Shown one piece after another: positions 1 through 48,316 of a DNA stretch of 48,316 nt. Under the pieces are notes generated by a model that saw only the letters and a list, made by a program, of their open reading frames with translations, searched no databases and was not told the DNA's origin. The stretch lies in NCBI GenBank assembly GCA_026388275.1, contig JAPLKB010000029.1, forward strand, positions 1 to 48,316, in the 5' to 3' direction. The position numbers were made by a program, and so were the translations under genes. The DNA is from Pseudomonadota bacterium. Its GTDB lineage: Bacteria > Desulfobacterota > Syntrophorhabdia > Syntrophorhabdales > Syntrophorhabdaceae. Position 1 is the stretch's first letter. Each line of letters opens with the position of its first letter.

Positions 1-123
1 GGTATGATTACCTACGGTCCCGGCTTTAATGCAGCAGAAAAAATTGCTGAAGACCTGAAGATTAAAAAATGGTGGCCTGAACCACGGGGCGTCAAAGAAG
101 CAAGGGATTTAGGGTTATTTTAG
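1..123 (+). CDS. C-terminal end of FAD-dependent oxidoreductase (partial)
   Basis: The first 123 bases are open in frame 1 and end in TAG at 121-123, so this is the last 40 codons of a gene that starts outside the window. The peptide includes GMITYGPGFNAAEKIAEDL, which lines up with the C-terminus of the next gene (GIGRGQSYNAYKLIAQDF). In phytoene-desaturase-like flavoproteins this segment closes over the FAD. The gene is therefore probably a paralogue of its downstream neighbour, in tandem with it. Only the C-terminal FAD-contacting segment can be seen, so the substrate cannot be inferred. Confidence 0.75.
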   Translation, partial: GMITYGPGFNAAEKIAEDLKIKKWWPEPRGVKEARDLGLF

Positions 124-194
124 CAACGGGAATAAAATGGAATCATTTAATGAAAAAATAAATTTAATGAAGATATAAAAATAAGGAGGTTATT

Positions 195-1880
195 ATGGCA
201 GATAAAAAATACGATGCGGTTATAGTAGGCGGCGGGCATCACGCCACAATCATAGCCTGCTATTTGGCAAGGGCCGGTTTAAAGACGGCGATGTTTGAGA
301 GGTGGCACGAAATGGGCGGCGGTGCCTGCGGCGAAGAACTTCCGGTACCCGGTTTCATTCAGAATGTATGCGCGCATTTTACCAGATTTTATACAAACCC
401 GGCTTATCAGGATTTCGATCTGAGAGATCATGGACTCGTTTATCTCTTCCCTGAAAACAATGAGGCATGGATTTATCCTGACGGCAATTACATCCTGGGT
501 AAGACGATATTCCCGGTTGTTGATCAGTTTACGGGCAGGTGTGAATTTTCTTCGGCGGCGGCCCAGTACACCATTAATGAGATTGCCAAGATCAACCAGG
601 ATGACGCCAACACTGTTGAAGAAATCATCAGGAGATACAAGGCCAAGTGGAGAGATGCATGGCACCATTACCGCTTCAGTGGTACTTCCGAATGGCCTGA
701 AGGACCAGATCCCTTAGAAGCTCTGGCCTACGATACGAAGGACGGCATTGACCCGGATATCGCCTTCGGAACAGTAGGTTATATCGCTACCCATCTGTTC
801 AAGAGCCCTGAGATGCAGACCTTCTATATGAGGGCCATCCAGACGTCCACCGGGTTCTTCCCTCAGGATAGACCTGGTCCCTACTGGCATATCCATGCCC
901 TGGGCCTGATCCTGTCCATGGACTCCGCAGCAATTGTTACCGGAGGTACCCACAGCATTACACATGCTCTGCTCAGGGCTTTTGAAAAATATGGAGGAGA
1001 GTTCTTTGTTCTTAATGAAGTAAAGAGGGTCCTTGTAGACAATAAAAAAGCCTACGGGATCGAGCTTACCAGCGGTGAAAGAATACTTGCCGACATCGTC
1101 GTGAGCGACCTGAATACGGAGCTGACTATAGATGCAGCCGGCAAAGAAAACTGGCCGCCGGAGATCTGGGCAAAAGGCCAGAGACTGAAAGAAAAACCAG
1201 ATTCCCTCTATGATGACAAGGGTTATGAGAGAACCCAGCTCTTCTGGGGAAATGTGGCTCTTATGGAAGCACCAAAATACCCGCAGAATGAACAGCTTGG
1301 TTTTGTTCCCAGACTCTACTTCGGTCCCGCAGATCCCGAGTACTTTCTCTCCGGCCGATACCAGAAGGAAAGATGGGCAACAGGCATTGCCAACCAGCTC
1401 TATCTCCTGGTTGCCCCTGATGTCCAGTGGGATAAGACCCGTGCTCCTGAAGGACGGTTCGCCGCGTTGGTGGAGGAATTTACCTGTCCGTGGAGAAATT
1501 TCAGTGAGCGTGAGTGGCTGCGGATGAAAAAAGAAATAGAAATGAAGTTTGTCAAGGAATGGGGAAAGTACGCTCCGAATGTCAATGAAGAAAACTTCAT
1601 AGCCGCCTGGATCGCAACCCCGGATGACGTTGTCAACAGGAATCCCTGTATGCCTCAGGGCGGTTGGGGTGGTCTTGACGCCCATTATGAATGTTCAGGA
1701 AGAAACAGGCCCATGCCTGAGCTTTCGAGCCAGCGTACGCCCATCAAGAACTATTACATGACGGGTATGTGTATGCACCCTGCCCACGGCATCGGACGCG
1801 GCCAGAGCTACAATGCCTATAAACTGATTGCACAGGATTTTAACCTTAAATACAAACCATGGGAAGAACGCGGTTGGTAG
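195..1880 (+). CDS. FAD-dependent phytoene-desaturase-like oxidoreductase
   Basis: 561 residues. The N-terminus carries a Rossmann dinucleotide-binding segment (VIVGGGHHATIIACYLARAG, residues about 9-28) of the GGGHN/GGGHH type found in phytoene-dehydrogenase-like flavoproteins, followed by the usual acidic residue (FER) for the ribose. The C-terminal segment with HPAHGIGRGQSYNA is the second FAD-contacting motif. Start is ATG at 195 with AAGGAGG at 183-189. No signal peptide or membrane segment is evident, so it is probably cytoplasmic. It follows a gene with a related C-terminus by 71 bp, suggesting a tandem paralogue pair in one transcript. No carotenoid genes are visible nearby, so a carotenoid role should not be assumed; the substrate is unknown. 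Family call is firm, function open. Confidence 0.85.
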   Translation: MADKKYDAVIVGGGHHATIIACYLARAGLKTAMFERWHEMGGGACGEELPVPGFIQNVCAHFTRFYTNPAYQDFDLRDHGLVYLFPENNEAWIYPDGNYILGKTIFPVVDQFTGRCEFSSAAAQYTINEIAKINQDDANTVEEIIRRYKAKWRDAWHHYRFSGTSEWPEGPDPLEALAYDTKDGIDPDIAFGTVGYIATHLFKSPEMQTFYMRAIQTSTGFFPQDRPGPYWHIHALGLILSMDSAAIVTGGTHSITHALLRAFEKYGGEFFVLNEVKRVLVDNKKAYGIELTSGERILADIVVSDLNTELTIDAAGKENWPPEIWAKGQRLKEKPDSLYDDKGYERTQLFWGNVALMEAPKYPQNEQLGFVPRLYFGPADPEYFLSGRYQKERWATGIANQLYLLVAPDVQWDKTRAPEGRFAALVEEFTCPWRNFSEREWLRMKKEIEMKFVKEWGKYAPNVNEENFIAAWIATPDDVVNRNPCMPQGGWGGLDAHYECSGRNRPMPELSSQRTPIKNYYMTGMCMHPAHGIGRGQSYNAYKLIAQDFNLKYKPWEERGW

Positions 1881-1915
1881 AGATAAAGCAAACTGAATTA
1901 ATAGAATGATTTATA

Positions 1916-1960
1916 TGGGGACAGGCCTGTTGTTGTGATACGCAGCACAGGTCTGTCCCA
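1916..1960 (+). terminator. Hairpin after the FAD oxidoreductase, probable terminator
   Basis: The arms at about 1918-1930 and 1947-1959 form a 13-bp stem with one G-U pair, around a 16-nt loop, 36 bp after the stop codon. No T-run follows, so it is not a textbook intrinsic terminator; it may instead protect the mRNA 3' end. From here to 2280 I see no gene. Confidence 0.4.
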
Positions 1961-2286
1961 TACAGGGCTGTCCGTTACCCGTACTTAACACATATGCTAA
2001 ATGATTGTAAGGCATGATGGGCTCCTTTCCTTTATGAGTGTTTCTCGTACTTCACTCTGCCAGAAAAACCCGTCATGTCCTATATATTATCTAATATAGT
2101 ACACTTTGAAGTAGAATTCATCCGCAATCAACCTGTTTTTCAAAATTAAAATATCTGCAAAACTTAAGGCATCGTCAGCTCTAAATAAAGATTACTATTT
2201 TGTCATGTCCACTCTTCTATGTTTTTTTATGCTTGTGACAATCGAGACATTGTTTGAGCATTTTTATTTGAAATAGTTAAAATTGC

Positions 2287-2317
2287 TTGTTCAAATTTGA
2301 AAATTCTTTGCTATACT
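2287..2317 (+). promoter_or_regulatory. Candidate promoter for the DUF3303-like gene
   Basis: TATACT at 2312-2317 is a good -10 box, 38 bp before the ATG at 2355. The upstream TTGTTC (2287-2292) is a weak -35 at a 19-bp spacing. The rest of 1961-2286 holds nothing I can support as a gene. Confidence 0.35.
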
Positions 2318-2354
2318 TATTTAAGGAAGAAAATTCATAAAAAGGGGGACTAAA

Positions 2355-2615
2355 ATGTATATCATGAATATCTGTACATGGACTCCGGAAAACGAAAAAG
2401 AAGTAGAGAAAAGAAGGGCAAAATGGAAATGGCCAAAGGGTGTCAAAGTGATATGCGAGTTTATTGATCTCCAGGGTTGCAGGACAATTAATGTTGTGGA
2501 CACCGACGAAAAAGGTTTGATTCAAAGCAGGGCCGATTGGATAGACATCATGTTTTTTGAGACATTTCCTGTATATCCTTTCGGTGAAAGCAAGGATTTA
2601 TTGAAGAAGAAATAA
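2355..2615 (+). CDS. Small DUF3303-like protein
   Basis: 86 residues. The pattern of an N-terminal beta strand (MYIMNICTW), a charged helix (ENEKEVEKRRAKW), and a later strand ending in a C-terminal Pro/aromatic stretch resembles the DUF3303 family of small alpha-beta proteins. The assignment is by general pattern rather than a diagnostic motif. A GGGGGAC ribosome-binding site lies at about 2344-2350. It stands alone, with its own candidate promoter and a hairpin downstream. No catalytic residues are apparent and the function is unknown. Confidence 0.6.
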   Translation: MYIMNICTWTPENEKEVEKRRAKWKWPKGVKVICEFIDLQGCRTINVVDTDEKGLIQSRADWIDIMFFETFPVYPFGESKDLLKKK

Positions 2616-2619
2616 TTTT

Positions 2620-2673
2620 TTAAGGGTACTGCCCCCTGCTTTATAGATTAATTTAACCCGGCAGTACCCTTAA
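2620..2673. terminator. Strong hairpin between convergent genes
   Basis: A perfect 14-bp inverted repeat (2620-2633 with 2660-2673, arm TTAAGGGTACTGCC) with a 26-nt loop lies 4 bp past the stop of the small plus-strand gene and faces the convergent nitroreductase gene. A T-run precedes rather than follows the stem, so it may act as a bidirectional, non-canonical terminator or a 3'-end stabiliser. Confidence 0.55.
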
Positions 2674-2789
2674 CTTAGTGCTCTTCGAAATATTTTATCA
2701 ATTCAAAACTAAATCTGTTCTTTTTTAAGTCATAATTGTGGATACCGTGGGAATCAAATCTGTATCTTTCACATTGCTCCTGAGTTTTA

Positions 2790-3359
2790 CTATAGGTCGA
2801 GAATAATCTCCGACAAAGGGCGTTTCGGGACATGATGCACATTTTTTTCGTCCCGCCAGTATTTTATATCCCCCTCTTTTGCTTCGTCGATTTCAACAGG
2901 TTCTTTGGGAACACCAAGGGTTATTACGAGCAATATCTCATATTTATCAGGTATTTTCAGCTCAGCCCTTAATCTTTCTCTATTTATTGAAGCTATGATA
3001 CATCCGCCAAAACCAGACTCTACTGCCCCTAACATAATGCTCTGTGCTGCAATTCCATGATTACAACTGAAATTTGCCATAATATCCTTATCGCCGAGGA
3101 TTGTTATATAACCAGCCGGCCTTTCGCCTTCTACGGTACCGTCCCAGTCTTTAAGATAGGCAGCCCAGGTAAGACATGAGAATATTAAGCCGTTTTTTTC
3201 CGGCGTCCATGAGAGGATAAATTTTAAGGGTTGGATATTAGCGGTTGAAGGGGAAAGACGGGCAAGTTCAACAAGGTTTTTAAGTTGTTCTTCGGTAATT
3301 GCCCTTTCCTGGTAAAAACGGCGGTAGCTTCTGTTCTTCCTGATCAGATCATATATCAT
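2790..3359 (-). CDS. Nitroreductase-family FMN protein
   Basis: 189 residues. It has the N-terminal RKNRSYRRF motif that binds the FMN phosphate, followed by LARLSPSTANIQP, which is typical of the nitroreductase fold. A later GIAAQSIMLGAVESGFGGC segment matches the conserved helix and Gly-rich turn. Members are homodimeric NAD(P)H-dependent flavoproteins that reduce nitro, quinone or other conjugated substrates; the substrate cannot be read from the sequence. It follows the epimerase gene at 3402-4328 on the same strand with a 42-bp gap, so the two may be cotranscribed. No strong Shine-Dalgarno site precedes the ATG. Confidence 0.85.
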   Translation of the reverse strand: MIYDLIRKNRSYRRFYQERAITEEQLKNLVELARLSPSTANIQPLKFILSWTPEKNGLIFSCLTWAAYLKDWDGTVEGERPAGYITILGDKDIMANFSCNHGIAAQSIMLGAVESGFGGCIIASINRERLRAELKIPDKYEILLVITLGVPKEPVEIDEAKEGDIKYWRDEKNVHHVPKRPLSEIILDL

Positions 3360-3401
3360 AATTTAAGATTAGCATAATTTAAGATTTTTAAAACATGTTT
3401 T

Positions 3402-4328
3402 TTATGCCTTATTTTTTTCATATTGCAGCAAATCTGCCGCAGCATCTCTGAGAACAGGGAGCTTAAAGACAAAACCTTGCTTTGTAAGCACATCAGGCAG
3501 GACCCTTTGTCCGTCAAGGAAAACCTGTGAGAATTCTCCAAGTATGCTTCGCAAAAACCAGGCAGGCATTACAGGTAAAAGTGGATTCATTTTTAGTATA
3601 CCGTTAAGAATGTTTGCCATTTCACGGTTTTTAACTGGCAGTGGAGAAGTAAAATTGACAGGACCTCTGATATCATTGTGCTCAAGAAGAAATTCAAATA
3701 TTCCCGCCACATCCCTTTCATGAATCCAGGAAAACCATTGTTCACCGCTTCCCCAGGGAGTACAGGCATGAAAGCGGGCAAGCACCATCAATCTTGGGAA
3801 TGCACCGCCGTGTCTGCCGAGGACAATACCGAACCTGCACAGTATAACCCTTACACCGTCATCCTCTGCCTTTAAAGCTGTCTGTTCCCAAGCTGAAGCA
3901 ACCCTTGCAAGAAAGGTATTGCCGGATTTAACGCTTTCATTAATAGCAGGTTCACCGCAAGGGCCATAATAGCCTGCGCCTGAAGCATTAAAAAGAGTTA
4001 CTCCCTTTGCCCTTGACTTTTTCATTGCATCAACAATGCGAGAAGTAGAAATAATCCTTGTTTCAAGAATCTCCTTCTTAACGCTCTTTGTCCATCTTTG
4101 AAAGATAGAAGCCCCGGTTAGATTAACAACTGCTTCGTGACCGGCAATCTGCCTCTGCCAGTCTCCTTCAGCTAATGGGTCGCCGCTGATGATACTAATA
4201 CCCTGATTAAAGTAATTATTCGCAACCGGTTTACGGACAAGCATTGTTACTTTATGCCCCTTTCCAATAAATACCCTGCAGAGGTATTGCCCCAGAAAAC
4301 CGGTTCCGCCGGTTAGGAAGATCTTCAT
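3402..4328 (-). CDS. NAD(P)-binding epimerase, TIGR01777/YfcH type (SDR39U1)
   Basis: 308 residues. It opens with the Rossmann motif TGGTGFLGQYLCRVF (residues 6-20). NLTGASIFQRWT and FNASGAGYYG are characteristic of the YfcH/SDR39U1 branch of extended short-chain dehydrogenases, and the C-terminal DUF1731-like tail (RVLPDVLTKQGFVF) is complete. The biochemical substrate of the family is not established. Start is ATG with GAAAGGAGAG directly upstream. It is divergent from the DUF2071-like gene at 4401, and this pair sits beside a photolyase gene; similar neighbourhoods in other bacteria carry light- or stress-related genes, which is inference here. Confidence 0.88.
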   Translation of the reverse strand: MKIFLTGGTGFLGQYLCRVFIGKGHKVTMLVRKPVANNYFNQGISIISGDPLAEGDWQRQIAGHEAVVNLTGASIFQRWTKSVKKEILETRIISTSRIVDAMKKSRAKGVTLFNASGAGYYGPCGEPAINESVKSGNTFLARVASAWEQTALKAEDDGVRVILCRFGIVLGRHGGAFPRLMVLARFHACTPWGSGEQWFSWIHERDVAGIFEFLLEHNDIRGPVNFTSPLPVKNREMANILNGILKMNPLLPVMPAWFLRSILGEFSQVFLDGQRVLPDVLTKQGFVFKLPVLRDAAADLLQYEKNKA

Positions 4329-4382
4329 ATCTCTCCTTTCACAAAATATACTTTTGCAATATCATTTTATAACAATGTCCGA

Positions 4383-4388
4383 TATAAT
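4383..4388 (+). promoter_or_regulatory. Candidate -10 box for the DUF2071-like gene
   Basis: A consensus TATAAT lies 13 bp before the ATG at 4401, in the 72-bp divergent gap. There is no good -35 at 16-18 bp. If used, the mRNA would be nearly leaderless, which fits the absence of a Shine-Dalgarno site. Confidence 0.35.
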
Positions 4389-4400
4389 AAAAATGATTAT

Positions 4401-5132
4401 ATGAGCATTTTCCCTTCATTTGCCGTTCAGATGGACATTCATGATATTCTATACCTTTCCTGGCTCATACCTGAAAAAAGGTTGCAACCCGCCATTCCTG
4501 CTCATATGCATTTTGCTTTAACACATGAAGGTCAAACAATCATCTCAATTGTCATTTTTCGGAGTAAAAATGTCGTTTCATCTTTTTTCCCGTTTCTTCA
4601 TTTTTCATATAATCAGGCAAACATACGTGCTTATGTGATTGACCCTGTAAGCGGGATGCCTGCAGTTTTCTTTATTAAGAGCGGCATTACCTCACCATTT
4701 GTTTCCTTCGTAACGGGACTTTTGAAAATACCCTGGAATTCTATCTCCATGTGTCTTGATGTCCGGTACAAGAATGATCATCTTTATCAATATCACGTTG
4801 AGGGCAATTGGGAGGAGCATTTCAACATAGAATTAAAAGAAGATTTTAACCCTTTAGATCCTGCCCCTTTTCAAAATCTCGAAGAGGCAGCCAGGTTTCT
4901 CACATGTCCTGCCGTAGGTTTCTATGGAAGATCAGAAAAACTTATCCGCTTTGAGGTAAATCACTCGGCGATTAAACCTTCAAACGGAAGGCTTATATCA
5001 ATACAGTGTCCTATACTGGTCAATTCAGGGCTTATCATAAACAATGAGCTGGAAACCCCAAACAGTATACTCATTGCTCCTTATGGCCATTTCACTGTTT
5101 TTATGCCGCCGGCAATGATTTCCATACAATAG
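4401..5132 (+). CDS. DUF2071-like (acetoacetate-decarboxylase-fold) protein
   Basis: 243 residues. The opening with a conserved Trp after LYLSW, then IPEKRLQPAIPAHMHF, resembles the start of DUF2071/YqjF proteins, where a similar phrase leads into a beta-barrel related to acetoacetate decarboxylase. No catalytic Lys can be confidently assigned. It is followed 12 bp later by a membrane protein gene and then by a photolyase gene, suggesting one operon. The start is uncertain because no ribosome-binding site is visible. Function unknown. Confidence 0.6.
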   Translation: MSIFPSFAVQMDIHDILYLSWLIPEKRLQPAIPAHMHFALTHEGQTIISIVIFRSKNVVSSFFPFLHFSYNQANIRAYVIDPVSGMPAVFFIKSGITSPFVSFVTGLLKIPWNSISMCLDVRYKNDHLYQYHVEGNWEEHFNIELKEDFNPLDPAPFQNLEEAARFLTCPAVGFYGRSEKLIRFEVNHSAIKPSNGRLISIQCPILVNSGLIINNELETPNSILIAPYGHFTVFMPPAMISIQ

Positions 5133-5144
5133 AAAGGAGAAGAT

Positions 5145-5588
5145 ATGCATCAAGTATTGACAGGTTTTATCTCAGGAGCAATTTCCGGGATTATTATGGG
5201 TTTAACTTCTGATATTCTTTTTCGTCTTCATATCTTCAAGTCCAGCATGATTATTGTCGATGGTTCCTTCCTGTTCCGAACGCTCAGACTTAAAGACAAC
5301 CCTCTTCTTCTTTATACGGCAGGTCTTTTTATACACCTCATGACAAGCGGTGTCTTCGGCGCTGCTTACGTCTTTGCATCGAAGCTGTTTGGTTTTAACA
5401 GCCTTTCTTTCGGGCTTGTCTGCCTCTATATCCTGATGCTCTGGCTGTCTATGCTTTTTATCGCCCTGCCCATTGCAGGTGAAGGATTTCTCGGAAATAA
5501 ATCGGGGCCGCTTACATGGCTTGAACAGCTTTTGCTTCATGGAATATTTTTTGTCTTCTATTATGTGCCCCTGAAAGTTTTTTTGTAG
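5145..5588 (+). CDS. Small integral membrane protein, unknown
   Basis: 147 residues with about four hydrophobic segments (roughly residues 5-25, 48-68, 76-98 and 122-145). It starts 12 bp after the upstream gene behind GAAAGGAGAAG. No motif is recognised. It may belong with its neighbours (DUF2071-like protein, photolyase) in one transcript. The protein is most likely in the inner membrane; no further function can be inferred. Confidence 0.65.
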   Translation: MHQVLTGFISGAISGIIMGLTSDILFRLHIFKSSMIIVDGSFLFRTLRLKDNPLLLYTAGLFIHLMTSGVFGAAYVFASKLFGFNSLSFGLVCLYILMLWLSMLFIALPIAGEGFLGNKSGPLTWLEQLLLHGIFFVFYYVPLKVFL

Positions 5589-5690
5589 TATTCTTGAGAG
5601 ACATAGGTTTATCAATTTAAAGGCTTTCTTAACCGCGGGCATCTATGAAGGACGTAAACTGATTATGATTCGAAAAACTGACATTGGGAT

Positions 5691-7037
5691 ATGCTAAGGG
5701 ATAGAATATCAACTATCAAGGAAGGGCCCGACAATAGCGGTTCCATTGTCTACTGGATGAGCCGCGATCAAAGAATAGAAGACAACTGGGCGCTCATCTA
5801 TTCACAGGAACTGGCGCTTAGAAAAAATGCGCCTCTTGCGGTGGTTTTCTGCATCGCACCCGGTTTTCTCGATGCAGCACTGCGCCAGTATAACTTTTTG
5901 CTGACAGGATTGAAAGAACTCCAGTGGAGACTGAAAGAACTCAATGTCCCTTTTTTTCTATTAACCGGAGACCCTGGAACCGCCATCCTAAAGTTTGTAA
6001 ACGATCAGAAGGTTTCTGCCCTCGTAACCGATTTTGATCCGCTTAGAATAAAAAGGGGATGGAAGAATAAAGTCGCACAAAACATAAAGATCCCCTTTTT
6101 TGAGGTGGATGCTCATAATATTGTGCCCTGCACTATAGTATCACAAAAGGCAGAGTATGGGGCTTACACGATCAGAAAAAAAATTCAGAGAGCCTTACCT
6201 CTTTTTATGGACGCTTTTCCTTTTATACAAAAGCATCCTTTTACATGGATGAAAGTAACGCCTCCCATTGAATGGGACGTAATTTTGAATTCACTTAAGA
6301 TCAATAGAAGTGTAAAGGATGCTGACTGGATTGCTCCCGGAGAACACCATGCACACAAAGCACTGGAAAGATTCATTGAAGAAAAACTCGAAGGCTATGA
6401 AACAGGAAGAAACAACCCTTCAAGGCATGGCCAATCCGGTCTTTCTCCCTACCTTCACTTCGGTCAGCTTTCAGCGCAGCGCGTTGTCCTTGAGGTTGAA
6501 AAAAGCTGCGTTCCGGTTCTTTCGAAAAATGCCTTTCTTGAGGAACTTATAGTTCGCAGGGAACTATCAGACAACTATTGTTTTTATAACCATAATTATG
6601 ACCGTTTCGAGGGTTTCCCCGGGTGGGCGCAGAAGACACTGAATATGCACAGACAGGACATGAGATCCTATATTTATTCCAGGGAAGTATTGGAAGATGC
6701 GGCAACACACGACAAACTTTGGAATGCCGCCCAGAAAGAAATGGTAAAATGCGGCAAGATGCATGGCTATATGAGAATGTACTGGGCAAAAAAGATACTT
6801 GAGTGGACAAATTCCCCGGAAGAGGCCATGAGTGTAGCTATATATCTCAACGACAAATACGAACTTGACGGCAGAGACCCTAACGGATATGCCGGTATCG
6901 CCTGGAGCATCGGTGGAGTCCACGATAGGGCATGGAATGAAAGAGTTATTTTTGGAAAAATTCGTTACATGAGTTATAATGGTTGCAAATCAAAGTTCAA
7001 CATCAAGGAATACATTGATCGGGGAGGAGGGTTATGA
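5691..7037 (+). CDS. Deoxyribodipyrimidine photolyase, class II
   Basis: 448 residues. The N-terminal alpha/beta domain begins with VYWMSRDQRIEDNWAL, the usual opening of class II CPD photolyases, and the C-terminal FAD domain ends with the class II signature DPNGYAGIAWSIGGVHDRAW (residues about 399-418) then IFGKIRYMS. These enzymes split UV-induced cyclobutane pyrimidine dimers using FADH- and blue light. The length fits the class. The gene overlaps the next one by ATGA. Only a weak ribosome-binding site precedes the ATG. A photolyase implies occasional light exposure, notable if the organism is a strict anaerobe. Confidence 0.95.
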   Translation: MLRDRISTIKEGPDNSGSIVYWMSRDQRIEDNWALIYSQELALRKNAPLAVVFCIAPGFLDAALRQYNFLLTGLKELQWRLKELNVPFFLLTGDPGTAILKFVNDQKVSALVTDFDPLRIKRGWKNKVAQNIKIPFFEVDAHNIVPCTIVSQKAEYGAYTIRKKIQRALPLFMDAFPFIQKHPFTWMKVTPPIEWDVILNSLKINRSVKDADWIAPGEHHAHKALERFIEEKLEGYETGRNNPSRHGQSGLSPYLHFGQLSAQRVVLEVEKSCVPVLSKNAFLEELIVRRELSDNYCFYNHNYDRFEGFPGWAQKTLNMHRQDMRSYIYSREVLEDAATHDKLWNAAQKEMVKCGKMHGYMRMYWAKKILEWTNSPEEAMSVAIYLNDKYELDGRDPNGYAGIAWSIGGVHDRAWNERVIFGKIRYMSYNGCKSKFNIKEYIDRGGGL

Positions 7038-7552
7038 GTAGGAAAACAGAAAGGAAAAGTCGAAATACGGTCATTCAGGATGAACAAATACCTGTGGCGG
7101 CAAATAAAGGAAACGTATTCGTACCGGAGAGATTGAGAGTCCTGGATAAAGAAGAACATTTTGGGGTTCTTGCTACCAGCGACAACGGAAAACCTTACAC
7201 TTCCCTTGTTGCTTATGCACTATCACCGGATTTAAAAAATATTATTTTTACAACGTCAAAGAAAACAAGCAAATATAGAAACATTCTTCATTCTAACCAC
7301 GTTGCGCTGCTTATAGATAACCGCATTCAATCTCAACAAAAGCTGCTTGAAACAGAAGTAATAACCGTTATCGGAACCGCAAAACCAATTAGGAGAGGCA
7401 AGATATGGAAGGAACTTGCAATGGTATTTCTCGGTAAACATCCTGAATTTGACTCGTTCCTGGTCTCCCCTGCTACAGCTCTCATAGCAATAGAGATCAC
7501 CCGATGCATACATGTTAGCAGCTTTCAAACACTATCAATATGTGACTATTGA
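7034..7552 (+). CDS. Pyridoxamine 5'-phosphate oxidase-like FMN-binding protein
   Basis: 172 residues. The core from about residue 38 (HFGVLATSDNGKPYTSLVAY) through IIFTTSKKTSKYRNILHSNHVALLIDNR is the split-barrel FMN-binding fold of the PNPOx-like superfamily. The member is probably a flavin or heme-type reductase rather than a vitamin B6 enzyme, because the pyridoxal-binding C-terminal region is absent. It overlaps the photolyase stop by 4 bp, indicating translational coupling. Substrate unknown. Confidence 0.8.
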   Translation: MSRKTERKSRNTVIQDEQIPVAANKGNVFVPERLRVLDKEEHFGVLATSDNGKPYTSLVAYALSPDLKNIIFTTSKKTSKYRNILHSNHVALLIDNRIQSQQKLLETEVITVIGTAKPIRRGKIWKELAMVFLGKHPEFDSFLVSPATALIAIEITRCIHVSSFQTLSICDY

Positions 7553-7588
7553 TATCTCCGGTAAGGCACTATAAAGCAGCGGCCGATG

Positions 7589-8065
7589 TCAAACCCTGTT
7601 ACGGCAGCGTGTGATCCCTACCGCTGTTCGGGTCATCACTACCTCGTGATTCTGATTCAACACTTCCACGAATGACCGGACAACTCCCCGATCAGGCTTT
7701 GATTTGGAGCGTCTTGCTTCCAGAACCCTTACTCGTATAGAAAGCTCATCGCCTGGCCGTACCGGTTTGGGCCAGCGCAATTCATCAGCACCGGGTGAAC
7801 CAAGGCTCGCAACATGTGAAATATAGTTGTCGACAAGCAGTCTCATTGCCAGTGCTGCCGTATGCCATCCGCTTGCGATAAGGCTGCCGAATCCGGTCTT
7901 TCGGGCAGCAATCGGATCAACATGGAAGGTCTGTGGGTCATATCGTTTCGCAAATTCAATGATTTCCTCTTCAGTCACCACTATAGATCCAAATTCATAC
8001 ATTGCGCCAGGTACATAATCCTCGAAATACCGCTCATCGATGGGCACGTTAAAAACAGAATTCAT
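7589..8065 (-). CDS. MaoC-family hydratase (hotdog fold)
   Basis: 158 residues. FAKRYDPQTFHVDPIAA (residues about 38-54) contains the Asp and His of the R-specific enoyl-CoA hydratase active site, and SGWHTAALAMRL follows as in MaoC proteins. Such enzymes hydrate trans-2-enoyl-CoA to R-3-hydroxyacyl-CoA. It is convergent with the PNPOx-like gene (36-bp gap) and on the same strand as the FMN reductase upstream. The physiological substrate is not evident. Confidence 0.88.
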   Translation of the reverse strand: MNSVFNVPIDERYFEDYVPGAMYEFGSIVVTEEEIIEFAKRYDPQTFHVDPIAARKTGFGSLIASGWHTAALAMRLLVDNYISHVASLGSPGADELRWPKPVRPGDELSIRVRVLEARRSKSKPDRGVVRSFVEVLNQNHEVVMTRTAVGITRCRNRV

Positions 8066-8131
8066 TATTATTCACCGCCGTTTTGTGAAGTACCCGAAAT
8101 AGCAGATCTTGCTTTTGAACATGACTTAACA

Positions 8132-8713
8132 TCATTTCAAATTCAGCCTTTTGGTCCAGCTAATCAAACTTTCAATCAATTCCTTTATTTTGCTTCTTGT
8201 TTTTTCGTCTGCCAGATTCCCATTCTCATCAATTTTTTGTTCAACAAAGGGAATCATTATTTCCGGCTGGTTTAACGGGTAGACATTGAGGAAGACAAGC
8301 GTCTGCCGGAGGTGATACTGTGCCCTTGCAGTTCCGAGCATTCCTATGGAAGCACCCATAAGCGCCAGAGGTTTACCAGAGAATACGTTATCTCCGTAAG
8401 GGCGTGACGCCCAGTCAATTGCATTTTTAAGCACACCTGGTACGGAATAGTTATATTCCGGCGTAGCGATTAAAATTGCATCAGCCGCCCTGATCTTCTG
8501 CTTAAATTCCTTTACCCGCTCCGGCATCTGACTTTCAAGGTCCTGATTGAAGGGTGGTATGCCTTCGAGATCAAAAATATCAAGCTCAGCCTCTTCAGGG
8601 AGAAGTTCAACCGCTGCTCTCAAGATCGCCTTGTTAAAAGAACCTTTTCTAAGACTTCCCGCAAAGCCAAGAATAGAAATTTTTTTGCTTCCTGTTCCCT
8701 CAGCATTTCCCAT
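8132..8713 (-). CDS. NAD(P)H-dependent FMN reductase
   Basis: 193 residues of flavodoxin-like fold. GFAGSLRKGSFNKAI (residues 16-30) is the phosphate-binding loop, and ATPEYNYSVPGVLKNAIDW is the hallmark of the NADPH-dependent FMN reductase/azoreductase group. It probably supplies reduced flavin or reduces quinones or azo compounds. The ATG is preceded by AAAGGAGCGAG. It lies 66 bp upstream of the MaoC gene on the same strand. Confidence 0.9.
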   Translation of the reverse strand: MGNAEGTGSKKISILGFAGSLRKGSFNKAILRAAVELLPEEAELDIFDLEGIPPFNQDLESQMPERVKEFKQKIRAADAILIATPEYNYSVPGVLKNAIDWASRPYGDNVFSGKPLALMGASIGMLGTARAQYHLRQTLVFLNVYPLNQPEIMIPFVEQKIDENGNLADEKTRSKIKELIESLISWTKRLNLK

Positions 8714-8825
8714 AATCTCGCTCCTTTTTTAGGATTTTTTAACAGTCTTTTTTCCGGCTGTGTTCACAGTATAGTAATGCGCTTTAATCTTGTCAATGGG
8801 TTGCAGAAACACCCTTGAGGCATTA

Positions 8826-10460
8826 TTATACATCAACAATCAGTGAGTTAGTTGTTTTAAAACCCTTTATTACAGCATTGTCAGCTTTCCTGAAAAATGC
8901 GCTGATTAGTTCTTTGTCCTGCTGCTCATCGACAAAAGATTTTTTTCTCATATCATAATGGATCAATCTTTTTTCGAATAAAAGCGTATTAAAAATGTGC
9001 CTTTCAGTGTTTCCCTTTCCGGCATCAAGTAAAACCGGGAGATCGCTTAACTTCTTCAGAGAACTCTCTTTATCGAGACAGTTCTTTACAAAATTTATAA
9101 ACCTCGTGAGTTTCATAAATGTATGAACAGCATTTCTTGGGAACAACGGGTTTACTTCGGTCATAGCGCTTGATCTCATTGATTTCAGGCGTTCTTCCGG
9201 ATTATTGTTCAAATTTTTGTCGAACATGGGACTACCAGGTGCAAGGTAAAACATGCTCGGTCCTGGGAGCAGCCTTTTACCCATAAGAAAGACAAGCGTT
9301 TCAATCACATCTTCAGGTCTTTGTTCCGGCAGCCCTATAATGAAATGGACTTCAACAAGAAACTGAGAATATTCGAGGTAGGGTAAAAGCTTCAGGAAAT
9401 TTGACGGCAAATGTCTTTTTTGTCTCCTGATAACCGATGAGCTTATGTCTACCAGGGAAAAGTTGAGTCTTCTGAACCCTGCATCGTACATTCTATCAAG
9501 CGTGTCTTCATTCAACGTTTCAGCATAAATTCCATTCATGGCAGAGAGGGTAATACCCTGCCCTTGCAACATACCTAAAACACGATTAAAGAATTTTGTG
9601 TCATATGTAAGCATATCGTCTTCAAAATCAATAGCTTGAATATCCAGACTAATGCAGTCTTCAATCTCTTTTTCAATGCTCTCAATGCTTCTTTTTCTGT
9701 ATGGAACGGGCGGTTTACCGCAGAATGAACAATGGAAGGGACAACCTCTCGAAGTCAGGAAGAAAGTGTAGTTTTTTTTGCCAATCCTGTAGTCTTCCGC
9801 ACGTAAAAACCGCCTCTCAGGGATCAAATCAATGCTGCTTTCAATATTTATATTCGAAATATGCCTGCTATTATCCTTTTTTACAAAACAAATCCCCGGG
9901 ATTTCGTCAACCTTGTCTTTCCGGCCTGTTTGCAAAAAATGAATCAACTGGAACAGGGGCGTTTCACCTTCTCCTCTGACAATATAATCTATATCCGGAT
10001 CATTCAGTACAAGCTCCGGTAAAACTGTAGGATGTGTCCCTCCCATTATGGTTATAATCTCTCTGCTTACTTCTTTAGCAAGCCCTGCAACCTCTTGAGC
10101 CTCTGCTGCATATGTTGAAAACAGAGATGATACGGCAATAACATCTGGTTTACTATCAGAGATAGCCTTTTTTATCTCGCCCGTGCCGGCTCCGAAACGG
10201 TAGTATCTACTAAACATGGAAAAAGGCGTATGAATACCGTCCTTGTAATAGTTTTCCAGTTCAGGGAAAGGGTTTTCCGATATTATCATTGATTTCATAT
10301 TTGTCCTGAAATCAATGATGGATACGTCACAAATATCTTTTATCTTTGTAGCAAGATACAGAAGCTGCAAAGGATATGTCCTTATCTTTGTGTGATAAAA
10401 ATCATCAATAGGAGGCTGGATAAGCAGAACCTTCACAACAGAGAGTATAATTGAAAGCAT
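8826..10460 (-). CDS. B12-binding-domain radical SAM protein
   Basis: 544 residues. The N-terminal part (residues about 8-200) has the order of a cobalamin-binding Rossmann domain, including IMGGTHPTVLPE and DIDYIVRGEGE as in PhpK/BchE-like enzymes, but without the DxHxxG motif, as is common in this class. The radical SAM core holds the CxxxCxxC cluster motif within RGCPFHCSFCGKP (residue about 240). The C-terminal 130 residues are unassigned. It likely performs a B12-dependent methylation or rearrangement on an unknown substrate. Start is uncertain: a GTG at 10436 is an alternative and no ribosome-binding site is clear. It is divergent from the thioesterase at 10538. Confidence 0.88.
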   Translation of the reverse strand: MLSIILSVVKVLLIQPPIDDFYHTKIRTYPLQLLYLATKIKDICDVSIIDFRTNMKSMIISENPFPELENYYKDGIHTPFSMFSRYYRFGAGTGEIKKAISDSKPDVIAVSSLFSTYAAEAQEVAGLAKEVSREIITIMGGTHPTVLPELVLNDPDIDYIVRGEGETPLFQLIHFLQTGRKDKVDEIPGICFVKKDNSRHISNINIESSIDLIPERRFLRAEDYRIGKKNYTFFLTSRGCPFHCSFCGKPPVPYRKRSIESIEKEIEDCISLDIQAIDFEDDMLTYDTKFFNRVLGMLQGQGITLSAMNGIYAETLNEDTLDRMYDAGFRRLNFSLVDISSSVIRRQKRHLPSNFLKLLPYLEYSQFLVEVHFIIGLPEQRPEDVIETLVFLMGKRLLPGPSMFYLAPGSPMFDKNLNNNPEERLKSMRSSAMTEVNPLFPRNAVHTFMKLTRFINFVKNCLDKESSLKKLSDLPVLLDAGKGNTERHIFNTLLFEKRLIHYDMRKKSFVDEQQDKELISAFFRKADNAVIKGFKTTNSLIVDV

Positions 10461-10537
10461 GGGAAAATGATAGCCGGTTTTTGAAATAAATATCTTGATA
10501 AGATGTCAACATTAGTATAAATCTTTATACGATAATT

Positions 10538-10936
10538 ATGTATGAACATGCACTATTCGAGTTGGCAAAAAATACGCCTTATTATCAGCACATAGGCATC
10601 GAAATTGTTGAGGCCGGAGATGGATTTGCAAAACTTGTCCTGAAATATAAGGACTGCCTTTCTCACCCTTTCGGATATTTTCACGGAGGGGTTATTGCAA
10701 GTCTTGCAGATTCGTCAGGCATCAATGCAGTGATGACTACCCTGCGGGAAGGCGAAAAGGCCCTTACCCTTGAGATGAAGATAAATTTTCTCTTGCCGGC
10801 AAAAAATCCGGAGATATATGCTGAAGCTAAGGTTGTCCACAGAGGGAGGAAAATTGCAGTGTCTGATGTTGATGTAAAAAATACTGAAGGACAACTGATT
10901 GCAAAGGCTATTGTAACATGTACAATTACTAGATAA
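10538..10936 (+). CDS. PaaI-type thioesterase (hotdog fold)
   Basis: 132 residues, the normal length for the family. HPFGYFHGGVIASLADSSG (residues about 43-61) is the active-site segment with the HGG motif of the PaaI/YbgC-like acyl-CoA thioesterases. MKINFLLPA and a C-terminal strand ending in TCTITR complete the fold. It probably hydrolyses an acyl- or aryl-CoA; the specific substrate is not evident. The ATG lacks a clear ribosome-binding site. Confidence 0.9.
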   Translation: MYEHALFELAKNTPYYQHIGIEIVEAGDGFAKLVLKYKDCLSHPFGYFHGGVIASLADSSGINAVMTTLREGEKALTLEMKINFLLPAKNPEIYAEAKVVHRGRKIAVSDVDVKNTEGQLIAKAIVTCTITR

Positions 10937-11043
10937 AAACCGTTCAACGGTTTCTTATCGTCAGCTAAAACTTCCCTAAAATATGCATGGCATTTAAATT
11001 TTATTTTAAGTAAGCTTTACGCTGAGTTTTTATAGCCGGCTGA

Positions 11044-11064
11044 TTCGAAGCAAGCTTCGGAGTA
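11044..11064 (+). repeat. Dispersed repeat family A, partial copy A3
   Basis: TTCGAAGCAAGCTTCGG followed by AGTA matches the core of the longer copies at 31090-31172 and 35420-35491. The core contains the self-complementary GAAGC/GCTTC arms. It lies just upstream of the penicillin-binding protein start. Confidence 0.55.
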
Positions 11065-11086
11065 AGAAGCCCGAGGGGAAATAATT

Positions 11087-13222
11087 TTGAAGAAAAGATT
11101 ACAATTTTACCTTGTTTCACTTGTGATTTTATCTATATTATTCATGGTTGTAGGCTATACCATCTATATAATAAAAGATATACCATCAGTAAATATGCTG
11201 AAGGATTTGTACAACAAGCCAGCGAGCAGTATCTATGGCTCAAACGACCAACTTGTGTACCTTATTGTACCTGACAACAGAATATTTGTTTCATACAATA
11301 AGATTCCGAAACATGTTAAGGATGCCTTTCTGGCTGCTGAAGATGCAGAATTTTTTAAACATGGTGGTATTGAGTTTCAAGGTATTGCAAGAGCATTCTG
11401 GAAAAATATAGTACATGGGAGACTTGTCCAGGGGGGCAGCACAATTACTCAGCAGGTAATTAAAACACTTATTCTTGGCCCTGAAAAAAGTGCATTGAGA
11501 AAGTTGAGAGAGGCCATCCTTGCATATAAGCTGGAAAACTACCTGACAAAAAAAGAAATCCTCAACCTCTACCTGAATAATGTGTATATGGGGCATGGCG
11601 TTTATGGAGTTGAGGCTGCATCCCAGGTCTATTTCGGAAAGCACATCTGGGAGACTACCCGAGCAGAAGCAGCTCTTCTGGCCGGAATAGTTCAAGCGCC
11701 TTCAAGGTATACACCGAAGAAACATCCGGGAAATGCACGGGCAAGGCAGGAATATGTAATTGATCAGATGTTCGAAAAAAATATGATTGACAACAAGAAA
11801 AAGAAGGAAATTTTAAACGAAAAGATTCGTATCAAGGAAGATGACGGTGTATTTGCAGATACTTATTTTAAGGACTTTATCCTTCAACATGTTGAAGAAA
11901 AATTTGGAAAAGGCATACTATCAAGAAAAAAACTTCAGATATATGCAACAATAGATGGCCAGTCCCAGAAACATGCAGAAGATGCAGTCAAGAGAGGCTT
12001 ATATCTATATGAGCAGCGCAAAGGTGATTATTTTGTGCTCTATCGCCTTGGAAGAAGAAAATGGGACGACTTTATGCGGGCAAGCGATAGGGACCTGAAG
12101 TTTTCCGGACTTTTGCCGGGCAAGGAATATTCGGTTCTGATTTCAGAAAGAATGAAAAATGGCTATCAGGTATTTATAGGACACGAAAAAGGGACTCTTA
12201 CCATAGATACTTTTCCATATAAACCAGGAGACGTTGTAAAAGTATTATATAGCAGCACAGACAAAAAGAAAAACCATATTTTTCAGCCTGTCAGGAGCCT
12301 GAAAGTTGAAGGGGCATTGCTGTGCATGGACGTAAATACGGGTTATGTGCTCGCAATGGTTGGTGGGCGTGATTTTGATAAAAGCCCTTATAACAGGGCT
12401 GTTTCTGCAAAAGTACAGTCCGGGAGCGCCTTCAAGCCCTTTATTTATCTGGCAGCTCTTAAGAAGGGGTATGAACCTGATTCCATAATTATTGACGAGC
12501 CTAAAACTTACTCTTCAGGACTTGGGGGAGCGTGGACACCCAGAAATTACGACGGAAAATATGAAGGTCGGATTACTATAAAGGACGCTATCGCATACTC
12601 AAAAAACGCTGCTACTGTCAGGCTTCTTGAAGAAGTCGGCATAAGCACTGTTAAGGAAGCTATAGCTGAACTAGGCATTGACGCAGAAATCCCGGATAAC
12701 CTATCTATTGCACTGGGTTCATCAAATATGACGCTTCTTGACCTGGTAAAGGGATTTTCCGCATTTGCAAACGGAGGATACAGGATAAAACCTGTTTTTA
12801 TCAGGAAGATAGTTGATGAAGACGGAAATATACTCGAAGAGAACGGAATTGAAAAACAGAGGGTTATCCCCGAAGAAATAGCACAGAAAATGAACCTGCT
12901 TTTGAAAGGTCCGGTCGAATACGGAACAGCAAAGGGGGCAACAAGGATAGGTTATCCTATTGCAGGGAAGACAGGCACTACAAGCAACTATTATGATGCT
13001 CTTTTTATGGGTTATTCACCACATATAGCGACAGGCGTATGGGTAGGGTTTGACACAAGGACATCTCTCGGCAAGGGAGAAAGCGGTGCAAGGGTCTGCC
13101 TGCCTATATGGATGAACTTTATGGGGTCTGCATTAAGAAACTACCCACCAGACGATTTTGGTCAGTCCGTAGAACCTGTAAAGGAGGATGATACGACTGG
13201 TGCAACTGCTCCTGAAAAGTAG
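11087..13222 (+). CDS. mrcA: Class A penicillin-binding protein (PBP1A family)
   Basis: 711 residues, a bifunctional peptidoglycan synthase. There is one N-terminal transmembrane anchor (residues about 8-29). The glycosyltransferase 51 domain follows, with AAEDAEFFKHGG, GGSTITQQ and LYLNNVYMGHGVYG. The transpeptidase domain has the SxxK motif in SGSAFKPF, SxN in YSKNAATV, and KTGTTSNY near residue 630. The start codon is TTG, supported by GAGGGGA 8 bp upstream; no in-frame ATG near the membrane anchor fits as well. It polymerises and cross-links glycan strands at the outer face of the inner membrane. No accessory OB domain is obvious, though residues 300-400 are insertion-like. Confidence 0.95.
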   Translation: MKKRLQFYLVSLVILSILFMVVGYTIYIIKDIPSVNMLKDLYNKPASSIYGSNDQLVYLIVPDNRIFVSYNKIPKHVKDAFLAAEDAEFFKHGGIEFQGIARAFWKNIVHGRLVQGGSTITQQVIKTLILGPEKSALRKLREAILAYKLENYLTKKEILNLYLNNVYMGHGVYGVEAASQVYFGKHIWETTRAEAALLAGIVQAPSRYTPKKHPGNARARQEYVIDQMFEKNMIDNKKKKEILNEKIRIKEDDGVFADTYFKDFILQHVEEKFGKGILSRKKLQIYATIDGQSQKHAEDAVKRGLYLYEQRKGDYFVLYRLGRRKWDDFMRASDRDLKFSGLLPGKEYSVLISERMKNGYQVFIGHEKGTLTIDTFPYKPGDVVKVLYSSTDKKKNHIFQPVRSLKVEGALLCMDVNTGYVLAMVGGRDFDKSPYNRAVSAKVQSGSAFKPFIYLAALKKGYEPDSIIIDEPKTYSSGLGGAWTPRNYDGKYEGRITIKDAIAYSKNAATVRLLEEVGISTVKEAIAELGIDAEIPDNLSIALGSSNMTLLDLVKGFSAFANGGYRIKPVFIRKIVDEDGNILEENGIEKQRVIPEEIAQKMNLLLKGPVEYGTAKGATRIGYPIAGKTGTTSNYYDALFMGYSPHIATGVWVGFDTRTSLGKGESGARVCLPIWMNFMGSALRNYPPDDFGQSVEPVKEDDTTGATAPEK

Positions 13223-13289
13223 TTTCCGCTGGTTTGTTATTGTAATCAATACAACAGTGTTGGCAAGCCTTTCACACTTACAGGTAAAA

Positions 13290-13736
13290 TTATACGTATT
13301 TTCCTGTTATATAATCGCTTAACTGTTCTATTAGCTTCTCCTGCTCAGACACCTTACCCTTAACAACGTCACCGATAGAAATAAGGCCCAAAAATTTATC
13401 ACCATCAAAAACCGGGAGATGCCTTATACGCTTGCCGGTTATTATTACCATACAATCTTCAATAGTATTATCAAGCTTCACAGTGAACATTTTGGACATT
13501 GGGGTCATAATTTCTTCCACAGGAGTCTCTCTTGAAGTCTTGCCTTTCAGAATAATCTTTCTGGCATAGTCCCTCTCTGAGATAATGCCGACTACTTTTT
13601 TATTATCATCCATTACCATTACTGCGCCGATTTCTTTTTCTCCCATAAGTTTCAATGCTTCAAAAACCGTCGCTTTCGGAGAAACAGACCAGACATCTTT
13701 TGATTTAACTTTTAGAATTTCTTTTACTGTTTTCAT
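13290..13736 (-). CDS. CBS-domain pair protein
   Basis: 148 residues made of two CBS motifs. The first spans about 8-60 (VSPKATVFEALKLMGEKEIG, then GIISERDYARK), the second about 78-135 (HLPVFDGDKFLGLISIGDVV). Stand-alone CBS pairs bind adenosine nucleotides and act as regulatory modules. The C-terminal QLSDYITG tail is common in this subgroup. It is convergent with the PBP gene and divergent from the helicase gene. The partner is unknown. Confidence 0.92.
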   Translation of the reverse strand: MKTVKEILKVKSKDVWSVSPKATVFEALKLMGEKEIGAVMVMDDNKKVVGIISERDYARKIILKGKTSRETPVEEIMTPMSKMFTVKLDNTIEDCMVIITGKRIRHLPVFDGDKFLGLISIGDVVKGKVSEQEKLIEQLSDYITGKYV

Positions 13737-13781
13737 TTATCGCCTCCGTATAATAACTTATTTTGGTTTATAAAATTACTT

Positions 13782-13807
13782 CGCTATATGTTAATTAATA
13801 TATAGCG
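13782..13807. promoter_or_regulatory. 26-bp palindrome between divergent genes
   Basis: CGCTATAT and ATATAGCG flank an inner TTAATTAA, giving 26 bp that is symmetric except at one central pair. It lies 46 bp upstream of the CBS gene start and about 150 bp upstream of the helicase promoter. It could be an operator. No T-run supports a terminator reading. Confidence 0.4.
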
Positions 13808-13953
13808 GATGAGGCCATCAAGCAAGCAATATTTCAAAAAAGGTAACTCTTCGGATTATCTGCTGTTGATCTTATACCCTTTGTGTTGCGTTTCCCTTCA
13901 ACAAGCTACAACCCGCTATAACCGATTAGGTTACCTGTATCTAATTATAACCT

Positions 13954-13982
13954 TTGCATTGCCTATCGATAAGTGTTATAAT
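13954..13982 (+). promoter_or_regulatory. Sigma-70-type promoter for the DEAD-box helicase
   Basis: TTGCAT at 13954-13959, a 17-bp spacer, and consensus TATAAT at 13977-13982. Transcription would start near 13989, leaving a 5' leader of about 100 nt before the ATG at 14089. Long leaders are common for cold-induced helicase genes. Confidence 0.6.
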
Positions 13983-14088
13983 ACTTTCGTTGTGTAGTCA
14001 ATTTATTCGCTTTTTCATCTCTTTCAACCAAATACTGATACGGATAATCTGATTCACAGCCAAAATTAAAAAAGAAGAAGGAATTATT

Positions 14089-15495
14089 ATGGCAGCAGAA
14101 AAGTTTGAAGAACTTTTGTTATCGAAAGAATTACGCAGAGCAATTCAAGACATTGGTTTTGAAGAAATGACACCCATTCAGGCACAGGCAATCCCCTTCA
14201 TTATCGAAGGGAGAGATATCATTGGACAGGCACAAACAGGAACAGGGAAGACACTTGCATTCGGCCTCCCTATACTGGAGTCTATTAATCCGAAGATGAA
14301 GAAAGTGCAGGCCATTATTCTCTGTCCAACCAGAGAACTTGCCATACAGGTTGCAGAAGAAATGAAAAGGGTTCTCAAATACAAAAAAGACATTGTGATA
14401 TTGTCCGTATATGGTGGTCAGCCAATAGAGCGCCAGATACAAACCCTCAAAGCCGGGGCTCACGTTGTTATCGGCACTCCTGGCCGTACCATAGATCATA
14501 TCAACCGGGGTACTTTAAAACTTAATGACGTAAAAATAGTTGTCCTCGATGAAGCTGATGAAATGTTGAATATGGGCTTTATTGACGATGTAGAAACTAT
14601 TCTCCGGAGTATTCCACCTGAGAGACAGACCCTCCTTTTTTCAGCTACAATGCCCAAACCTATCCTGGAACTTACCAAAAGATATCAGCAATCACCGGAG
14701 TTTGTCAGGGTTGTTCCAAGACAGTTGACTGTCCCTAACGTAGAGCAGTCCTATATTGAAGTAAAAGAGTCTGCAAAACTCGATGTTCTGTGCCGCATCA
14801 TCGATATGCACGGATTTAAATCTTCCCTTGTTTTCTGCAATATGAAAAGAAGGGTTGATGAGGTAGTGATGCATCTTGAGGCAAGGGGCTACCTTGTACA
14901 GGGCATCCACGGCGATATGACGCAGCCCCAGAGGATACATGCTATGGAGAGGTTTAAACGTAGTCATACGGAGATCCTTGTAGCCACAGACGTTGCAGCA
15001 AGAGGTATCGACATCGAGAATATTGAGGCTGTTTTTAATTACGACATTCCTCAGGATGATGAATATTATGTCCACCGTATCGGCAGAACTGCCCGCGCAG
15101 GCAAAAAAGGTCAAGCCTTCACCTTTGTAGTAGGAAGAGAAATATACAAGCTTAGAGATATTGAATCTTATGCCTCAACAAAGATCTTCCGCAGACCTAT
15201 ACCAACGCTTGATGATGTGGGTGAAGTAAAAACTTTGGCATTCCTTGAAAAAGTAAAGACTATTCTCGACAAAGGCGGGCTCGAACAATATGAGCATCTT
15301 ATTGAACCGCTTCTAAAAGAAGACTATACATCTCTTGATATTGCCACAGCACTCCTCAAGATGACTATGGATGAGGAAGGCAAAGAGTATAGAGAAATCC
15401 CGCGTGAAACAGAAAATACCTCCCGAAGCGAACGCACTTCATTTCCAAGAAGAAGGACAAACGGAAGGAGTAGTAAAGGTAAACGGAGATATTAA
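14089..15495 (+). CDS. DEAD-box RNA helicase
   Basis: 468 residues. The two RecA-like domains carry all the motifs: Q motif (GFEEMTPIQAQAIP), I (AQTGTGKT), Ia (PTRELA), Ib (TPGR), II (DEAD in VLDEADEML), III (SAT), V (ATDVAARGID) and VI (HRIGRTARAG). The C-terminal tail of about 90 residues ends in a basic Arg/Lys/Ser-rich stretch, which probably binds RNA. It resembles the CsdA/DeaD and RhlE groups and probably remodels rRNA or mRNA. AAGGA lies 7 bp upstream of the ATG. Confidence 0.96.
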   Translation: MAAEKFEELLLSKELRRAIQDIGFEEMTPIQAQAIPFIIEGRDIIGQAQTGTGKTLAFGLPILESINPKMKKVQAIILCPTRELAIQVAEEMKRVLKYKKDIVILSVYGGQPIERQIQTLKAGAHVVIGTPGRTIDHINRGTLKLNDVKIVVLDEADEMLNMGFIDDVETILRSIPPERQTLLFSATMPKPILELTKRYQQSPEFVRVVPRQLTVPNVEQSYIEVKESAKLDVLCRIIDMHGFKSSLVFCNMKRRVDEVVMHLEARGYLVQGIHGDMTQPQRIHAMERFKRSHTEILVATDVAARGIDIENIEAVFNYDIPQDDEYYVHRIGRTARAGKKGQAFTFVVGREIYKLRDIESYASTKIFRRPIPTLDDVGEVKTLAFLEKVKTILDKGGLEQYEHLIEPLLKEDYTSLDIATALLKMTMDEEGKEYREIPRETENTSRSERTSFPRRRTNGRSSKGKRRY

Positions 15496-15533
15496 CAACA
15501 TCGCCCCGGCTATCATCGGTTAACCGCATGGCA

Positions 15534-15556
15534 TGCAAGAAGATTAGATTCTTGCA
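15534..15556 (+). terminator. Probable terminator of the helicase gene
   Basis: An 8-bp perfect stem (TGCAAGAA with TTCTTGCA) and 7-nt loop, followed within 8 nt by CCTTTTG. It lies about 40 bp after the helicase stop codon. Confidence 0.5.
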
Positions 15557-15628
15557 AGTAGCCTTTTGTCCAACAGATAATATTATCCCGTATTTTCAAT
15601 TAAAATAAGAAATGATAATATAAAAAAA

Positions 15629-15656
15629 GATCTATGGGAATTTCCTTCCATAGATC
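15629..15656 (-). terminator. Intrinsic terminator downstream of tRNA-Asn
   Basis: A 9-bp stem (GATCTATGG with CCATAGATC) with a 10-nt loop. Read on the minus strand it is followed by a run of seven T, the form of a Rho-independent terminator, about 45 bp after the tRNA 3' end. Confidence 0.75.
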
Positions 15657-15700
15657 CTGAATATTCGAATCCGGCAAATAATTTTGCAGGGATTTATTTA

Positions 15701-15777
15701 TGGCTCCCCGGGCAGGACTCGAACCTGCAACCTACTGGTTAACAGCCAGACGCTACTGCCGATTGAGCTACCGGGGA
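15701..15777 (-). tRNA. tRNA-Asn (anticodon GTT), CCA encoded
   Basis: The minus-strand sequence folds as a complete cloverleaf: acceptor TCCCCGG with CCGGGGA, D-arm with GCTC...GAGC-like pairing and AATCGGCA loop, anticodon stem TCTGG/CCAGT-type around loop CTGTTAA, and T-arm GCAGG-TTCGAGT-CCTGC. Anticodon GTT gives asparagine. The discriminator base is G and CCA is encoded at the 3' end. It has its own promoter between it and tyrS, and its own terminator. Confidence 0.96.
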
Positions 15778-15788
15778 GTGCGGTATTA

Positions 15789-15818
15789 AGTAAACTATAA
15801 AACACCCTCTTGTGTCAA
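15789..15818 (-). promoter_or_regulatory. Promoter of tRNA-Asn
   Basis: On the minus strand, a consensus TTGACA (15813-15818) lies 18 bp upstream of TTTACT (15789-15794), 11 bp before the mature tRNA 5' end. The -35 overlaps the immediate end of tyrS (stop at 15820). Confidence 0.5.
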
Positions 15819-15819
15819 G

Positions 15820-17055
15820 TTAAGATTGATTATCTTCAAAAACGATTTTTTTAAATTTTCTCTTACCAACTTTTAAAACTTCTCCATCGATCTTATCAAC
15901 AGTCATTGATTCAGATGTTATTTTTATCATACTTCCGGAATCTGTTACAGCAACGCCGCCCTGTCCGATCATGCGTTTTCCTTCTGATGTTGATGTAACC
16001 ATACCCATATCAAGGAGCAGCTTCGGTATCCATATAGTATCATTTTCTTTTTTTAATTTTACAACCTCAACATCATCGGGTATTTCTTTTTCTCTGTGTA
16101 TCTTCTCGAAATTCATATACGCAGCTTCGGCTTCACTGCTTCCGTGGAACCTTGTTATTATTTCCTTCGCAAAATTTACTTTTGCATCTCTCGGATGAAC
16201 TTTTCCATTTTTTAAATTTTCATTTAAGACTCTGAACTCATCAATATTTATGTCACTCAAGAGTATATAATACTTGAGCATTAGCTCATCCGATATAGAC
16301 ATTAACTTCCCGAACATAATATCGGGCGGTTCATCTATTCCAATATAGTTCCCGTAGCTTTTACTCATCTTGTTTACACCATCTGTGCCCTCAAGTAGGG
16401 GTACTGTTACAATCACTTGTGACTCCTGCCCATAGGACTTCTGTAATTCCCTTCCTACAAAAAGGTTAAAAATCTGGTCGTGTCCGCCAAGCTCTACATC
16501 AGCCCTTAAAGCCACAGAATCATATCCCTGCACCAGGGGATACAGGAATTCATGTATACTTATTGGTATATTGTTTGTATATCTGTTCTTAAAATCCTCC
16601 CGTTCCATAATCCGTGCCATCGTGTACTTAGCACATAGCCTGATCATGTCGGCAGCGGTCATAGATTCCATCCATTCGCTGTTGAACCTGATCTCCGTCT
16701 TGTCAGGGTCAAGGATTTTGAAAACCTGCTCTTTATAAGTCTCCGCATTTTGAAGAAGCTCTTCTTTAGTTAATGCAGGTCTTGCCTCAGTTCTTCCTGT
16801 CGGATCTCCAATCATACCGGTAAAATCTCCGATAAGAAAAATTGCTATATGGCCAAGCTCCTGAAATTGTTTTAACTTTTGGAGAACAACTGTGTGACCA
16901 AGATGTAGATCTGGGGCAGTAGGGTCAAGCCCGAGCTTAATCCGTAAGGGTCTTTTTTCGGATTTTGCCTTTTTTAGCTTATCTCTCAGTTCCTTTTCGC
17001 TAATCAGATCAACTGCACCACGTTTTATTATTTCAATTTCCTGTTCTATATCCAT
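15820..17055 (-). CDS. tyrS: Tyrosyl-tRNA synthetase
   Basis: Class I synthetase charging tRNA-Tyr. The HIGH-type motif appears as HLGHTVV and the second signature as KMSKS (in [11 protein letters not shown]). A C-terminal S4-like RNA-binding domain occupies the last 70 residues ([13 protein letters not shown]). The frame is open to an ATG at 17091, but the ATG at 17055 is preferred: AGGCAGG precedes it closely, and it gives 411 residues starting [13 protein letters not shown], as in relatives. It lies downstream of the ymdB-like gene on the same strand, with a gap of about 95 bp. Confidence 0.95.
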
Positions 17056-17150
17056 ATATACCTGCCTGAATTCACTGCTTACGGTTAACATCTCACGATA
17101 AATGCTTTAGCTTATTATATTAAGCGTGCAATGTTGACAATGAAATTTAT

Positions 17151-17927
17151 TTAACCTATTTTTTCCTTTATTCTCTCAATTTTTAAACATTTTTTAGTTA
17201 TTATGTCTATAGTAAGCAATACTCCCTGGACTTCTATATTTTCTTTACCAACTTCATATTTATGTGGCATCATAGTCGTAAATCTTTTCAAAACAGCTGT
17301 CTTATCCATACCTATTACTGAATCTGCAGGGCCGGTCATCCCGACATCGGTGATATATCCAGTACCGTTCGGCAGAATTCTTTCATCGGCTGTCTGAACA
17401 TGTGTATGAGTCCCTAAGACTGCCGAAACCTTACCGTCAAGATACCAACCCAGAGCAACTTTCTCCGATGTAGCTTCAGCATGAAAATCCACAATTATCG
17501 GGACCTTTTCGCCATAACGTTCAGCAAGATCTTTCATTGCCCTGAAAGGGCATTCAAGAGAATTCATAAAAACCCTTCCCTCGACATTGGCTATACATAA
17601 TTCCTTGTCATTTCTTTTGATTATCTTATACCCAGAACCAGGAGTTCCCTCAGGATAATTTAGCGGCCTGATGACCCGCTGCTCTTCCATTAGGAAAGGA
17701 GCTGTCTCTTTCTTCTTCCATACATGGTTACCGGTAGTTATCAGATCTATTCCACAAGACAGCATTTCCAATGCAACTCTTGGGGTAATTCCGATACCAC
17801 CTGCTAAATTTTCACCATTTATTATTTTAAAGTCTGCATTGACGGTTTTTATGAATGTTTCAACAGCTCTTCTACCAGGTTTACCTATGACATCACCGAG
17901 GAAGAGAACTTTTATTTCATTTTGCAT
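17151..17927 (-). CDS. ymdB: YmdB-family metallophosphoesterase
   Basis: About 258 residues of the TIGR00282 family. Metal-binding motifs are [10 protein letters not shown] near the N-terminus, [25 protein letters not shown] and [10 protein letters not shown]. In Bacillus, YmdB is a phosphodiesterase active on 2',3'-cyclic nucleotides, affects biofilm and motility, and is encoded next to rny, as here. The ATG at 17927 overlaps the end of rny by 11 bp, pointing to translational coupling; a TTG at 17933 is an alternative. Confidence 0.92.
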
Positions 17928-19470
17928 ACTCAACGGCCCTTGTTTCTCTGATTACCACTATCTTAATCTGTCCAGGATAGGAAAGGTCCGTTTCTATCTT
18001 CTTTGCAATATCCCTTGACAACAAATATGTTTGCTCGTCGTTTATCTTCTCGCTGCTTACAATTATCCGTATTTCTCGGCCGGCTTGAATAGCATAGGAT
18101 TTCTCAACACCAGGAAAACTGTTGGAAATACGTTCAAGTTCGTCAAGCCTTTTAATATATGTTTCGAGCATTTCCCTTCTCGCGCCCGGTCTAGCGCCGG
18201 ATAGAGCATCGGCTGCCTGGACTATCACGTCAAGAATACCCGAAGCTGGAACATCTTCATGATGCGCAAGGATTGCATGGACAATTATATCGCTTTCGCC
18301 ATGCTTCTTGGCAAGATCAGCACCAAGTGAAGCATGTGAACCTTCGACTTCATGGTCAACTGCCTTCCCTATATCATGCAAAAGTCCTGCTCTCTTTGCT
18401 TCTTTGATATTAATTCTTAATTCGGATGCAATGATTCCACATATAAATGCAACTTCAAGCGAATGTTGATATATATTCTGAGCATAGCTGCTTCTGTATT
18501 TCAAGCGTCCCAGAAGCCTTACAAGCTCAGGATGCACATTATGAATTCCCAGATCGAATATAGCCTGCTCACCAGCCTCTTTTATCTTCTCTTCCATTTC
18601 CTCTGCAACTTTCGACACTATCTCTTCAATTCTTGCGGGGTGAATCCTCCCGTCGCTTATCAACCTTTCAATGGCTATCCGTGCAACTTCCCGCCTTATA
18701 GGGTTAAAACATGAGAGAATAACAGCTTCAGGGGTATCATCAATAATAATATCGACACCTGTTGCTGCCTCTAACGCTCTTATATTCCTTCCTTCCCTTC
18801 CTATAATCCTGCCCTTCATCTCCTCATTTGGAAGAGGAACGGTTGACACAGCATCTTCCCCGACATAATCACCTGCATATCTCTGAATAGACTGTGCGAT
18901 AATTTCTTTTGCTTTTTTGTCAGCACGTTCTCTCGCATCTTCTTCAATCTTTTTGCATATCTTCAGAGCTTCGTACTTTGCATTATCTTCCATTAACTCC
19001 ATGAGGATTTTCTTCGCTTCCTCTGCAGTTAATCCTGATATTTTTTCGAGCTTTTCCCTTTCACTTAACAAGAGAGTTTCATATTCCCGGATTTTACTGT
19101 CAAGTTGAGAATGCTTGTTTGTTGCTTCTTTGTCCTTCTTTGATAATTCATCTTCTTTTTTGTCGATTAATTCGATTTTTTTATCAAGATTTGATTCTTT
19201 TTGGGAAAGCCGTCTTTCAATATTCTGAAGCTCAACTTTTCTAGTTTTTATTTCTTGTTCAAACTCATTTTTTGATTGAATTGCAGCATCTTTAGCCTGG
19301 ATAGATGCCTCTCTGATAAGAACATCGGCTTCCTTCTTTGCATCTTCCAGTATTTTTCTGCCTATCTTCTCGTACTCACCAATCTTTCGTTTCTGAATAA
19401 ATCTGGCAAGCACAAAACCTGCAAACAGAGCAACTATGGCTATAATAATATTTATCGCTATATTGTTCAA
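17917..19470 (-). CDS. rny: Ribonuclease Y
   Basis: 517 residues, the normal length. An N-terminal membrane anchor (residues about 4-23) leads into a long coiled coil (30-200). A KH domain contains [15 protein letters not shown], and an HD domain contains [12 protein letters not shown] with the HD metal ligands and ILAHHEDV. It is a membrane-bound endoribonuclease initiating mRNA decay. The start codon is TTG, with GAGGGGGC a few bases upstream. It is followed by the ymdB-like gene; upstream lies the 6S RNA. Confidence 0.97.
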
Positions 19471-19619
19471 ATTGCCCCCTCATAAATATATAAATACATT
19501 AGGGGCCAGTATGTTGAGGGAAAAGAGTACCTTATATTACTGCTGCAATGAAATTATTTTACCTCCGAGTAACATAAAGTTATTTATATTTAAAACTCAA
19601 TTTCCTCAGCAACTAACCT

Positions 19620-19800
19620 AAAAAAGCCCCCGCGAGTGCCGTGTAAACAGTATATCTTGAACCTCTCGGTTAAGTGGGCACTTTTTTGTTGCATCAGGCT
19701 TCTTGCTCAAAGGCAAGCATGCACACCGCAACAAGAGGAAGTTCCCATAAAAGAGGTGTTGGCTCAAAGTCCACCATCTATCACGTACACCGCAGGGAAT
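19620..19800 (-). ncRNA. ssrS: 6S RNA
   Basis: The interval between zapA and rny has no coding potential but shows 6S RNA features on the minus strand. A closing stem pairs CCCTGCGGTGT (from 19797) with the ACTCGCGGGG region (19627-19638), and a run of six T follows (19620-19625). Inside, segments such as GTGCATGCT, GAGCAAGAAGCCT and AACCGAGAGGTTCAAG correspond in order to conserved stretches of proteobacterial 6S RNA. Length is about 175 nt. It begins immediately after the zapA stop, the same order as in E. coli (zapA then ssrS). 6S RNA binds sigma-70 RNA polymerase as a promoter mimic. Exact ends are approximate. Confidence 0.85.
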
Positions 19801-19801
19801 T

Positions 19802-20062
19802 TCATAATTCTTCAACCCTTTTCAAAAGACTCAAGGTCCTCCCCTCGAACCTTTCGGCATGCGCCCTTATCTCAAAAATTTCATCTGTCAGTTCCATCAT
19901 TGCCATCATAATTGCGTTCATTGTGTTTACTATCCCGTAATCATTAACAATACGGTTTAGTCTTTCATCTACATCTTGTGCTGCTCTCCTTATCCTATCT
20001 TCGTCCTCGCCAATAAATGTAAATGGTTGATTTAATATATTGACTTCAACCTTTTTTTCCAT
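19802..20062 (-). CDS. zapA: Cell division protein ZapA
   Basis: 86 residues. It opens with VEVNILNQPFTFIGEDEDRI and continues with AAQDVDERLN, then a coiled-coil helix, which is the ZapA pattern. It bundles FtsZ filaments at the division site. It lies 8 bp downstream of the ZapB-like gene and directly precedes 6S RNA, a conserved neighbourhood. Confidence 0.92.
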   Translation of the reverse strand: MEKKVEVNILNQPFTFIGEDEDRIRRAAQDVDERLNRIVNDYGIVNTMNAIMMAMMELTDEIFEIRAHAERFEGRTLSLLKRVEEL

Positions 20063-20070
20063 TTACTTTT

Positions 20071-20304
20071 TCAAGCCTCTGCCTTGTCTATCTTCTCTAA
20101 TATCTTTGAAATTTTACTTGCTATCAGTTCCTTTTCACTCTTTGAACCTTCAGCTTTTTCCTTCAGTTCCACATTTTGTGCTTCCAAAGCCTTAATTTTA
20201 ACAATTAACTTATCTTTTTCCTCTTTTACAGCCTTATAACTTATTACTAACTTCTCAATTTTCCCTTCAAGTTCGTCTAATTTGTTATCGCCTAATATTT
20301 CCAT
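20071..20304 (-). CDS. Small coiled-coil protein, ZapB-like
   Basis: 77 residues, almost entirely predicted coiled coil with heptad-spaced Leu/Ile (LEGKIEKLV, KIKALEAQNVELKEKA). Position directly upstream of zapA and composition match the small coiled-coil division proteins that accompany ZapA. Sequence identity in this family is low, so the call rests on context. It starts 6 bp after prfB. Confidence 0.75.
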   Translation of the reverse strand: MEILGDNKLDELEGKIEKLVISYKAVKEEKDKLIVKIKALEAQNVELKEKAEGSKSEKELIASKISKILEKIDKAEA

Positions 20305-20310
20305 ATCTTG

Positions 20311-21430
20311 TCAATTATCCTCCTTTTTCTGCTCGAAAGTCAAGAATAAAAGGCAGGCCTTAATAAAGGGTTCAATCCCTCCATCAAGTACTGCATCCGC
20401 ATTATGCTCTTCAATTTTTGTTCTGTGATCTTTAACAAGCTTATATGGATGCAGGACATACGAACGGATCTGGCTGCCCCAGGCAATGTCTTTCTTTTCC
20501 TTGTTTAAGGTATCCATCTTCTCTTCTTGCTTTTTCTTCTCAAGCTCATACAGCCTTGATTTCAATATAGCCATTGCTATTGCCTTATTCTTGTGCTGAG
20601 AGCGCTCATTCTGACACTGAACAACAATACCAGAGGGGACATGGGTAATCCTTATAGCAGATTCGGTTCTATTAACATGCTGCCCTCCAGGGCCACTTGA
20701 TCGGAATGTATCTATTTTCAGATCTTCGTCATTAATATCAACCGCTATATTGTCCGGCAGTTCGGGATATGCATATACAGATGCAAAAGATGTATGTCTC
20801 CTGTTATTTGCGTCAAAAGGCGAAACCCTGACCAGTCGGTGAATTCCGCTTTCACACTTCAAATACCCGTATGCATACGAACCTCTTACAAGGAAAGTTA
20901 CATTCTTTACACCTGCTTCTTCACCCTGAAGAAGGTCAACTACCTCTGTTTCAAACTTTTCTTTTTCAGCCCACTTGAGATACATTCTAAGCAGCATCTC
21001 AACCCAGTCCTGTGCTTCTGTGCCGCCGGCGCCGGCATTTATATAAACAATTGCATTTTCCTTATCATTTTCACCTCCAAGCATTCTCTTGATCTCATAT
21101 TTGCTTAACAACCCATCAAGATATTCGACCCTTTTAAACAATTCATCCATGTCTTTCGGGTCTTCAGTTTCTCTTACTATCTCACTTAATATAAGTATCT
21201 CTTCAAGCTCTTTTTCCAGTCCTTCCCATCGATCAAGTTCTTCCTGGTGTCTCGCTCTTTCCTTTAATATTTTCTGGGCATTTTCCTGATCATCCCAGAA
21301 ACTCTCTTTTGAAATTTCTTTATCAAGCTGTGCAATCTGATTATTTACAGCAGGGAGGTCAAAGATAACCCCTTAGGTTGTTGATTCTTTCTACTAATGT
21401 ATCTATTTTGTTTTTTGTATCTTCTAACAT
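20311..21430 (-). CDS. prfB: Peptide chain release factor 2, with programmed +1 frameshift
   Basis: The gene is in two frames. It starts at ATG 21428-21430 behind AGGAG and reads 23 codons ending RINNLRGYL, then meets an in-frame TGA (21359-21361). The site CTAAGGGGTTATCTTTGAC holds an internal Shine-Dalgarno-like AGGGG and the slippery CTT-TGA-C. A +1 shift continues with DLPAVNNQ to 20311, giving 372 residues. RF2-specific SPF (RVSPFDANN) and the catalytic GGQ (GPGGQHVN) are present. RF2 ends translation at TGA and TAA; low RF2 promotes the shift. A frame-blind annotation would begin falsely at 21150. Confidence 0.96.
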
Positions 21431-21516
21431 AATAATCTCCTATCATCTGAAAAGGAACTAATATAGGTCAAATACAACTTATATGATCAATATTTTTCTT
21501 TTACGCTTGCTATATT

Positions 21517-22659
21517 CTATTTTATTCTTTTTAATACTTCTCCCCCAAACACTGAACACTTAACCGGCTTTACCCCTTCTGTCTGACGCGCAAGATCATA
21601 GGTCATAATCCCATTCCTTATTGTCTCCTCTATTGCCTTTCTCAGCATTTCCGCTGCTTCATCAAGACCCATATATTCAAACATCATTGATCCTGAAAGC
21701 AAAAAAGAGGCAGGGTTAACCAAATCCTTACCTGCATATTTCGGGGCACTCCCATGCGTCGGTTCAAAAATTGCCACATCATCACCGATGTTAGCGCCTG
21801 GAGCAACACCAAGCCCTCCAATCAGCGCTGCGCAGGCATCAGAAAGGTAATCCCCGTTAAGATTAGGACATAATAAAATATCATAATCTTCAGGCTTCAT
21901 TATCACCTGCATAAACATATTATCAGCTATCCTGTCGTTGAAAGATATCTTGTCGTTCGCTGTATCAAAGGTAATATAATCTTCGAACTCCTTTGCGGCA
22001 TCATATGCCCATTCTCTAAAAGCACCTTCCGTATACTTCATAATGTTGCCTTTATGGACAACAGTAATCATCTTTCTTCTGTTTTTAATGGCATAATTAA
22101 TAACCCATTTCGTGAATCTTATTGTTTTGTCTTTGCTTATCGGTTTGACTCCTATTCCGGCATCATCCGGCAGTACTACATTCATCTTTTCCTTTAAAAA
22201 CTTTATAAAAATATTTGCTTCTTCTGAACCTTCCTTCCATTCTATACCTCTATAAATATCCTCTGTATTTTCTCTAAAGATAATGATATCAACCTTCTCC
22301 GGCATTTTCAAAGGGCTCGGCAGACCCTTGAAATACCTGACAGGCCTTAGACAAACATAAAGATCGAAAACCTGTCTTAAATAGACATTTAGACTTCTGA
22401 ATCCTCCCCCAACAGGCGTCGTCAGAGGACCTTTTATAGCTGTCCGGTGCTGCTTTATGATTTCCAGGGTCTCATCAGGAATTAATGATCCTGTTTTTTC
22501 AAAAGCCTTCAGCCCTGCAAAGGTTTCTATCCATTCTATCTTCTTTTCACCACCGTATGCCTTTATGATTGCCTCTTCCAGCACCTCCTTTGACGCTTTC
22601 CAGATATCTTCACCGGCACCATCTCCTGAAATATAGGGAATTATTATTTTTTCGCTCAA
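21517..22659 (-). CDS. icd: Isocitrate dehydrogenase
   Basis: 380 residues of the isocitrate/isopropylmalate dehydrogenase family. RSLNVYLRQVFDLYVCLRPVRY matches the isocitrate-binding loop of bacterial NADP-type Icd, including the serine that AceK phosphorylates in E. coli. IIFRENTEDIYRGIEW and THGSAPKYAGKD are also typical. It is somewhat shorter than the E. coli enzyme (416 residues). The start is TTG with GGAGAG upstream. It follows the aconitase-type subunits and a citrate-synthase-like gene, so it probably completes conversion of citrate to 2-oxoglutarate for glutamate synthesis. Confidence 0.93.
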   Translation of the reverse strand: MSEKIIIPYISGDGAGEDIWKASKEVLEEAIIKAYGGEKKIEWIETFAGLKAFEKTGSLIPDETLEIIKQHRTAIKGPLTTPVGGGFRSLNVYLRQVFDLYVCLRPVRYFKGLPSPLKMPEKVDIIIFRENTEDIYRGIEWKEGSEEANIFIKFLKEKMNVVLPDDAGIGVKPISKDKTIRFTKWVINYAIKNRRKMITVVHKGNIMKYTEGAFREWAYDAAKEFEDYITFDTANDKISFNDRIADNMFMQVIMKPEDYDILLCPNLNGDYLSDACAALIGGLGVAPGANIGDDVAIFEPTHGSAPKYAGKDLVNPASFLLSGSMMFEYMGLDEAAEMLRKAIEETIRNGIMTYDLARQTEGVKPVKCSVFGGEVLKRIK

Positions 22660-22715
22660 ACTATTAACTCTCCATAAGTATTCTTAATGAACAATTGAGA
22701 AGTCTACTCTGTCTA

Positions 22716-23213
22716 TTAGACCACCAGCTTCCCGTGCTTTTTAATATAGTAATCAAGGCCGCCTTCATTTAAAATATCTCTCATTATCGATGGAAGTCTG
22801 GGAAATTTTTTATGAATGCCATTCACTCTATCAAATATTATGCCTTCATCCATATCAATCTCAAGTATAGATCCCTCTTTTATATCGTCGACATCACATA
22901 TTATTGCTGCAAGCCCAACATTAATGGCATTTCTGTAAAATATCCTCGCAAATGAATGAGCAACTATGGCATCGATACCTGCCATTTTTATAATTAACGG
23001 CGCATGCTCTCTGCTTGAGCCAAGGCCGAAATTCTTTCCGCCCACAACAATATCACCCTTGTTCACCTTTTTATAAAATTCAGACACAACATCGTCAAAA
23101 ACATGCTTTTTTAATTCTTCAAGATTTGATCTTAAATGGTAAAATCTACCTGGAATTATATGGTCGGTAGAAATATTATCTCCAAATTTCCACACCTTTC
23201 CTTTTAAAATCAT
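22716..23213 (-). CDS. Aconitase/isopropylmalate dehydratase-type small subunit
   Basis: 165 residues. It is LeuD-like: GGKNFGLGSSREHAPL (residues about 58-73) is the signature, followed by AHSFARIFYRNAINVGL. The swivelling small subunit sits over the iron-sulfur cluster of the large subunit. It starts by a TAATG overlap with the large-subunit gene. The family includes isopropylmalate isomerase, homoaconitase and aconitase-like forms. Neighbouring icd and a Re-citrate-synthase-like gene make citrate/isocitrate the most likely substrate, but leucine biosynthesis cannot be excluded. Confidence 0.88.
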   Translation of the reverse strand: MILKGKVWKFGDNISTDHIIPGRFYHLRSNLEELKKHVFDDVVSEFYKKVNKGDIVVGGKNFGLGSSREHAPLIIKMAGIDAIVAHSFARIFYRNAINVGLAAIICDVDDIKEGSILEIDMDEGIIFDRVNGIHKKFPRLPSIMRDILNEGGLDYYIKKHGKLVV

Positions 23214-24514
23214 TAAAAGCCTCCACCAGGTCCATATGTCTTCCTTTTGAAATCATCAAAAACCTCTCTGGGGTCCGTGAGTCTTCCTTTTAATGCACTT
23301 GCCGCCGCAGTGGCTGGTGAGGCAAGTACTATACCTGAATTTGGGTTTCCCATCCTTCCCAAAAAATTTCTGTTTGAAGTTGAAACACAAACTTCTCCAT
23401 CACCCAGTACACCCTGATGAAGACCTATACAGGGTCCGCATCCCGGTGGTAAAATTGTTGCACCAGCCTCAAAAAGACTTGTGAGTATGCCTTCCTGTAA
23501 AGCCTGATAGTAAATCATTTTCGACGCAGGGCACACCAGAAGTCTAACATCTTTATGTTTTTTTCTTCCTTTTAAAATAAATGATGCTATACGAAGGTCC
23601 TCTATTCTCCCGTTTGTACATGAGCCTATAAATACCTGGTTGACATTTATTTCGTTTACCCCATTATCTTCGATGCTTTTTGCATTATCAACCTCATGCG
23701 GAAGGCTTACCATAGGCATAAGATGTTCTAAATTAATTTCTATTATTTTTTCATAATGAGCATTATCATCGGGCAGAATTTCAATATACTGCTTTTCTCT
23801 TCTCATTTTCTTAAGAAAAAGGAATGTCATAATATCCGATGGAAAGAGCCCGCATTTGGCACCGGCTTCTACGGCCATATTGGCAACGGTCATTCTTTCT
23901 TCCACATCAAGATGGAACAATGTTTCTCCTGTAAACTCCATTGATTTATATGTAGCACCGTCAGCACCAATCATGCCGATAATTTTAAGAATTAAATCCT
24001 TTGTAAAAACACCTGAAGGGAATTCGCCATCAATATCAAATTTAATGGTTTCAGGAATCCTGAGCCAGCTCTTCCCCAGTCCCATTGCAACAGCAATATC
24101 TGTTGAACCCATGCCGGTGGAAAAGGCACCGAGGGCACCCCCGGTACATGTATGTGAATCTGCACCAAGAAGCACTTCGGCCGGGGATAATGTTTGTTCC
24201 ATCATTATTTGATGGCATATGCCGTCACCAACCTCATACACATTGGCCCCATATATTTGCGCAAATTTTTTTATCATTATATGGTCATTGGAAAGCTCCA
24301 TCCTTGAACTTGGTGATGAGTGGTCAATGAAAAAGTTAATTTTGCTGCCGTCAAAAAGTTTTTTAAAACCCATCTCCTTAAACTTTTTAATAGCAAGTGG
24401 TGCAGTGCCATCCTGAAGGAGTATTCTGTCAACATTCACGACTGCATAATCTCCCTGTCTTAAGTCTATTCCTGTATTCATGCTCAATATCTTTTCTACA
24501 ATCGTCTTACCCAC
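23213..24514 (-). CDS. Aconitase/isopropylmalate dehydratase-type large subunit
   Basis: 433 residues, LeuC-like. The three cluster cysteines are visible in [13 protein letters not shown] and in [34 protein letters not shown] is the other hallmark. It carries a [4Fe-4S] cluster that binds the substrate hydroxyl. The start is GTG, 4 bp after the upstream stop, with GGGGAG inside the end of that gene. The gene lies between a citrate-synthase-like gene and the small subunit, all in one transcription unit. Substrate call (citrate rather than isopropylmalate) is from context. Confidence 0.9.
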
Positions 24515-24518
24515 GTGT

Positions 24519-26327
24519 TTACTCCCCGGCTTTAGTCAAATCTTCAAACTTGATATCAAGACCCAAAATGCCGATTATATCTCCTAATTCATCTCTGATC
24601 GGCCCTGATACGGTAACACAAAGTGCGCCGGTAATCCTTGATGAATATATATCTGTCACACTGATTTTTCCTGTTTTCATAGGGTTTATGAACCAGTCCC
24701 TGTCTGAAAAATCCTCGTGCAAACCTATTCTGTGATATTTGGCTTTATCAACAGCCTGTGTGATATTTCTCGTAATTTTAATGCCTTCACTGTTGACAGT
24801 ATATGCAAACTGTATGAAAGGATATTCTTCAACAATATTCTTTAAGGCCTGCTCCTGCTGTTCCGGCACCATACTTTTAATAGCAACATCTTCAATATAT
24901 TTTTCCATCAAATCTGCCGCCATATCGTGGGCTTTCTTCTTCAACAGCTCGAATTCAGATACAAATATCTCTGGCATATACCTTCTCACAGCATGTTCCA
25001 TTTCATCATCGGATATTGCGGTTATCCTTCCCTCTTCATACTGCTTGATTATCCGTTTATTAACTTTAGCCACCCCAGGATGTGTTTTTTCTACCCGTTC
25101 TTTCCCGACCAGTGCAAAACGCGAGTTTATCCAGTGCGCAATTCCGGCAAGACCCGACTTATCTGTTATATTAACGGTTATTGGTCTGTCAAGAAGCTTT
25201 TTCGTATCAAAAGATGTATATATTTCTTCATTTTTTAAAATGCCGTCTATATGTACACCGGCTGATGTAGCATTAAAATCAAGTCCAACTAAAGGTTGAG
25301 TTCGTGGTATATGGTAACCCAGCTCTTTTTCAAAATAGTTCTTGATTTCTGTAATTACCTTTGTATCCACACCATTCTCTTCGCCTGTGAGAGAGGTATA
25401 CTCCATTATAAGCCCTTCTATGGGCGCATTCCCTGTCCTCTCTCCTATACCGAGAAGTGTTCCGTTTACATAGGCACAACCATAAAGCCATGCGCTAACA
25501 CTGTTTATAATAACTTTGTTGAAATCATTATGACCGTGCCACTCAAGATACTCTGATGGGACACCTGCATCATCTATCATAGCCCTTATTATCTTTCCCA
25601 TAGATCTCGGAAGCGCAGACCCGGGGTATGTGATGCCAATCCCCAATGTATCGCATAGTCTTATTTTTACCGGTATTTTAGCCTCTTCCGACATGCTCAT
25701 AAGTGCCTGGGCAAAGGGAACGCAGAAACCGTATATGTCAGCCCTGGTAATATCCTCAAAATGGCATCTCGGGATTATACCGTTCTCGAGAGTGTTTTCA
25801 ACAATCTTTACATAATCTTTAAAAACCTGTGAGCGCGTCTTTTTTAATTTCATAAATATATGGTAATCAGAGGCACTGGTAAGTATACCGGTTTCTTTCA
25901 ATCCAAGATCTTTTACAAGTTGCAAATCCTCCTTAACAGCCCTTATCCAACCGGTGATTTCCGGATAGCGGTAACCCTTATCAAGACATCTCACAACAGC
26001 ATCTTTATCTTTTTCACTGTATAAGAAAAATTCGCATTGCCTTATTACACCATTTGTACCGCCAAGCCGGTGCAATAAGTCAAAAAGCTCTTCAATCTGC
26101 TTTGCTGTAAAAGGTGGTCTGGACTGCTGACCGTCCCTGAATGTCGTATCTGTAATATATATTTCATCAGGAGGGTCAATAAGTTCAATCTTATGGTCAA
26201 ATTTTACTTTGCACATCTCTGTATAAGGAAAGACATCTCTGAAAAGCTCAGGAGCTTCAACATCTATTAAAGGGTATTTTGTTTTTCCGACGATGTTTTT
26301 AAATATAAAGCCTTTCTTCTTTTTCAA
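24519..26327 (-). CDS. Re-citrate-synthase-like HMGL-family enzyme with C-terminal Cache-like domain
   Basis: 602 residues. Residues about 50-330 form a DRE-TIM metallolyase barrel: [16 protein letters not shown] is the motif, and HGHNDFNK carries the metal-binding His pair. This group contains isopropylmalate and homocitrate synthases and the Re-citrate synthases of clostridia and Syntrophus. The last 110 residues are different: [34 protein letters not shown] and [20 protein letters not shown] look like a Cache/PDC sensor domain, normally found in extracytoplasmic receptors, here with no membrane segment. The start is TTG behind AGGAGG. The neighbours are aconitase-type subunits and icd, so citrate synthesis is the best guess. 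Homocitrate or isopropylmalate synthesis are alternatives. Confidence 0.82.
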
Positions 26328-26369
26328 AGGAACCTCCTGAAATTTGACCCCTTATACCTTTTATGTTGA

Positions 26370-28115
26370 TTATGCCGTTACCTTTATCTTCAGTTCGCTT
26401 AATTGTCTTTGCCCAACCCTTGATGGGGCACCTGTAAGCGGGCATGTTCCCTTCTGGGTTTTCGGGAAAGGTATAACCTCTCTTATGCTGTCAAGTTTTA
26501 AAAACATCATAATTATCCTGTCAAAACCAAAAGCTATGCCGCCGTGCGGGGGTGCACCCATCTCAAGAGCTTCAAGCAAAAATCCAAATTTCTCAGATGC
26601 TTCATCTTCATTAATGCCGAGGAGCTTAAACATTTCCATCTGTTCATCTGTCCTGAAAATCCTTATACTACCTCCGCCAAGTTCTACACCATTTAGAACA
26701 AGGTCATATGCCTTTGCTTTAATGGAATCGTAGTTACCTTCAAAGTCTTTTATCTTCCCTTGTGGAGATGTAAAGGGATGATGTCGTGCTACATACCTCT
26801 TCTCTTCTTCGCTATACTCAAGAAGCGGGAAGTCTACCACCCACAAAAACTTGAATTCATCCTTGCGTATTAATCCATATTTCTCGCCAAGATAGAGCCT
26901 GAACCTACCCATAAGCTCATTCACTTTATCTCGCTTATCACTCATAATGAAAACAACATCACCATTCTCAGCGCCCAGCCTTTCAATCATGGCTGTTTTT
27001 TCGATCTCACTCAGATATTTGACTGTCGGTGACTGTAATGCATTATTTTCCTTGCGAATCCAGATAAGACCGCCTGCCCCTAACTCTTTTGCAACATCAA
27101 CAGCGGTATCGAGATCTTTTCTTGAAAGTGTCTTGCTTTTAAGCACAAGAGCTTTAATTTCACCATTATTTTCTATGGTCTTCTTAAAAACTCCGAATTC
27201 GGTATTTTCAAAAATATCGGTCAAATTTACCATGGTTAGTTCAAACCGTAAATCAGGCTTATCTGATCCATAGAGATTCATAGCTTCGTCATATTTCATC
27301 CTCATAAACGGGGTTTCTATCGACTCGCCCCTCAAGGCTTCATAAAGGTCGCTAATCAGCCCCTCCCCCATTTTGATCACGTCATCTACATCTACAAAGC
27401 TCATTTCAACATCAATCTGGGTAAACTCAGGCTGTCTGTCTGCCCGCAGATCCTCATCCCTGAAACATCTTGCTATCTGGAAATACCTGTCAAATCCGGC
27501 TATCATCAATATCTGCTTGTAAAGCTGAGGAGACTGGGGTAAAGCATAGAACATACCCTGGTTCAGGCGGCTCGGCACAATAAAATCCCTGGCGCCCTCA
27601 GGCGTGCTCTTTGTAAAAAATGGCGTCTCGAACTCATGAAAGCCATTCAATACAAAATAATCTCTTGTAACTTTATATGCACGACTCCTGTCGATAAATA
27701 TCTTCTGGATCTCAGGCCGTCTCATATCCAGATACCGGTACTTTAGCCTAAGGGATTCGCTTGTTTCTTCATCATCAAGCTGAAAGGGCAACGGCTTGCA
27801 GGTATTTAATATCTCAAAAGTATCTGCCAGAACTTCGATAGTTCCGGTGGGAATATTCGGGTTCTCAGTCTCCTTAGGCCTTGCTGCAACCCTACCTTTA
27901 ACGCTGATAACATATTCCTGCTTAATATTCCCCACCCTCTGGTGGGCATCAGCAGAAATATCTGGCGAAAAGACAACCTGCACAGCTCCGGTTACATCCC
28001 TCAAATCAACGAAAATAAGACCACCGTGGTCTCTCCTTCTATATACCCATCCAGTCAGGCAGAGTGTTTTTCCAATATCTTCCTTTTTTACTAAACCACA
28101 TAAAGTATCTCTCAC
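26370..28115 (-). CDS. aspS: Aspartyl-tRNA synthetase
   Basis: 581 residues, bacterial-type class II enzyme. The N-terminal OB-fold (LTGWVYRRRDHGGLIFVDLR) is followed by motif 2 (RCFRDEDLRADRQPEFTQID), a GAD insert around residues 290-400, and motif 3 (GGIAFGFDRIIMM). The start is GTG, well supported by CGGAGG 6 bp upstream. It lies upstream of the citrate operon on the same strand, 42 bp away. The bacterial form may be discriminating or non-discriminating; with tRNA-Asn in the window this cannot be settled here. Confidence 0.97.
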   Translation of the reverse strand: MRDTLCGLVKKEDIGKTLCLTGWVYRRRDHGGLIFVDLRDVTGAVQVVFSPDISADAHQRVGNIKQEYVISVKGRVAARPKETENPNIPTGTIEVLADTFEILNTCKPLPFQLDDEETSESLRLKYRYLDMRRPEIQKIFIDRSRAYKVTRDYFVLNGFHEFETPFFTKSTPEGARDFIVPSRLNQGMFYALPQSPQLYKQILMIAGFDRYFQIARCFRDEDLRADRQPEFTQIDVEMSFVDVDDVIKMGEGLISDLYEALRGESIETPFMRMKYDEAMNLYGSDKPDLRFELTMVNLTDIFENTEFGVFKKTIENNGEIKALVLKSKTLSRKDLDTAVDVAKELGAGGLIWIRKENNALQSPTVKYLSEIEKTAMIERLGAENGDVVFIMSDKRDKVNELMGRFRLYLGEKYGLIRKDEFKFLWVVDFPLLEYSEEEKRYVARHHPFTSPQGKIKDFEGNYDSIKAKAYDLVLNGVELGGGSIRIFRTDEQMEMFKLLGINEDEASEKFGFLLEALEMGAPPHGGIAFGFDRIIMMFLKLDSIREVIPFPKTQKGTCPLTGAPSRVGQRQLSELKIKVTA

Positions 28116-28259
28116 GTTAACCTCCGTTAAATATCCATAATTATATAGGTTTAAATGAAGTAAATCAAGGGCTACCTGGAATAATGAGCAATTCCTTTAA
28201 TTGGGTATTGGTCATTATTCATGATTGTCATTAGCCGTTATTGGAACGTTTGACTTTCT

Positions 28260-28350
28260 GTTCATCAGATTTTTGCGTACTTGAGAAAAATCTTTCCTCC
28301 TGAAAAGCACTCTGCGTAGTTTTTGCTTGCGGCATAAGCTTCTTCCTGCA
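28260..28350. repeat. Dispersed repeat family B, copy B1
   Basis: This stretch resembles 47700-47840. Shared blocks include TTCATC-GTTTTTG-GTACTT at the left and GCAC-CTGCG-TTTTTG-CTT-GGC ending in CTTCCTG at the right. It sits in the 430-bp gap upstream of aspS. A short minus-strand reading frame across it (28231-28413) is judged spurious because the related frame at the other copy shares only the repeat. Otherwise I see no gene in 28116-28500. Confidence 0.6.
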
Positions 28351-28504
28351 ATCAAGTTTTTCACAAATAAGCATCATACAATGTTTCGATTGGTAATAGT
28401 GACCTCTGCTCAAATCTTTACGTATGCATAGTACCCATATAAAAAATCAATACAAGCCCGGAAGTTTATATATGTTGTCATTTTATTTTTATATGAATTA
28501 GTAT

Positions 28505-28533
28505 TTGACACCTCGATGAATATTCGATAATCT
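28505..28533 (+). promoter_or_regulatory. Promoter for the hybrid histidine kinase
   Basis: TTGACA at 28505-28510, 17-bp spacer, TAATCT at 28528-28533. Transcription would begin near 28540, which argues for the downstream start codon at 28586. Confidence 0.45.
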
Positions 28534-28585
28534 CCTGAATATATTATTGATACATTTTCGCACTATTTATCACCACGAGGACATG

Positions 28586-31012
28586 ATGAAAGATCTATCA
28601 AGCACAGATTCAACATTGATCCAAGAGATATCAGTCTTAAAACAGAGAATCAAAGAGCTTGAACAATCAGAATTAGAGCATAAACAGGCGCGAGAGGCGC
28701 TGCGAGAGAGCAAGGAGAGATTGGCAGCGATTGCAGAAGGGTCTGCAATTCCCCAATTTGCCATAGATAAAGATCATAACATCATTCTTTGGAATAAAGC
28801 CCTTGAGATATATAGCGGTATTAAGGCAAATAGCATTTTGGGCCGCTCCGATTACTGGAAAGCCTTTTACAAGGAATCAAGGCCCTGTCTCGTAGACCTG
28901 GTCATCAAGGGCTCTAAAGAAGATGAGGTTTCCCAATGGTACGGCATGTTCAATAAATCAAGACTCATTGAGGGAACATATGAGACAACAGATTACTTCC
29001 CGCACATGAGGGGAGGGGTATGGCTTCGCTTTACCGCAGCAGTTGTGAGAGATTCATCAGGAAATATTATAGCCGGCATTGAGACCCTCGATGATATAAC
29101 GAGCCTGATGACTGTAGAGGCATCGCTTCGTGAAAGCGAAGCAAAATACCGTTCCATCTTCGAAAACGCCGTTGAAGGCATCTTCCAGAGCACACCTGAA
29201 GGACGTTTTATAAGCGTAAATCCTGCATCGGCCCGTATCCACGGATATGACTCTCCCGAAGAGATGATGAACGTCTCCGATATCGGAGCTCAAATATACG
29301 TCAACCCTGAAAAAAGAAAAGAGTATATGCATCTTCTCAAAGACAAAGAAGGGATTGAGAATTTTGAAGCCGAGATGTACAAGAAGAACGGGGATAAAAT
29401 CTGGACGTCCATGAATGTCCAGGCAGTCCGTGATGATGCCGGGAACATCCGTTACTTTGAAGGCACCGTAGAGGATATAACTAAACGTAAACAGGCAGAA
29501 GACCAACTAAGATATGAGAGACAGAAGTTCGCCATCCTTACTGAAAATGCACCTCTCGGGATGGCTTTAATCGATAAAAATGGACAATTTCTTTATATCA
29601 ACCCAAAATACCGGGCCATATTCGGCTACGACCTTAGTGACATACCTGACGGGAAAACATGGTTCAAAAAGGCATATCCTGATGAAACATACCGGCACAA
29701 CGTCATATCGGTATGGTTAGATGATCTGAATACTGCCGGTTATGGAGAGCAGCGGCCAAGGATCTTCAACACAATATGCAAAGACGGATCAACGAAGGTA
29801 ATCAATTTTATCCCTGTGCTACTGGAGAACGGCGACAATATTATGGTGTGTGAGGATATCACCGAGCAGAAAAGGCTGGAAGCACAACTCATGCACGCCC
29901 AGAAGATGGAGGCTATCGGTACCCTTGCAGGAGGTATTGCCCACGACTTCAACAACCTCCTTATGGGCATTCAGGGGTATGCTTCACTCATGATGTTGGA
30001 CATTAGTCCGGATCATCCGCACTATGAGAAGCTAAAACGTATTGAAGAGCAGATAAAAAACGCATCAAACCTCACCGGCCAGCTTCTTGGTTTTGCAAGG
30101 GGCGGGAAATATGTGGTCAAACCAGTCAGCATGAATGAACTGATTGAAAAGACCTCCACCATGTTCGGCAGAACTAAAAAAGAGATTACCATACACTGTA
30201 AATACGAAAAGGACATATGGGTTATAGAGGCAGACCAGGGCCAAATTGAACAGGTACTCCTCAATCTTTACCTCAACGCCTGGCAGGCTATGCCGGAAGG
30301 AGGAGACCTCTCCATTGAAACCAGGAATATTGTTGTTGGTGAGAATCATGCAAAACCATATTGGATGGCACCCGGAAGGTATGTGCAGACATCTATCAGC
30401 GATACCGGTATAGGCATGGACAAAAAGATGAAAGAGAGAATCTTTGAACCCTTCTTTACCACAAAAGAGCTCGGCAGGGGTACCGGTTTGGGACTTGCAA
30501 TGGTTTATGGCATTATAAAGAATCATAACGGTTTCATTGACGTCACCAGCAAACCCGGCAGGGGAACTACATTTGCACTCTACTTCCCTGCATCAGATAA
30601 GGATGTTGTAAAAGAGAAATCTGCAGCCCCGGAAATTATGAGAGGCACAGAGACAATCCTTATAGTCGATGATGAGCCCGATGTCCTTGTGGTGAGCAAA
30701 GAATTCCTTGAGTCCCTTGGGTACAGTGTATATGCAGTGAAAAACGGAGAGGAAGCAATCAGGCTCTATAAAGAAAAGAAAGACAAAATTGATCTTGTTG
30801 TCCTCGATATGATCATGCCGGGGCTCTCAGGAAATGAAACCTTTGACCGTATCAGGGAAGTGAACCCCCAGACAAAGATAATCCTCAGCAGCGGCTACAG
30901 TTTGAACAGTCAGGCACAGCAGATTATGGATAAAGGATGTCACGGGTTTATCCAGAAGCCATTCGACATGACTCAAATTTCCAGGCTGGTCCGGGGAATA
31001 TTGGATTCATAA
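28586..31012 (+). CDS. Hybrid sensor histidine kinase (PAS-PAS-PAS-HisKA-HATPase-REC)
   Basis: About 808 residues, with no transmembrane segment, so it is likely a cytoplasmic sensor. A short coiled coil is followed by three PAS domains. The HisKA phosphoacceptor is in GGIAHDFNNLL (codon at 29942-29944). The ATPase domain shows the N box NLYLNAWQAMP, DTGIGMD and GRGTGLGLAMVYG. The C-terminal receiver has IVDDEPDV and the phosphoacceptor Asp in LDMIMPG (codon at 30806-30808). The ATG at 28586 with GAGG a few bases upstream is preferred to one at 28547, which would sit at the transcription start. No DNA-binding output or partner gene is adjacent. Confidence 0.93.
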   Translation: MKDLSSTDSTLIQEISVLKQRIKELEQSELEHKQAREALRESKERLAAIAEGSAIPQFAIDKDHNIILWNKALEIYSGIKANSILGRSDYWKAFYKESRPCLVDLVIKGSKEDEVSQWYGMFNKSRLIEGTYETTDYFPHMRGGVWLRFTAAVVRDSSGNIIAGIETLDDITSLMTVEASLRESEAKYRSIFENAVEGIFQSTPEGRFISVNPASARIHGYDSPEEMMNVSDIGAQIYVNPEKRKEYMHLLKDKEGIENFEAEMYKKNGDKIWTSMNVQAVRDDAGNIRYFEGTVEDITKRKQAEDQLRYERQKFAILTENAPLGMALIDKNGQFLYINPKYRAIFGYDLSDIPDGKTWFKKAYPDETYRHNVISVWLDDLNTAGYGEQRPRIFNTICKDGSTKVINFIPVLLENGDNIMVCEDITEQKRLEAQLMHAQKMEAIGTLAGGIAHDFNNLLMGIQGYASLMMLDISPDHPHYEKLKRIEEQIKNASNLTGQLLGFARGGKYVVKPVSMNELIEKTSTMFGRTKKEITIHCKYEKDIWVIEADQGQIEQVLLNLYLNAWQAMPEGGDLSIETRNIVVGENHAKPYWMAPGRYVQTSISDTGIGMDKKMKERIFEPFFTTKELGRGTGLGLAMVYGIIKNHNGFIDVTSKPGRGTTFALYFPASDKDVVKEKSAAPEIMRGTETILIVDDEPDVLVVSKEFLESLGYSVYAVKNGEEAIRLYKEKKDKIDLVVLDMIMPGLSGNETFDRIREVNPQTKIILSSGYSLNSQAQQIMDKGCHGFIQKPFDMTQISRLVRGILDS

Positions 31013-31089
31013 GCAATGTATCAAATAAGTCAACAGCTCTATTTTCCGATCATTGTTAAAAATGCCACTTCTATTAAAGAAATGGATCA

Positions 31090-31172
31090 CCCCGCCGCAA
31101 GCGGACGGGGTATCAAAGGCAAGAATATGGAACCATTTCGAAGCAAGCTTCGGGGTATTGACCCGGCGGGGC
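31090..31172 (+). repeat. Dispersed repeat family A, copy A1
   Basis: A nested palindromic element. CCCCGCCG (31090-31097) and CGGCGGGG (31164-31171) are outer inverted arms. Inside are CCGC-AA-GCGG, GGGTATCAAAGGCAAGA and TTCGAAGCAAGCTTC. The copy at 35420-35491 is inverted, with partial copies at 11044-11064 and 31652-31693. The rest of 31013-31330 holds no gene I can support. Confidence 0.7.
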
Positions 31173-31333
31173 AATAAAGCTGGGAGCCAGGTCATGGTTT
31201 TTGTATAAATATAATTTTTAATGTTTTATAGCCGCAAACATGTTTATGTGTTGAAAAAATAGCACAAAGATAATAGGATGAGAAAGGTACTAATTGAAAA
31301 TAATTTATCGGCAATAATATGCCGGGAGAAATT

Positions 31334-31353
31334 ATAACGAATCTGATCGTTAT
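31334..31353. promoter_or_regulatory. Small inverted repeat upstream of the LapA-like gene
   Basis: ATAACGA and TCGTTAT, a perfect 7-bp inverted repeat with a 6-nt spacer, lie just before the ribosome-binding site at about 31358-31364. It could be an operator or a hairpin in the leader. Confidence 0.3.
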
Positions 31354-31368
31354 TCCAGGGAGGGATGA

Positions 31369-31614
31369 ATGATGATATCGATAGTTGTTATAATAATTCT
31401 ATTGCTGGTGACCATCTTTTCAATTCAAAATGCTGCACCTGTTGCAGTCTCCTTTATTTTCTGGAAATTTGAGGCATCTCTTGCAATAATAGTATTTCTT
31501 TCTGTGCTGATCGGTTTCATCATAGGTGGTATAATTGCATTCTCTTTCCAAAGATCAAGATATAAACTAATCCATACAAACAACAAAGAAAGTGGAAACA
31601 TAAAAAAGGATTGA
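31369..31614 (+). CDS. LapA-like (DUF1049) inner-membrane protein
   Basis: 81 residues with two transmembrane helices (about 4-23 and 36-60) and a short basic tail. TIFSIQNAAPVAVSFIFWKF followed by SLAIIVFLSVLIGFIIGG is the LapA/YciS pattern (QN, then FxFW, then a small-residue helix). In enteric bacteria the relative LapA works with LapB in controlling lipopolysaccharide synthesis; no lapB is visible here. The ribosome-binding site is AGGGAGGG. Confidence 0.85.
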   Translation: MMISIVVIIILLLVTIFSIQNAAPVAVSFIFWKFEASLAIIVFLSVLIGFIIGGIIAFSFQRSRYKLIHTNNKESGNIKKD

Positions 31615-31651
31615 TGTATAAAAAACTCATAAAAATCCTGTTTGCAATAAA

Positions 31652-31693
31652 CCTCCCCCGCAGCAAAGCTGCAAGGTATCAGAGGAATGGGAA
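31652..31693 (+). repeat. Dispersed repeat family A, divergent partial copy A4
   Basis: CCCCCGCAGCAAAGCTGC followed by AGGTATCAGAGG-AATGGG corresponds to the left half of copy A1 with changes that keep a small hairpin (GCAGC-AAA-GCTGC). It lies 38 bp after the LapA-like gene. Confidence 0.5.
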
Positions 31694-31704
31694 ACATGTT
31701 TATT

Positions 31705-31740
31705 CCCCCTCACCCTGCCCTCTCCCACAAGGGGCGAGGG
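31705..31740 (+). repeat. GC-rich palindromic intergenic element
   Basis: A CCCCCTCACCCTGCCCTCTC stretch leads into CCCTC-T-CCC...GGG-C-GAGGG, which can form an interrupted hairpin at 31718-31740. Elements of this form are common in bacterial intergenic DNA. Apart from this, copy A4 and the glg promoter, 31615-31940 holds nothing I can support. Confidence 0.45.
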
Positions 31741-31860
31741 AATGCGGTTGCCCTGAAGCAGAGCTTTGAGGAATCTATTGATTTTAAATACCCTTTCAAT
31801 ACAAGAATTATGTGTCAAATAGAAAAATTTAGTTAAATGATTTGAATTTAAACAGTGCAA

Positions 31861-31889
31861 TTGACTATATACGGAGAAGGCGATAGAAT
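31861..31889 (+). promoter_or_regulatory. Promoter of the ADP-glucose pyrophosphorylase pair
   Basis: TTGACT at 31861-31866, 17-bp spacer, TAGAAT at 31884-31889, about 50 bp before the TTG start codon. This is the only strong candidate for the two-gene unit. Confidence 0.55.
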
Positions 31890-31940
31890 AAAAGTGTAGC
31901 TTGATTTATAAGTTTTTGAATTGAGTAAAAGGAGTCTTTT

Positions 31941-33176
31941 TTGGATACCATAGCAATGATACTGGCAGGCGCAAGAGTAGATGATCTGGGAGTACTCACC
32001 TTTTTCAGACCAAAATCTGCAATGCCTTACGGCGGACTTTATCGCATCATCGATTTTCCAATGAGCAATCTGATGTATTCAGGCATTGAGAAGGTAGGAA
32101 TATTGTCTCAGTATAAACCTCTTTACCTGATGGAGCATATGCAAAATGGGGAACCATGGGATATGAACGGCCGAGACAGATTTGTAACCATTCTCCCGCC
32201 GTTTAAAGGCATGGGCACATCTGACTGGTACAAGGGCACTGCCGATGCAGTATACCAGAATCTTGATTTTCTAAGCATCCATAAGCCTGGTCTTATCATT
32301 GTACTATCAGGGGACCATATATACAAAATGGATTACAGAAAAATAATAGGATTTCATCTGGAGAAGGGTGCCGATCTTACCATAGCCTTTGCAAAAGTGC
32401 CAAGAAAAGGTGCTCATCGTTTTGGCACGGCTGCAATTGAAGAAGGAGATTCAAGGGGCGGGAGGGTTCTGCAGTATACGGAAAAAAGCGACAAAATACC
32501 CTTTGACTGGGCTTCATTAACTATCTATGTGTTTACCCCCTATACACTTTTTGAAGCTCTGAAAGCAAATGCATCTGAGGATTCACATGAATTCGGCAAG
32601 GATATTATTCCTTTTTTACTGGCTAATAATTATAAGGTGTTCGGATATAAACATCACGGCTATTGGGGATATACCCGCACACTCGATGAGTATTGGCAAA
32701 CAAGCATGGATCTTCTGGGTGATCTCCCCGGGATTAATATTGCATCCTGGCATATATGTACAAACCTTTCCAATTTCCATATTCGTGATCGTCAGCCCGC
32801 CTTGATAGGCCCCGACGCAATAGTTGAGGACTCCATGTTTTATTCCGGATGTCGGATTAAAGGCAAGGTAATCCGTTCAATACTCTTCCCGGGCGCTAAA
32901 GTAGATAGTAATGCGGTAGTGGAAGACTCCATACTTTTTTCCAATACTGTCATCAAACAAAATGCAAAGGTAATAAAAACAATAATTGATGAGGATGTAA
33001 CTGTCGGAACAAATGCACATATAGGAGAAAACTCCTCCGAGGAACTCACCGTAATAGGGATGGGAACGCGTATAGCAAGAGAAACAAGGATTTCATCGGG
33101 TGTAACAATATATCCGAATCTTGGACCTGGAAAATTTACAAAAAGTTTTTATTCCACAGGAGAAATTATTAAATGA
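31941..33176 (+). CDS. ADP-glucose pyrophosphorylase paralogue, probably non-catalytic (GlgD-like)
   Basis: 411 residues, clearly homologous to GlgC over its whole length, with an N-terminal nucleotidyltransferase and a C-terminal left-handed beta-helix domain. Key residues are altered. The nucleotide loop is LAGARVDDLGVLT instead of LAGGxGxRLxxLT. The region normally WRDVGT reads WGYTRT, losing the second metal-binding Asp. SMGIYVF has become SLTIYVF. SGDHIY is retained. It is therefore probably a regulatory partner, as GlgD is for GlgC in Firmicutes. TTG start, supported by AAAGGAG. It overlaps the next gene by ATGA, implying equal production. Confidence 0.88.
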   Translation: MDTIAMILAGARVDDLGVLTFFRPKSAMPYGGLYRIIDFPMSNLMYSGIEKVGILSQYKPLYLMEHMQNGEPWDMNGRDRFVTILPPFKGMGTSDWYKGTADAVYQNLDFLSIHKPGLIIVLSGDHIYKMDYRKIIGFHLEKGADLTIAFAKVPRKGAHRFGTAAIEEGDSRGGRVLQYTEKSDKIPFDWASLTIYVFTPYTLFEALKANASEDSHEFGKDIIPFLLANNYKVFGYKHHGYWGYTRTLDEYWQTSMDLLGDLPGINIASWHICTNLSNFHIRDRQPALIGPDAIVEDSMFYSGCRIKGKVIRSILFPGAKVDSNAVVEDSILFSNTVIKQNAKVIKTIIDEDVTVGTNAHIGENSSEELTVIGMGTRIARETRISSGVTIYPNLGPGKFTKSFYSTGEIIK

Positions 33177-34441
33177 ATGATACCGCTGTATTGCTTTTAG
33201 CCGGCGGAGTAGGAAGCAGATTGAATATCCTCGTAAGCCATCGGGCAAAGCCCGCTGTTCCCTTTGGCGGCATATACAGAATTATTGATTTCACACTCAG
33301 CAATATATCAAACTCACGCCTTGCAGATGTTGCGGTACTCACTCAGTACAAGCCTCTCTCGCTTATGGGCCATATTGGCAACGGTTCATCCTGGGATCTT
33401 TCAGGACGTTCCCGGAGTACAAAAATACTACCCCCAAAAACAGGGGAAAAGGAATGGGATTGGTATAGAGGCACAGCTGATGCAGTTCGTCAAAATATGG
33501 ATTTTTTCAACTCAGGAAATTTCAATAATGTTCTCGTTCTCTCCGGGGATCATATATATCATATGGATTATCGGTCGCTGCTTCAATTTCATCACGATCA
33601 CAGAGCAAAGGTTACTATAAGTATGATAGAGGTGCCCTGGGAAGAAACTAATCAATTCGGTACAGGCTTAATAAACGAACAGCATCGCATAATAGAGTGG
33701 GAAGAGAAATCCCCACAGGCAAAATCAAACCTTGCCTCAATGGGAATATACGTCTTCGACAGGGATTATCTGATTGAGCTTCTCGAAGCAACAAAAGAAG
33801 TGGATTTCGGATACCATATCATCCCCAATGCATTGCAGGAAGGCAATGTTTTCGCATATCCCTTTGATGGCTATTGGCGTGATGTGGGAACTGTTCAGGC
33901 TTATTGGGATGCCAATATGGACATCCTTGACACTTCAACAGGGCTCTCTCCCGAAGCATGGAAAATTATGTCAAATTTGAGTACAAAAGGAATTTTTTAC
34001 GACCGCCCCCCAATAAAAGTTACAAAAACAGGCCGCACAATAAACTCTGTAATATCACCTGGTTGCATAATTTACGGCAAAGTGGAAAACTGCATTCTCT
34101 CTCCGGGGGTAATTGTCGAGCAAGGTGCCTCAGTAAAAGATTCAGTTGTTATGCATGACACAGTCATTAAAGAAGAATCTCATATAGAACGGAGCATCAT
34201 AGATAAAAAAGTGCTTATCGGGAGAAAATCTCAAATAGGTGTGGGTGATTCTACGGTTATCAATCGACTTTTTCCAGACCATATCAATACGGGGCTCACA
34301 CTTATAGGAAAATATTCCATCATTCCAGAAAATCTAACAATCGGCACTAACTGCGTTATATATTCGATGGTTGATGAAACTGATTTTTGCACATTACACG
34401 TTGCAGACGGGGAAAATCTTCAAAAAACGGAAACCAATTAA
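33173..34441 (+). CDS. glgC: Glucose-1-phosphate adenylyltransferase (catalytic)
   Basis: 422 residues with the intact catalytic motifs: LAGGVGSRL nucleotide loop, RAKPAVPFGGIYRIIDF, SGDHIYHMDY with the catalytic Asp, EEKSPQAKSNLASMGIYVF with the glucose-1-phosphate-binding Lys, and YWRDVGTVQAYW with the second metal Asp. The C-terminal beta-helix domain carries the oligomer and allosteric sites. It makes ADP-glucose for glycogen synthesis. Start overlaps the preceding paralogue by 4 bp. No glycogen synthase or branching enzyme is in the window. Confidence 0.93.
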   Translation: MNDTAVLLLAGGVGSRLNILVSHRAKPAVPFGGIYRIIDFTLSNISNSRLADVAVLTQYKPLSLMGHIGNGSSWDLSGRSRSTKILPPKTGEKEWDWYRGTADAVRQNMDFFNSGNFNNVLVLSGDHIYHMDYRSLLQFHHDHRAKVTISMIEVPWEETNQFGTGLINEQHRIIEWEEKSPQAKSNLASMGIYVFDRDYLIELLEATKEVDFGYHIIPNALQEGNVFAYPFDGYWRDVGTVQAYWDANMDILDTSTGLSPEAWKIMSNLSTKGIFYDRPPIKVTKTGRTINSVISPGCIIYGKVENCILSPGVIVEQGASVKDSVVMHDTVIKEESHIERSIIDKKVLIGRKSQIGVGDSTVINRLFPDHINTGLTLIGKYSIIPENLTIGTNCVIYSMVDETDFCTLHVADGENLQKTETN

Positions 34442-34559
34442 TAAACCTGATTGACTCTTATTGTTTCTTAAGCAACTTTATTAATTTTAAAATGTTTTTT
34501 TGATGTTTTTATTGAAAGTCTGTATTTTTTAGAGTAAAAATTTGTATTGGTTATAAATA

Positions 34560-35327
34560 ATGGTAGAAGAACGACGCAAAGAAGTACGTAAAATAGTTGA
34601 TTCTTTAAACCTTCCGTTTATAGGTTCAAAAGATGAGGACCATCTCTGTTTTGAATATCTCCTTATCGATCTTAGCAAAAACGGCTTAAAAATAGCAATT
34701 CCCAGGTGGGTTGTAAATCGTGAACAGATTAAAAAAGGTGATATTATAAATTTTCATCTCCCTTATGAAATAGATAAAACATTCTACGATCAGGGAAAGG
34801 TGGTATGGATAGAATGGGACGAAAACATGGAAATACAGTCATGCGGTATATCTGTTGAAAGCATTAAGTCCATTTCATATCCCTATGCATTGCCTGTAAC
34901 TCAGAAAGGAAATACACTTATCAATCTTATAAAGGACATGGTATTATTAAAAAAAGGGGTTTATGTCTATCTATGTCATCTAATTCCTTATTTTTCAAAG
35001 ATTACTGAATATTCACCACAGGAGTATCCCCAACTTAAAGCTTTTTTTCTTGATAACGTGAGAAACAAAGTAAGTAAGCATCATGTAGAACTTGAAAACA
35101 CATTGATTAAGATTGAAAATTATATGACATCGGAATCAGATATACCAAAATTCATAGATCTTGCAAGGCTCAGATCGATAGTTGAGTCCGAGATATACGT
35201 GGAAATTTTTAGAATAAACTTTTCCGATGAACGTATTATCCCCTATCTAAATGCTATAAAAAAGCTGGAAGAAAGATTGTATTTCAATTACAATATTATA
35301 GTCATGTTGTACGTAAATTCACTTTAA
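34560..35327 (+). CDS. PilZ-like N-terminal domain protein
   Basis: 255 residues. The first 110 look like a PilZ barrel: an RRKEVRK stretch at residues 5-11 could supply the RxxxR motif, and LLIDLSKNGLKIAIP supplies the D-x-S-x-x-G part. A strand KVVWIEWDE and CGISVESI follow, as in PilZ domains. That suggests cyclic di-GMP binding, although the arginine pair is placed closer to the N-terminus than usual. The C-terminal 140 residues are helical and unassigned. It is 118 bp after glgC with no evident own promoter. Confidence 0.65.
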   Translation: MVEERRKEVRKIVDSLNLPFIGSKDEDHLCFEYLLIDLSKNGLKIAIPRWVVNREQIKKGDIINFHLPYEIDKTFYDQGKVVWIEWDENMEIQSCGISVESIKSISYPYALPVTQKGNTLINLIKDMVLLKKGVYVYLCHLIPYFSKITEYSPQEYPQLKAFFLDNVRNKVSKHHVELENTLIKIENYMTSESDIPKFIDLARLRSIVESEIYVEIFRINFSDERIIPYLNAIKKLEERLYFNYNIIVMLYVNSL

Positions 35328-35419
35328 GTATTAGTGGTTTACAGTTTAACAATGATTTCAGATTCGGTACTTTCGGCCTCATATTCAATACTTTTCTTGT
35401 AGTGTCCTGATTTCAGCTT

Positions 35420-35491
35420 AATACCCTCAAGCTTGCTTCGAAATTGGTTCATGTTCTTGTCTTGCCTTTGATACCCTGTCCGCCTGCGGGA
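35420..35491 (-). repeat. Dispersed repeat family A, copy A2 (inverted)
   Basis: Read on the minus strand it matches copy A1: GCGGACAGGGTATCAAAGGC, then AAGACAAGAACATGAACCA, then TTTCGAAGCAAGCTTGAGGG. The outer GC-rich arms are less complete than in A1. Apart from this and the promoter below, 35328-35670 is empty. Confidence 0.65.
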
Positions 35492-35566
35492 TGATTAATA
35501 TTCCGGACCTGATATCCATTTACTCCCTAATAATTACATATTCTTACCAGATATTCCAACTTCCTC

Positions 35567-35596
35567 TTGACAGTGCAGGTCATGATGATTTATCTT
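35567..35596 (+). promoter_or_regulatory. Candidate promoter of the TonB receptor gene
   Basis: TTGACA at 35567-35572, 18-bp spacer, TATCTT at 35591-35596. This leaves a leader of about 125 nt before the ATG at 35731. I found no known riboswitch consensus in that leader. Confidence 0.4.
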
Positions 35597-35730
35597 AACA
35601 AATCTCTTAAAATCAAACATTTTATGAGGGTAGATGAAAAGCCACGGGACTCCCGAAGAAATAGCGTGACTTGCATAGAATTTCAGTGAGGCAGTTTTCA
35701 AAGGAACAACTGAATACGACCGGAATAATA

Positions 35731-37803
35731 ATGAAACAAACATTACTTATATTGGCAAGCCTTTTGATATTTCTGTTACTCCCTGTTCAGCCTCTTTTTG
35801 CCATGGGCTCACCGGAAGACCAGAGCGAAGACATCTTCCAGCTTGAGCCAACAACGGTGACGTCTGTAAACCCTATGGAGGCCGGCGAGACTGTACATGA
35901 GATCAATGCCGAAGATATCAAAAAAACCGGTGCCAGAACCCTCGATGAAGCGCTGGTTCTTCTATCGGACGTCAATATTAAAATGGGCGCGGAAGGTGTA
36001 CCACGCGTCGAAATCAGGGGCTTTAAGACAAGAAATATCCTTGTGCTGATGGATGGTGTACCCATGAATTCCGCTCTTGACGGACAGTTCGATCCATCCA
36101 TTATCCCGGTAGACAGCATTTCCAAAATAAAGGTTATTGCCGGAGCAAGTTCCGTGCTTTACGGTCAGGGAGCTCTTGGCGGCGTGATCGACATCATTTC
36201 CAAGAAGGGGAAGCGGGGATTGAAAGGCACCCTGAGCTACGAGACAGGTGAGGGCACTCCATATCTGACTAAAAGCAGTTTATCCGGCGCCAAGGGGAAA
36301 TATGACTTCTTCTTAAGCGGCAGTATGTATCGCCGCGACTACTTTCCTGTTGCCAAACCGTTCATCGGCACATTAGAAGAGTCGGCCGGATACCGGATAA
36401 ACAGCGACAATACCAGAAACAATGCCTACATGAACCTCGGGTTCACTCCCAACGACACTCTCCATCTTGCCGTCTCCGGTAATTATGTCCAGGGAGGGTA
36501 CGGCAAACCGGCCAGCGCGATAAACAACAAATTCGATCCCTATGCGCCGCCTGCGCGGTTCGGCCGGGTTGACAACTATGAAGGATACATGTTTCAATTT
36601 GTTGCCAATTACAACCCCACGGAGTCTCTGGATATCCGTTCCAGGATCTATTACAACCAGATGACCCAGGACAACAATCAATACGACGACGAAACCTACA
36701 GCACCTTTGACAATCCCGTCATGCCGAACTCCTACCATTTGAAAAACACAGGGATCAACACCGGAGCATCGATACAGCCGGCCTACGATTTTGGCAAAGC
36801 GGGATCCATTACCTTTGATTTCTCCGGAGAGCAAGATCAATGGATAGCTACCGGGGGCGTCAAACCGGGCGGTGGGGAAAGTGGGGCCTCGGGAGGACAC
36901 GGTGTCGGCTCCGGCAGCCCCCCTTATATCCTATACCCTGTTTCCGATAATTATGTGGTCCATCTCTATTCCGCGGCTGTCGAATATAAAGTCACCTTCC
37001 TGAAGAAACTGGGTTTTGCCGTGGGCTACGGCCGCCACTGGCAGTTGCGGGAAGACAAAAGACTCGATGATTACAGTTACTCCACGAGCATTTATTATGA
37101 TATCTTCAAGGCAACGAAACTCAAAGCTGCCTTTATGAGGAATATCCACTTTCCGAGCATAAGTCAGTTGTATTTAAGAAATACCAACAACACCAGACTG
37201 TTGACTGAGAAGGCTAACCATTATCAATTCGGTGTGGAGCAGAAGCTGCCCTGGAGGAGTTCCTTTAAGATCAATGGGTTCCACAGCGATATATTCAACT
37301 TTATAGCCATGAAACAGAACATAACACCACAGCAGGGGTTTGCGCCCTACAACTTTAATTTTTCCCAATACCGCTTCTACGGCTTCGAAACATCTCTGGA
37401 AACCAACTTCATCAAAGAGCTTCAGTTAAAAGTGCAATATACGCTGAATCAGTCCCGGGACTACTCTCTCCCCGACAGGATCGAAGTGCAGTATGTTCCC
37501 AAATACAAGTTTGTTTTCACCGGTAAATACGAGTTCGCCTTCGGTTTGATCCCTTTCGTCTCACTGGTCTATGTAGCAGACTCCTACGTTTATTCAAAAC
37601 AGCAGTATATCACCGTTATGAGAGCCAAGATGGCCGATTACGCCGTGATTAACTGTAGGCTGAGCCAGAAGTTGTTCAAGAACAGGTTCACAATATACGT
37701 CGGAGCAGATAACATCATGAATAATAATTATGAAGACACTTATGGCATTCCACGACCAGGCAGGTACGTTTATGGCGGCATTGAATACAGGTTCGACCTT
37801 TAA
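35731..37803 (+). CDS. TonB-dependent outer-membrane receptor
   Basis: About 690 residues. A signal peptide (MKQTLLILASLLIFLLLPVQ, cut after PLFA) makes ATG 35731 the likely start rather than one at 35671. A TonB-box-like PTTVTSV lies near the mature N-terminus, then the plug domain (ILVLMDGVPMNS, ASSVLYGQGALGGVIDI). The rest is the 22-strand barrel, with many alternating aromatic strands and a C-terminus ending in GGIEYRFDL. It imports a large or scarce ligand across the outer membrane using energy from TonB. The barrel resembles siderophore/vitamin receptors broadly, and no ligand can be read. It is followed 18 bp later by a lipoprotein gene. Confidence 0.93.
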   Translation: MKQTLLILASLLIFLLLPVQPLFAMGSPEDQSEDIFQLEPTTVTSVNPMEAGETVHEINAEDIKKTGARTLDEALVLLSDVNIKMGAEGVPRVEIRGFKTRNILVLMDGVPMNSALDGQFDPSIIPVDSISKIKVIAGASSVLYGQGALGGVIDIISKKGKRGLKGTLSYETGEGTPYLTKSSLSGAKGKYDFFLSGSMYRRDYFPVAKPFIGTLEESAGYRINSDNTRNNAYMNLGFTPNDTLHLAVSGNYVQGGYGKPASAINNKFDPYAPPARFGRVDNYEGYMFQFVANYNPTESLDIRSRIYYNQMTQDNNQYDDETYSTFDNPVMPNSYHLKNTGINTGASIQPAYDFGKAGSITFDFSGEQDQWIATGGVKPGGGESGASGGHGVGSGSPPYILYPVSDNYVVHLYSAAVEYKVTFLKKLGFAVGYGRHWQLREDKRLDDYSYSTSIYYDIFKATKLKAAFMRNIHFPSISQLYLRNTNNTRLLTEKANHYQFGVEQKLPWRSSFKINGFHSDIFNFIAMKQNITPQQGFAPYNFNFSQYRFYGFETSLETNFIKELQLKVQYTLNQSRDYSLPDRIEVQYVPKYKFVFTGKYEFAFGLIPFVSLVYVADSYVYSKQQYITVMRAKMADYAVINCRLSQKLFKNRFTIYVGADNIMNNNYEDTYGIPRPGRYVYGGIEYRFDL

Positions 37804-37821
37804 TATGATGGAGAAATTGTT

Positions 37822-39630
37822 TTGAAAATCCAATGGCGCAAAGAGATGCTTCTGCTCTTGTGCCTTGTCATGGCATTATTGCTGAACGGTTGTTCGGGCG
37901 GGGGCGGCGGCGGTGATGCCTTCAGCGGAGATCCTTTCCGGTTTAGTCCTGGCATCCCTTCACAGGTTACGGGCTTGAAGGCATCTGCGGGCGACCAGGT
38001 AGTTACCTTAAACTGGACTTCTGAATATGTGGCAACGTCCTACAACATTTATTACACTGCAATACCCACTGGCGGACAGGTAACCAAGGCAAATTCTATC
38101 AGATTGAATGTTACGAGCAACTCCTATGTAATTCAGGGGCTGACGAACAACACAACCTACTACTTTATGGTAACGGCCCAGAATCACGACGGGGAGGGCT
38201 CTGCATCAACACAGGTGCTATCGACACCGGCCCCTATCTCCCAGGCCGATCTGACCGGTACATGGTATTTTCATACCCTTGTCACCGGTCCGACTGCAAA
38301 GTGGGAACGGGGAACCCTGGTTATTGACGGCAGCGGCAATGCCTCATTCACCGAGTTCCTGGACAGCACTCATTACAACCCCGCCGATGACAGTACCACA
38401 CCGGTGGCCCTGCCTCCGGATTTAAAACTTACAGTGCAGGACTCCCTCACACTGAACATGTCGGGAGCCGGCGCCTGGACAGGTTTTCACGGCTCCATGG
38501 GGTCCAGGAAGAACATGTTAGCCGGGACATGGACATATTCCATAGTGGATGGTTCGAAAGCTATCACAATATTCCAGAAGAAGAGAGCTGCCAGTGATTA
38601 TGACATTTGGGATATATCCGGTACCGGCTCCGGCCAGAATCCCCATTATCCTACATTGGCGGGGAACGGCCCGACCCAGTTTTCATATGACGCTCTCAAC
38701 AGCGGGAGCAGTATCCAGTGGGAATACAGCAATGCAAGGGTGGGGCAAAAGGGACAATTCTGGAGCCCGCCCGTATCCGCCCTCTTCCCAAGCGGGAGTG
38801 GCAGTATAAAGGATATCATCTATTGGGATTTCAGCACTCCGGCATACAAATCAGGGCCGATGTATGATGTGCTGTGGAAAGTGACCTGCTTCGGGGTGCA
38901 GCCGGACGGGATGGTGAAGGAATACGACAGCTTCGCTGCCGTAAAGGACGGGTCTCACAACGTGATTTTCACCGGCAGATTTACCGACGACAAGACCGTA
39001 ATTGTGGGGGTTTCCACGAAAAACGACATTCCCGCGGGACCCGCAAGCACAGGCGCCATCACAACTATCCCAGGTCAGTTTTACATGAGAATTCTGCAGT
39101 TGAATTTCATTCCAACAGACCAGTCGCTACCAACCTATACCCTGAACGACGCAAGCGGGAGCTATAAGTTTCACAAAATAGGAGCTGCTTATGATGGCGG
39201 AGGTATTGCACGGGCATCCTGGGCATACGGAAAGATGCAGGTTGCACTTTCGGGAGTGACGGCCTTCCCCCTTTATACTGACAGCAATTTGTTATTGGTA
39301 AACCCGGAGACTTTCACCCTTGCCTACTACCCGGATACGGGAAGCAGCGGAGAAACCTTTTCCACCTTCGCAAACTTCGTTACACCCAATACAGGCGCTG
39401 TTGACGCACACTCACGCTATTATAATCCCATCACCGGTCTGGCTTACTCCTCTGTCTGGACCTGGTGGAACGGGATTTCAAATGGGGTGCAAAGCGGTGC
39501 AGGCGTACAGAAAATTCCCATGGCCACAACCTACTACAACGAGCATGCAACGATCTCGTACAACAAAGACCTTATCGTGATGACCAGAACAGATGCTTTC
39601 GGGTACACCATGTTAATAGGATTGAAGTGA
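37822..39630 (+). CDS. Lipoprotein with fibronectin type III domain
   Basis: 602 residues. A signal peptide ends in the lipobox LLNGC (Cys 24) followed by a run of six glycines. Residues about 40-135 are an FN3 domain (PSQVTGLKASAGDQVVTLNW, NNTTYYFMVTAQNHDG). The remaining 460 residues are beta-rich with many Trp, Tyr and Gly and no recognised family. Start TTG with GGAG 8 bp upstream. It is 18 bp after the TonB receptor gene and so probably an outer-membrane surface partner of it; function otherwise unknown. Confidence 0.85.
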   Translation: MKIQWRKEMLLLLCLVMALLLNGCSGGGGGGDAFSGDPFRFSPGIPSQVTGLKASAGDQVVTLNWTSEYVATSYNIYYTAIPTGGQVTKANSIRLNVTSNSYVIQGLTNNTTYYFMVTAQNHDGEGSASTQVLSTPAPISQADLTGTWYFHTLVTGPTAKWERGTLVIDGSGNASFTEFLDSTHYNPADDSTTPVALPPDLKLTVQDSLTLNMSGAGAWTGFHGSMGSRKNMLAGTWTYSIVDGSKAITIFQKKRAASDYDIWDISGTGSGQNPHYPTLAGNGPTQFSYDALNSGSSIQWEYSNARVGQKGQFWSPPVSALFPSGSGSIKDIIYWDFSTPAYKSGPMYDVLWKVTCFGVQPDGMVKEYDSFAAVKDGSHNVIFTGRFTDDKTVIVGVSTKNDIPAGPASTGAITTIPGQFYMRILQLNFIPTDQSLPTYTLNDASGSYKFHKIGAAYDGGGIARASWAYGKMQVALSGVTAFPLYTDSNLLLVNPETFTLAYYPDTGSSGETFSTFANFVTPNTGAVDAHSRYYNPITGLAYSSVWTWWNGISNGVQSGAGVQKIPMATTYYNEHATISYNKDLIVMTRTDAFGYTMLIGLK

Positions 39631-39640
39631 ATATAACGGT

Positions 39641-40023
39641 GTTGTCAAAAGTTTAATGAAAATTTGGTGTATAGAATGAATATAGACAAACTTTTACAGG
39701 TAAATATCAGGGAGAAGAAGAAAATAGGATTAAAAATTAAGAAAAATATATTTTATTTTCCGGATTCACATAGCGTATATGTGAATCCGTGTTGAGTGGG
39801 CGGCGGCATGTCGGGGATTTTGCAGATGTGGATGGGCTGTGAGATTTGCAGGCTGGAGGCCAGGATTAAATGTTAAAAAACTGTTTTAGCCGGGTACCCA
39901 CGAGCAGCCAATTATATAGAAAGCAGCCACCTGTCACGTGGGTGGCAAACGTCGGAGGATCGCAAGGCGAAGCAGACCGCCGCAGATCAAAATCCCCGAC
40001 ATGCCGCTGACCGACCAAGAGAA
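39641..40023 (+). other. Leader-like conserved element, copy 1 (upstream of TiaS-like gene)
   Basis: This region is related to the minus strand of 41750-42059. In order it holds a 65-nt AT-rich unit starting TTGTCAAAAGTT, a purine-rich stretch GGGAGAAGAAGAAAATAGG, a 12-bp hairpin (39761-39772 with 39778-39789), and then a 20-bp perfect stem joining 39803-39822 to 39988-40007. Blocks CAGATGTGGATG, CGTCGGAGG, GCAAGGCGAA and GCCGCAGAT lie inside. It ends with GACCGACCAAGAGAA, about 60 bp before the start codon. Copy 1 carries about 90 nt of extra AT-rich sequence (39862-39949) absent from copy 2. It could be a structured 5' leader or a repeat with terminal inverted arms. Confidence 0.7.
39761..39789 (+). 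other. Hairpin shared by both leader copies
   Basis: CGGATTCACATA pairs perfectly with TATGTGAATCCG around GCGTA. The equivalent at 41905-41936 has 13 bp and a different 6-nt loop. There is no T-run after it. Confidence 0.6.
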
Positions 40024-40085
40024 CAAAATGGAAAATGCTTAATAAATAAACGAACAATACCGAATATAACCATCAGGAGGATAGC

Positions 40086-40823
40086 ATGAAAATACTGATT
40101 TCCATCGACGACACGGACAATATCGAGAGCCGTGGGACCGGTGATATTGCAGAGCTACTATGTGAGGGCATTACGGCAAAGGGCTGGGGCAAGTGCGGAC
40201 CGGTGACGCGGCACCAGCTTCTCGTCCATCCCGACATTCCCTATACGTCCCACAACAGCTCCATGTGTTTCACCGCTGAGATTCCCGAACATATGCTCGA
40301 AGCCGTAACGGACTACTGCTGCTCGGCTCTTGCCGCAGAAAGCGCTCCCGGATCAGATCCCGGGCTCTGCATTCTCACACCGGAACTGCTGAAACAACCG
40401 GAAGTGCTCATGGACTACGGACGAAAGGCAAAAAAAGTGGTCATCTCCAAGGAAGAGGCTTATGATACGGCTGCCGCTCTCGGTATACATCTTTCTGAAC
40501 ATGGCGGCACGGGCCAGGGTGTGATAGGCGCCCTCGCCGGTGCAGGTCTCCGCCTCACCGGCAACGACGGCAGGTTCAAGGGCAAATTACGCATTCCCTC
40601 CCCGAACGGAACGGCAACTGTGAGACATATCCTCGATTTCGGGATTGATGTTGTGACTACCCTTGATGGAGTAGTGCTCAATGACAGCGAGGATGTTCAT
40701 GTAGGAGAGTGGGTAAAGCGGGTGCTCTTGAACGAAAAGGCCGTTCTACTTGTAGTTCCTTCCGAAGATATTTCAGGACCGGCATGGAAAGCGTCCGGCA
40801 AAAAGATCTTCAGGAACTACTAA
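40086..40823 (+). CDS. TiaS-like protein (tRNA-Ile2 agmatinylcytidine synthetase N-terminal-type)
   Basis: 245 residues. SIDDTDNIESRGTGDIAELL near the N-terminus is the ATP-site motif of TiaS/DUF1743 proteins, and GGTGQGVIGALAGAGLRL is the second hallmark. Archaeal TiaS attaches agmatine to C34 of tRNA-Ile. This bacterial copy is about half that length and lacks the C-terminal OB-fold/zinc region. Bacteria normally use TilS instead, so a different activity is likely. Start ATG with AGGAGG. It is followed 2 bp later by a Cys-rich gene and lies between TonB receptor and ECF genes, suggesting a role tied to that transport system. Alternative: an ATP-dependent ligase acting on the imported compound. 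Confidence 0.75.
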   Translation: MKILISIDDTDNIESRGTGDIAELLCEGITAKGWGKCGPVTRHQLLVHPDIPYTSHNSSMCFTAEIPEHMLEAVTDYCCSALAAESAPGSDPGLCILTPELLKQPEVLMDYGRKAKKVVISKEEAYDTAAALGIHLSEHGGTGQGVIGALAGAGLRLTGNDGRFKGKLRIPSPNGTATVRHILDFGIDVVTTLDGVVLNDSEDVHVGEWVKRVLLNEKAVLLVVPSEDISGPAWKASGKKIFRNY

Positions 40824-40825
40824 CA

Positions 40826-41056
40826 ATGCGCCAGATAATAGAAGAATCCGGCAATATCCGTTTTTGCGGCGCTGTCGAAGATGATGAAGACATCCTTGCT
40901 GCCTCGGAAATTGCCGCAAAATGCCCGGCATATTCCATAGACGATGATGATGAGGATTATTGTGACGGTGCAAGGACTTGTTTCAACTGCCGGTACCGCC
41001 GGTGGCTCGCAGACGGATTCGAGTGCATGAAGGGTCTGCTGCTATTCCACAGGTAA
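40826..41056 (+). CDS. Small cysteine-rich protein, unknown
   Basis: 76 residues from ATG 40826, 2 bp after the TiaS-like stop; the AGGA ribosome-binding site lies at 40811-40814 inside that gene. Six cysteines (14, 33, 46, 52, 55, 67) include a CFNC pair, and an acidic run DDDDED precedes them. The pattern could bind Zn or an iron-sulfur cluster. A longer frame begins at 40709 inside the upstream gene, but that start has no ribosome-binding site. No family is recognised. The tight spacing suggests a functional partner of the TiaS-like protein. Confidence 0.7.
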   Translation: MRQIIEESGNIRFCGAVEDDEDILAASEIAAKCPAYSIDDDDEDYCDGARTCFNCRYRRWLADGFECMKGLLLFHR

Positions 41057-41102
41057 GGATAGGGGCTTCTTTCACAACTTGTGTGCCATCTCCCGCCCGT
41101 GC

Positions 41103-41696
41103 TTAACTCTCAGCGATCAGGTGGTGAGCTTTAAGCCGGCGCACGATGGCAGGAACCATGAGGCCGCCGATCCCTCCAAAACCCATACCCATGAGTGTCG
41201 TCACTATTGCATGTCCTATGATAACGCTCCATTCTGCCCCGGCTATCAAATCGGGAACCACGATTGTCACAAATCGGCTTGCTGCTGCAATAACAGCCAC
41301 CAGAGCACAGGCCACGAAGTTTGTGGTCAAACGTGGATAGATGAGACGGGAACAATCGATGATGACTGCAGGCAGAATGAACCTCATTATCATGAGAGGA
41401 CCACCCTTTCCCATCCCGAGCAGGACCGCCACAATGCCTGTTACCACACCCACAATAGTTGCAGACCACATCCTCGGAACACAGGCGGCGGCAAGAAGGA
41501 GAAAAAAACACATAAAGAACATGGCATGGCCGGGAATATTAAGATGAAGCCTCAACCCTGCCCGCGTTATGACGATGAAGACAGCGCAAAAACCAAGAAA
41601 TATGGCATCCTTCAGACTGAATCTCTCGAAGAAATACCGGTCCCACCGGTTCATCCGTGATTCTTTCTTCTGTTCATTCTTTTTATTATTATCCAT
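41103..41696 (-). CDS. ECF transporter S-component-like membrane protein
   Basis: 197 residues with about five or six transmembrane helices after a 25-residue charged cytoplasmic N-terminus. The order FSLKDAIFLGFCAVFIVITR, then IPGHAMFFMCFFLLLA, then a Gly-rich GVVTGIVAVLLGMGKGG resembles substrate-binding S components of energy-coupling factor transporters. It is separated from ecfT by about 440 bp that contains leader-like copy 2, but is on the same strand. AAGGAGG lies at the right distance from the ATG at 41696. The substrate is unknown; thiamine-precursor, metal and other S families share this general look. Confidence 0.7.
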   Translation of the reverse strand: MDNNKKNEQKKESRMNRWDRYFFERFSLKDAIFLGFCAVFIVITRAGLRLHLNIPGHAMFFMCFFLLLAAACVPRMWSATIVGVVTGIVAVLLGMGKGGPLMIMRFILPAVIIDCSRLIYPRLTTNFVACALVAVIAAASRFVTIVVPDLIAGAEWSVIIGHAIVTTLMGMGFGGIGGLMVPAIVRRLKAHHLIAES

Positions 41697-41749
41697 TTTT
41701 TATCCTCCTTCAGGATGTCTTTTTCTTGAGCAGTTTTGTTGTACGCCTT

Positions 41750-42059
41750 TTCTCTTGGTCGGTCATCGGCATGATTGTAATGTCCATCTGCGGCGATATG
41801 TTTCACCTTGCGCCCTCCGACGTACGTTCAGTACGCCTACGGCCTGCAAGGCTTGCATCTCATCCACATCTGAGACATTGCTGCCATGCCGCTGACCACT
41901 CAACCCGGATTCACATATACACTTATGTGAATCCGGAATAAAGAAGGGGGTGAGTTTCTTTATTTTCATTTCTATTTTCTACCTCCCCCTAATTTATCTT
42001 TGTAGAGGCTTGCCTTTGCTTAATCTTCATACCAATTTATCATGTAACTTTTGACAATA
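41750..42059 (-). other. Leader-like conserved element, copy 2 (upstream of S-component-like gene)
   Basis: Read on the minus strand, this follows the same order as 39641-40023: TTGTCAAAAGTT unit, GGGGGAGGTAGAAAATAG, a 13-bp hairpin (41905-41917 with 41924-41936), TTGAGTGGTCAGCGGCATG, the blocks CAGATGTGGATG, CGTCGGAGG, GCAAGGTGAA and GCCGCAGAT, and a final GACCGACCAAGAGAA. It ends about 53 bp before the S-component start. The main stem joins 41761-41784 to 41874-41897, with 20 of 24 positions able to pair. A short frame across it (41763-41969) has no counterpart in copy 1 and is not called. Confidence 0.7.
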
Positions 42060-42131
42060 CCCCTTACTTTGTAAGAGTCTGCTTTTAATCAATCTTCAGA
42101 CTAATTATTCATTCAACTTTTTGGCAAGACC
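41998..42131 (-). repeat. Two degenerate copies of a 65-nt AT-rich unit
   Basis: Units at about 41998-42061 and 42068-42131 are direct repeats, roughly 70% alike by eye, each with a TTG-CAAAA-GTT start and an ACAAAG end (minus strand). A third copy begins copy 1 of the leader at 39641. They fill the gap directly after ecfT. Confidence 0.6.
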
Positions 42132-42134
42132 CAT

Positions 42135-42842
42135 TTATTTAATCTGTTCATCGTCCGGACTGGCTGCATCCTGCGCTGAACTGCTTCGCGGTCGGCGCCG
42201 GGTATCGAAGCCCCTTGCTTCGGCAGAAAGGGCTGCTTCTTCCGCAGTCTTGATTGCCCGGACCAAGAGTGGAATAAAGAGACAATTAAATAGGTCTTTC
42301 CAGTTCCGGGGATCAATCAGATCACGGGGCGCCACCGAAGCGCCCCTGAGTCTCTGCATGAGAGCTATCTCCTCGATTTCTCGGACAAAAAAGGGGACAA
42401 AGCGAAGACTTGTGATGATTATAAAGACAAGGCTAACCGGCATGATTTTCTTCAAACCTGCCATGATCTCGGAACTCCTCGTAGTGCGGAGGAACAGGGC
42501 ATTCGGCAGGAAAAAAAGGAGGATCTGAAAGCCTATCTTTAATCCCGGCCCCAGTCCCTTTGCCACGCCGTCCCTGATCAGGTAAAGAGCAACAATGATA
42601 GGAATCTGAATGATGAAGAGTCGAACATCGCCCCAGAATCCTGCTATTCCGAGGCGTGCGACTCCGTAAAGCACCATAATCACCGCCAGAATGGCAGGGA
42701 TAGTCCATGGTCCCCGCGCAGCTACGGCAGCGGCCGACAAAGCAAGGGCAAAGACGAGTTTCCATCCGCCGCCAAGACGATGGATCGGAGAGTCGTGATA
42801 CTGGAACTGAAAAGCATTGTGGAGCGCTCCATATTCTTTCAT
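42135..42842 (-). CDS. ecfT: ECF transporter transmembrane protein EcfT
   Basis: 235 residues with about five transmembrane helices and the two conserved cytoplasmic Ala-Arg-Gly-type motifs: MQRLRGAS near residue 168 and AEARGFDTRRR near residue 213. These coupling helices contact the ATPases. ATG overlaps the ATPase stop by 4 bp (ATGA), so they are translated together. It transmits ATP-driven movement to the S component. No start problem is evident. Confidence 0.9.
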   Translation of the reverse strand: MKEYGALHNAFQFQYHDSPIHRLGGGWKLVFALALSAAAVAARGPWTIPAILAVIMVLYGVARLGIAGFWGDVRLFIIQIPIIVALYLIRDGVAKGLGPGLKIGFQILLFFLPNALFLRTTRSSEIMAGLKKIMPVSLVFIIITSLRFVPFFVREIEEIALMQRLRGASVAPRDLIDPRNWKDLFNCLFIPLLVRAIKTAEEAALSAEARGFDTRRRPRSSSAQDAASPDDEQIK

Positions 42843-44275
42843 GTCATTGAATCCTCAGTAAGCTTTCCCGCTTCCATAAAATAGGAGCGGTCTGCCCAGG
42901 CAGGGTCAACAAGCGGATCGTGGGATGTGAGGATTACGGTACAACCCCGTTGATCACCGTAGTCTTTCAGTATGTCGAGCATCCTGTACCTGAACTCGAA
43001 TTCGAGGCCTGAGAAAGGTTCATCCAGAAGGAATATCTGCGGGTTCAGGGCTATCAGTGAAGCCAGGGTAATCCGGTGCTGCTGACCATAGCTCAGAGCG
43101 AATGGGGAACGGCTGTCAAAACCAAGCATGTCGCATAAGGCAAGAGCCTCTGTTGTGCGGGCATCTATTTGATCTGAAGTGAGGTTTTGTCTTTTTAGCG
43201 AAAAAGCCAGTTCCTCACGGACTGTGCTTTCGAATATCTGGCGCACCGGGTTTTGGAGCAGTAAGCCCACCTTTCCCCTGAGCTTTTCCGGCCTGGGTTT
43301 TATCAAACCCAGCACGTTGATAGATCCCGAATCCGGTTGCAACAGGCCGGTAATTAACTTGAACAAAGTCGATTTTCCCGCGCCGTTGTCCCCGCATATG
43401 TGGATACGCTCGCCCGCGTAAACCTTCATTGAAAGATCGACAATCACAGGTTGTCCTTTTTGCCGGGCGAAACACACCGCGTCGAGATCGACAACAGGTT
43501 CGCCGCGTGCCGCTCGATCCCGCGGGTGCGAGCCTGCATGGCCTGCCCGGTCAATCTCCCGGAAGGGTGCCTCATACGTCTCCTTCTCAATCATGCCGCT
43601 GTCGATGCAAATAAACCGGTCCACAATATCCGCATAGGGGCGCACATCGTGATCAGCCACAATGATAGTATAGGAACGTTCTTTCAAACCTCTAAGGATG
43701 GACTGGAGGGCTGTCTTTCCCCTCGCATCCAATTGGGCTGTGGGCTCATCGAGGAGAAGAATGGACGGCTCCATTGACAGGACCGCTGCGAGAGTCAAAC
43801 GGTGTTTTTCGCCGGCAGAGAGTCCTTCCACGTTTCTCGTTTCGTAGCCAATAAGCCCGACTGCTTCAAGCGCTCTGCCCACTCTTTCGTCAATCTCATG
43901 GGCCGGGATATTCAAGTTAGAGGGTCCAAAGGCTACCTCGTCCGCCACCGTCGTGGAAAGTATCTGTGAATCTGCATTCTGTAAAACAATCCCTATAGAG
44001 GGCCACGCTGCACCTCCGTCCATCCGGCACTCACCGGTAAGTATCCCCCCTTCAAGAAGACCTGAAATGGCAAGCAGCAACGTGCTCTTTCCAGACCCTG
44101 ACCGTCCTGTGAGGCAAAGGCATTCACCTTGTCTAATAGAGAGCGATATATTGTGGAGGGCATCTGTCTTTGCTCCAGGATATCGGTAGGATAAGTCAAC
44201 GACGTCCAGGCCGCCTGATGGGGCGGTATTTGCCGGTTGATTAGACATGGCATAAGACGATTCCTTCAAAGACAT
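42839..44275 (-). CDS. ECF transporter ATPase, two fused ABC domains
   Basis: 478 residues containing two complete nucleotide-binding domains. Domain 1 has Walker A GRSGSGKST, signature LSAGEKHRL and Walker B ILLLDEPT. Domain 2 has GDNGAGKST, LSYGQQHRI and IFLLDEPF, with H-loop SHD. This is the EcfA-EcfA' pair in a single chain. It starts immediately after the TonB gene stop (TGA then ATG), with AGGA as ribosome-binding site, and overlaps ecfT. It powers uptake by the ECF module. Confidence 0.93.
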   Translation of the reverse strand: MSLKESSYAMSNQPANTAPSGGLDVVDLSYRYPGAKTDALHNISLSIRQGECLCLTGRSGSGKSTLLLAISGLLEGGILTGECRMDGGAAWPSIGIVLQNADSQILSTTVADEVAFGPSNLNIPAHEIDERVGRALEAVGLIGYETRNVEGLSAGEKHRLTLAAVLSMEPSILLLDEPTAQLDARGKTALQSILRGLKERSYTIIVADHDVRPYADIVDRFICIDSGMIEKETYEAPFREIDRAGHAGSHPRDRAARGEPVVDLDAVCFARQKGQPVIVDLSMKVYAGERIHICGDNGAGKSTLFKLITGLLQPDSGSINVLGLIKPRPEKLRGKVGLLLQNPVRQIFESTVREELAFSLKRQNLTSDQIDARTTEALALCDMLGFDSRSPFALSYGQQHRITLASLIALNPQIFLLDEPFSGLEFEFRYRMLDILKDYGDQRGCTVILTSHDPLVDPAWADRSYFMEAGKLTEDSMT

Positions 44276-45166
44276 TCAATCCTGCATTGCAAATAAAACG
44301 GGAAGCGCGGCCCTGCAGGCGATGGGAACACCATTTCTCTTCGCGGGCAGAAACGTCGACCGCTTGAGTGCTTCCATCACCGGCTGGACAAATATTTTAT
44401 CTGTTGCTTCCACCACTTCTGATTTTATAAGTTTGCCTTTTTCGTCGATTGTCACAATGACAACCACCTTTCCTTCCTTACCGCGCTTTCTTGCCGAGAA
44501 GGGATATTCAGGAATCTCATGGTGAAGAAACCGCGGACCGTCGGCTGTTCCGAACCGGCCGCTCCAGGGTCCTCCTTCTCCTCCGCCTCCACCACCGCCG
44601 CTGCCTGTACCGGTCCCGGTGCCGCCGCTCCCGAATCCTATTTTGTCTCCTCCTAAATTCAACCCGGCTACAGCCACTCCTTTGCCGTCTGCCTGACCAT
44701 GGCTGTCAACGGCCTGTGCAATAACCTGCTCGTCCGCCACGTTCCCTGGACCGGCAGGCCCGGGCTCTTTCTTTTTTTCCATTTCACCCGGCTTAGTCAG
44801 CCCTGGTATAGAGGTTTTTTTACCCGGCATAGGAGCAGACTTTTCCGGGCCGGGAGCACCGGGCAGGCGTTTACTTGTGAAACTAAGCATTGGCGGAGGA
44901 GCCGCCTCCGGACTCATCACTATCACATCTATGGCCCTTTCATTAGCCGTCTCCGGAACCCTCTTAGACAAGGGTATGCAGAGCACCGAGGCATGAATTG
45001 CCAAAGCAATGGCTATGTACTTCATCCAGACGGACCTGTTGCCCGGAATGATTTTCACTTCGCTAAATATGCTTTCGTTCATTTCAGACCTGTAATCAAC
45101 AATAATACTAACCAGCGGCTTATCGCGGAGCAATTCATTCCCCGAAATTGCGGGGCCGCGGTTCAC
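44276..45166 (-). CDS. TonB-like energy transducer
   Basis: Up to 296 residues. One transmembrane helix (WMKYIAIALAIHASVLCIPL) is followed by a long Pro/Gly/Lys-rich periplasmic spacer (with a run of GTGTGTGSGGGGGGG) and a C-terminal TonB domain: IPEYPFSARKRGKEGKVVV with the YP motif, then RSTFLPAKRNG. It links the proton motive force to outer-membrane receptors; exbB and exbD are not in the window. The GTG at 45166 has a well-placed GGAG; the ATG at 45082 would give a more usual short N-terminus. Being first in the ECF gene set suggests it serves the TonB receptor at 35731. Confidence 0.88.
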   Translation of the reverse strand: MNRGPAISGNELLRDKPLVSIIVDYRSEMNESIFSEVKIIPGNRSVWMKYIAIALAIHASVLCIPLSKRVPETANERAIDVIVMSPEAAPPPMLSFTSKRLPGAPGPEKSAPMPGKKTSIPGLTKPGEMEKKKEPGPAGPGNVADEQVIAQAVDSHGQADGKGVAVAGLNLGGDKIGFGSGGTGTGTGSGGGGGGGEGGPWSGRFGTADGPRFLHHEIPEYPFSARKRGKEGKVVVIVTIDEKGKLIKSEVVEATDKIFVQPVMEALKRSTFLPAKRNGVPIACRAALPVLFAMQD

Positions 45167-45184
45167 TCCAACTCCAATGAGGGA

Positions 45185-45440
45185 ATAAATATAACATAAT
45201 GAGGGTAAAAGTTGTAGGTTTTAGTTGGTTCCAGTCCGGATAAGGTACTTTTCCGCACCGGCAAAGCAGCCTGCGGGGTAACATATTTTTACCAGGTTGT
45301 CCTATGGGGCTAAAAATCTTCTTGGATTACAAAAAATGTCGTATTTTTCCTACAGACAAATAATGTAAAAAAGTGTATGTTAGACAATGTGGAACTAAAA
45401 CTTACTTATAACTACAAATAAGTACAAGAACAATAAAGCA
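45185..45440. other. Divergent intergenic region, no gene seen
   Basis: Between the TonB gene and the PEP-CTERM gene. Small inverted repeats are present (CCGCA with TGCGG, and GGTAA with TTACC, around 45256-45303) and could form hairpins on either strand. I recognise no riboswitch or promoter with confidence. Confidence 0.3.
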
Positions 45441-45457
45441 ATTTCTTAGGAGGAACT

Positions 45458-46162
45458 ATGAAAAAGATATTATTATTAAGTTTAGTATTGGTTTTTTGTA
45501 TGGCATCGGGCGCAGGAGCTGGGCTGGTCACGATCAGCTTTGATGAGGAGGGAATTAGCTCCGGGACCCATTACACTAACCCTCATTCTCCTGACCCAAG
45601 GCCTCTCGGCGACAAGATTACCAATCAGTATGCGGCCAAGGGAGTGAATTGGACAGTTAATCCAATCAATAGCGGTGTTGTGGCCAATGTAATCACTAGT
45701 GGCTATGAATTTGGCTATGCCGATAAACCTGGATACCCTTCCGAAGTATTTGCTGATAAAAATGGCAACGTGGATGGCCATATTATGTGGTATAATGGTG
45801 GATTTGCAGATGGATGGATTCAATTTGATCATCCTGTTAACTCAGTTGCGTTTGACTATAGGCGACCGAAAGCGGCAGGCGCAATCAATGTCCAGTTTTA
45901 TGACTATGATGATAATGGAAATTGGACAAAAATATATGATTCCGGTAGAGTAACTGCAGACTCGACGTGGAGACCCTTTTCTCAGACCGGGAATAATATT
46001 GACGCAGTTTACATGTCGGGCTACGACCCCAATACTCAAAGCTACAATAAATTCGTTATGGACAATTTCCAGGTCAATATGGTGCCAATTCCGGCAGCTA
46101 TATGGCTCCTCGGTTCCGGTCTTGCCGGACTTGGGTTTATAAAGAGAAGGAAATCAATCTGA
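45458..46162 (+). CDS. PEP-CTERM sorting-domain protein
   Basis: 234 residues. A signal peptide (residues 1-21, ending ASGAGAG) and a C-terminal sorting signal, VPIPAAIWLLGSGLAGLGF followed by KRRKSI, identify a substrate of the exosortase system, of the VPLPA subtype. The middle is beta-rich, with an Asp-rich stretch (FYDYDDNGNW) and a lectin/jelly-roll appearance but no firm family. The ribosome-binding site is AGGAGG. It is probably exported and cleaved by an exosortase, possibly tied to exopolysaccharide. No exosortase gene is in the window. Confidence 0.88.
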   Translation: MKKILLLSLVLVFCMASGAGAGLVTISFDEEGISSGTHYTNPHSPDPRPLGDKITNQYAAKGVNWTVNPINSGVVANVITSGYEFGYADKPGYPSEVFADKNGNVDGHIMWYNGGFADGWIQFDHPVNSVAFDYRRPKAAGAINVQFYDYDDNGNWTKIYDSGRVTADSTWRPFSQTGNNIDAVYMSGYDPNTQSYNKFVMDNFQVNMVPIPAAIWLLGSGLAGLGFIKRRKSI

Positions 46163-46183
46163 TATAATAGCATATTTCACAAA

Positions 46184-46222
46184 TTAGACAGCCTGCAGCC
46201 TTGTAAGTTGCGGGCTGTCTAA
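46184..46222 (+). terminator. Terminator of the PEP-CTERM gene
   Basis: A 14-bp stem (TTAGACAGCCTGCA with TGCGGGCTGTCTAA, one G-U pair) with an 11-nt loop, followed by TTTGTT. It lies 21 bp after the stop codon. Confidence 0.75.
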
Positions 46223-46364
46223 TTTGTTGCTCATGTTTTCTTGCAGTTTAATCTTTTCGCTGTAAATTCATAAGACAAGTCTTTCTTTATATTCAATAGC
46301 TAATTAAGAGGATGGCAGTATCGTTTCCTTGACGATTATTCAGTCACTTGTTTGAAATCTCAGG

Positions 46365-46526
46365 TCAGAGGATTGTGTCAATGCCTTTGCGATAAATCAC
46401 GTTGAGAAGCGTCAGTACGGCGCCGGTAGGAGGCTTCGTGCCGCGTTCCAATTGAGATACATAACCGGCTGAAACATTGAGGCAATGGGCAAACACAGTT
46501 TGACTCATGTGTGCCCTCTCCCGCAT
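46365..46526 (-). pseudogene. Remnant of an XRE/HigA-type antitoxin or HTH regulator
   Basis: A 53-codon minus-strand frame from ATG 46524-46526 to TGA 46365-46367. It reads MRERAHMSQTVFAHCLNVSA, then GYVSQLERGTKPPTGAVLTL, then LNVIYRKGIDTIL. This is the helix-turn-helix core of HigA-like antitoxins (S-Q-x-x-F-A, then LERG, then P-x-G-A-x-L-x-L-L). The frame is closed upstream by TAA shortly before the ATG, so the usual N-terminal 40 or so residues and any toxin gene are missing. It may be a decayed toxin-antitoxin locus or a minimal DNA-binding protein. Confidence 0.7.
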
Positions 46527-46537
46527 TATAATTCTCT

Positions 46538-46566
46538 TTGACAGCCGTCCAAATTAGATTTATTAT
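46538..46566 (+). promoter_or_regulatory. Promoter of the HTH-PBP regulator
   Basis: TTGACA at 46538-46543, 17-bp spacer, TATTAT at 46561-46566, both near consensus. It sits directly beside the 5' end of the HTH remnant, and is followed by AGGAGGG and the ATG at 46594. Confidence 0.65.
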
Positions 46567-46593
46567 TTACTACTATCTCAAGGAGGGAAAATA

Positions 46594-47511
46594 ATGTCGG
46601 ACGAGATGATGAACACGAAAGAGCTTGCCAAGTTCCTGGGCATACACGAGAAGCAGGTTTATGCTTTGACAACAGCCCAGAAGATTCCCGGGACACGGAT
46701 AACAGGCAAATGGATATTCCCCAGAAAAATAATCGAGGAGTGGATAGAGACTAACGCAAATGCCGGCCTGGAACAGGCAAAACAGAAGACCAGAAAAATG
46801 GAGTACGCTCTTCTGGCAGCCGGAAGTAATGACATCATCCTGGACCTTCTTCAGGCACACATGAAGAGATCTTATCCCGAATTCTTTATGTTCTCTGCGA
46901 GCGTTGGGAGTACGGAAGGTCTGAAGGCGCTGAACACAGGGCACACGGATATCGCATGGTCGCATCTCTTTGATCCGAAGTCCGGGGAATACAATGTCCC
47001 TTTCCTTCCTGCCTGTACCCCGAACATCAAGCCTGTCGTCGTCAACCTGTTTCACCGGGAAATCGGTTTTGTAGTGGCTACGAAAAATCCGCTGGGTATC
47101 AAAGACTTCCACGATCTGAGGCGCAAGGATGTAAAATTTATCAATCGCCAAAAGGGGTCAGGCATACGAGTCCTGACGGACCTCCACCTGAAGCAATTGT
47201 CAATCCCTGCCTCTGAAATAAGAGGCTACGGCAACGAATCCTATACACACCTGGAAATCGGCCAGTCGATCTATTCAAAAGAAGCGGATGTAGGTATTGC
47301 CACTATTACAGTTGCAAACATTTTCGGGCTTGCCTTTATTCCCATCCGTGAGGAGCAATTCGATATGATCCTGGACCAGTCAACCTTCTTCGAGCCTGGA
47401 GTCCAGGCATTCATTGAGGTCCTGCGGTCACCGGACTTCCGGAAAAGGGTGGCAAAAATGGGCAACTATAATTTTAAGGATTCCGGAAAAATCCTCTATT
47501 CGACTAAATGA
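46594..47511 (+). CDS. One-component regulator: excisionase-type HTH plus PBP-like domain
   Basis: 305 residues. Residues about 5-52 form a helix-turn-helix of the excisionase/MerR-like class (MNTKELAKFLGIHEKQVYAL, then GKWIFPRKIIEEWI). From about 68 to the end lies a periplasmic-binding-protein-like domain (AGSNDIILDLLQ, then FMFSASVGSTEGLKALNTGH, then INRQKGSGIR). This matches regulators with a PBP-like (PF12727-type) domain, often associated with molybdate/tungstate or related oxyanion genes. No signal peptide, so cytoplasmic. Target and ligand are unknown. Confidence 0.88.
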   Translation: MSDEMMNTKELAKFLGIHEKQVYALTTAQKIPGTRITGKWIFPRKIIEEWIETNANAGLEQAKQKTRKMEYALLAAGSNDIILDLLQAHMKRSYPEFFMFSASVGSTEGLKALNTGHTDIAWSHLFDPKSGEYNVPFLPACTPNIKPVVVNLFHREIGFVVATKNPLGIKDFHDLRRKDVKFINRQKGSGIRVLTDLHLKQLSIPASEIRGYGNESYTHLEIGQSIYSKEADVGIATITVANIFGLAFIPIREEQFDMILDQSTFFEPGVQAFIEVLRSPDFRKRVAKMGNYNFKDSGKILYSTK

Positions 47512-47699
47512 AGAATTAGCTTCTTTCGTATTTAAGTTTCAGTAATCTTTATAACTCTTTAGAATTATATATAAATTTGCAAAAACATATTTATAATAAA
47601 ACCGGCATATTTACTCCACAAACAGCAGCAAAAGCTCATCCCGTAAGTAAATTGCACTAAATTTGTGAGGCAAATTGCATTTTTATGTTAGAAATTCAG

Positions 47700-47840
47700 G
47701 TTCATCCGGTTTTTGTGTACTTTTATAGAACGGCTGTATTCCAGGAATGCGCGCTGCGCGGTTTTTGCCTGAGGCACTGCTTTCTTCTCGAAATGCACAC
47801 TGCGTGGCTTTTGGCTGTGGTACTACTGCCTTCCTGTAAT
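47700..47840. repeat. Dispersed repeat family B, copy B2 with internal duplication
   Basis: The left block TTCATCCGGTTTTTGTGTAC matches copy B1. The right part contains two tandem 46-bp units (from about 47746 and 47792), each of the form AATGC-C-CTGCG-GG-TTTTTG then GG-ACT then CTTC-T. B1 has one such unit. The rest of 47512-47979 contains no gene I can support; a frame across the repeat (47683-47919) is considered spurious. Confidence 0.6.
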
Positions 47841-47979
47841 TCTTGCCTCTGGGAAACCGTGTAGTGTGTGCATTTGTTCGTGTTATAAATAACCATACCA
47901 ATAATGATGGAAGAGACACGTTTCTATTGATAATCCTTGCCTTTCAAGGAACAGTAAAGCCGCTTGCACACATTAATTC

Positions 47980-48316
47980 TCACACCTGCGGAACAGGTTT
48001 TTTATCTGGTTGTTTCACCGATACAATCTCCGGGGCTGTTTCAACATGCTTTTCCATGAAAGAGACTAAAACCCGCAGTTCATCAAGAAATGTCTGAATA
48101 TCTGATTTCGTATACATCCCGGTCTTTTTCTCAAAGTATGATTTTGCATTTTTTAAGACAGCAACTTTCTTTTTAATAGGCATAGGTTTAGATGTCGATT
48201 TCGGTTTGGCTTGTTTATATGCGGTAAGCATTTTCTCTAATTTAACATTGGTTACAGGCGTCTCCATTATTTCATCAAATATGGTAAAAAAGTCAGGACT
48301 TCCAAGGTTAGCAGTA
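47980..48316 (-). CDS. Hypothetical protein, 5' end beyond the window (partial)
   Basis: The frame ending at TGA 47980-47982 is open through the right edge. An ATG at 48265-48267 would give 95 residues, but lacks a ribosome-binding site, and the frame continues upstream with TANLGSPDFFTIFDEI before that ATG, which looks like protein. So the gene probably starts outside. The visible part is helical and Lys-rich, with a long amphipathic helix (DIQTFLDELRVLVSFMEKHV) and a Pro/Lys tail. A phasin-like or coiled-coil role is possible but not supported. No family recognised. Confidence 0.55.
   Translation of the reverse strand, partial: TANLGSPDFFTIFDEIMETPVTNVKLEKMLTAYKQAKPKSTSKPMPIKKKVAVLKNAKSYFEKKTGMYTKSDIQTFLDELRVLVSFMEKHVETAPEIVSVKQPDKKPVPQV

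Follow-up and report, generated by a model that had tools for sequence, protein, structure and literature searches.

Short, non-coding and dispersed repeats with inverted ends that fold when transcribed are familiar from several bacterial groups, including the Correia elements or NEMIS of Neisseria and the ERIC sequences of enterobacteria (PMC10969869). MITEs lying beside genes and affecting their expression are well known, and RNase III is shown to cleave Correia elements within the mtrCDE mRNA (PMC10969869). A second type of dispersed extragenic palindrome is represented by the GTAG- and CGTC-tagged REPs, which measure 20-40 bp and of which the GTAG type goes with RAYT genes (PMC3733652). 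Closer to the organism considered here, surveys of Geobacter and Pelobacter genomes have listed multi-copy palindromic intergenic sequences (PMC2700814, PMC2996986, PMC3543383), and the ‘predicted short RNA elements’ of G. metallireducens are described as multi-copy, intergenic and built around a central palindrome, GRCGTAGCGCTGCTACGCC (PMC2700814).

The element described here occurs twice in a window of 48,316 nucleotides, by which we mean the whole stretch of DNA analysed, from a member of the Syntrophorhabdaceae. Like the Correia/NEMIS and ERIC sequences, it is short and dispersed, has inverted ends and often adjoins genes. It differs from them in its 8-9 bp duplication, in its terminal inverted repeat (TIR) and in its cargo, a hairpin of ~155 nt that is also found alone, without ends, across the phylum; no sequence relation to them is claimed. 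We consider it very probable that both stretches are copies of a MITE-like transposon carrying a hairpin of ~30 nt and a core of ~155 nt, the latter drawn from a phylum-wide dispersed palindromic repeat.

The two stretches, at 39638-40023 on the plus strand (copy 1) and 41750-42061 on the minus strand (copy 2), have their blocks in common and arranged alike, with ungapped matches of 107, 89 and 63 nt that are 72-79% complementary, and they align end to end over their whole length. The similarity of the 5′ part alone (BLAST E = 7.9e-30) is far beyond chance. Both elements end in GACCGACCAAGAGAA, followed by a start codon 62 nt further on in copy 1 and 53 nt in copy 2, so that both point at a start codon from a similar distance, as the original prediction had stated. 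The places and strands that it gave to both copies are also borne out, while the end of copy 1 at 40023 was set too early, the full element spanning 39638-40061. The pair itself exists, and what had been counted as two copies proved to be two among about 60 in the genome.

The window copies belong to different subfamilies, with only ~73% identity between them in the 5′ part. BLAST within the same genome finds the nearest kin of copy 1 on contig C28 (90-92% identical), and that of copy 2 on contigs C42, C16, C30 and C39 (88-92%). They are therefore independent insertions. Genome-wide, three pairs of copies lie less than 2 kb apart against 2.0 expected by chance, and the closeness of the two window copies is what chance would give. 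The earlier argument from two functionally linked genes loses its footing here, all the more as both copies lie in the middle of what look like operons.

A complete element is about 360-425 bp, or up to ~470 bp, long, contains no gene and is bounded by GGTATTGTCAAAAGTT and its reverse complement: the TIR-bearing copies start with this sequence and, 35-75 nt past the core, finish with the reverse complement. A search for GGTATTGTCAAAAGTT that allowed two mismatches gives 55 matches, at both element ends, against four for the reversed control. A flanking repeat of 8-9 bp with at most one mismatch accompanies 8 of the 18 copies that have both ends (one of the 18 is a short element without a core), where 0.56 would be expected and none of 2000 shuffles reaches eight; the other ten show no target duplication. 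Taken together, the TIRs, the 8-9 bp target duplication and the lack of a gene therefore define a MITE-like non-autonomous transposon.

Copy 1 is a complete MITE-like element of 424 bp (39638-40061, plus strand), with a 9/9 exact target-site duplication, GAATATAAC, on both flanks. The left duplication (39629-39637) overlaps the stop codon of the upstream gene (39628-39630), and the right one (40062-40070) lies directly before the ribosome-binding site of a TiaS-like gene (40086-40823, plus strand) that is located downstream, outside the element. Its left TIR, GGTGTTGTCAAAAGTT (39638-39653), has one mismatch to the family, and its right TIR, ending in GAACAATACC (40046-40061), is degenerate. 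Copy 2 (41750-42061, minus strand), which runs from its left TIR through the core, has an exact left TIR, GGTATTGTCAAAAGTT (42046-42061), and no recognisable right one; the left ends of both window copies are clear. Directly before copy 2, in tandem and on the same strand, lies a second, diverged left end beginning with GGTCTTGCCAAAAAGTT (42062-42131), which suggests either that another element inserted there and was truncated or that the left arm was duplicated.

IS1595-family MITEs have inverted ends that start with GG and generate 8-bp duplications. The element is alike in both respects; a DDE_Tnp_IS1595 gene was sought as its partner and rejected, there being none in the same genome and the IS1595 genes of the relatives being without these ends. 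Searches around the TIR matches in the same genome and in 38 family members turned up neither an autonomous element nor a transposase bearing these ends, nor was such a partner found near solitary TIR matches. The partner may be missing from the data because the assembly is in 71 contigs, and many MITE families are without a living autonomous partner, for which reason its absence is not taken as decisive. An empty site was looked for in the genome of the same genus, which has no alignable region. One family member carries a 214-bp element (L365, on contig C26 of genome G020) with similar inverted ends, AGTATTGTCAAAAGTT and AAGTTTTGATAATACG, around a different interior.

Between the ends lie two structured parts. 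The first, hairpin 1, occupies 39760-39789 in copy 1 (CCGGATTCACAT pairing with ATGTGAATCCG) and 41905-41936 on the minus strand in copy 2; its sequence varies between copies and is wholly different between genomes, with the pairing kept. The second is the core of ~155 nt, predicted to fold as a long irregular hairpin with internal loops, which spans 39789-40023 in copy 1 (covariance model R1, 140 bits) and 41750-41906 on the minus strand in copy 2 (R1, 157 bits). Copy 1 carries at its hairpin tip an extra piece of ~88 nt (about 39861-39948) that copy 2 is without, and its hairpin has a predicted energy of -143 kcal/mol. The same tip piece, with a hairpin of its own (ACCCACG...CGTGGGT), is common to copy 1 and the copies at C28:56901, C28:95404 and C39:3397, and the copies at C12:83148 and C10:75686 share a different insertion, a C-rich/G-rich palindrome resembling CCCTCTCC...GGAGAGGG; the tip accepts insertions. 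A large open reading frame inserted there, as in group II introns, was looked for and not found, the 5′ and 3′ halves always lying within a few hundred bases of each other where both exist. A short coding frame in the core (with an M.. CxxC reading) was likewise discarded, since many copies interrupt it with stops and the conservation is accounted for by base-pairing.

The pairing is supported by covariation. Within the genome, compensatory double changes occur in 22 of the 53 predicted pairs. When 36 cores from several genera are aligned without reference to structure, 94.4% of cells are paired against 32-44% when the partner is slid by one to three columns, a comparison that favours the unslid pairing because this alignment also supplied the structure; double changes occur in 27 of the 37 pairs, a count well above both controls, and shuffles never reach the observed values. 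Non-Watson-Crick cells comprise 213 G-U against 5 A-C, a count biased by the choice of pairs under an RNA rule that allows G-U; among the 17 pairs that show two or more Watson-Crick types the figures are 94 against 3, and this count, like the strand comparison, is less biased. The plus strand gives the more stable fold in 30 of 30 copies. This excess of G-U over A-C and the better folding of the plus strand imply selection acting on that strand as a single strand, and the selected molecule is most simply read as RNA, single-stranded DNA being also possible.

With each window copy as query, BLAST finds dozens more copies on both strands of the genome (3.53 Mb in 71 contigs). A 16-base pattern from the 3′ end gives 41 matches with up to two mismatches and its reversed control one, and a covariance model built from 30 copies recovers about 57 plus-strand copies, reverse-strand rows in its output being a shadow of the palindrome. 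The analysis covered 60 places, three of them partial, and only one copy among these ~60 overlaps a called gene. The genes downstream are unrelated, with phosphoglucomutase-like, CoA-transferase, carbonic anhydrase-like, DNA ligase-like, pyruvate kinase-like and ParB-like products, among others, as read by eye from their sequences. The gene calls come from a simple home-made scorer, so that some start positions are approximate.

Ends and core are separable parts. About 25 core copies in the genome have no recognisable TIR, and one element of 143 bp (C18:17244-17386, locus L306) has the same TIRs and arms with no hairpins and no core, which means that the TIR ends can exist without the core; it precedes a GTG start in the same orientation, and it could be the transposon in its empty form or a derivative that arose by deletion. 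In the TIR-bearing copies, it looks as if either a transposon took up the core or a core was lodged between such ends.

Outside this genome, model R1 detects multi-copy cores in 14 of 60 relatives, in a patchy pattern, and a broader model, R2, has core matches in 86 of 297 phylum genomes, representing 57 of 199 genera, with only ten candidates per genome scored, so that the copy numbers there are lower bounds. Exact-pattern scans give 23 matches in genome contigs, mostly in scattered taxa and including two contigs of Syntrophus sp. SW.3.55, and 81 in viral contigs, the level that chance gives for 16 bases. Neither the window copies nor the phylum homologues match Rfam above the gathering score, and nothing relevant appears at E-values up to 5. 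The core family was probably seen in part in Geobacter, because GGCGTAGCAGCGCTACGCC, the reverse complement of the G. metallireducens palindrome GRCGTAGCGCTGCTACGCC, is the tip of L335, a phylum homologue of the core. The ‘predicted short RNA elements’ of that species probably belong to the same family, an identity that rests on 19 nt of sequence. The window copies differ in that this palindrome is absent from them, their tip being GGCGTACTGAACGTACGTC or an insertion, and the main text of the G. metallireducens report describes no transposon ends (PMC2700814). Distant homologues in other families of the phylum (L320-L345) are near-symmetric palindromes flanked by A- and T-tracts, often at or over a stop codon, and give the impression, from their sequences, of looking like bidirectional terminators. 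No description of the structured core inside transposon ends was found in the openly licensed literature searched.

The genes around the window copies place both of them within apparent operons, a structure inferred from gene order alone. The TiaS-like gene downstream of copy 1 resembles TiaS weakly in its first 157 residues (37 bits in NCBIfam at E = 1.5e-9, where the cut-off is 600; about E = 7e-4 against PDB TiaS chains). If the element and one duplication are taken out, the distance from the upstream stop codon to the start of this gene is 22 nt with the ribosome-binding site in between, a typical operon gap. Copy 2 separates the gene for the T component (42135-42842, CbiQ family) from that for the putative S component (41103-41696, minus strand) of an ECF transporter, whose TonB, ATPase (42839-44275), T and S genes share one direction. 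The 197-aa protein encoded at 41103-41696 is matched by neither Pfam nor NCBIfam at normal thresholds and is a putative S component by its place beside the T component and the ECF ATPase. Neither copy, then, stands at the start of an apparent transcription unit. The window also contains a 6S RNA gene (19623-19801, minus strand; Rfam RF00013, 103.7 bits).

Under the MITE-like reading, a transposase acting in trans, which the length of the target duplication suggests to be of the DDE type, would have inserted the copies independently, and copy 1 would have entered the 22-nt gap of an apparent operon, after a stop codon and ahead of the next gene's ribosome-binding site. The inserted element would presumably be transcribed with the host mRNA, in which its plus strand would fold into the long hairpin and might, by analogy with the Correia elements, offer a site for RNase III.

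A further point for this account to accommodate is orientation. In co-directional gaps of the genome, 21 TIR-bearing copies point towards the downstream start codon against 5 that do not (p = 0.0025), most of them 42-96 nt from it, and such a bias is not predicted by neutral insertion of an element with symmetric ends. The copies without TIRs divide 11 against 9, and the two kinds pooled give a weaker bias of 32 against 14; the split by TIR was made after the data were seen. Some copies also lie antisense behind stop codons. The relatives show no orientation bias in either of two counts (9 against 12 and 6 against 8). Where cores without TIRs are antisense to the gene at their 3′ end, its stop codon is 19-58 nt away in nine of nine cases and much closer than the gene at their 5′ end, as at C40:4707, C16:49917, C8:35231 and C11:68250. 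For the TIR-bearing copies, the bias may reflect tolerance of insertions, because an A-rich, unstructured right arm beside the ribosome-binding site would harm translation less than the reverse arrangement.

The alternative that survives best gives the bias a function: the mobile element would have been recruited as a portable post-transcriptional control, a 5′-UTR hairpin processed or bound by a shared factor such as RNase III, through which many unrelated genes would be adjusted jointly. We regard this as unlikely, although the 21-to-5 preference at a distance of mostly 42-96 nt, the strand-specific RNA structure under selection and the precedent of RNase III cleavage of Correia elements in the mtrCDE mRNA (PMC10969869) all speak for it. 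Against it, the bias emerged after the split by TIR and weakens on pooling, and the core need not be its cause, because the core-less element at C18:17244-17386 also sits before a start codon, in the same orientation. In its broadest form, in which a transposon family captured a phylum-wide structured RNA and turned it into a portable 5′-UTR module before some 28 unrelated genes, all responding to a common processing or binding factor, the proposal is similarly doubtful. A post-transcriptional effect of the TIR-bearing copies on the downstream gene may nonetheless occur, a possibility kept alive by their RNA-like character and non-random orientation.

Less probable still is a REP-type repeat that lacks true terminal repeats and owes its movement to a RAYT (TnpA-REP) tyrosine transposase. 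The element is palindromic, dispersed, extragenic and multi-copy like the GTAG and CGTC REPs, its hairpin is strand-specific and the core without TIRs is randomly oriented, all as such a repeat would be. RAYT-type single-strand transposition gives no 8-9 bp duplications, whereas the TIR-bearing copies have them, and the genome has no Y1_Tnp (PF01797) gene. The element is also far longer than a REP, the core of ~155 nt alone dwarfing their 20-40 nt (PMC3733652).

A dedicated riboswitch or structured leader controlling the TiaS-like and ECF S-component genes and sensing the imported compound, the regulatory reading that the original prediction favoured, is the least credible of all: the shared orientation and similar distance to both start codons and the conserved plus-strand RNA structure with internal loops fit it, but ~60 copies lie before unrelated genes and some antisense behind stop codons, both window copies are flanked by the genes of apparent operons, the family has TIRs and target duplications, Rfam gives no match and orientation is random in the relatives. 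The original prediction had also offered a mobile repeat, the reading upheld by the ~60 copies, the TIRs, the target-site duplications and the unrelated neighbours. It had also named many copies, unrelated genes and random orientation as findings that would tell against regulation; the first two were found, and the third was not for the TIR-bearing copies (21 against 5). The riboswitch reading for the window copies should be dropped.

The window element is a genuine mobile repeat of an ordinary kind with an unusual structured cargo, and repeated ‘leaders’ beside two transport-related genes are, as a caution, not to be read as a riboswitch. The composite of transposon ends around an RNA core that stands alone across the phylum is new to the papers searched. 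The core itself is a large, covarying, strand-specific structure outside Rfam, and a covariance model for it would annotate many intergenic regions of the genomes concerned. If the transposon had indeed captured the RNA as a regulatory module, insertions would be kept mainly in one orientation just before start codons, and the orientation bias raises the testable question of whether an RNA structure spread by transposition has become a shared regulatory 5′ UTR.
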